From Quinella sp. 2Q5 (GTDB taxonomy: Bacteria; Bacillota; Negativicutes; Selenomonadales; Selenomonadaceae), in the NCBI GenBank assembly GCA_015206785.1, contig JADEZQ010000001.1, positions 62,001 through 126,000 on the forward strand: a stretch of 64,000 bases of DNA, given 5' to 3'. Positions within the stretch are counted from its first letter, which is position 1, and each line of letters opens with the position of its first letter. Position numbers and translations under genes: made by a program. The notes beneath the pieces were generated by a model. The model searched no databases and had not been told where the DNA came from. It saw only the letters and a program-made list of their open reading frames with translations. Of this stretch, positions 1-64,000 are shown one piece after another.

Positions 1-96
1 AATTGTCGCCGCGCGCCCCATGCGATACGCCAGCTCCGGCGGCAACTTCGTGTTCGCTTCGCCGCGCACGCCGTCCGTTCCAAACAGTCTTGCCAT
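1..96 (-). CDS. glmM: Phosphoglucosamine mutase GlmM, N-terminal fragment
   Basis: Only the first 32 codons lie in the window; the gene continues beyond base 1. They read [15 protein letters not shown] and then a stretch ending GRAA, which is the conserved start of GlmM. GlmM converts glucosamine-6-phosphate to glucosamine-1-phosphate for UDP-GlcNAc, the precursor of peptidoglycan and lipid A. The ATG at 96 follows a strong GGAGGGA ribosome binding site, and a promoter lies at 130-158. The catalytic serine region is outside the window. The N-terminal motif is distinctive enough to name the gene. Confidence 0.9.
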
Positions 97-129
97 GAGA
101 ATCCCTCCGCTAAAAAAATTTTTGCCGCA

Positions 130-158
130 ATTTTATCGCTTATCGCCGCGCAAGGCAA
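130..158 (-). promoter_or_regulatory. Sigma-70/A-type promoter for glmM
   Basis: On the minus strand, TTGCCT (-35) is separated by 17 bases from TAAAAT (-10), followed about 35 bases later by the glmM ribosome binding site. Seen directly as a consensus match; activity is inferred. Confidence 0.65.
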
Positions 159-170
159 CCGACAGCTTCC

Positions 171-203
171 GCAAAAAAAAATCCCCGCCGAAGATGACGA
201 GGA
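171..203 (-). terminator. Rho-independent terminator of the DUF805/ABC locus
   Basis: On the minus strand a TCCTCG arm pairs with CGGGGA (one G-T pair) and is followed by a run of nine T. It lies just after the DUF805 stop codon and before the glmM promoter, so it separates the two transcription units. Confidence 0.6.
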
Positions 204-210
204 GAAAATT

Positions 211-663
211 TTATTCGAGCGGGTCCGGTCCGTGCGGATTGTCGCCTTTTGTGCCGGGGCAAAGCATGATGTAAACCGTGATGACCGTGTTGACGATGCT
301 CAAGGTGGTTTCCAGGAACGACGGCTCCGCTTCCGGCAAATGCAGATCGACCGAGAGCGTCAGCAGGGAACTTATCACGAACTGCACATAGGCAAGCCGC
401 TCGTCCTTATCCATGTCGTGCAGGCGTCTCATTGACAGGCAAAGACACGGAACCAGCCCTGCCAATGAAATTGCTCTGGTGACCACGACGCCTAAGGAAG
501 AGATTTCGTTGTGCCCGGCCAAGTCAATCGACAGCACCACGACCAGAATCAGCATCTCGGCTACAGCGAGCATAAACATCCGTTTGAAATATCGCCAACG
601 GTTGAGCCGCCCGTCGCGCTTCAAAAAATTTTCGACAAGCCCTCTATCGGGCACTCTACTCAT
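211..663 (-). CDS. DUF805 family small membrane protein
   Basis: This 150-residue protein has four hydrophobic stretches and the two hallmarks of DUF805: the motif RRLHDMDK after the second hydrophobic stretch and a C-terminal PGTKGDNPHGPDP. It also carries the GRLNRWRYF element typical of the family N-terminus. DUF805 proteins are inner-membrane proteins of unknown function. The ATG at 663 is preceded by AGAGGTG at good spacing; a TTG at 669 is possible but too close to that site. The gene follows the ABC ATPase by 24 bases and may be its last operon member. A second DUF805 protein is at 40557-41177. Confidence 0.8.
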   Translation of the reverse strand: MSRVPDRGLVENFLKRDGRLNRWRYFKRMFMLAVAEMLILVVVLSIDLAGHNEISSLGVVVTRAISLAGLVPCLCLSMRRLHDMDKDERLAYVQFVISSLLTLSVDLHLPEAEPSFLETTLSIVNTVITVYIMLCPGTKGDNPHGPDPLE

Positions 664-687
664 TTGCAAACACCTCTGCGAAAGATT

Positions 688-1797
688 TTACGCCAGCGAA
701 AAATTTATTCGATTGACGCCGTCGGAATACTCGTGGGAATAATTTTGCGCCAGGTTGTGCAGAATGGTCGCGCCCAAGTTGTCCTCGTCGATGTCCGCGT
801 CAAAGTCTCTGTCGAGCGGATTGAACGGCTTGCCCGCGCAGGTTAAAGTTATCTCGACGCTGTTATCGATCTCGGCGTAGGTCACGTCCAACGAAATTTT
901 CACGGCGTCTTCGCACGCGTTGTTGAGCATCTCGTAAATCAGTTCCTCGCAACAAAGTTGCAGGCGATTCGTTCGGCGAGCACTCAGCCCGTATTTTTCC
1001 GCGAAAGATTGAATGCCGCCCTGCATCGCCGGCAAGTCGAAGGCGCGTTCGGAAATTTCGTGGCTGAAATATTTTTGCTTGTGGATGAACGCGACGGTCT
1101 TGGGACGTTTGGGCGCGTCGAAGATTTCTGCGGGCGTGCCCTGCTCATAAATCACGCCGTCGGCGAAGAACAAAACTCTGTCGGCAACCTCGCGGGCAAA
1201 GTTCATCTCGTGCGTGACGATCAACATCGTCAAATCGTGTTTGGCGAGCATGCGAATGACTGCCAGCACCTCGCCAACCATTGTCGGGTCAAGCGCACTC
1301 GTCGGCTCGTCGAAGAGGATAACCTTCGGGTTCATCATCAGGCTGCGGCAGATGGCGATTCGCTGTTGTTGCCCGCCGGAGAGAACTTCGGGGAAGGTGT
1401 CCGCCTTAGACGTCAAGCCGACTTGCGCCAGGAGCTCCATTGCTTTTTGACGGGCGTCGTCGGGCGTCATGCCCAGAAGTTTTATCGGCGCGACGGTCAA
1501 ATTTTCCATAACGTTCATGTGCTTGAACAGGTTAAACCTTTGCCAGACCATGCCGAGCTTTCGGCGCACGCGGTCGATGTCGACGTTGGGCGCGGTGATT
1601 TCTTCGCCGTCGATGAAAATTTTTCCGCCGTCGGGAACTTCCAACAGCTCCAGGCACCGCAGGAAAATACTTTTGCCGCAGCCGCTGCCGCCGATGATTG
1701 CGATGCGTTCGCCTGCCTCAACCGTCAAGTCTATGCCGCGCAAGACTTCCAACGCACCGAAAGATTTCTTCAGCCCGCGCACTTCGATAACGCTCAT
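688..1797 (-). CDS. Polar amino-acid-type ABC transporter ATPase fused to an RsbW-like ATPase domain
   Basis: Residues 1 to about 240 are a complete GlnQ/HisP-type ATPase: Walker A GGSGCGKS, signature LSGGQQQR, Walker [14 protein letters not shown] and H-loop IVTHE. About 130 further residues follow. They resemble the histidine-kinase-like ATPase fold of anti-sigma kinases (HATPase_c_2, RsbW type): an N-box-like [13 protein letters not shown], a G1-like GKPFNPLD, and a C-terminal [14 protein letters not shown] then GVNRINFSL. GlnQ proteins normally end near residue 245, so this extension is unusual. The start ATG at 1797 overlaps the permease stop by four bases (ATGA). The ATPase half should drive import; the C-terminal half could sense or regulate, which is inference. 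Confidence 0.85.
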
Positions 1798-2456
1798 TGC
1801 CCGCGCCTCCTGTCGCTCCAATTGAAGAGCCCGTAAACCAGATACGACAACGCCAGATAAATTATCATGCCGCCGGTGATTGTGATCATCGGTTGCATTG
1901 TGCGCGAGGCGATGTTGTTTATGACGCGCGTCAAATCCGTGATGGTGACGTAACCGACGACGCTGGTCCACTGAATCAGGTTGACGATTGTGGATTGATA
2001 GACGGGCTTGGCGATTCTAACCAGTTGCGGCAACGTGACGAGCTTGAACGCCTGAAGTTTCGAGAAGCCCAGAGTCCGCGCCGCTTCAACCTGCCCGACG
2101 TCGAGAGCCATGAGCGAGGCGCGCAAGAGTTCCGCCACGTGCGCCGCCGTGTGCATAGAGAACGTCACCACCGCCACGAGTTCGGGGCTCAGTCCTTGGC
2201 GGGCGAAGACGCCGTAGAACAGCAACATTAGCAACATCAGCACGGGCGAGCCGCGGATTATCGAGATGTAAACCTGCGCGACGATCTTGAGCGGGGTGAA
2301 CTTGCCGACGCGAAAAAAACACAGCAGAGAGCCGAACAACGTTCCGAACAGCAGGCTCAGCGCGGAAATTTCCACCGTCACCCGCAGTCCGTTGAGGATG
2401 GTCAGCCAGCCGCCGTCTTTGAGGAAAATTTTATACAGCAGCTCCGTAAATTCCAT
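1794..2456 (-). CDS. Polar amino-acid-type ABC transporter permease (HisM/GlnP family)
   Basis: This 220-residue inner-membrane protein has about five transmembrane segments and the EAA loop [21 protein letters not shown] region that docks the ATPase. Its N-terminus (about residues 17-40) matches the conserved start of BPD_transp_1 domains in amino-acid importers. It is the only permease in the locus, so it presumably forms a homodimer. Its ATG at 2456 follows the stop of the first binding-protein gene by a few bases, and its stop overlaps the ATPase start, indicating translational coupling. Substrate is unknown because the accompanying binding proteins are atypical. Confidence 0.9.
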
Positions 2457-2460
2457 ACGC

Positions 2461-3312
2461 TCACTTCTTCTCTGCTTTGAAGATCATGTGGACGTTCTTG
2501 TCCTTGAAGTACGGCTCGGACAGAATGACGCCGTCGGGTTTGTCGCTGTCTTCGGGGATGACTTCGCTGATGGGGACGATTGCCCAGAAGACGACGTCGA
2601 CTTGTTTGGAGGTCAACGCGGCGGCACGGGCACCGCTTTCGATTTGGATGAGCTCAACGTTCTTGTGCAGGCGGTTGCCAACTTCAGCGAGCACGGCGGT
2701 ATTGAAACCCGCGGGCGTTCCGTTTGCCAAAACCAAATCCAAAGGCGGCAGGTCACCCGTCACGGCAACTTTGATCGTGTCTGCGCCGTCGAAGTGCGGC
2801 AACTCCACGGGTGCGGGGTCGGTGCCCTCTTTGATGTCGGTGATGTATTCCTTCGTCAGGCGGTCAAGCGTACCGTCAGCTTGCATGTCTTTGATGACTT
2901 TGTTGAGCGAATCGCGCAGTTCGGTTTCGTCTTCGCGCAGGGCAAAGCAGAACGAATCGATGAATTCGAGCGAATGATCCTTGAGCACCTCAAAGCGCGG
3001 TTCTTTCGCCAGAATGTAACGCGCAACGCTGCGATAGGTGCTCATCTCGTCGACCTGCCCCGCTTGAATCGCTGACTGCATCTGCGCCAGGCTGTCGAAG
3101 AAAACGATCTTGTGCGAGGCAATCTTCACGTCGAGCGTGTCTTCAATCTTGCGCATGAACTCATCGAAATTTTCCTCGCTTGCGTTCAGGCGGGTTATCA
3201 TGCCGAGCTTGACTTTGGAGGCGTCCTTGTCGATGGGCTTCTTGCCTTCGGAGCCGCAACCCGTCATCAGCACAAGCGCACAAATCATCATCAGGGTCAA
3301 AAATTTTTTCAT
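2461..3312 (-). CDS. Permuted family-3-like solute-binding lipoprotein (copy 1)
   Basis: The 283-residue product starts with a lipoprotein signal peptide ending LVLMTGCG, so the mature protein should be anchored by its cysteine. The sequence then reads in an unusual order. About residues 35-165 resemble the second half of a family-3 solute-binding protein, ending DMQADGTLDRLTKEYITD, which is normally the C-terminal helix. About residues 180-283 resemble the normal N-terminal half (TIKVAVTGDLPPLDLV, then GFNTAVLAEVGNRL and VDVVFWAIVP). It is the closest of five paralogues to the permease gene. The bound solute cannot be predicted; the usual carboxylate-binding arginine motif after the VDVVFW strand is absent. 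Confidence 0.8.
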   Translation of the reverse strand: MKKFLTLMMICALVLMTGCGSEGKKPIDKDASKVKLGMITRLNASEENFDEFMRKIEDTLDVKIASHKIVFFDSLAQMQSAIQAGQVDEMSTYRSVARYILAKEPRFEVLKDHSLEFIDSFCFALREDETELRDSLNKVIKDMQADGTLDRLTKEYITDIKEGTDPAPVELPHFDGADTIKVAVTGDLPPLDLVLANGTPAGFNTAVLAEVGNRLHKNVELIQIESGARAAALTSKQVDVVFWAIVPISEVIPEDSDKPDGVILSEPYFKDKNVHMIFKAEKK

Positions 3313-3321
3313 GTGGTTACC

Positions 3322-4158
3322 TCATTTCTTCAGCTTAACGTGAACAATCTCGTCGGTGAAATACGGCACAGTCAGAATCACGCCTTCGGGGATGTCGCAG
3401 TCGGGCGGGGCAAGCGTTTCGTTCTGCGGCACGGCAACCCAAAACACAACGTCGACCTGTTTGGACGTCAGAGCCACGGCTCGGGCACCGCTGTCGATTT
3501 TGACAAGCTCAAAGTTTTTGCCGAGTTTCGAAGCAATTTCGGCAAGTAGCGCGGTATTGAAACCGGAGGGTCTGCCGTCCGGCAAAACCAAATCCAAAGG
3601 CGGCAGGTCACCGGTCACGGCAACCTTAACCGTCTCCGCGTCATTGAAGTTCGGCATCGCCACGGGTGGCAAGTTTTCATCAGCGTTCGTGATATAAGTT
3701 CCCGTCAGCTTCTTGAGCGTGCCCTCCGTCCGTAGCTCGTCAATGGCGGTGTCGAATTCCTTCTGCAAGGCGACGTTCTCCTTGAGCAGGGCGCAACAGA
3801 ACGAGTCGGAAACCTTCGGGATGCCGTGGTTCACGGGCACGAAGTCATCGTTCTGCGCGATAAGGTAGTTCGACACGCTGTAATAGGTGCTCAGCGCGTC
3901 AATCTGCTTCGATTTCAGGGCGGCAACCATCGACGTCATGTTGTCGAAGAAAATATGTTTGGGCGCGTACATTCCCGAAGTCTGTTGCATGCGGGAGGAT
4001 GCCTTCTCGAAGTAATTGTCCAGCAAGGTTTCGCTAACGTTCAGGTGGGTTATCATGCCGAGTTTGATTTGTCCTTCGGCGGATTTTTTTTCGCCGCTGC
4101 CGCAACCCGTCATCAGCGCGAGCACGCAAACCATCAGCAGGGTCAAAAATTTTTTCAT
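3322..4158 (-). CDS. Permuted family-3-like solute-binding lipoprotein (copy 2)
   Basis: A 278-residue lipoprotein with signal peptide ending LALMTGCG. It shares the permuted order of its neighbours: lobe-2-like segment first, then the helix ELRTEGTLKKLTGTYITN, then the normally N-terminal strand VKVAVTGDLPPLDLVLPDG. It is the most divergent copy in the first half (a short insertion with a QQTSGMYAPKH element) but keeps SGARAVALTSKQVDVVFW. The gap to copy 1 is nine bases, with a GAGGTAACC ribosome binding site, so the genes are co-transcribed. A different ligand from the other copies is plausible but unproven. Confidence 0.8.
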   Translation of the reverse strand: MKKFLTLLMVCVLALMTGCGSGEKKSAEGQIKLGMITHLNVSETLLDNYFEKASSRMQQTSGMYAPKHIFFDNMTSMVAALKSKQIDALSTYYSVSNYLIAQNDDFVPVNHGIPKVSDSFCCALLKENVALQKEFDTAIDELRTEGTLKKLTGTYITNADENLPPVAMPNFNDAETVKVAVTGDLPPLDLVLPDGRPSGFNTALLAEIASKLGKNFELVKIDSGARAVALTSKQVDVVFWVAVPQNETLAPPDCDIPEGVILTVPYFTDEIVHVKLKK

Positions 4159-4167
4159 CGGGCTACC

Positions 4168-5001
4168 TCACGATTTGATTTTGAGATGTTTGACGGAGTC
4201 CTTGAAGTAGGGCGTGCTGAATTCGACGCCTTCGGGCTTATCGATTTCGGAGGGGAGATTGTTGCCGTTGGGAACGACCGCCCAGAAGATCACGTCGATT
4301 TGATTGGAGGCAAGAGCCGCGGCACGTGCACCGCTGTCGATGTTGACGAGCTCAATGTTGCGACCGATGCGTTTGGCAATTTCGGCGAGCATGGCGGTAT
4401 TGAAGCCGGCGGGCGTTCCATCAGGCAGAACCAAATCCAAGGGCGGCAAGTCACCCGTCACGCCGACCTTGATCGTCGGTGCGCCGTCAATCATGGGAAT
4501 TTCCACGCGGGGAATATTGTCGGGCTCGGCGTCGGTGATGTAATCCTTGACGAGTTTGTCGAGCGTGCCGTCGGACTTCATCTCGTCGATTGCCTTGTCG
4601 AGCTGTGCTTTAAGTTCGGTGTCGTCCTTGCGCACGGCAAAGCAGAATGAATCGCTAAGCTTGCTCAACGCGTTGTCGGGAACTGATTCGTATTTGCCCG
4701 CGCCCGAAAGATAATTGGCGACGCACGAGTAAACGCTGATCTCGTTGACGTCGTTGGACTCAAGCCCCATCTGCATCGTGCTCAGGTTGTCGAAAAATTT
4801 CACGGTGTTCAATGCGACCTTCAAATCCGCCTTCTTGACGAGCTCGTCGTAAAGTTCTTTCATCTTCTGTTCGGTGGTGTTCAGGTGCGCAATCATGCCG
4901 AGTTTGGTCTCGTCGGCGGAAGGAGGAGTTTTGTCGGAGCCGCCGCAACCCGTCATCAACACGAGCGCACAGACCATCAGCAGAGCAAAAATTTTTTTCA
5001 T
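4168..5001 (-). CDS. Permuted family-3-like solute-binding lipoprotein (copy 3)
   Basis: A 277-residue lipoprotein with signal peptide ending LVLMTGCGG. It has the same permuted architecture as its neighbours. From SFCFAVRKDDTELKAQLDKA through the following 30-odd residues it is almost identical to copy 4, while the signal peptide looks like copies 1 and 2. This mosaic pattern points to recent duplication or gene conversion. The C-terminal half carries GVTGDLPPLDLVLPDG and IDSGARAAALASNQIDVIFW. It is spaced nine bases from copy 2 and has its own GAGGTGATCC-like ribosome binding site. Confidence 0.8.
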   Translation of the reverse strand: MKKIFALLMVCALVLMTGCGGSDKTPPSADETKLGMIAHLNTTEQKMKELYDELVKKADLKVALNTVKFFDNLSTMQMGLESNDVNEISVYSCVANYLSGAGKYESVPDNALSKLSDSFCFAVRKDDTELKAQLDKAIDEMKSDGTLDKLVKDYITDAEPDNIPRVEIPMIDGAPTIKVGVTGDLPPLDLVLPDGTPAGFNTAMLAEIAKRIGRNIELVNIDSGARAAALASNQIDVIFWAVVPNGNNLPSEIDKPEGVEFSTPYFKDSVKHLKIKS

Positions 5002-5043
5002 CGGATCACCTCATCGAATCAATTTGGCGAGAACGATGTCGCC

Positions 5044-5901
5044 TCACTTGTTGTACTTCAGGTGGCTGATGTCGTCTTTGAAGTAGGGCGTGCTGAATTC
5101 CACGCCCGCGGGCTTGTCGATGTCGGCGGGGACTTTGTCGTTGCCGGGGACGACCGCCCAGAAGATAACGTCGATTTGATTGGATGTTAACGCCGCGGCA
5201 CGCGCACCGCTATCGATGTCGACGAGCTCAACGTTGCGACCGATTCGTTTGGCAATTTCAGCGAGCATGGCGGTGTTGAAGCCGGCGGGCGTTCCATCAG
5301 GCAGAACCAAATCCAAAGGCGGCAGGTCACCCGTCACGCCGACTTTGAGCGTTTCGTTGCCTTCGGTCATGGGAATTTCCACGGCAGGAATGTTGTCGGG
5401 CTCGGCGTCGGTGATGTAATCCTTGACGAGTTTGTCGAGCGTGCCGTCAGACTTCATTTCGTCGATTGCCTTGTCAAGCTGTGCTTTGAGTTCGGTATCG
5501 TCCTTGCGCACGGCAAAGCAGAACGAATCGCTAAGCTTGCCAAAGGAAGTTTCGGTAGGGGCGAAGTGATTGTTCGTGGCGGTGATGTATTTGGCGACGC
5601 TCTCGTAAACGCTGATCTGGTCGACGCTGCCGCTTTCGATACCCATCTGCATCATGCGCAGGTTTTCGTAAAACGTGATGGTGTACTTGGAGACGTTGAC
5701 GCCGGTCTTTTCGGTGACGTTGTCGAGGATGCCTTCCATCTTCTTTTCGTTGGCATTCAGGTGAGTTATCATGCCCAGCTTAATCGGCTTGGCTTCGGGG
5801 GCTTTGGTATTATCGCCGCCCGACGAGCCGCCACAGCCCGTGAACAGTGCGCCCGCCAATACGCAGGACAGGAGAACCTTGACAGCCTTTTTGATATTCA
5901 T
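5044..5901 (-). CDS. Permuted family-3-like solute-binding lipoprotein (copy 4)
   Basis: A 285-residue lipoprotein with a signal peptide unlike the other copies (MNIKKAVKVLLSCVLAG, lipobox FTGCGG). The mature part has the shared permuted order and is nearly identical to copy 3 across the central helix and linker (KLVKDYITDAEPDNIP). After the linker it reads VEIPMTEGNETLKVGVTG and then the common LPPLDLVLPDG. The 42-base gap to copy 3 is the largest in the cluster and shows no clear terminator. The ribosome binding site GGAGG lies at suitable distance upstream of the ATG at 5901. Confidence 0.8.
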   Translation of the reverse strand: MNIKKAVKVLLSCVLAGALFTGCGGSSGGDNTKAPEAKPIKLGMITHLNANEKKMEGILDNVTEKTGVNVSKYTITFYENLRMMQMGIESGSVDQISVYESVAKYITATNNHFAPTETSFGKLSDSFCFAVRKDDTELKAQLDKAIDEMKSDGTLDKLVKDYITDAEPDNIPAVEIPMTEGNETLKVGVTGDLPPLDLVLPDGTPAGFNTAMLAEIAKRIGRNVELVDIDSGARAAALTSNQIDVIFWAVVPGNDKVPADIDKPAGVEFSTPYFKDDISHLKYNK

Positions 5902-5922
5902 GTCGTTAAACCTCCGTGAAAA

Positions 5923-6786
5923 TTATTTGGTGCTCTTGAGCTTGATATGAGCGACGTTGTCCGTGAAATATGGCGTGCTCAGTTCCAGACCCGCGGGCTT
6001 GTCGATGTCTTTGGGGATGTCGTCGTTGCCGAAGGGGACGACCGCCCAGAAGACCACGTCAATCAGTTTCGACGTCAGAGCCGCGGCTCGCGCACCCGTC
6101 TCAATATGAACAAGTTCGATGTTGCGGTTGATGCGGCGAGCAACTTCGGCGAGCATGGCGGTGTTGAAACCGGCGGGCGTTCCATCAGGCAGAATCAAAT
6201 CCAACGGCGGCAAGTCGCCCGTGATGCCGACTTTGATTGTCGGTGCGCCGTCAATCATGGGAATTTCCACGCGGGGAACGTTGTCGGATTTGACGTCGGT
6301 GATGTATTCGTTGACGAGCTTATCGAGCGTGCCGTCGGCTTTCATGTCGGCAACCGCCTTGTCGAGCTCGGCTTTAAGTTCGGTGTCGTCCTTGCGCACG
6401 GCGAAGCAGAATGAGTAGCGAATCTTCTCAAGCGCGTTGTCGGGAACGATCTCGTACTTGTTGTTGGTGGCGATGATGTATTTGGCGACGGTGCTATAGA
6501 GGCTGACCTCTTCGATGGTGCCCGCGTCCAGACCCATCTGCATGGTCTTCAAGTTGTCGTAGAATTTCGGGCGACGGTGCGTGTCTTTGATGCCGCTCTT
6601 CTCTTCAATGGTCATCAAGACGCCTTCGAAGGAAATTTCGTCAGAATTCAACGGGGCGAGCATGCCGAGCTGAACTTCCTTGCCGGAAAAATTGCTGCCG
6701 GTCTTGTCGACGCCCTGTTGACCGCCGGAGCCGCAGCCCGCCATCAACAGCACTGCCGCGCAGATTATCGCGAAAAAATTTCTCAT
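5923..6786 (-). CDS. Permuted family-3-like solute-binding lipoprotein (copy 5, first in operon)
   Basis: A 287-residue lipoprotein with signal peptide ending VLLMAGCGSGG. Its permuted architecture matches the four downstream copies. The linker VPRVEIPMIDGAPTIKVG is shared with copy 3. It lies 13 bases downstream of the mreB stop with only an AAGGA ribosome binding site between, so it may be co-transcribed with mreB; no separate promoter was found. As the first binding-protein gene it would probably be the best expressed, which is inference. Confidence 0.8.
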   Translation of the reverse strand: MRNFFAIICAAVLLMAGCGSGGQQGVDKTGSNFSGKEVQLGMLAPLNSDEISFEGVLMTIEEKSGIKDTHRRPKFYDNLKTMQMGLDAGTIEEVSLYSTVAKYIIATNNKYEIVPDNALEKIRYSFCFAVRKDDTELKAELDKAVADMKADGTLDKLVNEYITDVKSDNVPRVEIPMIDGAPTIKVGITGDLPPLDLILPDGTPAGFNTAMLAEVARRINRNIELVHIETGARAAALTSKLIDVVFWAVVPFGNDDIPKDIDKPAGLELSTPYFTDNVAHIKLKSTK

Positions 6787-6799
6787 GTCAATCCTTCAC

Positions 6800-7789
6800 T
6801 CAAAGCGTCTTGCTGAACTCGATTGCCTTGCCCGTGCCGAGAGCCACGCAACTCAACGGGTCGTCGGCGAGCATGGCGGGGATATTGGTTTCCGTGCGAA
6901 TCAAATCCGCCAGACCGTAGAGCATTGCGCCGCCGCCGGTCAAAATGATTCCGTGATCCATGATGTCGCTGGCAAGTTCGGGAGGAGTTCTTTCCAGGAC
7001 ATTTTTGACGCAGGTGACGATGTTCTCAACCGAATCTTGCAACGCGGCGGCTATCTCGTCCGATTCGACGGTGATGTTCTTGGGCAGACCGCTCACCACG
7101 TCACGCCCGCGCACCTGCATGGATTTGTTGCGAGCCTGGGGATAGGCTGCGCCGATTTCGATTTTGATATTTTCGGCGGTGCGTTCGCCAATCATCAGGT
7201 TGTATTCCTTCTTGATGTGGAACTCGATGTCGCTGTTGAATTTGTCGCCGGCAATGCGCAAACTTTCTCCGCAGACGATGCCGCCCAAAGAAATTACGGC
7301 AACGTCGCAGGTGCCGCCGCCGATGTCGATAACCATTGATCCGACGGGCTCGGAGATATCGATGCCTGCGCCCAACGCCGCGGCTATCGGCTCCTCAATG
7401 AGCTCGGTCTTCTTGGCACCCGCCTGTTCAGCAGCTTCCTGCACCGCGCGCTTTTCCACGGCATTGACACCCGTCGGCACGCAGATCATCACCTTCGGTC
7501 TGAACAGAAACGACCGCCCGACAACTTTTTCCAGGAAGTGGCGAATCATCGACTCGGTCATTTCGTAATCGGCAATGACGCCGTCTTTAAGCGGACGAAT
7601 CGCCACGATGTTGCCGGGCGTGCGGCCGATCATCTCCTTAGCTTCCGCGCCGATTGCCAAAATTTTATCGTTGTCCTTGTCCACCGCCACGACCGACGGC
7701 TCGCGCAGAACTATACCTTTGCCTTTGACGTAGACCAAAACATTTGCCGTGCCCAAATCTATTCCGACGCTCATTGACATGCCAAACAA
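6800..7789 (-). CDS. mreB: Rod-shape-determining actin homologue MreB/Mbl
   Basis: The 329-residue product carries the actin-fold signatures GIDLGTANVLVYVKGKG (phosphate 1), VIDIGGGTCDVAVIS (phosphate 2) and ILTGGGAMLYGL (adenosine). MreB-family filaments direct lateral cell-wall synthesis under the inner membrane. I place the start at the TTG at 7789: AAAGGAG lies 8 bases upstream and the product then begins MFGMSMSVGIDLG, as MreB/Mbl proteins do. A reading frame open to 7861 would add 24 untypical residues. Its promoter is at 7839-7867. The closest subtype seems to be Mbl, but that is not certain. No mreC/mreD follow; the binding-protein cluster does. Confidence 0.93.
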   Translation of the reverse strand: MFGMSMSVGIDLGTANVLVYVKGKGIVLREPSVVAVDKDNDKILAIGAEAKEMIGRTPGNIVAIRPLKDGVIADYEMTESMIRHFLEKVVGRSFLFRPKVMICVPTGVNAVEKRAVQEAAEQAGAKKTELIEEPIAAALGAGIDISEPVGSMVIDIGGGTCDVAVISLGGIVCGESLRIAGDKFNSDIEFHIKKEYNLMIGERTAENIKIEIGAAYPQARNKSMQVRGRDVVSGLPKNITVESDEIAAALQDSVENIVTCVKNVLERTPPELASDIMDHGIILTGGGAMLYGLADLIRTETNIPAMLADDPLSCVALGTGKAIEFSKTL

Positions 7790-7838
7790 ATGAAAAACTC
7801 CTTTCTGCCAACGCGTAAATTTCCTGTAAGACGCACGA

Positions 7839-7867
7839 ATTTTATCACGCTTCATTTTCATTTACAA
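7839..7867 (-). promoter_or_regulatory. Probable promoter of mreB
   Basis: On the minus strand TTGTAA and TAAAAT are separated by 17 bases, about 50 bases upstream of the TTG start. The -35 box is a weak match. It lies back to back with the rpsF promoter at 7912-7940. Confidence 0.5.
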
Positions 7868-7911
7868 GGCGGCTCAAAAATTCTGCGCGGGGGAAAAATT
7901 TTCCGCACGCC

Positions 7912-7940
7912 TTGCCTAATGACAACGGCAATGATATAAT
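7912..7940 (+). promoter_or_regulatory. Promoter of the rpsF-ssb-rpsR operon
   Basis: TTGCCT, 17 bases, then a perfect TATAAT, about 70 bases upstream of the rpsF start. Confidence 0.75.
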
Positions 7941-8013
7941 GCGACGCCGTCAAGCTAATCATCAAGCTCTCTGCTCTTAATTGAGCCGACAGACCAAAGG
8001 GAGGTGTATTCAG

Positions 8014-8316
8014 TTGAGGAAGTACGAAGTTATCTTCATCATCAGATCGTTGGAGGAAGAGGCGACCAACGCCGTCATCGACAAGTTCGCTAAGCTCATC
8101 GTTGCGCAAGGCGGCACCATCACCAAGGAAGATCGCTGGGGCAAACGCCGCCTCGCCTACGACATCAAGAAGGAGTCCGAAGGCTTCTACGTGCTGTTCT
8201 ATGTCACGTGCGAGCCCGCCTGCGTTGCCGAATGTGATCGCGTCATGAAAATCACCGACGAGATTCTCAAGCACATGATCGTTCGCGCCGACGAGAAAGA
8301 GGCCGCCAATGAATAA
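8014..8316 (+). CDS. rpsF: 30S ribosomal protein S6
   Basis: The 100-residue product beginning (M)RKYEVIFIIRSLEEE and containing GGTITKEDRWGKRRLAYDIK is a typical bacterial S6, which binds S18 and 16S rRNA in the small-subunit platform. The start is the TTG at 8014, preceded by GGGAGG; an upstream in-frame start at 7981 would add 11 residues with no ribosome binding site. Its last codons overlap the ssb start. The rpsF-ssb-rpsR order is widespread in bacteria and supports all three calls. Confidence 0.96.
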   Translation: MRKYEVIFIIRSLEEEATNAVIDKFAKLIVAQGGTITKEDRWGKRRLAYDIKKESEGFYVLFYVTCEPACVAECDRVMKITDEILKHMIVRADEKEAANE

Positions 8317-8752
8317 GGTTTTTCTTTCCGGCAACATGACGCGCGACCCCGAAGTCCGCTATTCACAGTCGGGCAAGGCATTCGCCAAGATGGGCATCGC
8401 GGTCAATCGTCCTTACAGCAAGGAGAAGACCGTAGATTTTTTCAACCTGACGGCTTTCAACAAGACCGCCGAGTTTTGCGGTCGCTACATGACTAAGGGC
8501 ACGCGCGTTCTGGTCGAAGGCACGCTCCAAACTTCCACGTACGAGAACAAAGACGGCGTCAAGGTCAATTCGGTTGATATTTTGGTCGACAACATCGAGT
8601 TCGCGGGCGGCAAGCGTGACGACGGCGGCGGACGCGACAGCTATTCCAAGCCACGCGAGAGCGAACCTTATGCCAAACGAGAAAGCTCGCCCAAGCGTGA
8701 CGATTACGATTTCGGCGGCGAACCCATCGACCCCGACGAGACGCCGTTCTAA
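8309..8752 (+). CDS. ssb: Single-stranded DNA-binding protein
   Basis: This 147-residue protein has an N-terminal OB fold (MNKVFLSGNMTRDPEVRYS, then NLTAFNKTAEF and KGTRVLVEGTLQ) and an acidic tail ending DPDETPF, the docking peptide used by SSB partners. It coats single-stranded DNA in replication and repair. The linker is rich in Gly, Arg, Asp and Ser. Its ATG overlaps the last eight bases of rpsF, so the two are translationally coupled. Confidence 0.96.
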   Translation: MNKVFLSGNMTRDPEVRYSQSGKAFAKMGIAVNRPYSKEKTVDFFNLTAFNKTAEFCGRYMTKGTRVLVEGTLQTSTYENKDGVKVNSVDILVDNIEFAGGKRDDGGGRDSYSKPRESEPYAKRESSPKRDDYDFGGEPIDPDETPF

Positions 8753-8764
8753 GGAGGATTCAAC

Positions 8765-8995
8765 ATGCGCAGAGAAAGAGGTCGACGCCCGCGCAGGAAG
8801 GTCTGCACGTTCTGCGTCGATAAAGTTGAGCAGATAGACTACAAAGATGCGGCAAAGCTTCGCCGCTTCACCACCGAGCGCGGAAAAATTCTGCCGCGCC
8901 GCATTTCGGGCAACTGCGCCAAACATCAGCGCCAGGTGACAATCGCCATCAAGCGCGCCCGCAACATCGCGCTCTTGCCGTTCACTGCAGACTGA
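8765..8995 (+). CDS. rpsR: 30S ribosomal protein S18
   Basis: A 76-residue basic protein containing [15 protein letters not shown] and the conserved [19 protein letters not shown], diagnostic of S18. The N-terminal CxxC could bind zinc, as in other CXXC-type S18 proteins. It follows ssb by 12 bases with an AAGGAGG ribosome binding site and is the last gene before the terminator at 9017. Confidence 0.97.
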
Positions 8996-9016
8996 AAATT
9001 TTTTCCGAACACAACG

Positions 9017-9042
9017 GGGAGCCGCGCGGCTCCCTTTTCGTT
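9017..9042 (+). terminator. Terminator after rpsR
   Basis: A perfect 18-base palindrome with arms GGGAGCCGC and GCGGCTCCC is followed by TTTTCGTTT. It ends the ribosomal-protein operon just before the PilO-like gene. Confidence 0.85.
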
Positions 9043-9065
9043 TACGGCGTTCGGAGGAATTGCAG

Positions 9066-9602
9066 ATGCGCGAGAAATTTTTTCTGCCGGTGACCGTTGC
9101 CGTGTGCATGCTCATCAGCCTCGGGTGGTACGAATTCATTTACGAGCCGACGCAACGGGAAATTCTGTCCATGCAGCTGGAGACGCGGCGGTTGCGTGAA
9201 GTTGAACGGGAAATCGCCGAGCTTAAGGCGCGTCACGAAAACTTATCGGCATTGGCGGCGGCGAAGGAACGTCAGCTGGACGCGGCGCGAAATTTTTTGC
9301 CACCGACGCTGATGACGGACCGCTTCATCGACGAACTTTATCGCGCGGCGGAATTCAATCGGGTACGGCTCACGTCGGTGCAGGCGGGCGAAGAAGTTGC
9401 CGACGCTCAATCGCAAATCGTCACCGTAAGTCTGTCGGCGAGCTACGTCGAACTGCTCAACTTCATTCGCGCAATCATCGACGGCGAACGACAGGTTGGC
9501 TTGGAAAATTTTTCCATCACCGCCGACAACAGCGGCACCCTGACCTGCGAAGTGAACTTCAAGATTTTTGCCGACGTTCCCGCCGCTGACCATCAACCGT
9601 AA
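9066..9602 (+). CDS. PilO-like type IV pilus assembly protein
   Basis: The 178-residue protein has one N-terminal transmembrane segment (about residues 5-24), a coiled coil (about 30-72), and an alpha/beta domain with VTVSLSASYVELLNFIRAI, which resembles the ferredoxin-like domain of PilO. In type IV pilus and type II secretion systems such proteins link the membrane platform to the secretin. GGAGG at 9053 selects the ATG at 9066. No other pilus gene lies nearby, and the gene sits alone between two terminators. PilO is the best guess; another GspM/PilO-like protein is possible. Confidence 0.6.
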   Translation: MREKFFLPVTVAVCMLISLGWYEFIYEPTQREILSMQLETRRLREVEREIAELKARHENLSALAAAKERQLDAARNFLPPTLMTDRFIDELYRAAEFNRVRLTSVQAGEEVADAQSQIVTVSLSASYVELLNFIRAIIDGERQVGLENFSITADNSGTLTCEVNFKIFADVPAADHQP

Positions 9603-9640
9603 AAAAAAATCCCCGTGCCGTGTGGCGTGGGGATTTTTCA
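9603..9640. terminator. Bidirectional terminator between pilO-like and ahbB
   Basis: AAAAATCCCC and GGGGATTTTT form the arms of a hairpin with an A-run upstream and a T-run downstream, so it can terminate both converging genes. It overlaps the final codon of ahbB. Confidence 0.8.
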
Positions 9641-10114
9641 TTCGCAAAAGTACTTCATGCCGGTCTTTTTCCATTCGCGTTTGGTGTAAAGGATTTTGTA
9701 ATCGGTGATGCCCGCGGCGTTGGAGAGCTCTGTGATAATCGCGTCGCACTCTTCGCGAGTCTTGGCGTGGATCATCGTGTAGAGATTGTAATTCCAATTC
9801 GGCGCGGTCGTCCTGTCGTAGCAGTGGGAAACGGCGGCGTGTGCGCTCATCACGGCTCCGACGGCGTCGAGTTTGTCGGGCGGCACGTGCCAGGCGCAAA
9901 GGGCGTTCGCTTTGAAGCCGACCTCGCGGTGGCGAAGGACGGCTCCCATGCGGCGAATTTTCTTCTCATCGACGAGCTTCTTCACCCGCCGCAAAAAATC
10001 TTCCTCGCTGAGCCCGACGCGCTGTGCCAAAATTTTATACGGCTCCGAGCACAACGGGAAGTCCTCCTGCAGTGCCCTAATGATCTGTTTGTCCTGCAGA
10101 CTGAAATTTTCCAA
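9638..10114 (-). CDS. ahbB: Siroheme decarboxylase subunit AhbB (Lrp/AsnC-like)
   Basis: A 158-residue protein with an N-terminal helix-turn-helix-like segment followed by an AsnC-type ferredoxin-like fold. The motif VSHCYDRTTAPNWNYNLYTM is characteristic of AhbB/NirH-type siroheme decarboxylases, and the end KKTGMKYF is also typical. With AhbA it converts siroheme to didecarboxysiroheme, in the route to haem or haem d1. The TTG start at 10114 follows GGAGGG at good spacing. It lies 15 bases downstream of ahbA. A pure transcription factor is less likely because both subunits are adjacent and carry the enzyme motifs. Confidence 0.85.
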   Translation of the reverse strand: MENFSLQDKQIIRALQEDFPLCSEPYKILAQRVGLSEEDFLRRVKKLVDEKKIRRMGAVLRHREVGFKANALCAWHVPPDKLDAVGAVMSAHAAVSHCYDRTTAPNWNYNLYTMIHAKTREECDAIITELSNAAGITDYKILYTKREWKKTGMKYFCE

Positions 10115-10129
10115 CCGAAGTCCCTCCGC

Positions 10130-10588
10130 CTATTGGAGATTGAACTGCACGTTGACCTTGTACTTCTTGTTCGCCTTGAGCTTGAGCATATCCTCGACGC
10201 CACCCAATGCGCGGATCTCCGCCAGGATTTTTGATTCGCATTCGACGTCGGGCGTCAGGAGCGTGAACCAGAGATTGTAGAGCCCTTCGCGTTCATAATT
10301 GTGCGTTGCGCCGGGGTAACGGTTTATCGCCTGCGCCACCGAGTTTACCGCGGAAGGAGCGACCTTGAGTGCGACGAGCGTGCCGCGATAACCGAGCCGA
10401 TGCGAATCGAAGAACGTGCCTATCCGCCGCAGATAGCCCGCCGCCTTGAGTTCGCGCAGTCGGTTGAGGACGGTGCCTTCGTCCGTGCCGAGCGTGCGTG
10501 CCATTTTGGCGAACGGGTGTGAGCAAATCGGGATGTCGCCCTGCAAAAGATTCAGCAACGCCTTGTCAAAATCGGACAGCTCGGTCAT
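10130..10588 (-). CDS. ahbA: Siroheme decarboxylase subunit AhbA (Lrp/AsnC-like)
   Basis: The 152-residue product is homologous in plan to AhbB: helix-turn-helix-like N-terminus (LLNLLQGDIPICSHPF) and AsnC-like C-terminal domain. PGATHNYEREGLYNLWFTL matches the histidine-bearing segment of AhbA/NirD-type subunits. AhbA and AhbB form a heterodimer that removes two carboxylates from siroheme. The ATG at 10588 follows GGGGAG. The later haem enzymes AhbC and AhbD are not in this window, so the final product cannot be inferred here. Confidence 0.85.
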   Translation of the reverse strand: MTELSDFDKALLNLLQGDIPICSHPFAKMARTLGTDEGTVLNRLRELKAAGYLRRIGTFFDSHRLGYRGTLVALKVAPSAVNSVAQAINRYPGATHNYEREGLYNLWFTLLTPDVECESKILAEIRALGGVEDMLKLKANKKYKVNVQFNLQ

Positions 10589-10635
10589 CTCAATCTCCCC
10601 TAACGTCGTCTGCTCAACGACAAATTTTCTTGCGG

Positions 10636-11247
10636 CTATTCTACCAAAGCATTCGCGATAACGTCAAGCAAATCTGAACGCCCTTCATTTTTGACGGACG
10701 AATACGGCAGGACTGATTGCTCGTCCACGCCCAGAGCGTTCTGGATGGCAGTCAGGTGTTTTTGTCGGACGGTCTTGCCGAGCTTGTCGCTCTTGGTGGC
10801 GACGATGAGCACGGGCAAATTTTTTTCCACGAGATCGGCGAACGACTTCATGTCCGAATCCTGCGGCGGGTGGCGCATGTCAATCAGTTGGCAGACAAAT
10901 CGAATGTCGCGGCGGCTCGAAAGGTATTCGTCGATGAACTTTGCCCACAGCCGACGGTTCGTCTTGGAAGTTTTTGCGTAGCCGTAGCCGGGCAAGTCGA
11001 CCAGATAAAACGCGCGGCTCGTGTCGTCAAGCTTGAGCTCCACGCGGAAAAAATTTATCGTCTGCGTCTTGCCGGGCGTGCCGGACGTCCTAGCCAATGA
11101 TTTGCGGTTGGTCAGGGAATTTATCAGCGACGACTTGCCGACGTTCGACCTGCCGACGAAAACAATTTCCGGCAGCGGCTCTTCGGGGCAGGTCTTGCGG
11201 CTCACGGCACTGGTAACGTATTCGCTTTTGATGACGGTGATTTCCAC
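10636..11247 (-). CDS. engB: Ribosome-biogenesis GTPase EngB/YsxC
   Basis: A 203-residue GTPase with G1 GRSNVGKSS, the TSGTPGKTQTINFF switch region, G3 DLPGYGYA and G4 TKSDK, all typical of EngB/YsxC, which acts in 50S subunit assembly. The GTG at 11247 is preceded by GGAGGG, so I use it rather than an upstream in-frame start. It follows lon by about 60 bases, an arrangement (lon-ysxC) familiar from Firmicutes. Confidence 0.95.
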   Translation of the reverse strand: MEITVIKSEYVTSAVSRKTCPEEPLPEIVFVGRSNVGKSSLINSLTNRKSLARTSGTPGKTQTINFFRVELKLDDTSRAFYLVDLPGYGYAKTSKTNRRLWAKFIDEYLSSRRDIRFVCQLIDMRHPPQDSDMKSFADLVEKNLPVLIVATKSDKLGKTVRQKHLTAIQNALGVDEQSVLPYSSVKNEGRSDLLDVIANALVE

Positions 11248-11309
11248 GGCGTTCCCTCCAAAAAAAATCAGCCCCCCGACATGCGGAAGGCGTCCGAAAA
11301 AATTTTCGT

Positions 11310-13628
11310 TCACTGGATGAGCGCGGTCTTCAAGACCTCGTCCATGTTTTCCACGGGCACGAACTCCAGCTTGTCGCGCACGCTCTCAGGAATGTCCTCG
11401 ATGTCGGGCGCGTTCTCCTTTGGCAGGATTATGGTGTGCATGCCTTCGCGATAGGCGGCAAGAACTTTCTCCTTGAGCCCGCCGATTGGCAGGACGTTCC
11501 CGCGCAGAGTGATCTCGCCGGTCATTGCCACGTCGGAACGAACTTTCTTCTTGGTCAGCGCAGAGATCATAGCCGTCGCCATTGTGATGCCCGCGCTGGG
11601 GCCGTCCTTGGGAACTGCGCCTTCGGGCACGTGAACGTGAATGTCGTTCTTCTCGTAGAAATCGTCGGCAAGGTGCATTAAATCACTGCGGCTGCGAATG
11701 TAAGTCAAACCCGCCTGTGCCGATTCCTGCATGACTTCGCCGAGCTTGCCCGTTAGCAAAAGTTTTCCGTTGCCTTTGAGGACGATGGCTTCGGTTGGCA
11801 AAATGTCTCCGCCGACCTCCGTCCACGCCATGCCGGTTGATACGCCGATTTGCGGTTGCTTCTCGGCTCTGGTCTGCAAAAATTTCGGACGCCCGATGAA
11901 TTCGCACAGGTTCCGTTTGGTGATGTAGACAACGCCTTCGTGACCCTCGACGATTTTGCGAGCCGCCTTACGACACGCCCGCCCGATGATTCGTTCCAAT
12001 TCACGGACGCCGCTCTCGCGCGTGTATTCGGCAATGATCTCCTGCAACACGCCCTTGGCAAAGACGACGTCGCCGCCCTTGAGACCGTTCTCTTCCTTCT
12101 GGCGTCGCGTCAGGTATCGGCGGGCAATCTCCAGCTTCTCCTGCTCGGTGTAGCTCGACAGCGTGATAATTTCCATGCGGTCGCGCAGGGGCTTGGGGAT
12201 GGTGTTCAACGTGTTGGCAGTGACAATCCACAGCACGCGCGACAAATCGAACGGCGTATCGATGTAATGATCGTTGAACGAATTGTTCTGCGCGGGGTCA
12301 AGCACTTCCAACAGCGCGGCGGACGGATCGCCCGCGTAGCTGTCGTGACCGAGCTTGTCAACTTCGTCCAGCAGGAAGACGGGGTTATTCGCGCCTGCCT
12401 TCTTGATGCCTTGAATGATGCGGCCGGGCATTGCGCCGACGTATGTGCGCCGATGTCCGCGGATTTCCGCTTCGTCACGGATGCCGCCCAGGCTCGCGCG
12501 AATGAACTTGCGACCCATTGCCTTTGCAACCGACGACGCCAGAGAAGTTTTGCCAACGCCGGGCGGTCCGACTAAGCACAGAATCGGCGCGGGCTTGTCC
12601 TTCGTGAGCACCTTCACCGCGAGAAAGTCCAGAATGCGTTCCTTGACCTTCTGCAGACCGTAATGATCTTCGTCGAGAATTTTTGTCGCCTCGGCGATGT
12701 CCATTGAATCCGCCGTTGAAACTCGCCACGGCAAGTCCGTCAGCCAATCAAGATACGTGCGGATAACGTTGCCCTCCGACGCCATTGACGGCAGCCGCTC
12801 CAGCCGCTTGAGTTCCTTTTCCACGATGGCAACGACGTCTTCGGGATAATCGCCTTCCGCCAGCCGCTTGCGATACTCCGACAGTTCCTCGGCAACTTCC
12901 TCGTCGTCGCCGAGTTCCTTGTGAATCGCCTTGAGCTGTTCGCGCAGATAATGATCCTTCTGAATCTTTTCGATCTGGTTGCGAACACGCTTGCTGATTT
13001 GCGACTCCATCTGCAGAACTTCCAGCTCACGCGCAAGGATGACGTAGAGCTTTTCCAGCCGCTCCTCAACCTTCAGGCAGCTGAGAATCTCTTGCTTGGC
13101 GTCCAGCTTCAGGTTCAGATGACTCGCAATCAGATCCGCCAGCCGCCCGAAGTCTTCCAGAATGGTGACGGCTACGAAAGTTTCTGACGGAATGCGCTTG
13201 CTGAGCTTGACCCACTCCTCGAAACGATGAACTACGCCGCGAACAAGAGCTTCGGTCTCGATGGTGTCTTCCCAGCTGTCCTCGTGCATTTCGACATCAA
13301 CTTCGACGTAGCTGTCGTCTTCGCAGGGGTGATACGCCAACATCACGCCGCGTTCCACGCCCTCGACAAGCACGCGAACGTTGCTGTCGGGCAGTTTGAT
13401 TATCTGGCGGATCTCGGCGACCGTGCCGACCTCAAACAAATCTTGTTCGCCCGGCGAATCGTTATCGGTGTCCATCTGCGCCACCAGGAATATCCGCCGA
13501 TTGTTGACCATTGCCGCCTCAAGTGCATTGACCGAACTTTCACGCCCGATATCGAGGTGCATTATCATATTCGGGAAGACCACTATCCCCCGCAGCGGCA
13601 CGAGCGGCAAAGTAATTTTTTCAGCCAT
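11310..13628 (-). CDS. lon: ATP-dependent protease Lon (LonA)
   Basis: The 772-residue protein has the LonA layout: an N-terminal substrate-binding domain starting [19 protein letters not shown], a coiled coil, an AAA+ module (Walker [10 protein letters not shown], Walker [10 protein letters not shown]) and a serine-lysine protease domain with [15 protein letters not shown]. It degrades misfolded and regulatory proteins in the cytoplasm. The ATG at 13628 follows GGGAGGG. It lies downstream of clpX across a 57-base gap containing a possible attenuator hairpin. Confidence 0.98.
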
Positions 13629-13649
13629 GCAAATTCCCTCCCTTAGGGT

Positions 13650-13681
13650 GCAAAGGAGCAGGAAGAAAATTTCCCGCTCCC
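13650..13681 (-). terminator. Weak hairpin between clpX and lon
   Basis: On the minus strand GGAGCGGGAA can pair with TTCCTGCTCC (imperfect), followed only by TTTGC. It may be a partial terminator that lowers read-through from clpX into lon. Confidence 0.4.
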
Positions 13682-13685
13682 CCGC

Positions 13686-14936
13686 TCAAACGCTAGATGA
13701 CTTCCGTATTCGTTTCTGGCTGACTTTGAATTTCGGTTCTTGGTTCAAAAGCACGTCGTCCTTGGTGACGGTGCAGATGGTGTTGCCGCCGACCGAAGGT
13801 ATCTCGTACATCAGGTTGCGCATGATTCGTTCCAATATCGAGCGCAGACCGCGGGCACCCGTCTTGCGTTGGATTGCCTCCTTGGCGATGAAGCGCAGGG
13901 CGTCGTCTTCGAAGGTGAGCTTTGAGCCGTCCATCTCCATGAGCTTTTGATATTGCTTGACGAGCGCGTTCTTCGGCTTGGTTAGGATGTCGACGAGCGC
14001 GTCTTCGTCCAGGGCGTCGAGCGTGACGATTATCGGCAGGCGTCCGACGAATTCGGGGATAAGCCCGTCCTCAATCAAATCGTCGGGCTGAACGTCGCGC
14101 AACGTCTTGCTGATGTCGCGTTCGTCTTTGGAATTGACATTCGCGCCGAAGCCGACCTTGCTGCCGCGGGTGCGCTTTTCGATGATCTCGTCCAAATCGT
14201 TGAAAGCACCGCCGCAGATGAAAAGAATGTTCTTGGTGTTGACGGTGACGTTTTCGGGCGGCATTTGCGGATGACGACCCGGCAGCTGAACGTTGACCTT
14301 GGTGCCCTCCAAAATTTTCAGCAGAGCCTGTTGAACGCCCTCGCCTGAGATATCGCGGTACATGCCCGGCTTGCGAGCAATCTTATCGACCTCGTCGATG
14401 TAGATGATGCCGTGCTCCGCCTTGGTGATGTCGCCGTCCGCCGCACGAATCAGCGCAAGCAGAACGTCTTCCACGTCCTCGCCGACGTAGCCCGCCTCGG
14501 TCAATGCGTTGGCGTCGACGATGGCAAGCGGCACCTTGAGCATCTCCGACAGCGTCTGCGCCAAAAGAGTTTTTCCGCTGCCCGTCGGACCGATCATGAG
14601 GATGTTGGACTTTTGCAGTTGCAGACCTTCCTTGGAATAGTAGCCTGCGCGCTTGTAGTGATTGTACACGGCGACGGAGATGGTCTTCTTGGCATTCTCC
14701 TGCCCGATGACGTATTCGTCGAGCTTGGCGCAAATTTCCTTGGGCTTGGGCAATTTGTCCGTGCCGACGATGTCATCTTCGTCGTCGCGGTCTCGTTGCA
14801 AAATCTCGTTGCAAAGTTCGACGCAGCCGTCGCAGATGTAGACGCCCTTGCCCGCGATGAGCTTTCGGACGACGTGCTCGCTTTTGTCGCAGAAGGAACA
14901 GCGCAACTCGCCGCGGTCTTTATCGAATTTCAACAC
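13686..14936 (-). CDS. clpX: ClpX, ATPase subunit of the ClpXP protease
   Basis: This 416-residue protein starts with the ClpX zinc-binding domain (CSFC near residue 13 and CDGC near 35), followed by the AAA+ domain: Walker A GPTGSGKT, Walker [11 protein letters not shown], and the sensor region [13 protein letters not shown]. It unfolds substrates and feeds them to ClpP. The start is the GTG at 14936, giving [13 protein letters not shown] as in other ClpX proteins. clpP is immediately upstream (21-base gap), so the two partner subunits are co-expressed. Confidence 0.97.
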
Positions 14937-14957
14937 ACGCTCACCCGCCTTGAATGG

Positions 14958-15569
14958 TTACTCGCTCTTGGTCAAATCGGTGTTTATCGCTCTGGTGATA
15001 ACGTCGTCAATCAAGCCGTAAACCTTGGCGTCCTCGGCAGTCATGAAGTTATCGCGCTCGGTGTCCGCCATAATCTTTTCGCGCGGCTGACCTGTGTGGC
15101 GGCAAAGGATATCGTTGCCGACCTCGCGCAGACGAAGAATTTCTTTGGCTTGGATTTGGATATCGGTGGACTGCCCGTGAGCCCCGCCCAAAGGCTGATG
15201 AATCATTATCCGCGCCAAAGGCAGGGCGAAGCGTTTTCCTTTGGCACCGCTCGTCAACAAGAGCGAACCCATAGAAGCCGCTTGCCCAATGCAAATGGTC
15301 GACACGTCCGGCTTGATGTATTGCATTGTGTCATAGATAGCCAAGCCCGCAGTGACGACGCCGCCCGGGCTGTTGATGTAAAGGTGAATGTCTTTGTCGG
15401 GGTCTTCGCTTTCCAAAAAGAGCAGCTGAGCGACGACGGAGTTGGCAACGTCGTCGTTTATCGGACCGCCGAGGAAGACGATTCGATCCTTTAGCAAGCG
15501 GGAATAGATATCGTAGGCTCGTTCGCCGTAGCCGGTCTTCTCGATAACCATCGGCACGTAATAAGCCAT
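14958..15569 (-). CDS. clpP: ClpP, proteolytic subunit of the Clp protease
   Basis: The 203-residue protein has the catalytic serine in [11 protein letters not shown], the histidine in RIMIHQP, and an aspartate in the following helix region ([18 protein letters not shown]). The N-terminus [23 protein letters not shown] is the usual axial-loop sequence. It forms the tetradecameric proteolytic chamber used by ClpX. It is transcribed after tig, but a strong terminator lies between, so much of clpPX expression may need another promoter or read-through. Confidence 0.98.
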
Positions 15570-15591
15570 AATCGTTCACCTCACGCAGTTG

Positions 15592-15630
15592 TAAAAAAGG
15601 GCGGGAAAATTTTTCTTCACGCCCTTAAAA
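15592..15630 (-). terminator. Terminator after tig
   Basis: On the minus strand AAGGGCG pairs with CGCCCTT around a 16-base loop and is followed by TTTTTT. It sits between the tig stop and clpP. Confidence 0.75.
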
Positions 15631-15634
15631 GTTT

Positions 15635-17056
15635 TCAGTTCTCTTCGGTCTGTTTGGCAGGTTCGGCGGGTTTATCGGCCGCGGCACCTGCCATGTTGTC
15701 CAGGATGAATTTCGTTGCCTTGCGGCGGCGAATGTTGTTGATGACGTTGGGGAGTCTGCCGCTTTCTTGCAGGTATCTGGCGATTTGCTTGGGCGGCGTG
15801 CGATACATCTGCGCCATCATTGCAATTTCGTAGTCGAGTTCAGGCTGGGTGACGTTGAGCTTTTCCGCGTCTGCCACGTGCTCAAGCATGATGTCCGTCA
15901 AAACATTCTTGCGGGCACTCTCGCGGTAATCCTCGCGCAGTTTGTCCATGTCCACGCCGGAGAACGCCATGTACTGTTCAAGCGTCATTCCCTGCGTCTG
16001 GAGCTGGGTTGCCATCTCGTTAATCATTTGGTCAACGCGATTATCGACCATCACGGGCGGCAAGTCAATCGTCATGTTGGCGACAGCCTTTTCGATAACG
16101 GCGCGGCGTTGAGCTTCCACTGCGCGGCGTTCGGCGGCGGATTCCATGTTCTTGCGGATATCGGCTTTGAATTCGGCAAGCGTCTGGAAGGTGCTGACCT
16201 TCTTGGCAAACTCGTCGTCAAGGGCGGGCAGCTCGCGGTGTTTGATGCTGTTGATCTTGCAAGCGAAGACGGCGTCCTTGCCCGCGACGTCCTTGCTGTG
16301 ATAGTCGTCGGGGAATTTGACTTTGACTTCGGGCGTGTCGCCGACCTTGGAGCCGATGAGCTGTTCCTCGAAGTCGCCGATGAACTTGTGCGCGCCGATC
16401 TCAAGCGGCTGATCCTTTGCCTCGCCGCCCGCAAATTTCACGCCGTCAATCGTGCCGGTATAATCAAGCGTGATGAAGTCGCCGTTGACAATCTTGTCGC
16501 CCTCGGCCGCTTCGACCATGTTGGCGTGGTGAGCACGCATGTTTTCAACCTGCTCGTCGACCTGTTCATCAGTGACGGGCTCGACAACTTTGTCCGCGTC
16601 AAGATTTTTGTACTCGCCGAGTTTGACGTGCGGGAAGGGCGTGAACGTGAGCGTGAAGACGAAATCCTTGCCCTCCTCGTTGGTGACGACGTCGGCTTTG
16701 TTTTCACTGACGGGAATGAGATTGAGCATGCGCAGAGCCTCGCGCGTGGAAGCCTGCAAAAGCATTTCGCTTGCCTCGTTGATGATGACGTCTTTGCCGA
16801 GTTCGCGCAGAGTTTTCGTCGGCTCGTAGGTCTCGCCTTTGGCACGAGCTTCGTCCTTGAGACGGGATTCTTCTTGGCGACCGAAATATTGTTCAATGCT
16901 TGCCTGCGGAGCTTTGCCTTTGCGGAAGCCGGGGATAGTCACGCGTTCGCCGAGCAACTTTGCCGCGCGCTTGATTGCCTTGGAAAATTCCGCCGCGTCC
17001 TGCGTGATAGTCAGCTCGATATTGTAATCGTCTATCTTCTTCTGGGTGAGTTTCAA
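15635..17056 (-). CDS. tig: Trigger factor (ribosome-associated chaperone)
   Basis: The 473-residue product has the ribosome-binding domain with IPGFRKGKAPQASIEQYFG, a central FKBP-like peptidyl-prolyl isomerase domain (GDFITLDYTGTIDGVKFAGG) and a helical C-terminal domain. It is about 40 residues longer than many homologues, with a KDEARAKGETYEPTKTL insertion shortly after the ribosome-binding motif. The start is the TTG at 17056, eight bases after GGAGG. tig-clpP-clpX-lon-engB is a conserved Firmicute order. Promoter at 17095-17123. Confidence 0.96.
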   Translation of the reverse strand: MKLTQKKIDDYNIELTITQDAAEFSKAIKRAAKLLGERVTIPGFRKGKAPQASIEQYFGRQEESRLKDEARAKGETYEPTKTLRELGKDVIINEASEMLLQASTREALRMLNLIPVSENKADVVTNEEGKDFVFTLTFTPFPHVKLGEYKNLDADKVVEPVTDEQVDEQVENMRAHHANMVEAAEGDKIVNGDFITLDYTGTIDGVKFAGGEAKDQPLEIGAHKFIGDFEEQLIGSKVGDTPEVKVKFPDDYHSKDVAGKDAVFACKINSIKHRELPALDDEFAKKVSTFQTLAEFKADIRKNMESAAERRAVEAQRRAVIEKAVANMTIDLPPVMVDNRVDQMINEMATQLQTQGMTLEQYMAFSGVDMDKLREDYRESARKNVLTDIMLEHVADAEKLNVTQPELDYEIAMMAQMYRTPPKQIARYLQESGRLPNVINNIRRRKATKFILDNMAGAAADKPAEPAKQTEEN

Positions 17057-17094
17057 AATTTTGACCTCCTCAATCGTTATGCAATGCGGAACTT

Positions 17095-17123
17095 ATCCTA
17101 ACATATCGCCGCTGAAAATGCAA
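17095..17123 (-). promoter_or_regulatory. Promoter of tig
   Basis: On the minus strand TTGCAT and TAGGAT are separated by 17 bases, about 40 bases before the tig start. Confidence 0.65.
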
Positions 17124-17184
17124 TAAAAAGCTTTTCTGTCCCAACGTGACGTTGCGGGCGTGTCAACAATTTTTGCGGGGAAAA

Positions 17185-17213
17185 TTGCACTGCGCGGCAA
17201 TCGGTTGTATAAT
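17185..17213 (+). promoter_or_regulatory. Promoter of the HD-hydrolase/glnS operon
   Basis: TTGCAC, 17 bases, then TATAAT, ending 37 bases upstream of the ATG at 17250. Confidence 0.75.
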
Positions 17214-17249
17214 TCGCGTTAATGTAATTTTAATTCGGGGGTTGATTCG

Positions 17250-18044
17250 ATGCGGGAACTCTTGACGCGAATGCACGAGTGGATGGCGCACTACATGAAA
17301 AGTTTCTACAGCGACGACGCGGAAGTTCAGCGCGGAATTCTGATTAAGGAGCGGCACACCGGCTACGTCACCGCGAACTGCGTGGAGCTGGCGAAATTTT
17401 TGCATCTGCCGCCGCACGATGTGGAGCTTGCCGAAATCATTGGGCTGTTCCATGACGTCGGTCGCTTCCGCCAATACAGCCTGTACAAGACCTTCAACGA
17501 CGCCGACTCGGAAGACCACGCCGACCTTGCGCTCAAAGTCATTGACGAGCTGAATTTTTTCACGGAGCTGAGCGCGGACGACTTTGCCGTCGTGAAGTTC
17601 GCCATTGCCAACCACAACGAGAAGATCGTCGCCGCAACCGACGACGCCCGAAAAATTTTGTTCGCCAAAATTATTCGCGACGCCGACAAGCTCGACATCT
17701 ATCGCGTGCTCGAACCGTTCCTTGCGCAATCCGCCGCCGACCAAATGCCAAACTTCATCAAGGCGAAAGGAAATCTCGTCGCCGACATCAGCCCCGACTT
17801 CGTGGAAAATTTCGTTACGGGCGAGCAGGCGGACTATCGCAAAATCCGCACGAACGGCGATAGAAAAATTGTGCGGCTGATGTGGATTTACGACATCAAC
17901 TTTTCGTGGACGATGCAAAAGATTGTCGAGCGCGGCTACATTGAAAAAATCGTTGCCAACCTGCCGATGGACGAACGAATTGCCGAGGGCGTGCGCCGTC
18001 TGCGTGCTCACGTCGCGGAAAAAATTTCTGAGGTGATTAGATGA
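17250..18044 (+). CDS. HD-domain metal-dependent phosphohydrolase
   Basis: This 264-residue protein has the HD signature: His36 (ERHTGYV), the pair His68-Asp69 ([11 protein letters not shown]), further histidines near 90 and 122, and Asp144/Asp146 in RDADKLD. Such enzymes bind one or two metal ions and hydrolyse nucleotides or other phosphoesters. The substrate is unknown. The ATG at 17250 follows GGGGG. Its last four bases overlap the glnS start (ATGA), so translation of the two is coupled; a link to tRNA or nucleotide metabolism is possible but not shown. Confidence 0.85.
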
Positions 18045-19693
18045 CAAACTTTATTCAGCAGGAGATTGAATCTGATTTGCGGGCGGGCAAGTACGCCGAC
18101 GGAATTCACACGCGCTTTCCGCCGGAACCCAACGGCTATCTTCATATCGGGCACGCCAAGAGCGTCTGCCTAAACTTCGGGCTGGCTCTTCACAACGACG
18201 GCTTGTGCAACCTGCGCTTCGACGACACCAATCCGACCAAAGAGGACGTTGAGTTTGTCGACTCCATTCAAGAGGACATCAAGTGGCTCGGCTTCGATTG
18301 GGGCGACAGAAAATTTTTCGCGTCGGATTATTTCGGCAAGCTCTACGATTACGCCGTCGAGCTCATCAAGCGCGGGCTCGCTTACGTCGACGATCTCACT
18401 GCCGAAGAAATTCGTGCCTACCGCGGCACGTTGACTGAACCAGGCAAAGAAAGTCCTCACCGCAACCGCAACGTCGAGGAGAACTTGGAACTGTTCACCC
18501 GCATGAAGAACGGCGACTTCCCCGACGGCTCCAAAGTCCTCCGCGCGAAGATCGACATGGCGTCGCCCAACATCAACATGCGCGATCCGGTCATCTATCG
18601 AATCACGCGGGCGACTCATCATCACACCGGCGACGACTGGCTGATTTATCCGATGTACGATTTTGCGCACCCGTTGGAAGACGCAATCGAGGGCATCACG
18701 CATTCGGTCTGCACGTTGGAGTTTGAAGACCATCGCCCGTTCTACGATTGGCTGCTTGACGCTTTGGGCTTCGACGTCAACACGCGCCCGCGGCAAATTG
18801 AATTCGCTCGGCTCGACGTGACGAACACCATCACCAGCAAGCGCAAGCTCCGTCAGCTCGTGGAAGAAGGTCACGTGCGCGGCTGGGACGATCCGCGTAT
18901 GCCAACGCTTTGCGGGCTTCGACGTCGCGGCTTCACGCCCGCCGCCATTCGCGACTTCTGCGAACGAATCGGCGTCGCCAAGTCCAACAGCCTCGTCGAT
19001 ATCGCGATGCTTGAACACTGCGTCCGCGAAGATTTGAACGCCAACGCCGATAGAGTTATGGCGGTGCTCGACCCGATTAAGGTCGTGCTCACCAACGTCG
19101 CCGAAGACAGCGTCGAGTATCTCACCGCGGAAAATCATCCGACGCGCGGCGGCAGTCGCTTCGTTCCGTTCACGCGGGAAATTTTCATCGAGCGCGAAGA
19201 CTTCATGGAGGACGCTCCGAAAAAATTTTTCCGCCTCAAGCCCGGCGGCGAGGTTCGTCTCAAGCACGCCTACATCATCAAATGCAACGAGGTCATCAAA
19301 AATTCCGCGGGCGAGGTCGTCGAACTTCACTGCACCATTGACCCCACGAGCAAGAGCGGCGGCGTCACTGCCAACCGCAAAATCAAAGGCACCATCCACT
19401 GGGTGAGCGCACGCTTCGCGCTCAACGCCGAGGTTCGTCTGTATGATTACCTGCTGACCACCGACGAGAACGGCAACTTGCCCGAAGACTTCATCGCCGC
19501 GCTGAATCCCGATTCGCTCATCGTCAAGCACGCGCTGATTGAGCCTTCCGTTCGTTGGACGGCGGCGGGCACGCACTATCAATTTCTACGGCTGGGATAT
19601 TTCGTCGTCGACCCCGACACCACGGCTGATAAGCTCGTCTTCAATCGCGTCGTCGGGCTCAAAGATACATGGGCTAAGGTCAAAGCCAAATGA
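18041..19693 (+). CDS. glnS: Glutaminyl-tRNA synthetase
   Basis: A 550-residue class I synthetase with [20 protein letters not shown] (HIGH motif) and [16 protein letters not shown]. The second signature reads ITSKRKL where GlnRS usually has [27 protein letters not shown] is typical of GlnRS, separating it from GluRS. It charges tRNA-Gln directly. The genome also has gatB (53424-54866), so the amidotransferase may serve mainly Asn-tRNA(Asn) here, which is inference. Confidence 0.96.
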
Positions 19694-19706
19694 GGAGGTG
19701 ATAACG

Positions 19707-20018
19707 TTGCCGAAAATTCCACGCGGCCTGACCGACAAGGACATGGTTCGCAATTACGTCGAAGAGGAGACGATTGAACAGCAACTCCTCACCGCAGCGA
19801 AGAAGGCAGAGAAACTTCGCCTGGTCGCTGAAGCCGAAGCCCCGCCCGCGCCGCTCGCTAAGGCGGGTTTCACACCGGAGCTGACCGACAAACTCGGTCG
19901 CGAACTGTTGGCGTTGAAGATTGAGCTATCCAACGCCGGCGTGCAAAGCTACAACTTCAAGATCAAACGCGACGGCGAACGCATCACACTGACCGTCGTC
20001 GACAAGAAACTACGCTGA
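19707..20018 (+). CDS. Small protein of unknown function
   Basis: I do not recognise this 103-residue protein. The start is a TTG at 19707 with AGGAGGTG upstream. It has a charged, helical N-terminal half (EEETIEQQLLTAAKKAEKLR), a short Pro/Ala stretch, and a C-terminal part (SYNFKIKRDGERITLTVVDK) that looks like two beta strands. It has no transmembrane segment or signal peptide. It directly follows glnS by 13 bases, so it is probably expressed with the synthetase. Codon use resembles its neighbours. Confidence 0.7.
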   Translation: MPKIPRGLTDKDMVRNYVEEETIEQQLLTAAKKAEKLRLVAEAEAPPAPLAKAGFTPELTDKLGRELLALKIELSNAGVQSYNFKIKRDGERITLTVVDKKLR

Positions 20019-20076
20019 GTGCACTTGTATACGAAAAATTTTTTGACCGAAATTTTTTCGAGAGGAAGGTCTTTCA

Positions 20077-21360
20077 ATGGACACAATGACTTACGTAGCG
20101 ATTGCGATCTTCGTGACTGCCTACGCGCTGATCATTTCCGAAAAGGTTCACCGCACCGTCGTCGGGCTCTTCGGCGCAATGCTGATGATTTTGCTCGGCA
20201 TCCTCGACCAAGAAACCGCCGTGCATCACATCGACTTCAACACCATCGGCTTGCTCATGGGCATGATGATTGTCGTCAACATCACCAGCGAAACGGGGCT
20301 GTTCAACTTCCTGGCGATTTGGGCGGCGAAGAAAGTCAAGGCGCAACCCGTCGCCCTGCTCGTGGCGTTGAGCACGCTGACCGCAGTTTGCTCGGCTCTG
20401 CTCGACAACGTCACGACCGTGCTTTTGACTGTGCCGATTACCTTCAACATCGCCGCGCAGCTGAAAGTCGACGTCAAACCGTTCCTCATGGCGCAAATCA
20501 TCAGCTCGAACATCGGCGGCACTGCCACGCTCATCGGCGACCCGCCAAACATAATGATTGGCTCGGCAGTCGGCTTGAGCTTCGGCGACTTCGTCCTGAA
20601 CATGACGGGCGTCTCAATCGTCATCTTTATCGTCACCGTTGCGATTATAGTTATGATTTACAAGAACGAACTGCACACCAAGCCCGAACTTCAAGACAAA
20701 GTCATGCGCCTCAACGAGCACGAACAAATCACCAACACGCTGCTGCTCAAGAAATGTCTGTTCGTGTTGGCGATAACGATAAGCCTGTTCGCCTTCCACG
20801 GCATGCTCGGTTTGGAATCGGCGACGGCTGCCTTGACGGGCGCGAGCCTCCTGCTTTTGATAACGTTCTCCCACAACGAAGAGATGATTGCCAAGATGCT
20901 CAGCAAGGTCGAATGGCTGGCGATATTCTTCTTCGGCGGGCTGTTCATTCTCGTCGGTGCGCTCGTTGAGACGGGCGTCATCAAGATGCTCGCACAAGAG
21001 GCGATGGAGATTACCCAAGGCGACCTCACGTTCACGGCGATTGTTATCATCTGGATGAGCGCGCTCGCTTCGGCGTTCATCGACAACATTCCGTTCGTCG
21101 CCACAATGATTCCGCTGATTAAAGACATGGGCGCGATGGGCTTGACGAATCTTGATCCGCTGTGGTGGAGCCTGGCACTCGGCGCGTGCCTCGGCGGCAA
21201 CGGTACGCTTATCGGCGCATCAGCCAACGTCGTCGTCGCGTCAATGGCGGCTCAGCGCGGGCGTGCCATCTCGTTCATCGGCTTCATGAAGGTTGCTTTC
21301 CCGCTGATGATCCTGTCGATAATCATCTCGACCATTTACGTCTACCTGCGCTACCTCTGA
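20077..21360 (+). CDS. ArsB/NhaD-type ion transporter (IT superfamily)
   Basis: The 427-residue inner-membrane protein has about ten or eleven transmembrane segments and the paired motifs of the arsenite/sodium-proton transporter group: GGTATLIGDPPNIMIG in the first half and GGNGTLIGASANVVVAS in the second, plus DNVTTVLLTVP and FIDNIPFVATMIPLI. Relatives export arsenite, exchange Na+ and H+, or carry anions, so the ion cannot be named from sequence. No arsR or arsA is present, which argues weakly against arsenite. RBS AGGAAGG precedes the ATG at 20077. Confidence 0.85.
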   Translation: MDTMTYVAIAIFVTAYALIISEKVHRTVVGLFGAMLMILLGILDQETAVHHIDFNTIGLLMGMMIVVNITSETGLFNFLAIWAAKKVKAQPVALLVALSTLTAVCSALLDNVTTVLLTVPITFNIAAQLKVDVKPFLMAQIISSNIGGTATLIGDPPNIMIGSAVGLSFGDFVLNMTGVSIVIFIVTVAIIVMIYKNELHTKPELQDKVMRLNEHEQITNTLLLKKCLFVLAITISLFAFHGMLGLESATAALTGASLLLLITFSHNEEMIAKMLSKVEWLAIFFFGGLFILVGALVETGVIKMLAQEAMEITQGDLTFTAIVIIWMSALASAFIDNIPFVATMIPLIKDMGAMGLTNLDPLWWSLALGACLGGNGTLIGASANVVVASMAAQRGRAISFIGFMKVAFPLMILSIIISTIYVYLRYL

Positions 21361-21371
21361 TAACTTGAGTG

Positions 21372-21418
21372 CGAAAAAAATTTCCCCCGCCGCTCGCGAT
21401 GAGTGACGGGGGATTTTA
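21372..21418 (+). terminator. Terminator after the ion transporter
   Basis: CCCCCG and CGGGGG pair around a 17-base loop, followed by ATTTTATTT. Confidence 0.75.
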
Positions 21419-21443
21419 TTTGTGTGTCCGCTTTCGGTTGATG

Positions 21444-21592
21444 ACTGCGTCTGCGTTTAGATCTACTTTTCTTTGCCGGTCCAAAGAAAAGTAGCAAAAG
21501 AAAGGACCTCCGAGCCGGCAACGACGCATCACGTCGTCGTATGCCGGCGGCCGCCCATCCATGGGCGGCCTCGTTGTCGGCTGATTCAACGG
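21444..21592 (-). repeat. Dispersed three-hairpin repeat, copy 1 (inverted orientation)
   Basis: About 150 bp, closely related in reverse complement to 34578-34735 and 47684-47842. It contains three consecutive inverted repeats: CTACTTTTCTTTG with CAAAGAAAAGTAG (21463-21494), a 13-bp stem with GCCGGCA/TGCCGGC ends, and GGCCGCCC/GGGCGGCC. It lies between two convergent genes, after the transporter terminator and before the pyrC stop. No transposase or coding content is evident. Confidence 0.85.
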
Positions 21593-21604
21593 GTGCGGAA
21601 GGTG

Positions 21605-22882
21605 TCAGCGGTTGAGTGTTAGCAACTTTCCGCCGACGATGGTCGCGATTGATTTGCCGCGCAGCTCGCGCCCGACGAACGGCGAATGACTTCCGCGCGT
21701 GAAAAATTTTTCGGCGTCGACAGTCCAGAGCAGGTCGGGGTCAATGACGGTGACATCAGCCGCCGCGCCGACGCTGAGCGTGCCCGCGTCGAGTCCGAAA
21801 ATTTTTGCGGGCTCGGCGGTCATCTTCGATATCAACGTGCGCAAATTGATCTTGCCCGCGTGATAAAGCTCGGTGAACAGCACGCCGACGCTCGTCTCCA
21901 AGCCGGGGAAGCCGCTGGGCGCGTAGATGTACTCGCGGTCTTTCTCTTCGGGGGCGTGCGGCGAGTGGTCGGTGACAATGGCGTCAATCGTCCCGTCAAT
22001 CAAACCGGCAAGGCAAGCGTCGCAGTCGGCTTGAGTTCGCAGCGGCGGATTGATCTTTGTGCAGGAGTCGGAAGGGTCAACGAGATCTTCTGTCATGGTT
22101 AAATGTTGCGGCGTGACTTCGGCGGTGACACGAACGCCGCGGCGTTTGGCTTCGCGAACGATGTCGACGGCGCGGGCAGAGCTGATGTGCGCAATGTGAA
22201 CCCGTCCGCCGGTGTATTCGGCAAGCAGGCAGTCGCGGGCAACGGCAATGTCTTCGGCGACAGTCGGACGACCTTTCAAGCCGAGCAGCGCGGAACGTTT
22301 GCCCTCGTTCATAACGCCTTCGGCAACGAGCGTCGTCTCCTCCTCGTGGCAGATGACAACCTTGCCCGTGTCGTGCAGATAGTCGAGCGCATTGACGAAG
22401 ACCTTGGCGTTGTCGTCGAAGGAACCGTCGTCGCTGAAGGCAACTGCTCCCGCGGCAATCATGTCGCGCATCTCGGCGAGCTCCTGACCTTTGCGAGCTT
22501 TGGTGACGGCACCGATGATCTTGATGTTGACAAGACCGACGTCCTCGGCGCGTTTGACCATTGAGCGAACGAGCGCAGCGTTGTCCACGGCGGGGGAAGT
22601 GTTTGGCATCGTCGCGACCGTCGTGAATCCACCGGCAGCCGCCGCCTTCGAGCCGCTGACGAAATCTTCCTTCGCCTCTTGACCGGGCTCACGCAGGTGA
22701 ACGTGCATATCAATCAGACCTGGCACAACGAGCTTGCCCGCCGCGTCGAAGACTTCATCAGCCGCCGCGTCAATGTCGGGCTCAACCGCCGCAATCTGTC
22801 CGTCGACAATGAGAACGTCCGCAATGCCGTCGAATTTGTTTGCGGGGTCAATCACGCGTCCGCCGCGAATCAAAAGTTTCAT
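21605..22882 (-). CDS. pyrC: Dihydroorotase
   Basis: The 425-residue amidohydrolase has the metal-binding DMHVHLREPG near residue 60, the CHEEE and HIAHISSA histidines, and TDHSPHAPEEK with the catalytic aspartate. It closes carbamoyl-aspartate to dihydroorotate in pyrimidine synthesis. The length and motifs fit the type I (long) class. Its ATG at 22882 overlaps the pyrB stop by one base; a GTG three bases earlier is an alternative. It is last in the run of minus-strand genes from 27533. Confidence 0.96.
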   Translation of the reverse strand: MKLLIRGGRVIDPANKFDGIADVLIVDGQIAAVEPDIDAAADEVFDAAGKLVVPGLIDMHVHLREPGQEAKEDFVSGSKAAAAGGFTTVATMPNTSPAVDNAALVRSMVKRAEDVGLVNIKIIGAVTKARKGQELAEMRDMIAAGAVAFSDDGSFDDNAKVFVNALDYLHDTGKVVICHEEETTLVAEGVMNEGKRSALLGLKGRPTVAEDIAVARDCLLAEYTGGRVHIAHISSARAVDIVREAKRRGVRVTAEVTPQHLTMTEDLVDPSDSCTKINPPLRTQADCDACLAGLIDGTIDAIVTDHSPHAPEEKDREYIYAPSGFPGLETSVGVLFTELYHAGKINLRTLISKMTAEPAKIFGLDAGTLSVGAAADVTVIDPDLLWTVDAEKFFTRGSHSPFVGRELRGKSIATIVGGKLLTLNR

Positions 22883-23826
22883 CACGCCTCGCCTCCGTTC
22901 AATGTCAAATCCAGCAGAGCCATGCGAACCGCCACGCCGTTTTGAACCTGGTCGTGGATTGCCGAGCGTTCAGCGTACGTGACTGCCGACGAAATTTCCA
23001 GACCTTTGTTCTGCGGACCGGGGTGCAAGATCAGCGCGTCGGGTGCGGCGAGCTTCAGGCGTTCGTCGTTTATGCCGAAGACCCGCGCATATTCTCTCGT
23101 CGATGGGAAAAGTCCCGCTTGCTGACGTTCGAGCTGAATGCGCAAGACATTGACGACGTCCGCGCCGCGAAGTGCCGTCTCAATCCTCTCGTGCAATGTC
23201 GCGCCGTCGAATGCGAAGAACCTCGGCAACAGCGTCTTCGGTCCGGCAAGGTGAACTTCCATGCCCATCTTCGTCATTGCGTAGACGTCCGAGCGGGCAA
23301 CGCGGCTGTGCAATATGTCGCCGACGATTGCAACCTTCAATCCCGCGAGCCGACCTTTGCGCTGTTCGATGGTGAACAGATCGAGCAGAGCCTGCGAAGG
23401 GTGAGCGTGAGCACCGTCGCCCGCGTTGATGATGATCGGGCTGACGGCACGCGTCGCGAAATCCGCCGCACCCTCCGCTTTGTGCCGCATGACAATCGCA
23501 TCGACGCCCATTGCCTCAATCGTGCGCAACGTGTCGCGCAGACTTTCGCCCTTGACGATGGAACTGGTGCCGCTTGTGATGGACACGACGTCCGCGCCGA
23601 GATACTTGCCCGCCAGCTCAAAGGACGTGCGCGTTCTGGTCGACGGCTCATAGAACAGATTGACGATTGACTTGCCGCGCAGGTTGGGCAATTTCTTTTC
23701 CACGCCGCGCCGAATGATTTGCTTGAACTTGTAAGCCGCGTCGAGTATCAGACGAATGTCCGCCGCGGAAAAATTTTCCAACGCCACGACGCTCCTGCCG
23801 AACAAACTTGCCGAAACTTTTTCCAA
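22882..23826 (-). CDS. pyrB: Aspartate carbamoyltransferase, catalytic chain
   Basis: A 314-residue transferase with the carbamoyl-phosphate motif FYEPSTRTRTSFE, HPSQALLDLF and HPGPQNKGLEI. It makes carbamoyl-aspartate, the substrate of the next gene's product. I choose the TTG at 23826, eight bases after AAAGGAG; the GTG at 23835 overlaps that ribosome binding site. No pyrI regulatory chain or pyrR-type attenuator is visible; instead pyrBC follow lepB by a short gap and appear to be co-transcribed with cell-envelope genes. Confidence 0.95.
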   Translation of the reverse strand: MEKVSASLFGRSVVALENFSAADIRLILDAAYKFKQIIRRGVEKKLPNLRGKSIVNLFYEPSTRTRTSFELAGKYLGADVVSITSGTSSIVKGESLRDTLRTIEAMGVDAIVMRHKAEGAADFATRAVSPIIINAGDGAHAHPSQALLDLFTIEQRKGRLAGLKVAIVGDILHSRVARSDVYAMTKMGMEVHLAGPKTLLPRFFAFDGATLHERIETALRGADVVNVLRIQLERQQAGLFPSTREYARVFGINDERLKLAAPDALILHPGPQNKGLEISSAVTYAERSAIHDQVQNGVAVRMALLDLTLNGGEA

Positions 23827-23839
23827 GCCGTTCACTCCT

Positions 23840-24364
23840 TTACGGTAATGCCGCGAAATAAGACACGGGCCAGAAAATCAGAGCCGCCTTGCCCTTGACG
23901 AGCTCAAGCGGAACGAAGCCGACATCGGGGAAGCGAGAGTCCAAAGAATTTCGGCGGTTGTCCCCGCAGACGAAGAGCGTTCCTTCGGGCACGGTCTGCT
24001 TGGGATATTCGGTGCGGGTCTTCTCGGCAATGTAGTCCTCGTTGACCAGAGCGTCGTTGACGTAGACGTGACCGTCTTTGATCTCGATGGTGTCGCCGCC
24101 GACGGCAATGACGCGCTTGATGAAGTCACGGGTGTGGTCGCGCGGATAGCGGAAGATGATGACTTCGCCGCGCAACGGATTTCGCCAGTGATAGATGAAT
24201 TTGTTGACGACGAGCCGTTCGCCGTCTTGCAAGGTCGGTTGCATGCTCGGACCGTCCACAACGTAAAGTTCAACGATGAACCAGCGAATCATAAGCGCAA
24301 CCACAACTGCCCCCGCCAAAGACAATATCCAACTTCGCGTTTCCTTATCGATGATTGAATCCAT
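23840..24364 (-). CDS. lepB: Signal peptidase I
   Basis: The 174-residue protein has one N-terminal membrane anchor (about residues 12-31), the catalytic serine Ser40 in GPSMQPTL, and the lysine Lys83 in DFIKRVIAVGGDTIEI, forming the Ser-Lys dyad. It also has the box CGDNRRNSLDSR. It removes signal peptides on the outer face of the inner membrane. Length fits the short Gram-positive-type enzymes. The ATG at 24364 follows GAGGGG. It lies between murA and pyrB in the same direction. Confidence 0.95.
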   Translation of the reverse strand: MDSIIDKETRSWILSLAGAVVVALMIRWFIVELYVVDGPSMQPTLQDGERLVVNKFIYHWRNPLRGEVIIFRYPRDHTRDFIKRVIAVGGDTIEIKDGHVYVNDALVNEDYIAEKTRTEYPKQTVPEGTLFVCGDNRRNSLDSRFPDVGFVPLELVKGKAALIFWPVSYFAALP

Positions 24365-24389
24365 AGAAATCCCCTCGTGAATTGATAAC

Positions 24390-24421
24390 ATTAATCCCGC
24401 CGAACCGGTCGACGGGATTTT
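24390..24421. terminator. Possible hairpin between murA and lepB
   Basis: AATCCCG and CGGGATT pair around 13-14 bases. The T-run is on the plus-strand side; on the transcribed minus strand the stem is followed only by AATG, so it may act as a weak terminator or a processing site. Confidence 0.35.
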
Positions 24422-24436
24422 TGATTGCGAATTGAT

Positions 24437-25702
24437 TCAGCTATCGACGCGCTTGATGTCTGCGCCGAGGCTGACGAGCTTTTGAACGAGATTGTCATAG
24501 CCGCGGTCGATGTGGTGAATGTAGCCGACTTGGGTTTCGCCTTCGGCAACGAGAGCCGCCAAAACAATTGCCGCGCCCGCGCGAAGGTCTGTGGCTTTGA
24601 CTTGGCAGCCCGTCAATTTGTCTTGCCCCTCGACGACGGAAGTGCGCCCGTCGATTTTGATTTTGGCACCCATGCGCCGCAGTTCGTCCACCTGCATAAA
24701 ACGATTCTCGAAGACGGTTTCGGTGACCATGCTCGTGCCTTCGGCAATCGTCAACATTGCCATGAACTGCGCCTGCATATCGGTCGGGAAGCCGGGATAC
24801 GGCAGGGTCTTTATGTCGACGGCGCGGGGGCGTCCGTTGCCGACGACGCGAATGCCGTCCACGTCCTCCATCACGCTGACGCCCGCCTCTTTGAGCTTGG
24901 CGATGACAGGCTTCAGGTGTTCGCTTATGGCGTTGGCGATGTAGACGTCGCCGCGAGTCATTGCCGCGGCAATCATGTATGTGCCCGCCTCTATCCTGTC
25001 GGGGATGATTGTGTAGTCGCGGGCGATTAATTTGTTTGCGCCTTCGACTTTGATGACGTTGGTGCCGGCTCCGCGGATATTTGCGCCCATAATGTTCAAG
25101 TAGTTTGCAAGGTCAACGATCTCCGGTTCCTGCGCGGGGTTCTCGATGACTGTCTGCCCCTGAGCCATTGAAGCCGCCATCAAGATATTTTCCGTGGCAC
25201 CCACGCTTGGGAAGTCCAGATAGATTTGCGCGCCCTTCAAGCCGTTTGGCGTCGTGGCGTCGATGTAGCCGTGACCGATGGAAATTTTTGCGCCGAGTGC
25301 CTCAAGACCTTTCAGGTGCAGATCAATCGGGCGCGTGCCGATTGCGCAGCCGCCCGGCAAAGAAATTTTTGCACGACCCAACCGAGCCAGCAGTGGTCCC
25401 ATGATGAGGAAGGAAGCGCGCATTCTGCGAACGATGTCGTATGGTGCGGTTATATTTTCAATCGTCGTGGCGTCGACGAACAATTTGTTGTTTGCGATGT
25501 CGTGGCGGACTTTGACGCCGAGCGTGCGCAGGATTTCGCTGATGGTGCGTACGTCGTCGAGGTTGGGCACTTCGTCCAGGCAAGTGACGTTGTCCTGACC
25601 CAAAAGCGTCGCCGCGATGACGGGAAGGACGGCATTTTTCGCGCCGCTGATTTTAACGGTGCCGCTCAATCGTCTGCCGCCTCTTATAACCAGTCTCTCC
25701 AA
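24437..25702 (-). CDS. murA: UDP-N-acetylglucosamine 1-carboxyvinyltransferase
   Basis: The 421-residue enzyme has [15 protein letters not shown] at the N-terminus, the catalytic Cys119 in [15 protein letters not shown], and [15 protein letters not shown] near the C-terminus. It transfers enolpyruvate to UDP-GlcNAc, the first committed step of peptidoglycan synthesis; the cysteine is the residue attacked by fosfomycin. The TTG start at 25702 is nine bases after GGAGG. It could be murA or the second Firmicute copy murZ; context does not settle this. Confidence 0.95.
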
Positions 25703-25718
25703 AGTCTCAATCCTCCTG

Positions 25719-27533
25719 TCAAACTTTTTCGACGGTCAAGACAGTGCGCATGACGTTATCGATGATGTAGTCGGTGTCGATTTTATTGTCGACCTTCGCG
25801 GCACTCTTGCCTTCCTTCTTGAGGCGTGCCTGAAGCCGTTTTGCTTGAGCCAGCCCGCGACGAAGATCCTTGTCGGACTTTTCGCCGGCGGCACCGAGCT
25901 CAACGACGAGCTGATTGTTCTTGCCGGTCTTGAGGAAGTCTTTGATCTTGTCTTCGTAGCTGCGGTTGGAATCGGCGGTTATGATGCCGGGGACGGTCGG
26001 TTTGGTGACGGGAACGAGTGCGCCGCCGTGAACTTCCAGAGCCAACGAACCTTGCAGGGCAGTGAGCGGCACGCTATAGGGCAGGACGACCTTTTCGCTG
26101 GGCTTGCGGTACGGCTGAAGCTCGACGGTCAAGTTGACGGTGTCGCCGGGCTTAACGGATTTCTTGTCGGGCGTAATGGAAATGATTGACGCCGTGCGCC
26201 TGTCCATCTCGAAGGCAATCTCCACGTCCACGCCGAAGATGTTGACTTCTTCCTTGGTGTTGGAGCAGACGAGATTCAACGCTTGCATAAGTTCGACGAC
26301 TGCAACTTGCCCGACGTCCGAGGGGTTGTAGAACATGTTCTTGCGGGAGAGGGAGCCGCTCTTTATTGCGTCGGTCTTGATGTTGAAGTTGATATCGACC
26401 GTGCTTTCGGCGAGGGAGTCAGCCATCTTGCTCAGCGCGGTATAAGCGATTGACGCGCCGAGTTTGGGAATGAGGCTTTCGTTGTAGGCAATTTGAGCGT
26501 TGTAAGTTTCTTGGCGGTTGAGGTCTTTGTCGCGAATGGTGACGGTTATCGGCACGACGGCGGGGAATGAGCCGAGGATACCCGAAATGCCTGAGTCGCG
26601 GTCTTGATTGATGCGCCCGATGATGTGACCGATGCCCGCGAGCTTGACGCCGTTGCCCGTCAAACCGCTGACCGAGCCGATAACCGAGGCGTCCGTCATG
26701 AAGAAGTTGACGTTGCCGGCGTGCGTGAAGGGGTGTCCGAAGGCGAGAATGTCTTTGCCGTTGACGGCGGTGACAGTGCCGGTTGCGCCGAGCGAAAAAT
26801 CTCCGCAGATGATGGCGACGCCGAGTGCCGAGCCGGGTTCCAACGTGGCGTTCACGTCAACGCCCTGTTCGATTGCCTTGGGCACCGCCTGCAGTGTCGT
26901 CAAGCCGAGCGGTTGCAGTTGGTGTTGCAGGAAAGTCATTCCGCCCGCATTAAAGCCGTTGACATACAGCGCGGCTTCTTGAACGGCGGGGGCAGTCACG
27001 TCGGCTGAAGTATCGGTTGCGGCGTCGGAACTTTCGGACGTGTCGTCGGGTTTATCTTCGGGCTTGGGAGCGAGAGCCTCCTGCGCCTTGATGATCTTCT
27101 GATAGTTGAGCTGAGCTTTCGGGTCGGGCAGACGCCACATCTCCATCATGTTTTCAATCGGCGTGATGAAGAACATGTACGGATCCATTTCCTTGAGCGT
27201 GGCTGCCAATGCGCCGACGAGTTTGCCGTTGATGTAGACGGGGCTGCCGCTCATGCCCTGCAAGACGCCGCCCGTGCGACGGATGACTTCGCCGGAGCCC
27301 TTGGCAATGATCATGCGCTTGGAGCCTTTGCCTTCGTCGGTGACGCCGATGATTGCCACGTCGAAGGCTTCTATCCGACCGGAGCCATCAACGACGGTAT
27401 AAGCCTTGCCGTTCATGCCGCTTTTTAGTTGGTCGAACGGAAAGATTTCGGGCATTGCCAAAGCCGCCTGCGGCGCGACCAACACCGTGGCAAGCAGAAT
27501 GATTAAAAATGATTTCGCAAACAGTCTTTGCAA
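25719..27533 (-). CDS. SpoIVB-type S55 peptidase, exported
   Basis: About 604 residues, starting with a signal peptide (hydrophobic [12 protein letters not shown], then [11 protein letters not shown]). The next 120 residues match the peptidase S55 domain of Spo[15 protein letters not shown], then [20 protein letters not shown], which holds the catalytic serine. The C-terminal half is a large unassigned region with beta-rich stretches, including [16 protein letters not shown]. SpoIVB cleaves SpoIVFA in sporulating Firmicutes; the target here is unknown. I favour the TTG at 27533, nine bases after GGAG; the ATG at 27548 lacks a ribosome binding site but is possible. Promoter at 27583-27611. Confidence 0.8.
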
Positions 27534-27582
27534 GTCTTTCAACTCCATTTCGGAACGCAAACTTTTAATCGGTGTCTAAGGC

Positions 27583-27611
27583 ATAATAAATCATCTTTCA
27601 GTTAACGTCAA
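27583..27611 (-). promoter_or_regulatory. Promoter of the S55-murA-lepB-pyrBC run
   Basis: On the minus strand TTGACG, 17 bases, TATTAT: a near-consensus promoter. It is back to back with the rfbC promoter. Confidence 0.8.
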
Positions 27612-27630
27612 GGCGGCACCTGTCGCTTGC

Positions 27631-27659
27631 TTGACGCTCAATTGCAAAACGGCTAGACT
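27631..27659 (+). promoter_or_regulatory. Promoter of rfbC
   Basis: TTGACG, 17 bases, TAGACT, 28 bases before the rfbC ATG at 27688. Confidence 0.6.
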
Positions 27660-27687
27660 GTTCGCAAAAACCTTGGAGGCGACGATT

Positions 27688-28245
27688 ATGCAAGTAACCG
27701 AAACGATTTTGGACGGCGTGTTGATTATTGAGCCGAGGGTCTTCGGCGACGCGCGCGGCTGGTTTATGGAGACGTGGTCGGCTAGGAAATTCCGGACGGC
27801 GGGTTTGACGTTCGACTTCGTACAAGACAATCAATCCTATTCCGCGACGAAGGGAACGCTGCGCGGGTTGCACTATCAGACGGCACCTTTTGCGCAGGCT
27901 AAGCTCGTTCGTTGCACGCGCGGAAAACTTTTGGACGTCGCCGTCGACATTCGCCCCGAATCCGAAACGTTCGCCCGCTGGGTTGCCGTTGAACTGACCG
28001 CCGAGAACTTTCGACAGCTTCTGATCCCGCGCGGCTTTGCTCATGGCTTCTTGACGCTGACCGACGACGTGGAGATTCAGTACAAGGCGGACAACTTCTA
28101 TGCGCCCGAATGCGACGGAAACATTCGCTGGGACGACGCGCAGATTGCAATCGATTGGCCGTTTGCGCCGACGACGCTGTCTGCCAAAGACAACGACGCC
28201 CCCACGCTTGCCGAACGACTTCAACGCGGCGAACTGAGGTTCTGA
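27688..28245 (+). CDS. rfbC: dTDP-4-dehydrorhamnose 3,5-epimerase
   Basis: A 185-residue cupin-fold epimerase with RGWFMETWSARKF, GTLRGLHYQTAPFAQAKLV (catalytic histidine) and DDVEIQYKADNFYAPECDG (catalytic tyrosine region). It makes dTDP-4-dehydro-L-rhamnose for surface polysaccharide. ATG at 27688 follows TTGGAGG. The partner genes rfbA, rfbB and rfbD are not in the window, which is unusual for this pathway. It is followed after one base by addA. Confidence 0.92.
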   Translation: MQVTETILDGVLIIEPRVFGDARGWFMETWSARKFRTAGLTFDFVQDNQSYSATKGTLRGLHYQTAPFAQAKLVRCTRGKLLDVAVDIRPESETFARWVAVELTAENFRQLLIPRGFAHGFLTLTDDVEIQYKADNFYAPECDGNIRWDDAQIAIDWPFAPTTLSAKDNDAPTLAERLQRGELRF

Positions 28246-28246
28246 C

Positions 28247-31200
28247 ATGAAGCTGACAGCCGAACAACAATCGGCGGTCGACAGCCGCAACGAAAATCTT
28301 TTGCTGGCGGCGGCGGCCGGCTCCGGCAAAACACGCACGCTCGTCGAACGCGTCATTGCCCTGCTCGAAGACAACGCTTGCAACGTCGACGAAATGTTGA
28401 TCGTGACCTTCACCAACGCCGCCGCTCAAGAGATGCGCTCACGAATTCACGCCGCGCTGATGAAACGATTGGAGACCGAACTCGACACGCATAAGCAAAC
28501 CGAACTCGAACGGCAGATAATTTTGCTCGGCGGCGCGCAGATATCAACGTTCCATTCGTTCTGCCAATCAATTCTTCGGCGCAACTTTGCACGCATCGAC
28601 CTTGACCCGAAGTTTCGCCCGGCAAACGACGATGAACTCGATATCCTCAAGCGCGACGTCATTGAAGAGCTGTTCGAGGAGAATTACGCCGTGGGCACCG
28701 ACGCGTTCAGAAAGTTTACCGACGAATTCGGCGGCAACGTCAACGGCGACAGCGCAATCCACGAAATGATTTTGAGCCTGCACAAATTCTCGCTGAGCAT
28801 GCCCGACCCCGACGAGTGGCTCGACAAACTCGCCGCGCCCTACGACCTGCCCGCCGACGCAAAACTTTCCGACACGATTTGGTTCCCGCTCATCAAGCCG
28901 CACATAGACGCCGCGTTGGAAAAAATTTTCGCCGCCGCCGACGAAGCTCAACGTCTCGCCGCCGCCAACCGCATCACCATCAAAGTCCTCGACGACGAAG
29001 CCGCACAGCTCACCGCGCTGAAGACTGCTCACGGTTGGGACGAGCTGACCGAAAAAATTTCCGCGTTCAAGTTCGACAGGTTCAGCGTCAAAGGCAAGCC
29101 CAACCCCGCCGTCAAAGCCGCCATTCAAGCTCTGCGCAACGAATACAAGTCCGACGTCATTGCCCTGCGCGAAAATTATTTCACCGCCGACGAAAGCAAA
29201 ATGATCGCTGACGTGCGAGAACTTGCCGCGCCGATTCGTGAGCTTGTGCGCGTGACGCGTGCCTTCGCCGAAAAATTTTCTGCCGCCAAACGTGAACGCG
29301 GTATCATCGACTTCGCCGACATGGAGCACCTCGCGCTCAAAATCTTCGACGCCGCGCCCGACGTCGCCGCTTGGTGCCGTGATAAATTTCGGTTCATCAT
29401 GGTCGACGAATATCAGGACACAAACGGCGTGCAAGAGGCCATCATCAAAAAAATTTCTCGCGACGACAACGTCTTCCTCGTCGGCGACGTCAAGCAGTCC
29501 ATCTATCGGTTCCGCCTCGTCGACAGCGCGAACTTCCGCGACAAGATTAACAACGCCGCCTTCCGCAAGATTAACCTGGCGAAAAATTTCCGCAGCCGAG
29601 AGCAAATCCTCGCCGCCGTCAACGAAGTCTTCAAGCGTCTGATGATCTCCGACGCGACCGAAATTGTTTACGACGCCGACGCCGCGCTTCGATATGGTGC
29701 AGACTTTGCGGCGGGCGAAAATTTTTTTGACGAGCCGCCCGAATTCTTCCACATCCTGCCCGACCAAAACATCGCCGGCGACAGCAAGGTCATCGAAATC
29801 GAAATGCGCTTCATCGCCGGAAAAATCCACGAGCTCATCGCGTCGGGCAAACTCATTCGCGACGGCGACAGCTACCGCCCGATTCAGCTGCGCGACATCG
29901 TTATCTTGCACCGCTCGCCAAAGACGACCGCCTTCGAGATTTTGGAGACGCTCAAACGTTTCGGCGTGCCGGCATACGTGCCCGACGAGAAAAATTTTTT
30001 TCAAGCGACCGAAGTTCAAATCGTCGTCAGCCTGCTCAATCTGTTGGACAACGCACGGCAGGACATTCCGCTTGCCGCGGTGATGCTAAGCCCCATTGGC
30101 GGCTTCAGTGCTCAGGAGCTGGCGGACATTCGAATCGCTGAACCCGACGCGGATTTTTTCACGGCTGTCGAATGCGGCGGCGAACGTTGCAAAAATTTTT
30201 TGGCGCGGCTCAATCGTTGGCGGGATATGGCTCGGCAAGTGAGCGTGCCTGAACTGTTGAGCAATCTTTACCGCGAGACGGGCTATTACGATTCCGTCGG
30301 CATGGACGAGAACGGTGAGGCTCGGCAGGCAAACTTGCGAATCCTCATCGACCGCGCCGCCGACTTCGAGGCGACCAATGCACGCGGGCTTTCGCGGTTC
30401 ATCGAATTCATCGGCAAGCTCAAGCTCATCGGCAACGACATGGCGACCGCCGCCACGCTCGGCGAGAACGATAACGTCGTGCGCGTCGTTACCATTCACA
30501 AGAGCAAGGGGCTCGAATATCCCGTCGTGTTCGTGGCGGGTCTCGGCAAAGCCTTCAACCACGAGGAATACACGCGGGGAAAAATTTTCATGCACCGCGA
30601 TTTGGGCGTTGGAGTCTGTCGCACGCCGCCAGGCACCAGCCTCAAGGTCAAGACGTTGGCGTCGGCTGCCGTGGCGAAAAAAATCCGCGAAGAAGCCGTC
30701 GCCGAGGAGTTGCGGATTTTGTATGTGGCAATGACTCGCGCGCAGGAGAAATTATTTTTGACGGGCGTCACGTCCAAGACCGCGCTGAACAGACCGAAGG
30801 TCAACGCGCTGACGGAAGCTGACGTTTTGGGCGCGGGCAAGTTCATGGATTGGTTGCTGCCGCTGACAGACGAGATCGCCCCCGCCGTCAAGTCTCGGCT
30901 CGTCGGAATGCAAGAGGTGCTCGCCGTCGCGGAGCGGTCAACGGAATCTGCGCGGGAAAAAATTTCATCGCCGCCCGAAAAACTTTCCACGCCGCCCGTC
31001 AACATTCCCGCCAAACTCTCCGTCACCGAACTCAAACGCCGCGCCGAAGAGGAGCAAAATCTTCGCGACGAGGTGCTCGGCATCCGCCACGACGGTTTGC
31101 TCACGAAGCCCGACAAAAATTTTATCTACCGTCGTCCGTCGTTCATCTCGGCGAAAAAACTTTCGGGCGCGGAATTCGGCACGCTCATGCACAAAGTCAT

Positions 31201-31654
31201 GCAGAGCCTCGACATCGGCGGAGACCTGTCGACATCGGGAATCGCCGCGCAGGTCACGGAGCTTGCCCGCCGAAAAATCATTGAGCCCGAACACGCCGGT
31301 CAAGTCCGCGCAGAAAAAATCGCCGCGTTCTTCGCAAGCGACATCGGTCAACGGCTCATCAATGCGCGGGAATTTTATCGGGAGCTGCCCTTCAGCCGAC
31401 TGATTGACGCGCGAAGTTTCTTCCCCGTCGACGAAAAAATTTTTGTGCAGGGGATTATCGATCTGCTGTTCAAAGACGCGTCGGGGCAATGGGTGCTGCT
31501 TGACTACAAGACCGACAGGGACGCCGCCGACATCGCCGAACGTTATCGCGTGCAGATTGAGCTGTATGCGCGGGCGGTCGAGGCTCTGTTGAAGATTACC
31601 GTCGCCGAAAAATATTTGTACCTGTTGAACGGCGGCAAACTCGTCAAAATGTGA
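28247..31654 (+). CDS. addA: ATP-dependent helicase/nuclease subunit A
   Basis: The 1135-residue protein has UvrD-type helicase motifs (motif I LAAAAGSGKTRTL, Ia VTFTNAAAQEM, II MVDEYQDTN, and VTIHKSKGLEYPVVFV) and a C-terminal RecB-type nuclease with GIIDLLF and LLDYKTD. This is the AddA layout. With AddB it resects double-strand breaks to start recombination. The ATG at 28247 lies one base after the rfbC stop. AddB is encoded about 5 kb away on the opposite strand (36414-39605) rather than next to it. Confidence 0.95.
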   Translation: MKLTAEQQSAVDSRNENLLLAAAAGSGKTRTLVERVIALLEDNACNVDEMLIVTFTNAAAQEMRSRIHAALMKRLETELDTHKQTELERQIILLGGAQISTFHSFCQSILRRNFARIDLDPKFRPANDDELDILKRDVIEELFEENYAVGTDAFRKFTDEFGGNVNGDSAIHEMILSLHKFSLSMPDPDEWLDKLAAPYDLPADAKLSDTIWFPLIKPHIDAALEKIFAAADEAQRLAAANRITIKVLDDEAAQLTALKTAHGWDELTEKISAFKFDRFSVKGKPNPAVKAAIQALRNEYKSDVIALRENYFTADESKMIADVRELAAPIRELVRVTRAFAEKFSAAKRERGIIDFADMEHLALKIFDAAPDVAAWCRDKFRFIMVDEYQDTNGVQEAIIKKISRDDNVFLVGDVKQSIYRFRLVDSANFRDKINNAAFRKINLAKNFRSREQILAAVNEVFKRLMISDATEIVYDADAALRYGADFAAGENFFDEPPEFFHILPDQNIAGDSKVIEIEMRFIAGKIHELIASGKLIRDGDSYRPIQLRDIVILHRSPKTTAFEILETLKRFGVPAYVPDEKNFFQATEVQIVVSLLNLLDNARQDIPLAAVMLSPIGGFSAQELADIRIAEPDADFFTAVECGGERCKNFLARLNRWRDMARQVSVPELLSNLYRETGYYDSVGMDENGEARQANLRILIDRAADFEATNARGLSRFIEFIGKLKLIGNDMATAATLGENDNVVRVVTIHKSKGLEYPVVFVAGLGKAFNHEEYTRGKIFMHRDLGVGVCRTPPGTSLKVKTLASAAVAKKIREEAVAEELRILYVAMTRAQEKLFLTGVTSKTALNRPKVNALTEADVLGAGKFMDWLLPLTDEIAPAVKSRLVGMQEVLAVAERSTESAREKISSPPEKLSTPPVNIPAKLSVTELKRRAEEEQNLRDEVLGIRHDGLLTKPDKNFIYRRPSFISAKKLSGAEFGTLMHKVMQSLDIGGDLSTSGIAAQVTELARRKIIEPEHAGQVRAEKIAAFFASDIGQRLINAREFYRELPFSRLIDARSFFPVDEKIFVQGIIDLLFKDASGQWVLLDYKTDRDAADIAERYRVQIELYARAVEALLKITVAEKYLYLLNGGKLVKM

Positions 31655-31666
31655 GGAGGTCACGAC

Positions 31667-32431
31667 ATGATTAAGGTTCTGGTTAATGGCGCGCTCGGTC
31701 GCATGGGTCGGACGGTCTGCGCCGCGGTCAATGCCGACAGTGAGCTTGAGCTCGTCGGTGCAGTTGATGTGCTCGAAGGCACGGTTGAAGGCTTGCAGGT
31801 CGCAACGAATCTCGACGCCGCGTTGAAGAGTCTGTCGCCCGACGTTATGGTTGACTTCACGCGCCCAGCCGTCGTCTTCGGCAACGTGATGACTGCTCTG
31901 GCAAACAAAGTCTCGCCTGTGGTCGGCACGACGGGTCTCAGCGACGACGCCAAGGAACAGATTCGTCGCCGCGCAGAGGAAATGGACACGCCCGCATTCA
32001 TCGCGCCGAACTTCGCGCTCGGTGCCGTGCTGATGATGTTGGCGGCTCAGCGGATTGCAAAGTTCATGCCCGACGTTGAGATCATTGAACTGCACCACGA
32101 CAACAAACTCGACGCACCATCGGGCACCGCGGAGCTGACGGCGAAGATGATTGCCCAAGTTCGCCCGCCGCACAAGCAAGGTCACCCCGACGAAGTCGAA
32201 CGGCTCGCTCACGTGCGCGGCGCGGACGTCGACGGCATTCGCATCCACAGCGTGCGATTGCCCGGCTACGTCGCGCATCAGGAAGTTATCTTCGGCGGTC
32301 TGGGTCAAACGCTCACCATTCGCCACGATTCCACCGGCCGCGATTCGTTCATGCCCGGCGTCGTGCTCGCTTGCAAAAAGGTTCGCACCCTCCGCGGGCT
32401 GACGATTGGTCTGGATAAGCTGTTGGATTGA
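31667..32431 (+). CDS. dapB: 4-Hydroxy-tetrahydrodipicolinate reductase
   Basis: A 254-residue NAD(P)H-dependent reductase with the nucleotide-binding NGALGRMGRTV, the PVVGTTGL loop and the catalytic/lysine-containing IELHHDNKLDAPSGTA. It supplies tetrahydrodipicolinate for diaminopimelate and lysine. It follows addA by 12 bases with a GGAGG ribosome binding site. No other dap gene is present locally. Confidence 0.96.
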   Translation: MIKVLVNGALGRMGRTVCAAVNADSELELVGAVDVLEGTVEGLQVATNLDAALKSLSPDVMVDFTRPAVVFGNVMTALANKVSPVVGTTGLSDDAKEQIRRRAEEMDTPAFIAPNFALGAVLMMLAAQRIAKFMPDVEIIELHHDNKLDAPSGTAELTAKMIAQVRPPHKQGHPDEVERLAHVRGADVDGIRIHSVRLPGYVAHQEVIFGGLGQTLTIRHDSTGRDSFMPGVVLACKKVRTLRGLTIGLDKLLD

Positions 32432-32443
32432 GGAAGTCACGCC

Positions 32444-33007
32444 ATGAAAAAATTCTTTGCAGCAATGTTCGCCGCCCTGACGATTTGTTTGATGAGTGCG
32501 TGTGGTTCCGCCGCCGAACAAAATCCTGCGCCCGCCGAAAAAATTTTGGTCGCGTATTTCTCTTGCAACGGGCACACGAAGAAGGCTGCGCTTGAGGTCG
32601 CAGAGATTTTGCACGCCGACACGTTCGAGATTGTGCCCGAAAAAATTTACACGCCCGCCGATTTGGATTACCGCACCGAAAATTGTCGCGCCAACATCGA
32701 GCAGAAGGATTCCGCCGCTCGTCCCGCCATTGCAAAAAAAATCGACGCCGCGCAATACAAGACCATCGTCGTCGCCTTTCCGATTTGGTGGGGAGCAGAG
32801 CCGCGCATTATCGATACCTTCGTCGAGAGCTTTGACTCGGCGGGCAAGACGATTGTTCCCGTGTGCACGTCCGGCGGCAGCGACATTCACGCCGCCGCCA
32901 AAAACCTGCGCGGGCTTTGCAAAGGTGCCAACGTCCTTGACGGCAAGCGGCTGGGTAACATCAATCGCGACGAGGTCAAGGCTTGGCTGGATTCGCTGAA
33001 GCTGTGA
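32444..33007 (+). CDS. Exported flavodoxin-like lipoprotein
   Basis: The 187-residue product has a lipoprotein signal peptide ending LMSACGS and a flavodoxin-type domain: ILVAYFSCNGHTKKAA is the phosphate loop and IVVAFPIWWGAEP contributes to the flavin site. An exported flavodoxin is unusual because most are cytoplasmic. The next gene encodes a haem-binding-type membrane protein and its start overlaps this stop (GTGA), suggesting electron transfer across the membrane. Redox partner and substrate are unknown. Confidence 0.85.
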   Translation: MKKFFAAMFAALTICLMSACGSAAEQNPAPAEKILVAYFSCNGHTKKAALEVAEILHADTFEIVPEKIYTPADLDYRTENCRANIEQKDSAARPAIAKKIDAAQYKTIVVAFPIWWGAEPRIIDTFVESFDSAGKTIVPVCTSGGSDIHAAAKNLRGLCKGANVLDGKRLGNINRDEVKAWLDSLKL

Positions 33008-33636
33008 AAATTTTTTTGCTCGACGGAATTTTATTCGCGCTGTTCGTGGCGGAACTGTGCTTCCATCATTTGCCGAAGATCCTGCACGAAATTTTTGGCG
33101 TGGCGTTCGCGCTGATGATCGCCGTGCACGTGTGGAAGAGTCGGCGGCGATTGACGGCACTGACGAAAAACTTCACGCCGCGGAAAATTTTTTCGCTGAC
33201 GACGGACGCGGCGTTGACTGTCTGCGCGGCATTCACGGCGGCAACGGGCGTTTGCATGTCGAACTATCTGTTCGCGGTGAGCGCAGAACTTCACCGCAAC
33301 ATGACGCTGCACCAACTGCACGTCGCCGCACCCTACGCGATGATGATTTTGCTCGGCGTGCATGTCGGCTTGCATTGGCGGGAACTACACGCGCGGCTGA
33401 CGAGATTAATCGGCGAAAAAATTTTTAACGCGCTGCTGATATTGATGAGTGCACTCGGCGGCTTGGGCTTGAGCATGAACCGCGTGGACGACCGCCTCCT
33501 GATGAAGCACATCTTCGCCACGCCCGCCACGGAACTGCCCGCCGTAATCTTCGCGCTGATGATTGTCGGCGGCGTGATTTTTTTTGCGATGATAACGTCG
33601 CTACTCGATAAATTTTTCGGGAGGTCATTTAAATGA
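33004..33636 (+). CDS. Membrane cytochrome-like protein (DUF4405-like)
   Basis: About 210 residues with four or five transmembrane helices and repeated membrane histidines: FHHLPKILHEIFG, LMIAVHVWKSRR, HQLHVAAPYAM and GVHVGLHWREL. The spacing suggests b-type haem ligands, as in DUF4405-type proteins. I set the GTG at 33004, overlapping the flavodoxin stop; an in-frame TTG at 32983 is possible. Its stop overlaps the next ATG by four bases. It could pass electrons to the exported flavodoxin; this is inference. Confidence 0.7.
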   Translation: MKIFLLDGILFALFVAELCFHHLPKILHEIFGVAFALMIAVHVWKSRRRLTALTKNFTPRKIFSLTTDAALTVCAAFTAATGVCMSNYLFAVSAELHRNMTLHQLHVAAPYAMMILLGVHVGLHWRELHARLTRLIGEKIFNALLILMSALGGLGLSMNRVDDRLLMKHIFATPATELPAVIFALMIVGGVIFFAMITSLLDKFFGRSFK

Positions 33637-34574
33637 ACGTACAGACGATTAAGGGCGCAATCCTCGGCTTGGCAACGGCAGATGCTCTGGGTGTGCCCGT
33701 GGAGTTTGAATCTCGCGCACGGCTCAAAGAAAATCCCGTGACTGGCATGCGCAGCGGCGGCTCGTGGGGTCAAGAGGCGGGCACCTGGTCAGACGACACG
33801 ACCATGACGATTGCGACGATGGAGTCGATTGCGCGGCTGGGCGGAATCGATTACGCCGACATCATGAACAATTTCCTGCAATGGTACGAACACGACAACT
33901 TTACCGCCACGGGCGAACTGTTCGACATCGGCAACACCACCCGCGCCGCTCTGGTCAGGTATTCGCGAAAAATTTTGCCGCCGACCAAATGCGGTGCCAC
34001 CGACGAAAACTCCAACGGCAACGGCTCACTCATGCGAATCTTGCCCGCCGCTCTGTATCTGTCTGCCAGGCGCGGACGCATCGGCTCAGACGAATTGGCA
34101 GTTATCCACCGGTTCAGCGCGTTGACGCACGCTCACGCCGTCAGCAAAATTTCCTGCGGGATCTATTCACTCGTCGCCGCGCAGATTTTGAACGGTCGCA
34201 CCGTCCGCGACGCCTTCACGCTCGCCATTGAAGACGCCAAAAAATTTTACGGCAACGACGACGCCTTCAGTCACTTCGCCCGCCTGTGCAACGAAGATTT
34301 TGCCGCGCTGCCCGAAGATGAAATCTCGTCGGGCGGCTACGTCCTGCACACGCTGGAAGCGGCTCTGTGGTGTCTGCTCAACACCGCCGATTATAAGTCG
34401 CTCGCCTTGAAGGCGGTCAATCTCGGCAAGGACACCGACACGACCGGCGCGGTAGCCGGCGGACTTGCGGGTCTCGTTTACGGTGCCGAATCCATTCCCG
34501 CCGACTGGCTCGCCGTCCTCAAACGCCGCGACTATCTCGAAAGCCTGTGCGAAGATTTTGCCGCCATCCTCTAA
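33633..34574 (+). CDS. ADP-ribosylglycohydrolase family protein (DraG-like)
   Basis: This 313-residue protein has the metal-binding signatures of the ADP-ribosylglycohydrolase fold: WSDDTTMT near residue 53, ENSNGNGSLMRI in the middle, and LGKDTDTTGAVAGGLAGL near the C-terminus. Such enzymes remove ADP-ribose from proteins or nucleic acids. No ADP-ribosyltransferase such as DraT is adjacent, so the target is unknown. The ATG at 33633 overlaps the preceding stop. It ends the run begun at rfbC. Confidence 0.9.
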   Translation: MNVQTIKGAILGLATADALGVPVEFESRARLKENPVTGMRSGGSWGQEAGTWSDDTTMTIATMESIARLGGIDYADIMNNFLQWYEHDNFTATGELFDIGNTTRAALVRYSRKILPPTKCGATDENSNGNGSLMRILPAALYLSARRGRIGSDELAVIHRFSALTHAHAVSKISCGIYSLVAAQILNGRTVRDAFTLAIEDAKKFYGNDDAFSHFARLCNEDFAALPEDEISSGGYVLHTLEAALWCLLNTADYKSLALKAVNLGKDTDTTGAVAGGLAGLVYGAESIPADWLAVLKRRDYLESLCEDFAAIL

Positions 34575-34577
34575 CGT

Positions 34578-34735
34578 CACCCGTCTCCTGAGCTGATAAC
34601 GAGGCCGCCCATGGACGGGCGGCCGCCGGCATACGACGTCGTGATGCGTCGTTGCCGGCTCGGAGGTCCTTTTCTTTGCTACTTTCTTTTGGACCAGCAA
34701 AAGAAAGTAGATATAAACGCAAACGCAGTGAGCAA
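34578..34735 (+). repeat. Dispersed three-hairpin repeat, copy 2
   Basis: Same element as 47684-47842 and, inverted, 21444-21592. Three successive inverted repeats cover about 34610-34711. It lies between the ADP-ribosylglycohydrolase gene and putP, directly upstream of the putP promoter region. With the following tandem units it accounts for most of the 303-base gap 34575-34877. Confidence 0.85.
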
Positions 34736-34806
34736 CGACAGACGCAGTGACCAATCGCAGACGCGGTGAGCAACAGCAATCGTGACAGACGCAGTTAGCA
34801 GACGCC
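34719..34806 (+). repeat. Degenerate tandem units next to repeat copy 2
   Basis: Four imperfect units of roughly 17-20 bases related to CAGACGCAGTGAGCAAC follow the third hairpin. Two such units follow copy 3 (about 47824-47862). They are too irregular and too short for a CRISPR array. Confidence 0.6.
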
Positions 34807-34820
34807 GTCCGACGAAAAAT

Positions 34821-34849
34821 TTTACAAAACTCCTTCTTGCGGTTATAAT
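34821..34849 (+). promoter_or_regulatory. Promoter of putP
   Basis: TTTACA, 17 bases, then TATAAT, about 30 bases before the TTG start of putP. Confidence 0.8.
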
Positions 34850-34877
34850 GTCGCGGTTATGGAAGGAGGTTTTATTT

Positions 34878-36356
34878 TTGACGAACGATGTAATGATCAT
34901 CAACGCCTTCGTGCTGTATATCGGCGTTATGATGGGTATCGGCGTTTACTACTACCGCCGGACGAAGAACATGAGCGATTACTTCCTGGGCAACAGGAAA
35001 CTCGGCGCGTGGGTCACGTCGCTAAGCGCAGAGGCGTCCGACATGAGCGGCTGGATGTTGATGGGCGTGCCTGGCTTCGCGTATCTTGCCGGGCTAAACG
35101 CCGGTTGGATCGCAATCGGCATCGCTATCGGCACATGGGCTAACTGGCACTTCGTTGCCGCGCGTCTACGTCAATACACAGAGCTTGCCGGCAATTCGCT
35201 GACACTGCCTGAATTTCTGCAGAACCGCTATCACGACACGAGCAACCTGCTGCGAATTGTCCCCGCGATATTCATACTGATATTCTTCATTCTGTACACG
35301 TCGAGCGGCTTCGTGGCGGCCGGCAAATTGTTCGAGACAGTCTTCGGCATGCCGTTCCAATACGCAATCTTTCTCGGCGCAGGCTCCGTCGTGTTCTACA
35401 CGCTCATCGGCGGGTTTCTCGCCGTCAGTCGCACGGACTTCATTCAAGGCGTGATGATGTTCTTCGCGATTCTAATCGTGCCAATCTGCGCGGCAATGAG
35501 CTTGGGCGGCTTCGGCGACACAATCAGCGCAATCTCCGCCTACAAGCCCACGCTGTTTGAGCCGTTCACCAAACCCGACGGCTCCACGCTCGGCTTCATC
35601 GAACTGATATCGCTGTTGGCTTGGGGCATCGGCTACTTCGGTCAGCCGCATATCCTCGTTCGCTTCATGGCAATCAAGTCCACGAAAGATTTGCCGCAGG
35701 CGACGCACATCGCAATGACGTGGGTCACCTTGAGCTTGGCGGCGGCGGTCGCAATCGGCATGGTCGGTGCGGTGTATTTGACCACGCCGCTGGAAGGCAC
35801 AAACTCCGAAACCGTCTTCCTGGTGATGACCAACCAGCTGTTCCCGCCGATTATCGCGGGGCTGTTGTTGAGCGCGGTGCTCGCGGCGATAATGTCGACT
35901 GCCTCGTCGCAACTTTTGGTCGCGGCGTCAGCGTTTGCGCAGGATTTTTACAAGACGCTGCTTCGCAAAGATGCCGATCAAGCAGAGCTCGTGTGGATTT
36001 CCCGCGCGTCGGTGCTGATCATCGCGTCAATCGCCGTCTTCCTCGGCTTCAACCCCGACAGCTTCATTCTCGACATGGTTGCCTACGCATGGGCGGGCTT
36101 CGGGGCAGCGTTCGGTCCCGCGATTTTGATGAGCCTGTTTTGGAAACGCACGACACGCAACGGAATCATCGCGGGCATAATCGTCGGCGGCACCACCGTC
36201 CTCGTGTGGAAACAGCTTGCGCTCTTCGGGCTGTACGAAATCGTTCCGGGCTTCATCTTCGCGCTGATTGCAATTTACATCGTCAGCAAGATGGACGCCG
36301 AGCCGAGCCGCGACATTCAAGCCACGTTCGACAAGGTCGGCGAAAGCACAATCTGA
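34878..36356 (+). CDS. putP: Sodium/proline symporter
   Basis: The 492-residue sodium:solute symporter has about 12-13 transmembrane segments. The N-terminal SDYFLGNRKLGAWVTSLSAEASDMSGWMLMG and TLPEFLQNRY are typical of PutP, and the glycine-rich GFLAVSRTDFIQG segment is also conserved. It imports proline with sodium across the inner membrane. The start is the TTG at 34878, after GGAGG; an upstream open stretch to 34782 has no ribosome binding site and crosses the promoter. Confidence 0.9.
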   Translation: MTNDVMIINAFVLYIGVMMGIGVYYYRRTKNMSDYFLGNRKLGAWVTSLSAEASDMSGWMLMGVPGFAYLAGLNAGWIAIGIAIGTWANWHFVAARLRQYTELAGNSLTLPEFLQNRYHDTSNLLRIVPAIFILIFFILYTSSGFVAAGKLFETVFGMPFQYAIFLGAGSVVFYTLIGGFLAVSRTDFIQGVMMFFAILIVPICAAMSLGGFGDTISAISAYKPTLFEPFTKPDGSTLGFIELISLLAWGIGYFGQPHILVRFMAIKSTKDLPQATHIAMTWVTLSLAAAVAIGMVGAVYLTTPLEGTNSETVFLVMTNQLFPPIIAGLLLSAVLAAIMSTASSQLLVAASAFAQDFYKTLLRKDADQAELVWISRASVLIIASIAVFLGFNPDSFILDMVAYAWAGFGAAFGPAILMSLFWKRTTRNGIIAGIIVGGTTVLVWKQLALFGLYEIVPGFIFALIAIYIVSKMDAEPSRDIQATFDKVGESTI

Positions 36357-36358
36357 AC

Positions 36359-36406
36359 AAAAAAATTCCTCCAACGTCGCGTTGACGTCGGGGGAATTTT
36401 TTTTGC
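36359..36406. terminator. Bidirectional terminator between putP and addB
   Basis: ATTCCTCC-CAACGTC pairs with GACGTC-GGGGGAAT around GCGTT, flanked by A7 and T8 runs. It serves both converging genes. Confidence 0.85.
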
Positions 36407-36413
36407 GGACAGT

Positions 36414-39400
36414 TCACGCGTCAGCCTGCAGAAAATTTTTCATGGCGTCAAGGATATCGGACTTGCCTCCCTTGACGGGTTCGGCGGTCTCGTTGATGGC
36501 GCGGTCGAATGTACACAGCGCGGAGAACGGGCAGTAAGCGCAGGCGTCTTCGTCGGGGAACTTCGCGGGCTTGACTTCGATGTCGCCGTTCAAAATCCGT
36601 TCGGCAGTCGTTTGCAAAAGTTTTTCCGCGTAATCGATGACGGTCTGCAAATCTTCGCGGCTGATGAGATTCGACTTTAACCTTTCGTCGAAGTGAACGA
36701 ACTTGCCCGTGCTGTCGAGGGCTTGCCTGATGTCGTCGTCGATGCGAATGAGCCCGGGCATTTCGAGTTCCTTGGCGGCGTTTGATTCGGCGTCGGCGTC
36801 AGTGTTGCCGCTCTTGGTGGACATGCGCAACAGGCAATACAACATGGCGGCGGGTTCGGTGCCGATGATTTTCTTCGCCGCGCCGAGATAGATCGCCAGC
36901 TGCAAACTCAGCCCGCCGAAAATTTTCTTGAGGTTGAGCGTCGCGTGTCCGGTCTTGTAGTCGATGACGAGAAAATATTTTCCGTCGCCGCTGATGTCGA
37001 TGCGGTCGATGCGCCCACGCAGATTCAGCTCCACGTCGCCGACGGTGCGCGTGTCCGTCTCGTCGAAGGGCGATTCGAAAATCGTCGGGTGAAATTGGCT
37101 GACGCCGTCGAATTCAATCAGCCGCGCGAGTGATTGCACGGCGACGGTCTTGATGCGTTCGCGGCGGTGCTCAAGAGCTTTGGTGCTGAACAAAATTTTG
37201 TTGCGGACGATGGGCGTGAGTTCGTCCAAAATTTTTTCGACGCGCTCATTCAGCTCGACAGCCTCCACCGACGACCAACGACGACCTTGAGCTTTGAGAT
37301 CGTGACCGAAGCGGCTCATCACCGCGTGAATCAAATCGCCGACGTCCAGCGACTGAACTTTGTATTCGGCGCGCTCGTTGAGCTTGAGCCCGTGCTTGGC
37401 GAAAAATCTGAACGGGCAGGCGTTGAAGTCTTCGAAGCGGGTGACGGACGCGCGGATCTTCTTCGACGGCGCATATAGTTTGCCGGCGGTCTCCTTCGAC
37501 AGAATTCTTTCGCCCGCGGAAAAAATTTCACTGCCGAGATTTTGCAGGACGTCGGCTTCCACGCGCAAGGTCTCCACGGGGAAAATCGTGCGCAGTCTGT
37601 TCAGCAGCGGCGACGCGGAAATTTTCTTGCCCTCGGCGTCGGCAATCGGGTACGACAGCGCAAGCAGTTCACGAGCCTCCGTCAGCCCGCGGTAGATCAA
37701 AAATTTCTCCGCCAACGCCTGTTCATGTCCGCCCTTGGAAATTTCCACGCCCGCATCGTTGAGGCGCAATCTGTCCGCGTCGTTGAGCAAATTTTTTTCG
37801 ATGACGCGCCGCGGGAAGTTCACGTCGTCGAAGCCGAGCACGAATAGCACCCGCGAGTTCTGCAACGAATTCTGATCGAAACGCGCGACCGTCACCTCGT
37901 CGAGCCCCGGCGGAATCAGCGACATCTCCAGAGCGTCGAGCCCCTCGCCGATGATTGTTTCGAAGTCCCGCGCGGTGATTGCCTCTTCGCCCAGCGCGTC
38001 AACGATTTGTTCGAGCAGATTGATGATGTCGTCCCAAATTTTGATGTGCTCGCGAGAGAGTGACAGGTTGCCGCGAAGCTCTTCGGTCTGCGCCCAATCG
38101 TCGAGCCGCTCGTGAACGTTGAGGTCTTCGAGCAGATTGAACAGCGCGGTCGCCAGCGCGATGACTTGCCCGTCGGCGGCTTTGATTCGTTCGGCGAAAC
38201 GATTCAGCGGCGCGATGACCTTGCGGCGGATTTGATTGACGGCGTCGAGTTGAGCGGTCTCCGTAGCGTTGGCGGGGCGATATGGTTCGTCCAACGACCA
38301 CACGCGACGAAATTCCCACGGTCTGTTCCAAGCCGCCGCGCCCTTGATGCCGAACTCCACAACGTAATTTTCCAGCAGATCGATGTCCACGGCCGCCGCG
38401 TCGAAGAATCCCGTCCGCAGGCAACGGAAGATTGGTTCACGCCGCCAGCCGCGCAGAACTTCCAACGCCGAACGCAAAAGCTCCGCCAGCGGGTGACTTG
38501 CCGCGGGTCGCTTCATGTCCACGAAGAACGGGATGGCGTGCACTTCGAACAGCGGCTTGATGAGCGCGAAGTAACTTTCGTCGCGGGCAACAACGCCGAT
38601 TTCCCGAAGCCTGACGCCGGATTTGACCAGCCGCAAAATTTCCCGCGCGACGTGTTCGACTTCCGCCCGACGATTGACCGCCTCGACGACTTGCAAGCCC
38701 GCGGCGTCGTCAAATTTTTTCGGCGCGTATTCGAACAGCCGACGCTCCAAAATTTTCAGCGACGGACTTTGGAATCTGCGCGGCGACTCCAAACGCGTGA
38801 CGGTGAACTCAACGCCGACATCCTCCGCCAAATCTCGCAGGGTCTTGAACGTCTCGAATGCGCGGTTGAAAATCCCGACGTCCGAAAGATTTTCGCGGCT
38901 GTTGATGTTCGTGTCCATCGTCAGCGTGACGTGAACGTTGCGGGCGTGGCGGAAGAGTTGGCGCAAAAAATTTCTCTGGCTCGGGTCGAAGAAGATGAAG
39001 CCGTCGATAAAAATTTCCGTGCCGGCAATCGTCGGCAACTGCGGCAAAACTTCGGCGGCGTGCGCCAAAAGATTTTCGTCGTCGGTGAGTTTGTCGGCGA
39101 GGGTCGCGCTCAAGTCGTCAGCAAAATTCGCCAGGTCACGAAGCTTGTCGCTTAGCTCGTCGTCGGTCACGCGGTCTGCGGCGTCTATGAGTTTGTCGGC
39201 GTCGATTGAGTAGTCGGCAAGTTCCTTGAGCCCGTCGGACAAAATTTGCGCGAAGCCGTGTTGCTTTGCCGCCCGCGTAAAAAATTTCAGCTCACCGGCT
39301 TTGTCGCGGCGCAGAAGAATTTTCCTCAGCAGAAGCCGCCTGCCGATGTCGGATATTCGCGGCGACAATGCCCCGCCAACTTCGTCGAGGATCTGCCGCG

Positions 39401-39605
39401 CAAAACGTGTGAAGCTCTGCATGCGCGTGTTGATTGCCCCGCCCGTCAGAGCCGCAAGCTCCAGCTCCGCGCGATAGGTTTGGTACGCCGGCAACAGAAA
39501 AATTATTTCCGCGATGAGCGGCTTGGCTTGCAAAATTTTTCGCGCACGTTGCAGGCAGGCGAAGGTCTTGCCCACGCCCGCGCGCCCGATAATCACTTCG
39601 ACCAT
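36414..39605 (-). CDS. addB: ATP-dependent helicase/nuclease subunit B
   Basis: The 1063-residue protein begins MVEVIIGRAGVGKT (Walker A) and ends with a nuclease and iron-sulfur region: an early cysteine in FNACPFRFFAKHGL, the nuclease core LVIDYKTG, and the cluster CAYCPFSALC. This is the AddB pattern. ATG at 39605 follows GGGAGGG. It stands alone, divergent from a DeoR regulator and convergent with putP, while addA is at 28247-31654 on the other strand. The helicase motifs are degenerate, as expected for AddB. Confidence 0.93.
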   Translation of the reverse strand: MVEVIIGRAGVGKTFACLQRARKILQAKPLIAEIIFLLPAYQTYRAELELAALTGGAINTRMQSFTRFARQILDEVGGALSPRISDIGRRLLLRKILLRRDKAGELKFFTRAAKQHGFAQILSDGLKELADYSIDADKLIDAADRVTDDELSDKLRDLANFADDLSATLADKLTDDENLLAHAAEVLPQLPTIAGTEIFIDGFIFFDPSQRNFLRQLFRHARNVHVTLTMDTNINSRENLSDVGIFNRAFETFKTLRDLAEDVGVEFTVTRLESPRRFQSPSLKILERRLFEYAPKKFDDAAGLQVVEAVNRRAEVEHVAREILRLVKSGVRLREIGVVARDESYFALIKPLFEVHAIPFFVDMKRPAASHPLAELLRSALEVLRGWRREPIFRCLRTGFFDAAAVDIDLLENYVVEFGIKGAAAWNRPWEFRRVWSLDEPYRPANATETAQLDAVNQIRRKVIAPLNRFAERIKAADGQVIALATALFNLLEDLNVHERLDDWAQTEELRGNLSLSREHIKIWDDIINLLEQIVDALGEEAITARDFETIIGEGLDALEMSLIPPGLDEVTVARFDQNSLQNSRVLFVLGFDDVNFPRRVIEKNLLNDADRLRLNDAGVEISKGGHEQALAEKFLIYRGLTEARELLALSYPIADAEGKKISASPLLNRLRTIFPVETLRVEADVLQNLGSEIFSAGERILSKETAGKLYAPSKKIRASVTRFEDFNACPFRFFAKHGLKLNERAEYKVQSLDVGDLIHAVMSRFGHDLKAQGRRWSSVEAVELNERVEKILDELTPIVRNKILFSTKALEHRRERIKTVAVQSLARLIEFDGVSQFHPTIFESPFDETDTRTVGDVELNLRGRIDRIDISGDGKYFLVIDYKTGHATLNLKKIFGGLSLQLAIYLGAAKKIIGTEPAAMLYCLLRMSTKSGNTDADAESNAAKELEMPGLIRIDDDIRQALDSTGKFVHFDERLKSNLISREDLQTVIDYAEKLLQTTAERILNGDIEVKPAKFPDEDACAYCPFSALCTFDRAINETAEPVKGGKSDILDAMKNFLQADA

Positions 39606-39636
39606 CAAAATCCCTCCCGTGTCTGCGGTTGGACGA

Positions 39637-39665
39637 ATCTTATCACACGCGCCGCCGATAAACAA
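39637..39665 (-). promoter_or_regulatory. Probable promoter of addB
   Basis: On the minus strand TTGTTT, 17 bases, TAAGAT. It lies five bases from the divergent DeoR promoter. Confidence 0.5.
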
Positions 39666-39670
39666 ACGTC

Positions 39671-39699
39671 TTGCCATTTCGGGTGCCGCAAAATATAAT
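39671..39699 (+). promoter_or_regulatory. Promoter of the DeoR-family gene
   Basis: TTGCCA, 17 bases, TATAAT, about 47 bases before the ATG at 39746. Confidence 0.8.
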
Positions 39700-39745
39700 C
39701 CGAGCGGATAGAACAAAATTCCCGCAACGAAATGAGGCAATGATC

Positions 39746-40516
39746 ATGTTCCCCGAAGAACGACACGCAAAAATTTTGGAGATGCTCGCCCGCGACGGCA
39801 AGGTTCTCGTCAAGGAACTGACGGAAATCTTCGGCGTGACGGAAGACTCCATCCGCAAGGATTTGAGTTCTCTGGAACTCGACGGCAAATTGAAGCGGAC
39901 ATACGGCGGCGCAGTGAGCATTGAAGAGAAACTGCAGATGACCGAGGCGAATCGGCGCAGGGTCTCTGACGTGGAAGCCAAACGCAAAATCGCCATTGCC
40001 GCCGTCAAGCTCATGCAGCCGCAGGATTTGATTTTCCTGGACATCTCGACCATAAGCATCGCCATCGCGCAGATATTGGAGAAGACCGACGCCGGCTACA
40101 AAATCCTGACGAACATGGTGGACGTTTTGGTTATGTTGGCACGCAACCCGAAGATCGATTTGTTCTTTGCGGGCGGGCAAGTCAATCAGAGCCGCGACGG
40201 TTTCTCCGACGTGCTGAACTTGGAATTTATCTCGCGCTTCCGCCCCGACATCTCGTTCCTCGGCGCGTTCGGCGTGGACATCAAAAAAAATTCTCTGACG
40301 TCGCGTTCGGCGGCGGGCGGCGTGCATAAGGCGCGAATGATTGACATCAGCAAAAGCTCATACATCATCGCCGAATCCCGAAAGATTGGCACCGAAAGCA
40401 TCTATCACTTCGCCGCGCTCGATAAAGTTGACGGCATCATCACCGAAAGCGCGTTGCCGGAAAATTTGACGACCGCCGCTCAAAAGCTCGGCGTGCGAAT
40501 AATTTCCGCAGAATAA
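39746..40516 (+). CDS. DeoR-family transcriptional regulator
   Basis: A 256-residue repressor with an N-terminal winged helix (FPEERHAKILEMLARDGKV, then LTEIFGVTEDSIRKDLSSLE, KRTYGGAV) and a DeoR sensor domain containing LDISTISIAIAQIL and the FLGAFGVD segment. Such regulators respond to sugar phosphates or nucleosides. I pick ATG 39746, eight bases after GAGG; the ATG at 39740 is too close. No sugar operon is adjacent, so the targets are unknown. It is divergent from addB with back-to-back promoters. Confidence 0.9.
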   Translation: MFPEERHAKILEMLARDGKVLVKELTEIFGVTEDSIRKDLSSLELDGKLKRTYGGAVSIEEKLQMTEANRRRVSDVEAKRKIAIAAVKLMQPQDLIFLDISTISIAIAQILEKTDAGYKILTNMVDVLVMLARNPKIDLFFAGGQVNQSRDGFSDVLNLEFISRFRPDISFLGAFGVDIKKNSLTSRSAAGGVHKARMIDISKSSYIIAESRKIGTESIYHFAALDKVDGIITESALPENLTTAAQKLGVRIISAE

Positions 40517-40550
40517 AAATCCCCGTCGATGGCGGGGATTTTTTGTCGGA
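40514..40550. terminator. Terminator between the DeoR gene and the DUF805 gene
   Basis: AAAATCCCCG and CGGGGATTTT pair around a seven-base loop, then TT. It is symmetrical enough to serve both converging genes. Confidence 0.8.
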
Positions 40551-40556
40551 CGATGT

Positions 40557-41177
40557 TCACCAGCCCCCTTGCACTTCCAAAGGATCGGGGCCGTATCTGT
40601 TGGGACCGCGTGTGCCCGGCGCAAGCAATGCATAAAACCCGAACAGAGCATTGACGAACGGAATGAGGAAGACGAGATAAAACCAGCCGCTCAAATCCAA
40701 ATCGTGCAGACGACGAATCGTCAACATCACGTTCGGCACGAGCATAATCAGCCCGTAGAGCAACAACATCAGCCCCACGCCCGCCATATAGTTCGGCGGG
40801 GAATTGGGCGGGGTCGTCGCGACTGCAACGATGTACAGTAAAATTTCCGGCACCAACAAAATCATTGCGCGCACGAAATATCGCCAACGATTGAGCCGCC
40901 CGCTCGTCGTCAAAAATTTTTCCTGCAACGTCACGTCTTGGCGATAGGTCGGCGTCGGTTGCGTCGGTTGCGATTGCGTCGTCGGTTGCGGTTGAGGCGG
41001 CGTCGGTTGAGGCGTCGGCGTCGGTTGCGGTTGAGGCGTCGATTGCGGTTGAGGCGGCAGGTCTCGTTCGTCAGCGGGCTCGGCATCGTCGCGTTGGATT
41101 TTCTTTCCGCAGGAGCCGCAGAATTTTGCATCGGGGCGAAGTTTCGCGCCGCAGTTCGGACAGAAATTCATTGCCAC
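40557..41177 (-). CDS. Zinc-ribbon DUF805 membrane protein
   Basis: The 206-residue protein begins with a zinc ribbon (FCPNCGAKL and FCGSCGKKI), followed by a long low-complexity stretch of Pro, Gln and Thr (about residues 40-78), then a DUF805 membrane domain with RLNRWRYF, TIRRLHDLDLSGW and PGTRGPNRYGPDPLE. The GTG at 41177, seven bases after GGAGG, is the likely start; ATG 41171 is an alternative. It follows a second zinc-ribbon gene by 13 bases. Function is unknown. Confidence 0.8.
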   Translation of the reverse strand: MAMNFCPNCGAKLRPDAKFCGSCGKKIQRDDAEPADERDLPPQPQSTPQPQPTPTPQPTPPQPQPTTQSQPTQPTPTYRQDVTLQEKFLTTSGRLNRWRYFVRAMILLVPEILLYIVAVATTPPNSPPNYMAGVGLMLLLYGLIMLVPNVMLTIRRLHDLDLSGWFYLVFLIPFVNALFGFYALLAPGTRGPNRYGPDPLEVQGGW

Positions 41178-41190
41178 AAAAATTCCTCCT

Positions 41191-42378
41191 TCACTCGGTG
41201 ACGACGCGGAAGGGCACGTCGAATTCGGTTGACGACAAATTTTCGTTGACGGCGTCGCGGCGAACGTCGGTGACGGTCACGTTGTCGGGGATGTCGAAGA
41301 CGGCGTGGACGAAGTAAGCTTGCCCGGGGTTGAGATCCCAGCGAGTCTGTGCGCCGATTGTGACTTTGTAGGTGGACGTGGCGTCCATATCGTCCGAATA
41401 TTTTCTGCCGCGTTCGTCAATCAGGCTGATGCTCGGCTCAATTATCGGCGCGTTGGTTTGGTTGCCGACTATGACAGTGACGACGTAATAAGTGCCGCGT
41501 GCGGTGTGGTTCCCTCCAAAATCGCTCGCGATGTATTTTCGTCTGTCCACGCTGTAGAGAGCACAGCCCACGCCGTCGCGGACGATGCCGCGATAAACTC
41601 CTTCGCCCGTGACGTTGCAGGTGTAGTTGTAGCTGTCGTCGGCAGAAAACTTTGCGGGCTTAGTTGACGGCTTGGGCGGCGTGGAAGTTGTCGGCTTTGG
41701 CGCGGCGGATGATGCCGGCACGTATATGGCGATGCGGCTGACGCGACCGTTGCTGATGACGAAACGCAGATGACCCGTCGGCAATTCGTAGGTGTAGATC
41801 GCTCCTTTGTCGTCGGTGGTGACGTTGTAGTCCTTGCCGTAAGCTTCTTCGACGACTTTGAGCGAATCGCCGATGCTGACGCCGCGAACGGTGCTGTATA
41901 AACCCGTGAGCGCAACGGTCTTCACTTTGTTGCCATCAAAGCCGACTTCGACGTTGCCGTAATTGTAGTAGCTGTCGCTGTAAACTTCGGGTATGCCGTA
42001 AATTTTTTCAACGTCGCGTCTGCTCATGCCCAGCTTCAATGAGCCGAGCGTCATATCGGATTCGTTGACCGGCGCGGGTTTGGCTGTCGGTTTCGGTGTG
42101 GAAGGCGGCGTTGGCGGCTTTGCTTCGGGCGTTATCGTTTGAGACGTCTTCTGTTGTGCGGGCGGCGGCGAATTTTTTTCCGCGAAGTAATTGTACGACA
42201 CCACGCCCGTCAGCACGCACAGGATCACTGCGCCGATGATGAAGAAAATTTTTTTCTCGCCGGACGGCGGCGGTGAAGGCGGCGGCTCGTCGTCGCGGAA
42301 GACTTTCGTTCCGCAGGCGTGGCAAAAATTTTCGTCGTCTTCCAAACGTTCGCCGCACTGTTCACAAAATCTTGCCAT
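41191..42378 (-). CDS. Zinc-ribbon single-pass membrane protein of unknown function
   Basis: This 395-residue protein has an N-terminal zinc ribbon (FCEQCGERL, FCHACGTKV), one transmembrane segment near residues 44-62, a Pro/Thr/Lys-rich linker, and an exported part. The first exported domain (LGSLKLGMSRRDVEKIYG) resembles SmpA/BamE-like or DUF4309 modules. The C-terminal domain (about residues 270-395) looks like a DUF4352-type immunoglobulin-like fold with GTYYVVTVIVGNQTNAP. The ATG at 42378 follows GGAGG. The 13-base gap to the DUF805 gene suggests one unit. Role unknown. Confidence 0.7.
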   Translation of the reverse strand: MARFCEQCGERLEDDENFCHACGTKVFRDDEPPPSPPPSGEKKIFFIIGAVILCVLTGVVSYNYFAEKNSPPPAQQKTSQTITPEAKPPTPPSTPKPTAKPAPVNESDMTLGSLKLGMSRRDVEKIYGIPEVYSDSYYNYGNVEVGFDGNKVKTVALTGLYSTVRGVSIGDSLKVVEEAYGKDYNVTTDDKGAIYTYELPTGHLRFVISNGRVSRIAIYVPASSAAPKPTTSTPPKPSTKPAKFSADDSYNYTCNVTGEGVYRGIVRDGVGCALYSVDRRKYIASDFGGNHTARGTYYVVTVIVGNQTNAPIIEPSISLIDERGRKYSDDMDATSTYKVTIGAQTRWDLNPGQAYFVHAVFDIPDNVTVTDVRRDAVNENLSSTEFDVPFRVVTE

Positions 42379-42395
42379 CAGTCGTTACCTCCGAA

Positions 42396-42923
42396 TCAAA
42401 CGTGCGCGTTGAACATGTAGATATAACGCGTCCCTACCCTGGAAAATTCCCAGTTGACGTAGCGACCGGCATGCACGCACCAAACCGAAGACTTGACCAC
42501 AAAACCTCCGTCGGCACTCTGCGACTCCGCTTGCTTTGCTTGTTGAAAGACGTCGACGTAAATCACTTGCGCTTCCGTCGGATTCAGCCCTGCCAATCTC
42601 ATCACGCCGCCTGCAACTGCGTTCATCATGTAGAAATCGTTTTTGTCGACGTTCTCGCACACCGCGGCAATGGTTAAGACTATCCCCTCATTGTCGGCGA
42701 TCCAAACAATGGCGTTACTTGCGTTGTTGCCGAAGTGCGCCGTGTAGTGCCAATTGTTGTTGCCTTCGCCGTATTCGATGCCCCAGATGTTGATGCCGCC
42801 GGTTTTCATCATTTCGAGAAAATTTCCCACGTCGTAATTCAAAAGCGGAACACTCTGCGCATGAGCCGAGCTCCCAACGAAAAAAATCATCGACGCAAAA
42901 AAAATCGTCCGAGCAGATTTCAT
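42396..42923 (-). CDS. Secreted protein of unknown function
   Basis: A 175-residue product with a signal peptide (TIFFASMIFFVGSSAHA, cleavage after AHA likely). The mature part has LLNYDVGNFLEMMKTGG and a tryptophan- and aromatic-rich C-terminus (VNWEFSRVGTRYIYMF). I do not recognise the family. The ATG at 42923 is preceded by AAGGAG. Promoter at 42972-43000. It lies 17 bases upstream of the zinc-ribbon gene and may be co-transcribed with it. Confidence 0.7.
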   Translation of the reverse strand: MKSARTIFFASMIFFVGSSAHAQSVPLLNYDVGNFLEMMKTGGINIWGIEYGEGNNNWHYTAHFGNNASNAIVWIADNEGIVLTIAAVCENVDKNDFYMMNAVAGGVMRLAGLNPTEAQVIYVDVFQQAKQAESQSADGGFVVKSSVWCVHAGRYVNWEFSRVGTRYIYMFNAHV

Positions 42924-42971
42924 CACCAACACTCCTTCCAATGAGCCGCAAAAATTTTTTCAGTTGTCCGC

Positions 42972-43000
42972 AATTTATCATCTGCCCCCGTCGTTGGCAA
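42972..43000 (-). promoter_or_regulatory. Promoter of the secreted-protein gene
   Basis: On the minus strand TTGCCA, 17 bases, TAAATT, about 48 bases before the ATG at 42923. Confidence 0.6.
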
Positions 43001-43021
43001 GGCGGCGGGAAAATTTTTCGC

Positions 43022-43050
43022 TTGCTATCCGCGGGCGATTTTAATACAAT
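43022..43050 (+). promoter_or_regulatory. Promoter of the hybrid histidine kinase gene
   Basis: TTGCTA, 17 bases, TACAAT, 36 bases before the ATG. Confidence 0.65.
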
Positions 43051-43086
43051 CGACGGAAGAAAATTTTTGCGCGAGGTCCTGACGTC

Positions 43087-46000
43087 ATGGAAGAAAAAAA
43101 TTCACCGACCACCGACAAGCGAACGGTCTCGGTGGCGATTGTCGGCAGTGCGATAATCGCCGCGCTGCTGATTCTGTCGACGCTGTGGATAAATCGAAGC
43201 GAACAGAGCGGCACGAGCGAGGCAGTTCATTCGGTGAGCGAACTTTATCTGCGGGAGCTGACCGACCGCCGCGAACAAGTCATCACCGCCCGAATAAACG
43301 TGCGCGTGGAAAACATTCGCTCCGCGCTGAAAATTTTGTCGCCGAACGATTTGCAGAGCGTTGAGACGTTGAGCGCGTTTCTTGGGAAGATGCAGACCTT
43401 CTGCGACGTGGATCAGTTCGCAATGACCGACGCCAACGGCAACGTCTTCACGCCCGCGGGCACCGTCAATGCCGACGAATATTTTTTCGCGCGAGAAATG
43501 ATTGCTGAACCGGAAATTTTCACGTATGACCTGACCGCCAAGGACAAGACCGTCGCCGTCGTCGTGCCCGTGGAGAACGTGACGTTTCAGGGCGCGCGCA
43601 ATCGCAACTGCTTCATCGTGCTCAAGATGTCCAAGTTCCTCGAAGGCATTCTCGTTCACACCACCGCCGCAGAGATGACGTTCTTTAACCTGTACCACAC
43701 CAGCGGCGAGTCACTGACCGACGCGGTGCTCGGCAGTCTCGACAGCGGCACGAACTTGATGGACGCGTTGAAGATTGCCGAATTCGACGCGGGCTATTCC
43801 GCTGAACAAGTCGCCTTCGACTTCGCCAACAACCGCGGCGGTATGGCGTCGTTCACATATCGCGGCGTCAAAGAAATGCTCTACTATCGCCCCGTCAAGC
43901 AAACCGGCTGGCTGTTGACGTATCTGATTCGCGAGGGGCAAATCGAAAGCGAAATCTCCGCCGTGAGCTCGGCAATGCGTCAGCGTTCCCTGTTGCAGAT
44001 TGGGCTGACGATTCTGTCGATGGTTATCGTGTTCGCGCTGATAATTTCACAGGCACGCAAGAACGCCGACCTCGTCCACCAACAGAAGCTGACTGAAACA
44101 GAGAGCCGCGTCAAGCGCGAGGAGATGGAAGAGAAACTTCGCCTGCAGACAAAACTTCTCGGCGAGGAGCGTCGTCGTCGTCGTCAAAGCGAAATGATTC
44201 AGGCACTGACGGCGGACTATCGGCTGGTCTATCACCTCAACCTTGATTCGGACGAGGCGGTCTGCTATCGTGTTGCGCCGGAGATCAGCCAACAGTTCAA
44301 CCGCCGTCAAAGCGACGTCGTCAAGTTCCAAGCGGCGATGGTTGCTTATGTCAATGAGTATGTCGTGCCCAATGACCGCGAAGATTTGTTGGAGTTCGTC
44401 AAGCCCGAAAATCTTCGTGCGCGGCTTGCCAACGAGGAGATCATTTCGCACCGATACCTGATGACGCGCGACGGCGAGGAACATTACATGATGGTGCGCG
44501 TCGCCAAAATCGATGAGGGCATGCACGCCGTGGGCGTCGGTTTCGCAAACGTCGACGAACAGACACGCGCGTCCCTTGCGAAGAATCAGCAGCTTGCCGA
44601 GGCTCTGGCTCAAGCTCAACACGCGAACGCCTCAAAGACCGTCTTCCTGTCGAACATGAGCCACGACATCCGCACACCCATGAACGCAATCATCGGCTTC
44701 ACGAACCTTGCCCTGCGACACTTCGAGAACCGCACGCAGGTCAAAGACTCGTTGGAAAAAGTTTTGTCGTCGAGCAATCATCTGCTCGGACTCATCAACG
44801 ACATCCTGGATATGAGCCGAATCGAGAGCGGGCGCGTCGAAGTTGCTGAACAAGCCTGCAACCTATCCGAAGTGATTCACAATCTGATCCACATCATTCA
44901 GCCGCAGATAAACGCCAAGCAACAGAAATTCCACGTGGACGCCTTCCGCGTCAAGAACGAGGACGTTTACGCCGACCGCCTCAAGATAAACCAGGTGCTC
45001 ATCAATATCCTAAGCAACGCCGTCAAGTACACTCCTGCCACGGGCGAAATCTTCTTCCGCATATCGCAATACGACTCCGACCTCCCAGGTTGCGCCCGCT
45101 ATGAATTCCGCATCAAAGACAACGGGCTGGGCATGAGCAAGGAATTCCTCAAGCACGTGTTCGACGCCTTTGAACGCGAGGAGACTTCCACCAAGAGCGG
45201 CATTCAGGGCACGGGCTTAGGTATGTCGATCACCAAGAAGATGGTCGAACTTATGGGCGGCGATATCAGCGTCGAGAGCGAGAAGGACAAGGGCAGCGAG
45301 TTCACCGTGACCGTCGACCTCAAGCTTCAGCACGACGTCAAGCAGATAACGATTCAGGAGCTCAACGGTCTGCGTGCGCTTGTTGTCGACGACGACTTCA
45401 ACACGTGCGAATCCGTCACCGCCATGCTCAAGCAGATGGGTATGCGTTCCGAGTGGACAACTTCCCCGCGCGAGGCTGTCTTCCGCGCAGGCAGAGCTTT
45501 GGAGGACGACCCGTTCAGCGCGTACATCGTCGATTGGCTCATGCCCGACCAAAACGGCATTGAGACCGTCCGCCAGATTCGTCGCGTCGTCGGCTCGACC
45601 GCGCCCGTCATCATCTTGACCGCCTACGATTATTCCGACATCGAACCCGAAGCCAAAACCGCGGGCGTCACGACGTTTTGCACCAAGCCGCTGTTCATGA
45701 GCGACCTGAAGACCGCATTGAGCCGCGCCATCAACGGCATCTACGACGACGACGGCAAGCACGACGAACTTTCTGCGACGGACTTCGGCGGCAAGCGCGT
45801 CCTGCTCGTTGAAGATATCGAAGTCAACCGCGAGATTGCCAAGGCTGTGCTGACCGAGATTGGTTTGGATGTGGACGACGCTGACGACGGAACAGTTGCC
45901 GTGCAGAAGTTCAAGGATTCCCCGCCGCATTATTACGACTTGATTCTGATGGACGTGCAGATGCCAAAGATGAACGGCTACGACGCCACGCGGGCGATTC

Positions 46001-46167
46001 GTGCGCTGACTCGCCGAGACTCAAAGACCGTGCCAATCGTCGCGATGACTGCCAACGCCTTCGACGAGGACAAGACCAACGCGCTCAACGCCGGCATGAA
46101 CGACCACCTTGCCAAGCCGCTCGACATTCCGAAGCTGCTTGAGACCCTGAGCAAGTATCTGAAGTGA
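43087..46167 (+). CDS. Hybrid sensor histidine kinase with two receiver domains
   Basis: The 1026-residue protein has a transmembrane helix at about 12-34, a periplasmic Cache-like sensor to about 298, a second helix near 300-320, a coiled coil, a PAS-like region (about 370-490), a HisKA box with His526 in MSHDIRTPMNAIIGF, and an HATPase domain (GTGLGMSITKKMVELMGGD). Two receivers follow: Asp near 815 (IVDWLMPDQNG) and Asp near 955 (LILMDVQMPKMNGYDA). No HPt domain is present, so a separate one may be needed. Ligand unknown. It is followed by a DUF4422 gene. Confidence 0.93.
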   Translation: MEEKNSPTTDKRTVSVAIVGSAIIAALLILSTLWINRSEQSGTSEAVHSVSELYLRELTDRREQVITARINVRVENIRSALKILSPNDLQSVETLSAFLGKMQTFCDVDQFAMTDANGNVFTPAGTVNADEYFFAREMIAEPEIFTYDLTAKDKTVAVVVPVENVTFQGARNRNCFIVLKMSKFLEGILVHTTAAEMTFFNLYHTSGESLTDAVLGSLDSGTNLMDALKIAEFDAGYSAEQVAFDFANNRGGMASFTYRGVKEMLYYRPVKQTGWLLTYLIREGQIESEISAVSSAMRQRSLLQIGLTILSMVIVFALIISQARKNADLVHQQKLTETESRVKREEMEEKLRLQTKLLGEERRRRRQSEMIQALTADYRLVYHLNLDSDEAVCYRVAPEISQQFNRRQSDVVKFQAAMVAYVNEYVVPNDREDLLEFVKPENLRARLANEEIISHRYLMTRDGEEHYMMVRVAKIDEGMHAVGVGFANVDEQTRASLAKNQQLAEALAQAQHANASKTVFLSNMSHDIRTPMNAIIGFTNLALRHFENRTQVKDSLEKVLSSSNHLLGLINDILDMSRIESGRVEVAEQACNLSEVIHNLIHIIQPQINAKQQKFHVDAFRVKNEDVYADRLKINQVLINILSNAVKYTPATGEIFFRISQYDSDLPGCARYEFRIKDNGLGMSKEFLKHVFDAFEREETSTKSGIQGTGLGMSITKKMVELMGGDISVESEKDKGSEFTVTVDLKLQHDVKQITIQELNGLRALVVDDDFNTCESVTAMLKQMGMRSEWTTSPREAVFRAGRALEDDPFSAYIVDWLMPDQNGIETVRQIRRVVGSTAPVIILTAYDYSDIEPEAKTAGVTTFCTKPLFMSDLKTALSRAINGIYDDDGKHDELSATDFGGKRVLLVEDIEVNREIAKAVLTEIGLDVDDADDGTVAVQKFKDSPPHYYDLILMDVQMPKMNGYDATRAIRALTRRDSKTVPIVAMTANAFDEDKTNALNAGMNDHLAKPLDIPKLLETLSKYLK

Positions 46168-46177
46168 GGCGATGACT

Positions 46178-47674
46178 TTGTACACAGCGCGAATCCTTTT
46201 GTGCGGCGGCGACATCAATCGGCGCGTGCAAGTCGTCGGGCGGTTGAAGTTTCGCGGGGCTGCTGAACGTGGCGAATTCGTCTTCCCCGGCAACACGTCC
46301 GCCGCCGACAACTTCACACTGCGCGACGGCTCCTTCCGAATCTTCCTTGACGGCACCGAGATCACCGCCGACGATCTGCGCGGGATTTTGGACGGCGCAG
46401 CTGACTATATCGTCTTCACCAGCCGCGACGAATTTCTGATGCGCTTCCGCGAACTCTACGCGCTGAACCTGATTGACCGCTGCGTCACCGCCGACACGCT
46501 GACCATTTACGCGGCGGAAAGTTTCTTCGCCGTCGCCAACGCCGGAAAAATTTTCAACGCCATTCACGCGCTCAAGCTCCCGCGCACGCTCGACGTCGAC
46601 GGTTGCTTTGCCAACTGCGATTACCAAATGTTCCCCGACCTCGGCGCGAAGATTGAAGGCGTCCTCGCCGACGTGACCTTCCCCGCCGTGGAAAACTTTT
46701 ACGCGCGGATTCATCGCACCGTTGACGATTGCCGATTGAAGTTCTTCGACGCCATCCTGCTGACCAATGAACGCACAGTAGCAGAATTTCTTGACGCGCT
46801 GATTGATCTGGACGCGCTGTCGCAGAACGTGCTGACCTTCGTGCGCCGAGGCTCTGACCTGGAACGTTGGCTTGCTCGTCATGGCTGTGCCTTCGAGAAA
46901 ATTTCCGCACTGCCCGCCGTCAACGGCAACATCGTTCTGCTCACCAAGTTCGCCCGCGCAGATTTCGCCTGCTACGTCGTCACGCACAAGGACGCTAAGC
47001 TCACCGCGCTTCCCGACGGCTACCGCATCATTCACGCCGGACACATCAACGCTGCGGAAACCTTCGGCGACGTGACTGACGACGCGGGCGACAACATCAG
47101 CCGCTTGAACCCGTTCCTGAACGAGATAACCGCGCTCTATTGGATCTGGCGGCACACGAATCATACGCACATCGGCTTTGTTCACTACCGCAGATTCTTC
47201 ACGACCGACGGCGAAAATTTTTTGTCCGCCGACCAGGCGACGACTCTCCTGCGTGACTACGACATCATCGTCAACGAATGCCGCTTCGGCTACATCCCCC
47301 TGCGCGATTGGAAGGCAATGCTTAGCTCGCGCCCGCTCGCCGAACACGTTCGCGCCGTCGTCCGCAAATTCATCGCCCGCAGCCAACCCGAATATCTCGC
47401 CGCCTATGACCGCATCAACGAGGGCTTCGGCACCTTCTGCTACGAAATTTTCATCGCGCGGCGCAAAATCTTCGACGCCTACTGCGCGTGGCTGTTCTCC
47501 TTCATCATCGACGCGACCGAAGAAATTTTGGCGACAACCAACATCGCCGACGACGACGACCCGCGCACATATCGGGCGATAAGTTTCTTGGCAGAGCACC
47601 TGCTCGGCGTCTGGCTCATCAACAACCATCTGCGCATCAAAACCTTGCCGATAATCTTCCGCGACAACATCTAA
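46178..47674 (+). CDS. DUF4422 protein with an N-terminal domain of unknown type
   Basis: The last 220 residues of this 498-residue protein match DUF4422, a glycosyltransferase-like domain of polysaccharide loci: CYVVTHKDAKLTALPDGY, then DDAGDNISRLNPFLNEITAL and GFVHYRRFF. The first 270 residues are unfamiliar; they contain a Rossmann-like start (ARILLCGGDINRRVQVVGRL). The TTG at 46178, eight bases after GAGG, is a better start than the ATG at 46172. It follows the kinase gene by ten bases. Likely a role in surface glycans, but this is inference. Confidence 0.75.
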   Translation: MYTARILLCGGDINRRVQVVGRLKFRGAAERGEFVFPGNTSAADNFTLRDGSFRIFLDGTEITADDLRGILDGAADYIVFTSRDEFLMRFRELYALNLIDRCVTADTLTIYAAESFFAVANAGKIFNAIHALKLPRTLDVDGCFANCDYQMFPDLGAKIEGVLADVTFPAVENFYARIHRTVDDCRLKFFDAILLTNERTVAEFLDALIDLDALSQNVLTFVRRGSDLERWLARHGCAFEKISALPAVNGNIVLLTKFARADFACYVVTHKDAKLTALPDGYRIIHAGHINAAETFGDVTDDAGDNISRLNPFLNEITALYWIWRHTNHTHIGFVHYRRFFTTDGENFLSADQATTLLRDYDIIVNECRFGYIPLRDWKAMLSSRPLAEHVRAVVRKFIARSQPEYLAAYDRINEGFGTFCYEIFIARRKIFDAYCAWLFSFIIDATEEILATTNIADDDDPRTYRAISFLAEHLLGVWLINNHLRIKTLPIIFRDNI

Positions 47675-47683
47675 ATCACCCGC

Positions 47684-47842
47684 ACCCGTCTCCTAAGCAC
47701 GCAACGAGGCCGCCCACGGATGGGCGGCCGCCGGCATACGACGTCGTGATGCGTCGTTGCCGGCTTAAGGTCCTTTTCTTTGCTACTTTCTTTTGGACCC
47801 GCAAAAGAAAGTAGATCTAACCGCAAACGCAGTGAGCAACGA
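47684..47842 (+). repeat. Dispersed three-hairpin repeat, copy 3
   Basis: Hairpin 1 is GGCCGCCC/GGGCGGCC (47708-47729). Hairpin 2 has GCCGGCA/TGCCGGC outer arms and ACGACG/CGTCGT inner arms (47730-47764). Hairpin 3 is CTACTTTCTTTTG/CAAAAGAAAGTAG (47783-47814). It is followed by tandem units and then the ftsW ribosome binding site. Confidence 0.85.
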
Positions 47843-47888
47843 CAGACGCAGTGAGCAACAGCCAACGGCAACAAGCGAGGTGATTTTA

Positions 47889-49031
47889 TTGGCAGACGTT
47901 CAGAAACGCGAAGTCGGCCGCTCCGAAAAGAAACGCTTTTGGACGAGCGACATGGAAGCCATCATCGCGATAATGGTCGTGCTGCTCATCTTGGGCACGA
48001 TAAACGTCTTCAGCTCCAGTTTCATATTCGCCGAGGCGGAATACGAGACGCCTTACTTTTTTTTGCGGCGACACGTCATCAACATCGCCGTGGGTGTCAT
48101 TGCCTTCGGCGTGTGCTTTTATTTCGACTATCACGTCTGGCGCAAGTGGATGCCGGGAATTTTGTTGCTGACGATTGGCGCGCTCATTGCCGTGCTCATC
48201 GTCGGTCCGGTCATCAACGGCGCACGACGCTGGTTGCCGCTGGTCATCTTCCAATTCCAACCCGCAGAGATGGCAAAGCTCGTGGCAATCATGTTGGCGG
48301 CGGCGTATATCTCGGTCACTGTGCGGCGCGGGCGTGAATTGCGCGTCGTCACGGTGCAAATGATCGTCATCGCGCTGATAGCGGGCTTGACGGAGATGGA
48401 ACCCGACTTGGGCACGGCGACGATAATCATCGGCATTCCGCTGGCTATGCTGATTGTTTCGGGCTTGCAGCGACAAAAAATTTTGCAGATGTTGTCCTTC
48501 GCAGTGGTTGGTGCGGCGATTATGATTTTCCGCGCGCCATATCGTCTGGAGCGTTTGAAGATTGCTTACGACCCGTGGTCTGATGCGCAGAACTACGGCT
48601 ATCAGACGGTGCAATCGCTCTCGGCAATCGGTTCGGGTGAACTGACCGGCATGGGGCTCGGCGTCGGCGTTAGCAAGTACGATTATCTGCCCGAAGCGCA
48701 CACGGACTTTGCCTTCGCCATCTTCTGCCAGGAAAACGGTTTCCTCGGCGCGGTATTCGTCTTCCTGCTGTTCGCGGCTTTCGCAGTGTATGCCGGTCGC
48801 ATTGCCAACAAAGCCCGCGACGAATACGGTCAAGTCTTGGCGATGGGGATAATGTTGCTCGTCGTGGGGCAGGCGATTGCCAATCTGTTCATGGTCGGCG
48901 GCATGATGCCCGTCGTCGGCGTGCCGTTGCCGTTCATCAGCTACGGCGGTACCTCGCTGATAATAACGATGGCGTCAATCGGTATCCTCGTCAACGTCGG
49001 CAAGCAGGGCGAAAAATTCAAGAGCGGCTAA
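47889..49031 (+). CDS. ftsW: FtsW/RodA/SpoVE-family peptidoglycan polymerase
   Basis: The 380-residue inner-membrane protein has about ten transmembrane segments and the SEDS signatures NGARRWLPLVIFQFQPAEMAKL, EAHTDFAFAIFCQENGFLGA, and PLPFISYGGTSLIITMASIG. SEDS proteins polymerise glycan strands together with a class B PBP. The PFISYGG ending fits FtsW/SpoVE better than RodA, but the distinction is not firm. The TTG start at 47889 follows GAGGTG. An upstream open frame to 47793 comes from the repeat and has no ribosome binding site. Confidence 0.9.
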   Translation: MADVQKREVGRSEKKRFWTSDMEAIIAIMVVLLILGTINVFSSSFIFAEAEYETPYFFLRRHVINIAVGVIAFGVCFYFDYHVWRKWMPGILLLTIGALIAVLIVGPVINGARRWLPLVIFQFQPAEMAKLVAIMLAAAYISVTVRRGRELRVVTVQMIVIALIAGLTEMEPDLGTATIIIGIPLAMLIVSGLQRQKILQMLSFAVVGAAIMIFRAPYRLERLKIAYDPWSDAQNYGYQTVQSLSAIGSGELTGMGLGVGVSKYDYLPEAHTDFAFAIFCQENGFLGAVFVFLLFAAFAVYAGRIANKARDEYGQVLAMGIMLLVVGQAIANLFMVGGMMPVVGVPLPFISYGGTSLIITMASIGILVNVGKQGEKFKSG

Positions 49032-49044
49032 CGGAGGATTGACT

Positions 49045-49515
49045 ATGGACGGCGTGTTGATTGAAGCGGCGGGCAAAGACGACCTGCCGAAAATTTTACA
49101 GCTGCAACGTGCGGCGTTCCGACCGGTTGCAGAGGCTTTCCGCGACAAAAACATTGAGCCGTTGACTGCGACGCTCGACGACCTCGAACGGGAATTCGAC
49201 GCGGGAATTTTTTTGAAGGCTGTCCTCGGCGACGAGATCATCGGCTCGATTCGGGCTCATGCCGAAGGCTCAACCGTTCACGTCGGCAAATTGATCGTTC
49301 ACCCGAAATTTCAGCACCGCGGTTTGGGACGCAAGCTCCTCGCCGCCATCGAACGACATTGCCCCGCCGAACGCTGCGAACTTTTCACCGACTCTCGCAA
49401 CCGCCGCAACCTCGCGCTGTACGAGCGGGCGGGCTACCGAAAATTTTCCGAGCGACAGGTCAACGATGAATTGATGTTTGCATATCTTGAAAAATTTGCG
49501 CCGCCGAAAGGATGA
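49045..49515 (+). CDS. GNAT-family N-acetyltransferase
   Basis: The 156-residue protein has the acetyl-CoA-binding motif VHPKFQHRGLGRKLLAAIE and the following NLALYERAGYRKF, both typical of GNAT enzymes. The N-terminal KILQLQRAAFRP is also usual. The substrate is unknown. ATG 49045 is seven bases after GGAGG. It follows ftsW by 13 bases, and its stop is just before the DUF262 gene. Confidence 0.88.
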   Translation: MDGVLIEAAGKDDLPKILQLQRAAFRPVAEAFRDKNIEPLTATLDDLEREFDAGIFLKAVLGDEIIGSIRAHAEGSTVHVGKLIVHPKFQHRGLGRKLLAAIERHCPAERCELFTDSRNRRNLALYERAGYRKFSERQVNDELMFAYLEKFAPPKG

Positions 49516-49519
49516 TCTT

Positions 49520-51238
49520 ATGTCCAAACTCGAAACAAAGCTCGTTGATGACATTCGCGGGAAGTTTGTCGTCGAACTTTATCAACGCGGCTATCGTTGG
49601 ACGACGTTGGAAGTCACACGCTTGCTTGACGACGTTTACGGCTTGCTCGGTCCGCACGGCATAACGGACGCGAAGAATTATTGTCTGCAACCCATCGTCG
49701 TGAAAAATTTGGGCGACGACGTCTTCGAGCTTATCGACGGGCAACAACGCTTGACGACGCTGTTCCTCATCTTCAAGTACATGGAATACGCGCCGAATTT
49801 TTCGTTGGAGTATCGACGCAGTGACAAGTCCGCGCAGTTCCTCGACAACATTGATCCCGCCTTGGCAGAAGACAACATCGACTTCTGGTTCATGGCGCAG
49901 GCTTACGAAACCATCAGCAGTTGGTTCGACAAAAAAATTGCCGACATTGGAAAGGATTTGCGGACGATAGTTCGCAACCTGGAAAATCTTTTCGCCTACA
50001 ACGTCAAAATCATTTGGTACGAAGTGGACGAGACCGAAGACGCCGTTGCAATGTTCACGCGCCTAAACATCGGCAAGATTCCGTTGACGAACGCCGAGCT
50101 TGTCAAGGCAGTCTTCCTGAGCCAAGAAAACCACAACATGGACAAGCACCGCAAAGACGAAATTGCCCTGCAGTGGGACGCTATCGAAAAGGAACTGCAC
50201 AACGATTCGCTTTGGTATTTCCTGACGAACTCGGCGGAAAAATATCAGACGCGCATTGATTTGATTCTGGACCTTATGAGCGGCAGGAAATTTGACACGC
50301 GGGACAAGTACGCAACGTTCTTTCACTTCGACGGGCTCAAGCGTAGCGGCAAAGATTTGAACGACGTTTGGCGGGAAATTGTCCGCAACTTCCTTCTGCT
50401 GAAGGATTGGCACGAAAACCGCGAGTATTACCACAAAATCGGCTATCTCATCACGGCGGGCAAGAGCCTTGCCGAAATCTACGCCGCCTCAAAGGACAAG
50501 ACTAAGCGAGAATTTTTGGCGCGGCTGGATGAATTCATTCGCGACAGCGTGAAGCTTTCCGGCGACGAAAATTATTCGGACTGGAATTACAACGACGATG
50601 CTGAGCGCATTCGACGGCTGTTGCTTTTGTTCAACGTGGAGAGCGTGCGACGAAACGAAGAGCAGTCTCAATGGTTTCCGTTCGACAAATACAAATTCAG
50701 CGAGGACGGAAAGAATTCATGGAGCCTTGAACACATTCACGCCGTCCACACCGATGAGCGCGGCAACCAAGAGCAGTGGCGCGAATGGTTACGACTGCAC
50801 CGCGCGTCGCTGAAAAGTTTCCCCGACAGCGAAGAGCTCATCGCCCGAATCGATCACCTGCTCAAGCTCAAGAAAATCGCCGGCAAAGACTTTACTGCCC
50901 TGCAAAGCGATATACTCAAAAAATTTTCGTTCGACGACGCGTCCGATGATTTCGTTGACAAAATCGCCAACCTTGCCCTGCTCAAATGCGAGACCAATTC
51001 CGCGCTGGGCAACTCTGTTTTCGACGTTAAGCGCAACGAAATTATTCGGCTGGACAAAGCCGGCGCGTTCATTCCGTTTTGCACGAAGATGGCGTTCCTG
51101 AAGTATTACACCCGTTCGCAAGAAGAGAATGTGCATTTTTGGTCGGCGCAAGACAGACGCGAATACATTCTGGCGATTAACGACGTGCTGGAAGATTTTT
51201 TGGCGGAGCCGATTAATTTGCCGGACAAGGAGGCTTAA
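49520..51238 (+). CDS. DUF262/DUF1524-type protein (GmrSD-like), first of a tandem pair
   Basis: The 572-residue product has the DUF262 N-terminal region with [19 protein letters not shown] and the signature [13 protein letters not shown]. The C-terminal part resembles DUF1524: [16 protein letters not shown] and [18 protein letters not shown], a His-Me-finger-like nuclease region. Such proteins are related to GmrSD, which cuts modified phage DNA. The ATG at 49520 follows AAAGGA. The gap to the next gene is one base. Whether this protein is an active nuclease is not established. Confidence 0.8.
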
Positions 51239-51239
51239 T

Positions 51240-53423
51240 ATGTCGGAAGCATTGCGGACGTTCATGAACATTTTCGACAGCGACGCCGTAAAAAAAATCA
51301 TCATCCCGAAAATTCAGCGCGACTATGCTCAAGGACGCAACACCGCCGAGGTTAGCCGCGTGCGCGAAAGATTTTTGGACGCGCTGTATAAAGCCGTGAC
51401 CGTCGGTCCGCCAATCAAGCTTGACTTCGTTTACGGCAACCTGCATGAAGACGGAACTTTGACGCCGCTGGACGGACAGCAACGTTTGACGACGCTGTTC
51501 CTGTTGCATTGGTATGCCGCGCGCAAGGAACACGTTCCGCCCGCCGAAACCGCCTTCCTGAAAAATTTTTCCTATGACACGCGCCCCGATTCCCGCGAGT
51601 TCTGCAGATTCCTAATCGATTGCGACGATCTCATCGGCGGGAAAATATCCGACGCGCTGGAAAATTCCGCGCTCTTCCCTTTGGGTTGGAAGAAGGACCC
51701 GACCGTCAGTTCCATGCTCGTGATGTTGGACGCCATTGAAGAAAAATTTCGCGGCGTGAAAAATCTTTGGGACAAGCTCAAAGGCGGCGCGATATCGTTC
51801 TACTTCCTGTCGATTGAGGATTTGAAGTTGACCGACGAAATTTACGTCACGATGAATTCTCGCGGCAAACCTCTGACGGATTTCGAACACTTCAAGGCGG
51901 AATTCAAGCGGCGGCTCGACGACATTGACCGCGAACTTTCCGACCGAATCGTCCTGAAGATTGACACGGTCTGGACGGATTTGCTGTGGGCATATCGCAA
52001 AAAAATTTCCGTGGACAGCGGCTTCCTTGCCTATTTCGGCTTCTTGTGCAACGTGATTCTCTATCGCAAGGACGGCACGCCGCGGGGTAAGAGCCGCGAC
52101 CCCTTCGATCTGTTGGAAGAATTTTTCGGCGGCGGTGAAGATATCGTCCGCGTCAACGTCGACTTCATGGAACGCAACTTCGATTGTTGGGCTGAGCTTT
52201 CTAAACGCGAGCCGATAGAAAAATTTTTCGCCGACAGAGTTTCCGTGGGCAGCCGCACCGACAAAACCGTCAATCATCACGAGCCGGGCAAGATCGTCAC
52301 GTATTTCGACGAAGCGGATTTCTTCGGCGACTGCCTGCGCAGCGGAAAAAATTTTTCGCTCGGCAAAGTCGTCATGCTCTACGCCTTCGTCGTCTATCTG
52401 CTCAACGCCAAAAAAATTTCCGACGCGGACTTTCGGCGGCGCATTCGCATCGTCAATAACCTGGTGACAAATTCTGCCGGCGCGGAGCTTAGTGACAGCG
52501 TGACCCGCCATAACGGCAACCGAATCCCCGCCATGCTCGAACAGGTCAACAACGTCATCATCGACGGAAAAATTTTGCCGTTCGATAAATTGACCGCCGC
52601 GAACAAATTCAACTTCAACGCGACGCAACTGAAAGAGGAGCAGGATAAACTTTCCTGGACGATTGCCAACCCCGACAAGGCGGATTCGCTCTTCGCGCTG
52701 GAGGATCATTATCTGCTGTACGGGCAAATCGGCGTCGTCGGCTTGGATTATCCGGAATACTTCGCGCGGTTCATTGAGCTGTTCAACTGCGACTACGACA
52801 AAATTTCCTGCGCACTGTTGATCAAGGGCGATTACTATCAGATTGACGGCAACGGGCGACGTTATCAGCTCGGCTCCGTCAAGCCGCAGTCCTGGCAAAA
52901 TCTCTTTCACAAGAGCGCGTTGGCTGAAGGCTTCGACAACACGAAAAGTGCCTTGAGCAATATCCTCTACGGCGCACACCCCCTGACGAACGATTATCTG
53001 CAACAGATTATCCACGATTACCTTGCCGACTGCCAACGCCGCAACGAATTCGATTGGAAGTATTATTTCGTGAAGTACCCCGCATTCCGTCCCAAACGTT
53101 ACGGAAAATATTGGTGGGAAGATTTTTCTGATGAGCCCTATTGCTTCGTGACGCTCTATGAACAACAGAAACGCTCCACCAATTCCTATCAGCCGTTCTT
53201 GAAGGCGATTGGCGTCGGAGAAATTTCTCGTGACGATTTGGGCATGCGGCTTGTCTTCGGCGAACATTCCGTCACGTGCGAAAACGATGCCTACGTCGTG
53301 TACGACATCAACACGGGCAAGATTAAAGACCGCCTGCCGATTGCTCAGCGCAACGGCCTCGACACCGAAGACCGCGTCGCAAAGTTCGCGGCGTGGGCTG
53401 AAAAAAATTTTGGAGGGATTAAC
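51240..53423 (+). CDS. Second DUF262 protein, reads in frame into gatB without a stop
   Basis: About 728 residues before the gatB start, beginning [20 protein letters not shown]. It carries the DUF262 features [15 protein letters not shown] and [17 protein letters not shown]. The long C-terminal part is unassigned, with several aromatic-rich stretches ([20 protein letters not shown]). No stop codon separates it from gatB; the open frame continues to 54866. An A7 run at 53401-53407 is notable: one extra A would create a TAA just before the gatB start. Either a true fusion, a frameshift or a sequencing error could explain this. ATG at 51240 is one base after the first gene's stop. Confidence 0.75.
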
Positions 53424-54866
53424 TTGGAATATGAAGCCGTCATCGGACTGGAGATTCACAGCGAACTGAAGACCGACACAAAAATTTTCTGCGGGTGCGC
53501 CACGACATTCGGCGCGGAGCAAAATACTCACGTCTGCCCCGTCTGTTTAGGTTTGCCTGGCGTTTTGCCGACCATAAATCGGCGCGTGGTTGAGTTCGCC
53601 ATCAAAGCCGGACTTGCCACCAACTGCAAGATCAATCGCTACAGCAAGTTCGACCGCAAAAATTATTACTATCCCGATTTGCCGAAGAACTGGCAGACTT
53701 CGCAATACGACCTGCCGATTGCTTACGAAGGTCACGTGGAAATTGACGTTGACGGCGTGCGCAAGACTGTTCGCCTCACACGCATTCACATGGAAGAGGA
53801 CGCCGGCAAGCTCGTCCACTCCGGCACGACCATCAAAGATTCCGCCAGCTCGAACGTCGACTACAACCGCACGGGCGTTCCGCTGATTGAGATCGTCAGC
53901 GAACCGGACATGCATTCCGCCGCAGAGGCCCGCGCCTACATGGAGAAGATTAAATCCATCCTCGAATACATCGACGTTAGCAACTGCCGCATGGAGGAGG
54001 GCAACCTTCGCGCGGACATCAACGTTTCATTGCGACCCGTCGGCTCGGAAAAACTCGGCACGCGCACGGAGATGAAGAACATCAATTCGTTCAAGGCTCT
54101 CGAAGACGCGATTAACTACGAGATTGAACGGCAAGCCGAAGTTCTCGACGACGGCGGCAAAATTATTCAGGAAACGCGCACGTGGAATCCCGAACGCGGA
54201 ATCACTCAATCAATGCGTTCCAAAGAAGACGCGCACGATTATCGCTACATGCCCGAACCCGATTTGCCGCCGATTGTCACGACCGACGAGGAGATAGAAG
54301 CCTTCCGCAAGTCTCTGCCGGAACTGCCCGACGCTCGGCGTAAACGGCTGATTGAATCGTTTGGCTTGAGCGATTACGACGCGGGTATTATCACCGGTTC
54401 GCGGGCTATGGCTGAGTATTTCGACGCCGTCATTGACGCGGGTGCCGACGCAAAATCCGCCGCGAATTGGATTATGGGCGACTTGTCCAAGAAGCTCAAC
54501 GCCGACTCATTGACGATTGAACGCTCGCCTGTGGACGCGAAACGCCTTGCCGAAATGATTAAGCTCATCGCCGACGGAACCATCAGCGGCAAAATTGCCA
54601 AGACCGTCTTCGCGGAGATGTGGACGTCGCCCGACAGCCCCGCGCAGATCGTCAAAGCCAAAGGGCTCGTGCAAATCACCGACACGGGCGCGATTGAAGC
54701 TGCCGTCGACGAAGTCATCGCCAAAAACCCCAAAGCAGTCGACGAATATCGCGGCGGCAAGAAAAAAGCTCTCGGCGCGCTCGTCGGGCAGGTGATGAAG
54801 CTCACGCGCGGCAAGGCAAATCCTCAGCTGGTCAATCAGTTGCTCGCCAAGAAACTCGACGCGTGA
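53424..54866 (+). CDS. gatB: Aspartyl/glutamyl-tRNA amidotransferase subunit B
   Basis: A 480-residue protein with [43 protein letters not shown] and the HMEEDAGKL segment, all diagnostic of GatB. It binds mischarged tRNA and uses ATP in forming Gln-tRNA or Asn-tRNA. The TTG at 53424 is six bases after GGAGGG, so GatB can start independently even though the upstream DUF262 frame is open. gatC and gatA, usually just upstream, are absent here; the DUF262 pair occupies that place. Confidence 0.95.
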
Positions 54867-54920
54867 ACTTTTGGGCGGTGAATCAGCCGCAACGAATCCA
54901 ACTAAAGGAAGGTAAATCTT

Positions 54921-56561
54921 ATGCCCGTGATGGAATATTTGGAACGCAACGCGCGGCTCTACGGCGACGAGGTTGCGCTGGTGGAACTCAACCCCGCTGT
55001 TGCTGACGGCAGGCGCATGAGCTGGAAAGAATTCAGCCTGATTGAATCGAACACGTTTGCGCCGTATCGTCGTGAAATTACCTGGCGCGTTTTCGACGAG
55101 AAGGCGAACCGTTGCGCAAACCTTTTGATTGAACGTGGCGTGCGCCGCGGCGACAAGGTTGCGATCATCATGTATAACTGTTTGGAGTGGTTGCCGATTT
55201 ATTTCGGCGTGCTGAAGGCGGGAGCCATCGCCGTGCCGTTCAACTTCCGCTACGACGCCGCAGAGATTCTCTATTGCGCCGAGCTTGCCGAAGTCGACGT
55301 CATCATCTTCGGCCCGGAATTCATCGGACGCATCGAAACCAACGCCGAACGCCTCAGCAAAGGGCGGCTGCTCATTTACGTCGGCGACAACTGCCCCAGC
55401 TTCGCCGAGAGCTATCACATCATGGTTGACGACTGCTCAAGCGTAAAGCCTGACGTGGGGGAGATTACCGACGACGACTTTGGCGCGATATATTTTTCGT
55501 CGGGCACCACGGGCTTTCCAAAGGCAATTCTGCACAAACATCGTTCGTTGACGCAGGCGGCGCAGATGGAGCAACGTCATCACCGCACGGGTCGTGAAGA
55601 TAACTTCCTGTGCATTCCGCCGCTGTATCACACGGGCGCGAAGTTTCATTGGATGGGCTCGCTCGTCGCCGGCTCTAAGGCGGTCCTGCTCAAAGGCACC
55701 AAGCCCGAAATAATTTTGGACGCCGTCAGCTCCGAGCAGTGCACAATCGTCTGGCTGCTGGTTCCGTGGGCACAGGACATCGTTGACGCTCTCGACCGCG
55801 GGGATTTGAAGCTCGAAGATTACAAGCTGGATCAGTGGCGGCTCATGCACATCGGCGCGCAACCCGTTCCGCCAAGTTTGATTCGCCGCTGGAAGAAATA
55901 TTTTCCCAACCACGACTACGACACCAACTACGGGCTCAGCGAATCGACGGGTCCCGGTTGCGTTCATCTGGGCATGGAAAACATCGGCAAGGTCGGCGCA
56001 ATCGGCGTGCCAGGCTATCGTTGGGAATGCAAGATTGTCGACGAGGACGGTCAAAGAGTTGTTCGCGGCAGCGTCGGCGAACTTTGCGTCAGAGGTCCCG
56101 GCGTGATGACGTGCTACTACAATGACCCGAAGGCAACCGCCGAAGTCTTGACCAAGGACGGCTGGCTCCTTACCGGCGATATGGCTATGCAAGACGCCGA
56201 CGGCTTCTACTTCCTCGTCGACCGCAAGAAGGACGTTATCGTCAGCGGCGGCGAAAATATTTATCCCGTGCAGATTGAAGACTTCCTCCACAAGTTCGCC
56301 AAAGTCAAAGACGTCGCGGTCATCGGCTTGCCCGACCGAAGGCTCGGCGAAATTTCCGCCGCGATTATCGAACTGCAACCCGACGTCACTTGCACCGAAG
56401 ACGAGGTCAACAATTTCTGCCTGGATCTGCCGCGCTACAAACGCCCGAAGAAGATTATCTTCGCCGACGTGCCGCGCAATGCCACGGGTAAAATCGAAAA
56501 GCCCGCTTTGCGCAGACGTTACGGCGCGGATCAACTCGTCGCAATGGAAAACCGCAGCTGA
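54921..56561 (+). CDS. AMP-dependent acyl-CoA synthetase/ligase
   Basis: The 546-residue adenylate-forming enzyme has the P-loop YFSSGTTGFPKAILHKH, the NYGLSESTG motif, the LLTGDMAMQD...DRKKDVIVSGGENIYP hinge and the C-terminal lysine in NATGKIEKPAL. Such enzymes activate a carboxylate with ATP, usually making a CoA thioester. The chain length or type of acid cannot be told from sequence. ATG at 54921 follows AAGGAAGG. It may be co-transcribed with gatB and the following phosphoesterase. Confidence 0.9.
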   Translation: MPVMEYLERNARLYGDEVALVELNPAVADGRRMSWKEFSLIESNTFAPYRREITWRVFDEKANRCANLLIERGVRRGDKVAIIMYNCLEWLPIYFGVLKAGAIAVPFNFRYDAAEILYCAELAEVDVIIFGPEFIGRIETNAERLSKGRLLIYVGDNCPSFAESYHIMVDDCSSVKPDVGEITDDDFGAIYFSSGTTGFPKAILHKHRSLTQAAQMEQRHHRTGREDNFLCIPPLYHTGAKFHWMGSLVAGSKAVLLKGTKPEIILDAVSSEQCTIVWLLVPWAQDIVDALDRGDLKLEDYKLDQWRLMHIGAQPVPPSLIRRWKKYFPNHDYDTNYGLSESTGPGCVHLGMENIGKVGAIGVPGYRWECKIVDEDGQRVVRGSVGELCVRGPGVMTCYYNDPKATAEVLTKDGWLLTGDMAMQDADGFYFLVDRKKDVIVSGGENIYPVQIEDFLHKFAKVKDVAVIGLPDRRLGEISAAIIELQPDVTCTEDEVNNFCLDLPRYKRPKKIIFADVPRNATGKIEKPALRRRYGADQLVAMENRS

Positions 56562-56593
56562 TACGACGTAAAAATTTTCGAGGGGGCGAGGCG

Positions 56594-57271
56594 ATGGATT
56601 ATCGGCGAATCTTGGTTATCGGCGACATGCACGGAAAATTTTCGCGCCTGCTGTCGCTCTTCCACAAGATTGAATTCGACGAGCGCAAAGATTTTCTGAT
56701 TCTGTTGGGCGATTACATTGACCGCGGCGAAGAGAACATGCGCTGTTTCCGCTGGGCGATGGAGATGAGCGAGAAACCCAACGTCATTGCCCTTCGCGGC
56801 AACCACGAACAAATGATGCTGTATTATTACGCGCTCGGCGGCACCGAAGGCTACATCTGGCTACCCAACGGCGGCAACAAGACCAAAGCGGAGTTTGACG
56901 CCTGGCAAGCGAAAGACCCCACCGCCTTCAAGCAGGCGATGCAGTTCATCAACGACCGCCCGTACTATCATCAGATGTTCGTCGGCGGCGAAGAATATAT
57001 CTTCGTGCACGCGGGGCTAAAGCCTCACCGCCCGCTGGATAAGCAGGACGAAGAATCTTTGCTGTGGATTCGCGAAGAATTCTACAACGACTATGACGGC
57101 GCGGCTCACGTCATCTGCGGGCACACGCCCACGCCGTTCATCAAACGCGACTGGTATTATCCAATCCGCCTGCCCAACAAAATCACGCTGATGGATACCG
57201 GCTCGTTCATGCCCAACGGAAAAATTTCTTGCATCGACATCATCAGCGACAACATCTGGCAGAGCGACTAG
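56594..57271 (+). CDS. Calcineurin-like metallophosphoesterase
   Basis: The 225-residue enzyme has the metal-binding series GDMHGKFSR, GDYIDRGEE, RGNHEQM and VICGHTPTPF. This is the PPP-type arrangement found in bacterial Ser/Thr phosphatases and diadenosine tetraphosphatases (PrpE/ApaH-like). The true substrate is unknown. ATG at 56594. It is followed by the FtsZ-like gene 10 bases later. Confidence 0.88.
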   Translation: MDYRRILVIGDMHGKFSRLLSLFHKIEFDERKDFLILLGDYIDRGEENMRCFRWAMEMSEKPNVIALRGNHEQMMLYYYALGGTEGYIWLPNGGNKTKAEFDAWQAKDPTAFKQAMQFINDRPYYHQMFVGGEEYIFVHAGLKPHRPLDKQDEESLLWIREEFYNDYDGAAHVICGHTPTPFIKRDWYYPIRLPNKITLMDTGSFMPNGKISCIDIISDNIWQSD

Positions 57272-57281
57272 GAGGGCACCT

Positions 57282-58142
57282 ATGAATCAACTCAACATCA
57301 AAGTCCTCGGCTTGGGCGAAGGCGGCGCACTTGCCGTCAACAAAATGCTGGCGGCAAACATCGGCGCGGGCAAGAACGTCGAGTTCATCTGCGTCGGCAC
57401 GGACGAAAACATCATGCTCACCAGTGCCACGCGACGAAATCTTTTCCTCAACCGCGACTCGGCGACGCTGTACCAAAATTTTTCCGAAGCGTTGAGCGGC
57501 GCGCATATCGTCTTCATAGTCGGCGGGCTCGGTTCCACTGCGGCACGTTCGGCAGTTCCGATCATCACCGCCTGCGCCAAAACTCTCGGTGCGGCAACCG
57601 TCGCCTTCGTCTGTCGTCCGTCTGTGCTGGAAAATCTTCTGCGCAAGATGAACGCCGACTTCACGCTGAAAAATCTGCGCGGCAAGGTCGACACGCTGTT
57701 TGAGCTGCCCGCGGAAAAATTTTTCCTCTTCCGCATGAATCAGCCGCAAGTTTCTTTGGCGGAGCTGTTCGACGTTGCCGACGAAGTTTTTTTCCACGGC
57801 GTGAAAATTTTTCTGGATATGCTCACCGACGACGCCGACCTGATGCTTTGCCGCTGGGGCAACGCCGCGTTCGGCTACGGCGAGGGCAAGACCGCGCCCG
57901 AAGCGATTAAGTCCGCCGCGAAGTTCCCAATGCTTGACGCCGCAGACATCACCGCCGCCGACGGAATTTTCGTCAGCCTGTCGAGCGCGAAGACCCTGCC
58001 GTTGCATTCCGTGGAGTCCGCCAATAATTTCATCCGCTGGCAAATGAAACCCGACGCCGAATTTTTTTCGCGAGAGAGCATCGACGCCGCCAAGGTCGAT
58101 AAAATTTTCGCCGCGATAATCTGTACGCGCAAGGAGGTCTAG
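57282..58142 (+). CDS. Degenerate FtsZ/tubulin-like protein
   Basis: This 286-residue protein aligns by eye with FtsZ along its length: KVLGLGEGGALAVNKMLAA (FtsZ has IKVIGVGGGGSNAVNRM), VEFICVGTD, then AHIVFIVGGLGSTAARSAVP, LGAATVAFVCRPSV, VDTLFELPAEK and the end KIFAAIICTRK. The tubulin glycine box GGGTGTG is replaced by GGLGSTA, and the T7 loop with its catalytic aspartates is not recognisable (LTDDADLMLCRWGN there). It lacks the FtsZ C-terminal tail. It is unlikely to be a normal GTPase polymer; a regulatory role is possible. ATG at 57282 follows GGAGGG. Confidence 0.7.
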   Translation: MNQLNIKVLGLGEGGALAVNKMLAANIGAGKNVEFICVGTDENIMLTSATRRNLFLNRDSATLYQNFSEALSGAHIVFIVGGLGSTAARSAVPIITACAKTLGAATVAFVCRPSVLENLLRKMNADFTLKNLRGKVDTLFELPAEKFFLFRMNQPQVSLAELFDVADEVFFHGVKIFLDMLTDDADLMLCRWGNAAFGYGEGKTAPEAIKSAAKFPMLDAADITAADGIFVSLSSAKTLPLHSVESANNFIRWQMKPDAEFFSRESIDAAKVDKIFAAIICTRKEV

Positions 58143-58145
58143 CGC

Positions 58146-58952
58146 ATGATTAAAATTATCCTCTCGGACATCGACGGTACCTTCCTCAAGGACGATAAAA
58201 CTTTTACCGACAGCCACGCCCAAGCCTTGAAGGCAGTCGTCGCCCGCGGCTTGAAGTTCGTCTTCGTTTCCGCACGAATGCCCGAAGCCATCTACCCCAT
58301 CACCGACGCGATTGGCGTCGCGCACACGCCGGTCATCAGCTACGGCGGTGGGCTCGTGCTCACGGAGACCGAAGAAGTCATCTTCGACAGGAAAATGCCC
58401 GCCAAAGATTCTGCGGAAATTTTGTCGGCAATGCGCCGTCAGTGGCAGGACATCACGATAAATTTCTACACCGGTCGCCGCTGGTTTGTCGAGGCGATTG
58501 ATCCGCGCGTGCAACACGAAATGGACATCACCCGGGCAACGGCGGAGCTTGCCAACTTCAACGCGCTGCTCAACGAAAAAATTTTCCCGAACAAAATTCT
58601 CATCATCTGCGAGCCGCCGACGTGTGAAGAGATGGAACGCGTCCTTGGCGAAAAATTTCCCGCGCTCAACGTCGTGAGGAGTGCACCGTATCTTTTGGAG
58701 ATTATGGATCGCAGCGTCTCGAAGGCAACGGGCATTGAAGTTCTGCTCAAACACTACGGCTTTAGCGTGGACGAGGCGATTGCCTTCGGCGACAACTACA
58801 ACGATACCGAAATGCTGAAGCTCATCCCGCGCAGCGTGGTCATGGCGAACGCACCCGACGCCGTCAAGAAATTGGCGGCCGCCGTCACCGATTCCAACGA
58901 GGCGAGCGGCATTTACACTTACCTGGTCAAAGCAAACATCATCGACCCGTGA
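58146..58952 (+). CDS. Cof-type HAD-superfamily hydrolase
   Basis: The 268-residue phosphatase has motif I ILSDIDGTFL, motif II FVSARMP, the type IIB cap, and motifs III-IV VSKATGIEVLLKHYGF then AIAFGDNYNDTEML. Cof-type enzymes dephosphorylate sugar phosphates, nucleotides or cofactors such as FMN. The substrate is unknown. ATG 58146 follows AAGGAGG. The gene ends the run that starts with ftsW; a terminator follows. Confidence 0.92.
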   Translation: MIKIILSDIDGTFLKDDKTFTDSHAQALKAVVARGLKFVFVSARMPEAIYPITDAIGVAHTPVISYGGGLVLTETEEVIFDRKMPAKDSAEILSAMRRQWQDITINFYTGRRWFVEAIDPRVQHEMDITRATAELANFNALLNEKIFPNKILIICEPPTCEEMERVLGEKFPALNVVRSAPYLLEIMDRSVSKATGIEVLLKHYGFSVDEAIAFGDNYNDTEMLKLIPRSVVMANAPDAVKKLAAAVTDSNEASGIYTYLVKANIIDP

Positions 58953-58970
58953 ACGTCAGCCGCCGAAAAA

Positions 58971-59004
58971 AATCATCCCGCCGTTTGCCGCGGGATTTTT
59001 TTTT
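58971..59004 (+). terminator. Terminator after the HAD gene, overlapping the lpxC promoter
   Basis: ATCCCGC and GCGGGAT pair around a short loop (58975-58997), followed by a run of T. The -35 of the lpxC promoter lies inside this hairpin. Confidence 0.8.
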
Positions 59005-59014
59005 GTGCTATAAT
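58985..59014 (+). promoter_or_regulatory. Promoter of lpxC
   Basis: TTGCCG, 18 bases, TATAAT, 34 bases before the TTG start. The -35 sits within the upstream terminator hairpin. Confidence 0.65.
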
Positions 59015-59048
59015 GACCGCGAATTTTTTTCCGAAAGGGGGTCAAGTC

Positions 59049-59879
59049 TTGCAGAGGCAACGGACATTACGAGACTCAATTTCCTGCACGGGCGTCGGGT
59101 TGCATTCGGGCAAGGAAGTTCGCCTGGAGCTAAAGCCCGCCGACATCGACAGCGGAATAATTTTTTCGCGGACGGATTTGCCCGCGCGTCCTCAAATCCA
59201 CGCAACTGCCGCCAACGTCACCGCCACCATGAGAGCCACCACGCTCGAAGAAAACGGCGCGAAGGTCTTCACCATCGAACACCTGTTGAGCGCGCTCAAT
59301 GCCCTGCGAATCGACAACTGCCTCGTCGAGATGAACGCCGAGGAGCCGCCCGTTCTCAACGGCAACGCGATTGACTTCTTCCGCATGATTCAGACGGCTC
59401 GCATCGTTGAACAGGACGCCGAACGCAAAATTATCCGCGTGGAAAAAATTTATCGCGTGGACGCCGCCGACGGCGAACGCTTCGTCCTGGCCTTGCCCCA
59501 CGACGGCTTTCGCGTCAGCTTCGTATCGGTCAATCCCCACCCGCTGATTGGCATTCAGTACGCCGACTTCGAGATCACCGAAGAGATTTACGCGCGGGAA
59601 ATTGCTCCCGCCCGAACCATCGCCTACGAACGGGAGATCGACGCGCTGCGCTCAATGGGGCTCGGGCTCGGCGGCACGATTGAAAACGTCATAGTCTACA
59701 ACGACACTGGCTGGCTAAACGAACTCAAATACCCCGACGAACTTGTCCGCCACAAAATTTTGGACGTCATAGGCGATATCAGGCTTGCAGGCATCGTCAA
59801 TTGTCATATCGTGGCGGCGGCTTCGGGGCACGCGCTAAACGCTCAGCTGGCGAAAAAAATTTACGCGGACTTCTATTAA
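59049..59879 (+). CDS. lpxC: UDP-3-O-acyl-N-acetylglucosamine deacetylase
   Basis: The 276-residue zinc amidase has TGVGLHSGKEV, His78 in FTIEHLLSAL, and PDELVRHKILDVIGDIRL, which provides the other metal ligands. It performs the committed step of lipid A synthesis. The TTG at 59049 is seven or eight bases after AAAGGGGG; the upstream open frame to 59013 overlaps the promoter. It heads the lpxC-fabZ-lpxA-unknown-lpxI run. Its presence shows an outer membrane with lipopolysaccharide. Confidence 0.96.
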   Translation: MQRQRTLRDSISCTGVGLHSGKEVRLELKPADIDSGIIFSRTDLPARPQIHATAANVTATMRATTLEENGAKVFTIEHLLSALNALRIDNCLVEMNAEEPPVLNGNAIDFFRMIQTARIVEQDAERKIIRVEKIYRVDAADGERFVLALPHDGFRVSFVSVNPHPLIGIQYADFEITEEIYAREIAPARTIAYEREIDALRSMGLGLGGTIENVIVYNDTGWLNELKYPDELVRHKILDVIGDIRLAGIVNCHIVAAASGHALNAQLAKKIYADFY

Positions 59880-59892
59880 AGGAGCGATACAG

Positions 59893-60333
59893 ATGGTTTT
59901 GGAAATCGAAGACATCATGAAGATTTTGCCTCACCGCCCGCCCATGCTCTTGGTGGATAGAATTTTGGAGATAGACCCGTTCAAGTCTGCCACGGGTTTG
60001 AAGAACATCACCATGAACGAGCCGCAGTTCGGAGGGCATTTCCCCGGTCACCCGATAATGCCGGGCGTCTTGCTGTTGGAGGCAATGGCGCAGGTCGGCG
60101 GCGTGGCAATGCTCTATCCCGAAGAACACCGCGGCAAAATCGCGCTCTTCGGCGGCATGGACAACATCAAGTTCAAGAAGATGGTCGTGCCTGGCGACAC
60201 GCTCGTCACCAAGGCGGAAATCATCAAGGTGCGCGGGCTCTTCGGCGTGCTTCATACGGACGGCTACGTTGACGACAAACTGGTTGCCCTTGCCGATTTC
60301 ACCTTCGCGCTCAGAGGACGGGACGAGCTGTAA
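59893..60333 (+). CDS. fabZ: 3-Hydroxyacyl-ACP dehydratase
   Basis: The 146-residue hot-dog enzyme has the catalytic His49 in GGHFPGHPIMPGVLLLEAMAQ and Glu63 in that same stretch. It dehydrates 3-hydroxyacyl-ACP in fatty acid synthesis, and competes with LpxA for the same hydroxyacyl pool. ATG 59893 follows AAAGGAG. It lies between lpxC and lpxA, as in many lipid A operons. Confidence 0.97.
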   Translation: MVLEIEDIMKILPHRPPMLLVDRILEIDPFKSATGLKNITMNEPQFGGHFPGHPIMPGVLLLEAMAQVGGVAMLYPEEHRGKIALFGGMDNIKFKKMVVPGDTLVTKAEIIKVRGLFGVLHTDGYVDDKLVALADFTFALRGRDEL

Positions 60334-60352
60334 AGCCTCAGAGGTAATGGAC

Positions 60353-61165
60353 ATGATAAATTTGGAAAGCAAAGGCATCCATCCCAGCGCAGTCATCTCC
60401 GAAAGCGCACACATCGGCGCAGACGTGACGATTGGTCCGTATTGCGTCATCGGCGACGAGGTGGATATCGGCGACGGATCAATTATCGGACCGCACGCGG
60501 TCATCGAACGCTGGACGACGCTCGGCAAGGAATGCAGGGTTTATCAATTCGCGTCAGTTGGTGCCGCACCGCAAGATTTGAAGTTCAAGGGCGAACGTTC
60601 CTACACCGTCATCGGCGACAGGACGACTATCCGCGAAGGCGCAACCATTCACCGCGCAACCGGCGAGGGCAACGAAACTCGCATCGGCAACGACTGTTTG
60701 CTGATGGCTTATATTCACGTGGCGCACAACTGCACGCTCGGCAGCCACGTCATCATGAGCAACCTGGCAAGCTGCGCGGGTCACGCCATCGTTGAAGACC
60801 GCGTCGTCATCGGCGGCATGGCGGGCGTTCACCAGTTCGTTAAAATCGGACGCAACGCAATGGTCGGCGGCATGAGCAAACTCGTTCAAGACGTGGTGCC
60901 CTACACAATCGTCGACGGTCACCCCGCAAAGGTCGTCGGCTTGAACAACGTCGGCATTTCGCGCGCGGGCATTCCGCTTGAAAGTCGTCGGCTCATCAAG
61001 AAGGCATACAAGATTCTTTATCGGTCGGGGTTGAGTTTGCCCGAAGCCATCGCCGTCATTGAGCAGGAGGTTGATTCCTGCGAGGAGGTCGAACATTTCT
61101 TGCGGTTCCTGCGCAATGCCGAACGGGGTATCTGCCGCGAACGCCGCGACTTCGACGACAAGTGA
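60353..61165 (+). CDS. lpxA: UDP-N-acetylglucosamine acyltransferase
   Basis: A 270-residue left-handed beta-helix protein with many hexapeptide repeats (such as IGADVTIGPYCVIG), catalytic His125 in YIHVAHNCTLG, and a C-terminal helical region (YRSGLSLPEAIAVI). It adds the first acyl chain to UDP-GlcNAc in lipid A synthesis. ATG 60353 is eight bases after AGAGG; the ATG at 60347 is too close. The gene immediately follows fabZ. Confidence 0.97.
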   Translation: MINLESKGIHPSAVISESAHIGADVTIGPYCVIGDEVDIGDGSIIGPHAVIERWTTLGKECRVYQFASVGAAPQDLKFKGERSYTVIGDRTTIREGATIHRATGEGNETRIGNDCLLMAYIHVAHNCTLGSHVIMSNLASCAGHAIVEDRVVIGGMAGVHQFVKIGRNAMVGGMSKLVQDVVPYTIVDGHPAKVVGLNNVGISRAGIPLESRRLIKKAYKILYRSGLSLPEAIAVIEQEVDSCEEVEHFLRFLRNAERGICRERRDFDDK

Positions 61166-61174
61166 GGTGCCGGC

Positions 61175-61480
61175 GTGAACGACAAAGAAATTTCCGCGCT
61201 GGCGAAGCAGACCGCCGAGGATATTGCCGAAACCATACGCTCGGCGGGCAGAGCCATCGACGAGGCGGGCACGGATATCCTGCGCGAATGTATTCAGACT
61301 TGCTTGGGCAACTGGCAACGCGGCGAAGAAATTTCACTCGAAACCTGCGCGGGCTGGGTCACGGAAATTTTCACGCGGCGGCGCAACGAAACTCAAACGG
61401 AACTCGAAGCCTTCAACGCGATGATGATTTTCGGATCGAACTTCCCCAACTTCGTCCGCGACAACCAAACCGAAGCTTGA
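61175..61480 (+). CDS. Small protein of unknown function in the lpx operon
   Basis: The 101-residue protein starts with GTG after GAGGTG. It appears mainly helical (KEISALAKQTAEDIAETIRSA), with two cysteines near 39 and 43, and LETCAGWVTEIFTRRRNE. It has no signal peptide or membrane segment. I do not recognise it. It lies nine bases after lpxA and 21 before lpxI, so it is almost certainly co-transcribed with the lipid A genes. Confidence 0.7.
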   Translation: MNDKEISALAKQTAEDIAETIRSAGRAIDEAGTDILRECIQTCLGNWQRGEEISLETCAGWVTEIFTRRRNETQTELEAFNAMMIFGSNFPNFVRDNQTEA

Positions 61481-61501
61481 ACAACACTGGAGGTCACATC
61501 A

Positions 61502-62305
61502 ATGGAACGAATCGCAATCTTGGCGGGCGCGGGCAAGTTGCCCGTCGAATGTGCACGTGCCGCTCAACAGCTCGGCTACGAAGTTTACGCGATAGGTCTG
61601 TTGCCCGAAAGCGACGAGCAAATCGCAAACTTCGCCACGGATTATAAATTCATCAGCGTCGCGCAGCTCGACGCGATACTAAACTATCTGCAGGGCAACC
61701 AAATCCAAAAGGTCACCATGATCGGCAAGGTCACCAAGGAACTGCTCTTCAACGGCGCGGTGGTGCCCGATGCTCGAATGTTGCAGCTGATAATGAGCCT
61801 GCCCGACCGCAACGACGATACGATTATGATGGCGTTCGTCCGTGAGCTGGGCAAGGCGGGCATTCAGGCATTCGACCAGACCGCGCTGATTAGAAAGCTC
61901 ATGCCGCGGCGCGGAACAATCACTCAACGCGAACCGACTGATACCGAACGGCAGGATATGGAATTCGGTTTCCACGTCGCCAAAGAACTCGGACGGCTCG
62001 ATATCGGTCAGACCGTCGTCATAAAGAATCGTGCGGTGATGGCTCTTGAGGCAATCGAAGGCACTGACGCGGCAATCGAACGCGGCGGCACCCTCGCTAA
62101 CGGCGGCGCGGTCATCGTCAAAGTTTCCAAGCCGCAACAAGACAATCGCTTCGACGTGCCGACGGTTGGCTATCGCACGGTGGAGCAGATGGTTCGTGTC
62201 GGTGCGGCGGCTCTGGCGATTGAGGCGGGCAAGACCTTGCTCGTCGACCGCAAGAAGATGATTGAACTCGCCGATGCCAACGGCATTACAATCGTTGCAA
62301 TGTGA
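61502..62305 (+). CDS. lpxI: UDP-2,3-diacylglucosamine diphosphatase LpxI
   Basis: The 267-residue enzyme begins RIAILAGAGKLPVECARAA and contains DRNDDTIMMAFVRELGKAGI and IKNRAVMALEAIEGTDAAI, all typical of LpxI (DUF1009). LpxI performs the step done by LpxH in E. coli, cleaving UDP-diacylglucosamine to lipid X. ATG 61502 follows GGAGG. It is the last gene of the run before the terminator. Confidence 0.95.
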   Translation: MERIAILAGAGKLPVECARAAQQLGYEVYAIGLLPESDEQIANFATDYKFISVAQLDAILNYLQGNQIQKVTMIGKVTKELLFNGAVVPDARMLQLIMSLPDRNDDTIMMAFVRELGKAGIQAFDQTALIRKLMPRRGTITQREPTDTERQDMEFGFHVAKELGRLDIGQTVVIKNRAVMALEAIEGTDAAIERGGTLANGGAVIVKVSKPQQDNRFDVPTVGYRTVEQMVRVGAAALAIEAGKTLLVDRKKMIELADANGITIVAM

Positions 62306-62325
62306 GGCGTCACCAAAAAATTCTC

Positions 62326-62372
62326 GGCAACAAAAAATCCCCCGTCAATCGACGGGGGAAATTTTTTTTGCG
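62326..62372. terminator. Bidirectional terminator between lpxI and the adaptor gene
   Basis: CCCCCGTC and GACGGGGG form the arms, with AAAAAAT before and A3T8 after. It serves both converging genes. Confidence 0.85.
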
Positions 62373-62375
62373 CAA

Positions 62376-63500
62376 TCACATCGGCGGATGAGGCGGTCCC
62401 ATTCGACGGCGGTTTTGGTTGGAAGGTTGCTTCTCCGCCTCGTACGTGATGGAGACGTCGTCGCCGGGATTGAGATCGCCGCCCGTGACTTCGACAAACT
62501 CTTCGCCGTAAAGCCCGACGGTGACGTGAACTTTCTCGGCGACGGGCTTGCCGTTTTTGACGGTGATGCGTTCGACGTACGCGCCTTGATTGTCGGTCTT
62601 CAACGCGGCAATCGGCACGCACAGAGCGTTGCGCACCTGACCGACGACGATATCAAGACGCGCGGTCATTGCCGGCAACAGAAGATTTTCCTCGTCGGGT
62701 GCGCTGAAGGTCACGTAGTAATAGATGACGGAGTTTGAACTGTTTGAACTCGACGTCGTGGAAGAACTCGTGTCCCAAGAGTTGGTCGTGTCGGTCTGGG
62801 AAATTTTGAGCACCTGCGCACGGAAAGTTTTGTCGGGGTAAGCGTCCACGGTGAAGGTTGCAGTCTCGCCGACTTTGACGGAGCCGATGTCAGTCTCGTC
62901 CACCTTCGCCTTGACGAGCTTCTCGCTCAAGTCGGCAATGCGCATGATGACTGTCGGGTTGTTTGAACCTTGCACCGCCATTGTGCCGGGAGTTTTGGGT
63001 TCGCCCACGACAATGCCGTCCATCGGCGCGGTGATGACGGTTTGATTGACGTCGTCTTCGGCAAGGTCGACGGCACTCTTCGCGCGGTCATATTCGTATT
63101 GAGCGTCCTGCAGTTCCTCCTGAGACTTCGCGCCGATTTTGTAAAGCCGTTCGGTGCGTTCAAGCTTCTGGCGTGCGTTCGTCAACGTGAAGTTCGCCTG
63201 GTCAAGCTTCGCCTCAAAGTCTTTGCCGTCCAAGATGGCGACAACTTGCCCCTCGGTCACGCGGTCGTTCTCCTCAACGAGAATCTCTTGTATGCGTGCG
63301 GTGACTTTGCCGCTGACTTCGACGCTCTCGCGCGGCTGAACGGTGCCCGTCGCAGAAACCGTTCGCGTCAAATCCGTGCGTATGACTTTGGCGGTCTCGT
63401 AGGTTTTATCGACTTCGGTGTTGATGCTGTCGCTGTAGAACTTGTAGCCGACCGCCGCGCCGATAATCAGTGCCGCTACGATAAAAATCTTCCACTTCAT
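62376..63500 (-). CDS. MacA/HlyD-type periplasmic adaptor protein
   Basis: The 374-residue protein has one N-terminal membrane helix (IFIVAALIIGAAVGYKFY), the split lipoyl domain (VSGKVTARIQEILVEEND, then APMDGIVVGEPKT), a helical hairpin between (about residues 85-160), and beta-barrel and membrane-proximal domains. It looks like the adaptor of a MacAB-type efflux pump. A Ser/Thr/Asn-rich loop (SSSTTSSSNSSNS) interrupts the barrel. ATG 63500 is seven bases after GAGG. The expected MacB gene would follow downstream but is not there; the neighbouring gene on that side is lpxI, convergent. Confidence 0.88.
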   Translation of the reverse strand: MKWKIFIVAALIIGAAVGYKFYSDSINTEVDKTYETAKVIRTDLTRTVSATGTVQPRESVEVSGKVTARIQEILVEENDRVTEGQVVAILDGKDFEAKLDQANFTLTNARQKLERTERLYKIGAKSQEELQDAQYEYDRAKSAVDLAEDDVNQTVITAPMDGIVVGEPKTPGTMAVQGSNNPTVIMRIADLSEKLVKAKVDETDIGSVKVGETATFTVDAYPDKTFRAQVLKISQTDTTNSWDTSSSTTSSSNSSNSVIYYYVTFSAPDEENLLLPAMTARLDIVVGQVRNALCVPIAALKTDNQGAYVERITVKNGKPVAEKVHVTVGLYGEEFVEVTGGDLNPGDDVSITYEAEKQPSNQNRRRMGPPHPPM

Positions 63501-63836
63501 AAACATACCTCGTGCTTCGCTAACGTTGCCGACCACTCGCGTGTTTTTGTCTGCAAGTTTTGAGTTGTCTGCGTGTTGGCGTGACCCAATCGCTCTGCCA
63601 AAATTTTTTGGCTTCACGCCGAATCAATCTTACATTGCAACCGGGGCAAAGTCAAATCTTCTCGGCATCCGTCGTCATTGATGACAAGTTTATCAGCGGC
63701 GGGGTTGAAGCCACGAATGAACTGTTCTCCGTCGCCATGAACATAATCAGACGACAAGCTTCTAAGGCAGTATTAAACTTTCGTTAAAAATTTTTGGGCG
63801 GGCTTTGTATGAGGATAGCACCCGACGGCAGAACTA
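63501..63836. other. Gap without a convincing gene
   Basis: This stretch holds the adaptor's leader and promoter. A plus-strand open frame at 63560-63787 would encode 75 residues, but it overlaps the promoter, lacks a ribosome binding site and has no recognisable motif. Nothing else was seen. Confidence 0.6.
63627..63655 (-). promoter_or_regulatory. Promoter of the adaptor gene
   Basis: On the minus strand TTGACT, 17 bases, TAAGAT. The leader to the ATG is about 120 bases. Confidence 0.7.
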
Positions 63837-63864
63837 TTGACACAAAGGCGGATTTGGTTATAGA
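63837..63864 (+). promoter_or_regulatory. Promoter firing out of the window
   Basis: A perfect TTGACA, 16 bases, TATAGA. The transcript would run through a foldable stretch to the window end. Confidence 0.6.
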
Positions 63865-63871
63865 ATTACCG

Positions 63872-64000
63872 CGGTTTCAGGCTCAATTGCCTCTGCCGAT
63901 TGACTGAAGCAACCACTTCGACCACGTGCTCGGTCAAAGGATTCCTATACAATTCCTACCCGTCAGAGGCAGGATTTTAATATTTCGGTGCAAATTCTGT
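63872..64000 (+). ncRNA. Possible structured leader or small RNA (truncated by window end)
   Basis: Downstream of the promoter at 63837 the sequence can form a closing stem GCCTCTG/CAGAGGC (63889-63970), an inner stem TTGAC/GTCAA (63900-63937) and a small GAAG/CTTC hairpin. No family is recognised. The last bases contain CGGTGCAAATTC, faintly like the start of a cobalamin riboswitch core, but the element is cut off. This could be a chance fold. Confidence 0.3.

Follow-up and report, generated by a model that had tools for sequence, protein, structure and literature searches.

Work on circular permutation has mostly dealt with engineered proteins or with single events of the distant past known by inference. 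The closest natural case described among the substrate-binding proteins of ABC systems is a type I sugar-binding protein from Treponema pallidum, TpMglB-2 (Tp0684), reported as a natural circular permutant, for which a separate class ("Type Ic / Cluster Bc") was proposed and homologues were noted in treponemes and Gram-positive bacteria (PMC4990184). Periplasmic binding proteins have also been cut and rearranged by design, as described for engineered permutants and halves (PMC9815098, PMC6335823). Among the matches listed in our search of the open-access PMC literature were TpMglB-2 and the engineered permutants, but no family-3 solute-binding protein permuted in nature. Below we compare with these systems a tandem array of five binding-protein genes from Quinella sp. 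2Q5.

Order of the two halves in the array

The window (the whole stretch of 64,000 nucleotides that was analysed) carries on its minus strand five genes for lipobox-containing proteins, numbered here in the order of transcription (copy 1 being 6786-5923), which form a tight operon with a permease and an ATPase (Table 1). The spacing between the five genes is 9-42 bases, the permease lies another 4 bases downstream, and a GAGG/AGGA-type stretch is visible by eye 5' of each of the five reading frames. The permease scores 68.5 bits with its NCBIfam model TIGR01726 (cut-off 42.2). The host of the array is a rumen-type bacterium.

Table 1. Features of the array and of copy 2 (positions in the window; matches of the five copies are to library HMMs, with profile positions in brackets)
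Feature	Coordinates	Strand	Remarks
Copy 1, permuted binding lipoprotein, 287 aa	5923..6786	-	lobe 2/old C-terminal part aa 69-162 (TIGR01096 149-250); old N-terminal part aa 184-246 (PF00497 from 1)
Copy 2, permuted binding lipoprotein, 285 aa	5044..5901	-	aa 72-163 (TIGR01096 153-250); aa 185-251 (PF00497 from 1); structure predicted from mature part
Copy 2, lobe 2, ~aa 40-127, now first after lipid anchor	5521..5784	-	boundaries by eye on alignment
Copy 2, lobe-1 return strand with the old C-terminal helices, ~aa 128-163	5413..5520	-	
Copy 2, linker joining old C and N termini, ~aa 164-183	5353..5412	-	
Copy 2, lobe 1, old N-terminal half, ~aa 184-285, now last	5047..5352	-	
Copy 3, permuted binding lipoprotein, 277 aa	4168..5001	-	aa 67-155 (TIGR01096 156-250); aa 177-245 (PF00497 from 1)
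Copy 4, permuted binding lipoprotein, 278 aa	3322..4158	-	aa 71-156 (TIGR01096 159-250); aa 177-239 (PF00497 from 1)
Copy 5, permuted binding lipoprotein, 283 aa	2461..3312	-	aa 65-157 (TIGR01096 151-250); aa 180-245 (PF00497 from 1)
Permease, polar amino-acid type	1794..2456	-	PF00528, TIGR01726
ABC ATPase with C-terminal HATPase_c_2 domain	688..1797	-	best NCBIfam: EhuA, TcyN, GlnQ; start set at MSVIEVRG

Both halves of the family-3 profile (PF00497; cluster F, type II) are matched in all five copies, and in all five their order is reversed, with the late positions of TIGR01096 falling on the first part of the protein and the beginning of PF00497 on the last (Table 1). The scores with PF00497 (57-79 bits) are well over its cut-off of 26.4, and those with TIGR01096, which matches each copy in two stretches, are 55-75 bits, below the cut-off of 256 set for the whole protein. 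The same swapped order was obtained when a profile of the five copies was compared with the solved chain 4zv1 (AncQR): query positions 181-273 align with chain positions 10-95, and 63-160 with 134-230. In a rotation scan, the copies were rotated at the linker and matched to a purpose-built canonical profile of 228 positions. This produced a single continuous match with a higher bit score for copy 1 (57.6 to 76.9), copy 3 (46.2 to 88.9) and copy 5 (49.5 to 81.6); the pieces of copies 2 and 4 stayed unmerged, and neither of the two shuffled copies used as a control was matched. Canonical proteins put through the same half-order tests came out in the normal order, and one frame with its halves in normal order is present in the window's own genome (C14). 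No type I sugar-binding family was matched by any of the five copies in Pfam and NCBIfam at E values up to 1, family 3 being found instead. Overall, the five copies constitute a permuted variant of family 3, set apart from its ordinary members by the order of the halves.

Relatives of the array, selection and the putative ligand site

The permuted order is common to 216 distinct proteins encoded at 67 relative loci (drawn from the best 80 matches) in Selenomonadaceae and kin. A half-profile search of these loci (L009-L075) classified 216 reading frames as permuted, with seven more matched by the first-half profile alone and two by the second-half profile alone; the more distant loci gave six permuted frames, five canonical ones and nine with a single half. 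The suggestion, made in the preliminary description, that the permutation is older than the expansion of the copies is supported by this distribution, as the order is reversed in 216 of the 216 two-half frames at the 67 loci and also in sister proteins (L134 of G043, L147 of G307) belonging to another two families of Bacillota.

For the ten closest-relative pairs tried, dN ranged from 0.13 to 0.24 and dS from 0.96 to saturation, and since dN is well under dS, the proteins are under purifying selection. Mean identity within the window family is 0.38-0.39 for lobe 2 as compared to 0.55 and 0.62-0.63 for the two parts of lobe 1. The respective values for 231 canonical pairs are 0.31, 0.38 and 0.38, the contrast between the lobes thus being larger in the window family. 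The paralogues would share one permease and, because lobe 2 varies so much more than lobe 1, probably differ in ligand. Copies 2 and 3 form a mosaic, with DNA identity (in 20-codon windows) of 0.55-0.72 up to codon 128 and 0.75-0.98 thereafter. Gene conversion was considered as a general driver of the arrays and is not supported as such: at matched lobe-2 identity, the identity of lobe 1 is barely higher within loci (371 pairs) than between them (23065 pairs), e.g. 0.61 versus 0.60 for the old N-terminal half at a lobe-2 identity of 0.3-0.4.

In the structures of HisJ, LAO and GlnBP, the alpha-amino acid is clamped by an arginine (TxxR) and a lobe-2 aspartate. The arginine is present in 26 of 26 canonical rows of our alignment versus none of the 11 rows of the window family, and the aspartate in 23 of 26 versus, again, none of 11. 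With both clamp residues missing, the ligand may be something other than an ordinary amino acid. Their absence would also fit proteins that have given up solute binding or delivery and become sensors or decoys, perhaps in connection with the HATPase-like tail of the ATPase. This reading is favored by the occurrence of the HATPase_c_2 tail both in the window and in all 32 ATPases found at the relative loci, as well as by the 17 of 67 loci that have a single copy, several of them with no permease found after it. In the regions downstream of the arrays, no permease was found at 19 of the 67 loci (eight of these 19 have less than 500 bases of contig left) and no ATPase at 35. On the other hand, a permease follows the array at the other 48 loci, tandem radiation has reached up to eight copies, and the proteins are kept under purifying selection. 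We therefore consider a sensor or decoy role unlikely.

Permuted family-3 proteins across Bacillota

Permuted family-3 proteins were found in at least 20 of the 398 Bacillota genomes analyzed. Their cut sites lie near profile positions 100, 112, 130 or 170, and some of the proteins are fused to a permease (L081/L140 and L080/L146 as established by Pfam; L135, L137, L138, L139 and L141 by reading). Each of the 13 remote permuted proteins tried yielded, upon rotation, one continuous canonical match (107-258 bits). Three candidates were left out of the count: L112, whose seam-spanning match reflects two adjacent canonical genes, as well as L113 and L114, where it comes from the arrangement H1-H2-H1-H2. 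When the permuted proteins L083 and L088 were used as queries against a plasmid collection, the best 15 of 1819 and the best 15 of 1805 records, respectively, contained two-piece matches only, as expected from canonical proteins. A single origin of the permuted proteins is rejected (p-AU 1.8e-12); permutation of family-3 proteins happened several separate times in Bacillota.

In one instance, a canonical gene (G116) and a permuted one (G080) occupy the same syntenic place in different genera. After rotation, the two share 173 of 231 residues (75%), and the halves taken separately are 77-79% identical. Because this pair exists, and because L114 shows two canonical domains naturally joined in frame as a tandem, the window family is, by analogy, likely to have originated through in-frame tandem duplication followed by trimming of both ends, in which the outer halves would have been lost.

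A similar product could arise by fusion of two halves, one from lobe 2 and one from lobe 1, that derive from different binding-protein genes, a chimera that would mimic permutation; fission and fusion is, indeed, given as one of the two textbook permutation routes (PMC3320104). The halves were compared, one by one, with 22 canonical proteins and a few tandem ones. For the window family, L134, L137, L138, L139 and L146, the two halves either have different nearest canonical rows or match them too weakly for a decision. In the window family itself, even the best rows reach no more than a weak 24-35% identity, and its nearest canonical relatives are too distant to indicate one source gene for both halves. 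Against a chimera, the best canonical rows of both halves belong to the same small group for L136, L140, L143, L144, L145, L102, L148, L149, L151, L142 and L152, and both halves of G080 trace, at the identity given above, to its syntenic canonical counterpart, a single gene. A chimera of unrelated halves was set aside, for L140 and the remote proteins that are not fused, as unsupported by the half-specific best rows. Overall, fusion of foreign halves appears quite improbable.

These data make it reasonably likely, in our opinion, that family 3 is subject to recurrent natural permutation, with at least four events in Bacillota at about four cut sites (those near 100, 112, 130 and 170), whose products are either lipoproteins that have been conserved or receptors fused to a permease, and that one of these events is recent enough for synteny and 75% identity to persist between the canonical and the permuted gene (G116/G080). 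In the window lineage, having each lobe in one stretch would, with the same likelihood, have let lobe 2 diversify apart from the conserved lobe 1 and fed the radiation to up to eight tandem receptors per permease.

Predicted fold and comparison with known systems

AlphaFold2 modeled the mature part of copy 2 with high confidence as one fold (pLDDT 93.7, pTM 0.88). Together with the HMM order in five of five copies, the swapped match on 4zv1 and the rotation scan in three of five, this model supports the circular permutation proposed in the preliminary description: the model does not fall into two domains apart from each other, nor do the halves match the HMMs in the normal order. The linker motif DAEPDNIP, previously noticed in two of the copies, is indeed present in both (4168-5001 and 5044-5901). 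A sequential Foldseek search with the full copy-2 model gave low-TM end-to-end alignments (TMq of at most 0.47 among the matches listed, 50 of 1355), a comparison that is bound to sequence order and was made without a matched control of canonical order. L070, a candidate for that role modeled from its sequence alone, reached a pLDDT of 38.8 and was set aside, and when viral contigs were scanned for canonical relatives with which to deepen it, none of 39 candidate stretches was confirmed.

The model also bears on a possible domain-swapped dimer or oligomer, in which the halves of lobe 1 would pair between molecules and no single-chain permuted fold would form. Nothing direct speaks for it, apart from the paralogues being encoded side by side and possibly co-produced. 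The model has one chain forming one fold with high confidence (though AlphaFold2 could give the same for a swapped protein), and a linker of ~20 residues is long enough to bridge the old ends, which makes the swap very unlikely. The remaining notion, that the order is normal and the halves were confused through the resemblance of the pseudo-symmetric type II lobes (as the end-to-end, if low-TM, Foldseek alignments might suggest), is already contradicted by the reversal of lobe-discriminating sequence profiles in five of five copies and on 4zv1, in a test where canonical proteins show the normal order, and retains next to no probability.

Overall, we conclude, with a probability of about 0.9, that the five genes encode lipid-anchored bilobed family-3 binding proteins that are circularly permuted, are predicted to feed the adjacent permease/ATPase, and likely arose via tandem duplication with loss of the outer halves; the segment order and its conservation, the operon and the purifying selection are direct observations. 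The start of such a chain would have moved to the old hinge between lobe 1 and lobe 2, so that lobe 2 comes first. The chain would then re-enter lobe 1 to form the helices that used to be C-terminal, pass through the linker joining the old ends and be completed by what was formerly the N-terminal half of this lobe. It may be expected to fold as the usual Venus-flytrap and to hold a small solute between the lobes for transfer to the permease/ATPase.

In a class of proteins whose mechanism is well understood, the availability of canonical and permuted orthologues at one syntenic place, and of permutants differing in origin and cut point, makes testable the effect of moved termini (and of the lipid anchor or permease tether) on folding, affinity and transport. 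For annotation, it matters that profile searches split permutants into two partial matches and that sequential structure searches score them low. Family-3 proteins are, in addition, used as biosensor scaffolds, for which natural permutants are ready-made.

Among known systems, the window proteins share with TpMglB-2 the features of a natural, lipid-anchored, circularly permuted substrate-binding component of an ABC system. In TpMglB-2, as reported, the first three strands of the N lobe are near the C terminus, the cut being inside that lobe and creating a fourth hinge crossing (PMC4990184). In contrast, our alignments place the cut of the window proteins at the inter-lobe hinge, which leaves each lobe as one continuous stretch. 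With canonical family 3 (PF00497, TIGR01096; the HisJ, ArgT and GlnH models; AncQR, 4zv1) they have in common both halves, the type of permease and ATPase and the lipobox, and differ in the swapped order of the halves and the absence of the TxxR arginine and the lobe-2 aspartate. Fusions of family-3 domains to a permease are known from GlnPQ-type tandem binding domains (6h30) and occur among the permuted relatives as well, but there the permease-adjacent domain ends with the old first half of lobe 1 rather than with the old C-terminal helices. Finally, whereas engineered permutants are products of design, the family-3 permutants described here are natural, conserved and repeated.

Order of the half-domains and the operon of the window

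According to the preliminary description, all five tandem binding proteins carry their halves in reversed order, i.e. are circularly permuted, with tandem duplication followed by trimming of both ends offered as a route. The order was upheld for each of them by profile comparison, the C-terminal part matching PF00497 from position 1 and the N-terminal part matching TIGR01096 up to position 250 (5/5). A profile of the five copies, compared with solved structures, aligned to AncQR (4zv1) as two separate pieces whose order is exchanged. A second check scanned rotated copies against a profile of 228 positions derived from 22 canonical proteins: rotation at the linker gave a single continuous match for three of the five copies and none for copies 2 and 4. 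The same scan produced no match for two shuffled sequences. Of four canonical proteins that are part of the profile, three reached their best score unrotated (rotation 0) and one at rotation 3.

The AlphaFold2 model of mature copy 2 (82 aligned rows; pLDDT 93.7, pTM 0.88) runs, by our reading, from lobe 2 through a return strand and two helices to the first half of lobe 1. Sequential Foldseek alignment of this model, for the 50 of 1355 matches listed, gave TMq of 0.28-0.47 and rmsd of 6.0-10.8 Å to what we take to be type II binding-protein folds; such low values should be expected for a permuted, pseudo-symmetric protein. The predicted structure supports the permutation without proving it.

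All five proteins carry an N-terminal signal peptide, with a lipobox-like motif whose last residues are GCG. Their genes are separated by 21, 42, 9 and 9 bases, and the permease gene starts 4 bases after the last one (see the table). Inspection by eye of the C-terminal tail of the ATPase did not reveal the Asp expected in the G1 box that binds the nucleotide, and the tail may therefore be non-catalytic. The DUF805 protein is perhaps part of the same operon. The rise in identity between copies 2 and 3 after codon 128 suggests a recent exchange of their lobe-1 part. Beyond the three further proteins listed, another contig (C14) of this genome (1.82 Mb, 79% complete) holds weaker matches to single halves; one frame there has the old N-terminal half in front, the arrangement of canonical proteins.

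Coordinates of the features discussed (H1, old N-terminal half-domain; H2, lobe-2 or old C-terminal half-domain; C2 and C16, contigs of the same genome as the window; L, fetched loci)
Feature	Location	Strand	Remarks
Binding-protein ORFs, copies 1-5	window, 6786 down to 2461	-	287, 285, 277, 278, 283 aa
Mosaic of copies 2 and 3	window, 4168-5901	-	DNA identity 0.55-0.72 to codon 128, 0.75-0.98 beyond
Permease	window, 2456-1794	-	directly after copy 5
ABC ATPase	window, 1797 (chosen start) to 688	-	overlaps permease; C-terminal HATPase_c_2 (anti-sigma-kinase-like) domain
DUF805 membrane protein	window, 211-669	-	immediately downstream of ATPase
Three further such proteins	C2:43344; C16:14303; C16:22853
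Broken array copies	L029:7474-8354; L056:13291-14055		first-half ORF and second-half ORF
Row of four related permuted proteins, strongly diverged	L153:3-3314	+	G561, other family of the same class
H2-H1-H2-H1, then permease, in one protein	L146:4954-7290	+	L080 and L107 carry the same gene
Two canonical domains in one ORF	L114:1096-2679	-	181/227 identical, joined by a few residues

Relatives of the window family

A scan of genome contigs with the five proteins, restricted to the best 80 matches, yielded 67 loci (L009-L075), the top contig being from Quinella (75% identity). The titles place 65 of them in Selenomonadales, in Selenomonadaceae or in one of its genera, and the remaining two in Veillonellaceae. 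Separate half profiles detected the permuted order in 216 distinct ORFs (four at a locus edge), with at least one in every locus. Seven ORFs matched the first-half profile alone, two of which (in L053 and L070) proved canonical under a wider profile, and two matched the second-half profile alone. The split copies in L029 and L056 are frameshifts, stops or assembly errors affecting single copies. Arrays reach eight copies (L037), while 17 loci hold a single one; a permease follows the array in 48/67, and an ATPase was found in 32/67, always with a HATPase-like tail (32/32). For each copy against its two closest relatives, dN was 0.13-0.24 and dS ranged from 0.96 to saturated. In total, 5 of 200 genomes of the class, including the source genome itself, matched at E 1e-20; the family is therefore patchy in the class.

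Permuted proteins across Bacillota and their origins

A seam-spanning profile was searched in 398 Bacillota genomes and the resulting ORFs were read by half profiles. The permuted order was found in at least 20 genomes (G000, G361, G043, G211, G131, G097, G397, G307, G186, G011, G246, G080, G134, G235, G096, G283, G222, G217, G207, G375), a lower bound, as no more than seven candidates were scored in any one genome and the listing covered a part of the matches. Rotation of remote non-fused proteins gave one continuous match in all 13 tried (107-258 bits). Their natural ends meet within about 5 profile positions in 11 of the 13, with about 12 and 25 unmatched positions in L152 and L134. The cut lies near profile position 100, at the hinge (G080, G246, G307 and, judged by its start, G043), 112 (G131, G211, G186, G375), 130 (G235, G096, G283) or 170 (G222). 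Counting query genomes, the 170-type occurs in 12/80 genomes of its family, each another genus, and the G246-type in 16/80 at E 1e-40. All 12 fetched loci of the former retain its cut, and for the latter the 12 retrieved out of 16 are cut near position 100, which argues against assembly error.

In G134 the H2-H1-H2-H1 order precedes a permease, and the inner part could also be a canonical domain. The L146 protein comprises either two consecutive permuted domains or a canonical domain nested inside a permuted one; L135 of G043 resembles it, interrupted by a contig end. Among the neighbourhoods of remote permuted proteins, permease and ATPase genes adjoin in L136, L144, L148 and L151 and are present in a different order in L134 and L147. 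L140 is permease-fused and followed by an ATPase, and L143 adjoins a permease, with no ATPase within the stretch read. L142 adjoins trehalose genes, and L152 lies between a CBS-domain gene and, on the opposite strand, a permease.

A tree was built from 59 un-permuted rows; on it, the label (canonical or permuted) requires 8 changes (at least 6 forced by starred branches), any of which could in principle be a reversion to the canonical order. Holding all 33 permuted rows together was rejected (p-AU 1.8e-12), as was holding together the 8 closer permuted rows against 25 canonical ones (p-AU 1.9e-96; fewest changes 4), a subset chosen because the program had warned that the full tree contains long branches; the constrained groups were named after tree inspection.

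The clearest single case is G080 versus G116. Their neighbouring genes are collinear, at 57, 56, 44, 75 and 84% identity; among them stands a binding protein that is permuted in G080 but canonical in G116, its swapped halves being 77% and 79% identical. Rotation brings 231 residues into alignment, 173 of them identical; unrotated, only 134 align, with 100 identical. PMC3320104 gives duplication, passing through tandem intermediates of this kind, as one of the two textbook ways in which permutation arises. The natural tandem in L114 is a possible example of the precursor form needed by the duplication model.

Putative ligand site, proposed working and known permutants

The clamp Arg and Asp are absent from all rows of the window family (0/11 each) and present in 26/26 and 23/26 canonical rows. 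Since most of the 22 other permuted rows keep them (Arg in 18, Asp in 16), the loss, which for both residues is shared by sister rows G043 and G307, is a trait of the window lineage together with these sisters and not of permutation as such.

Order, conservation, operon and selection have been shown for the window family. Lipid-anchored family-3 proteins close around a solute and dock on the permease. The permutants would do likewise, their anchor having left lobe 1 for the end formed by the hinge and lobe 2. Lobe 2 of the window family is more variable than lobe 1, which would fit lobe 2 carrying ligand diversity and the docking lobe remaining constant.

In the open PMC literature searched, no natural permutant of family 3 was met. 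The recurrence is, in our view, the real finding. According to PMC4990184, natural permutation was established for type I sugar-binding proteins by TpMglB-2, from which the window proteins differ in both family and cut site.
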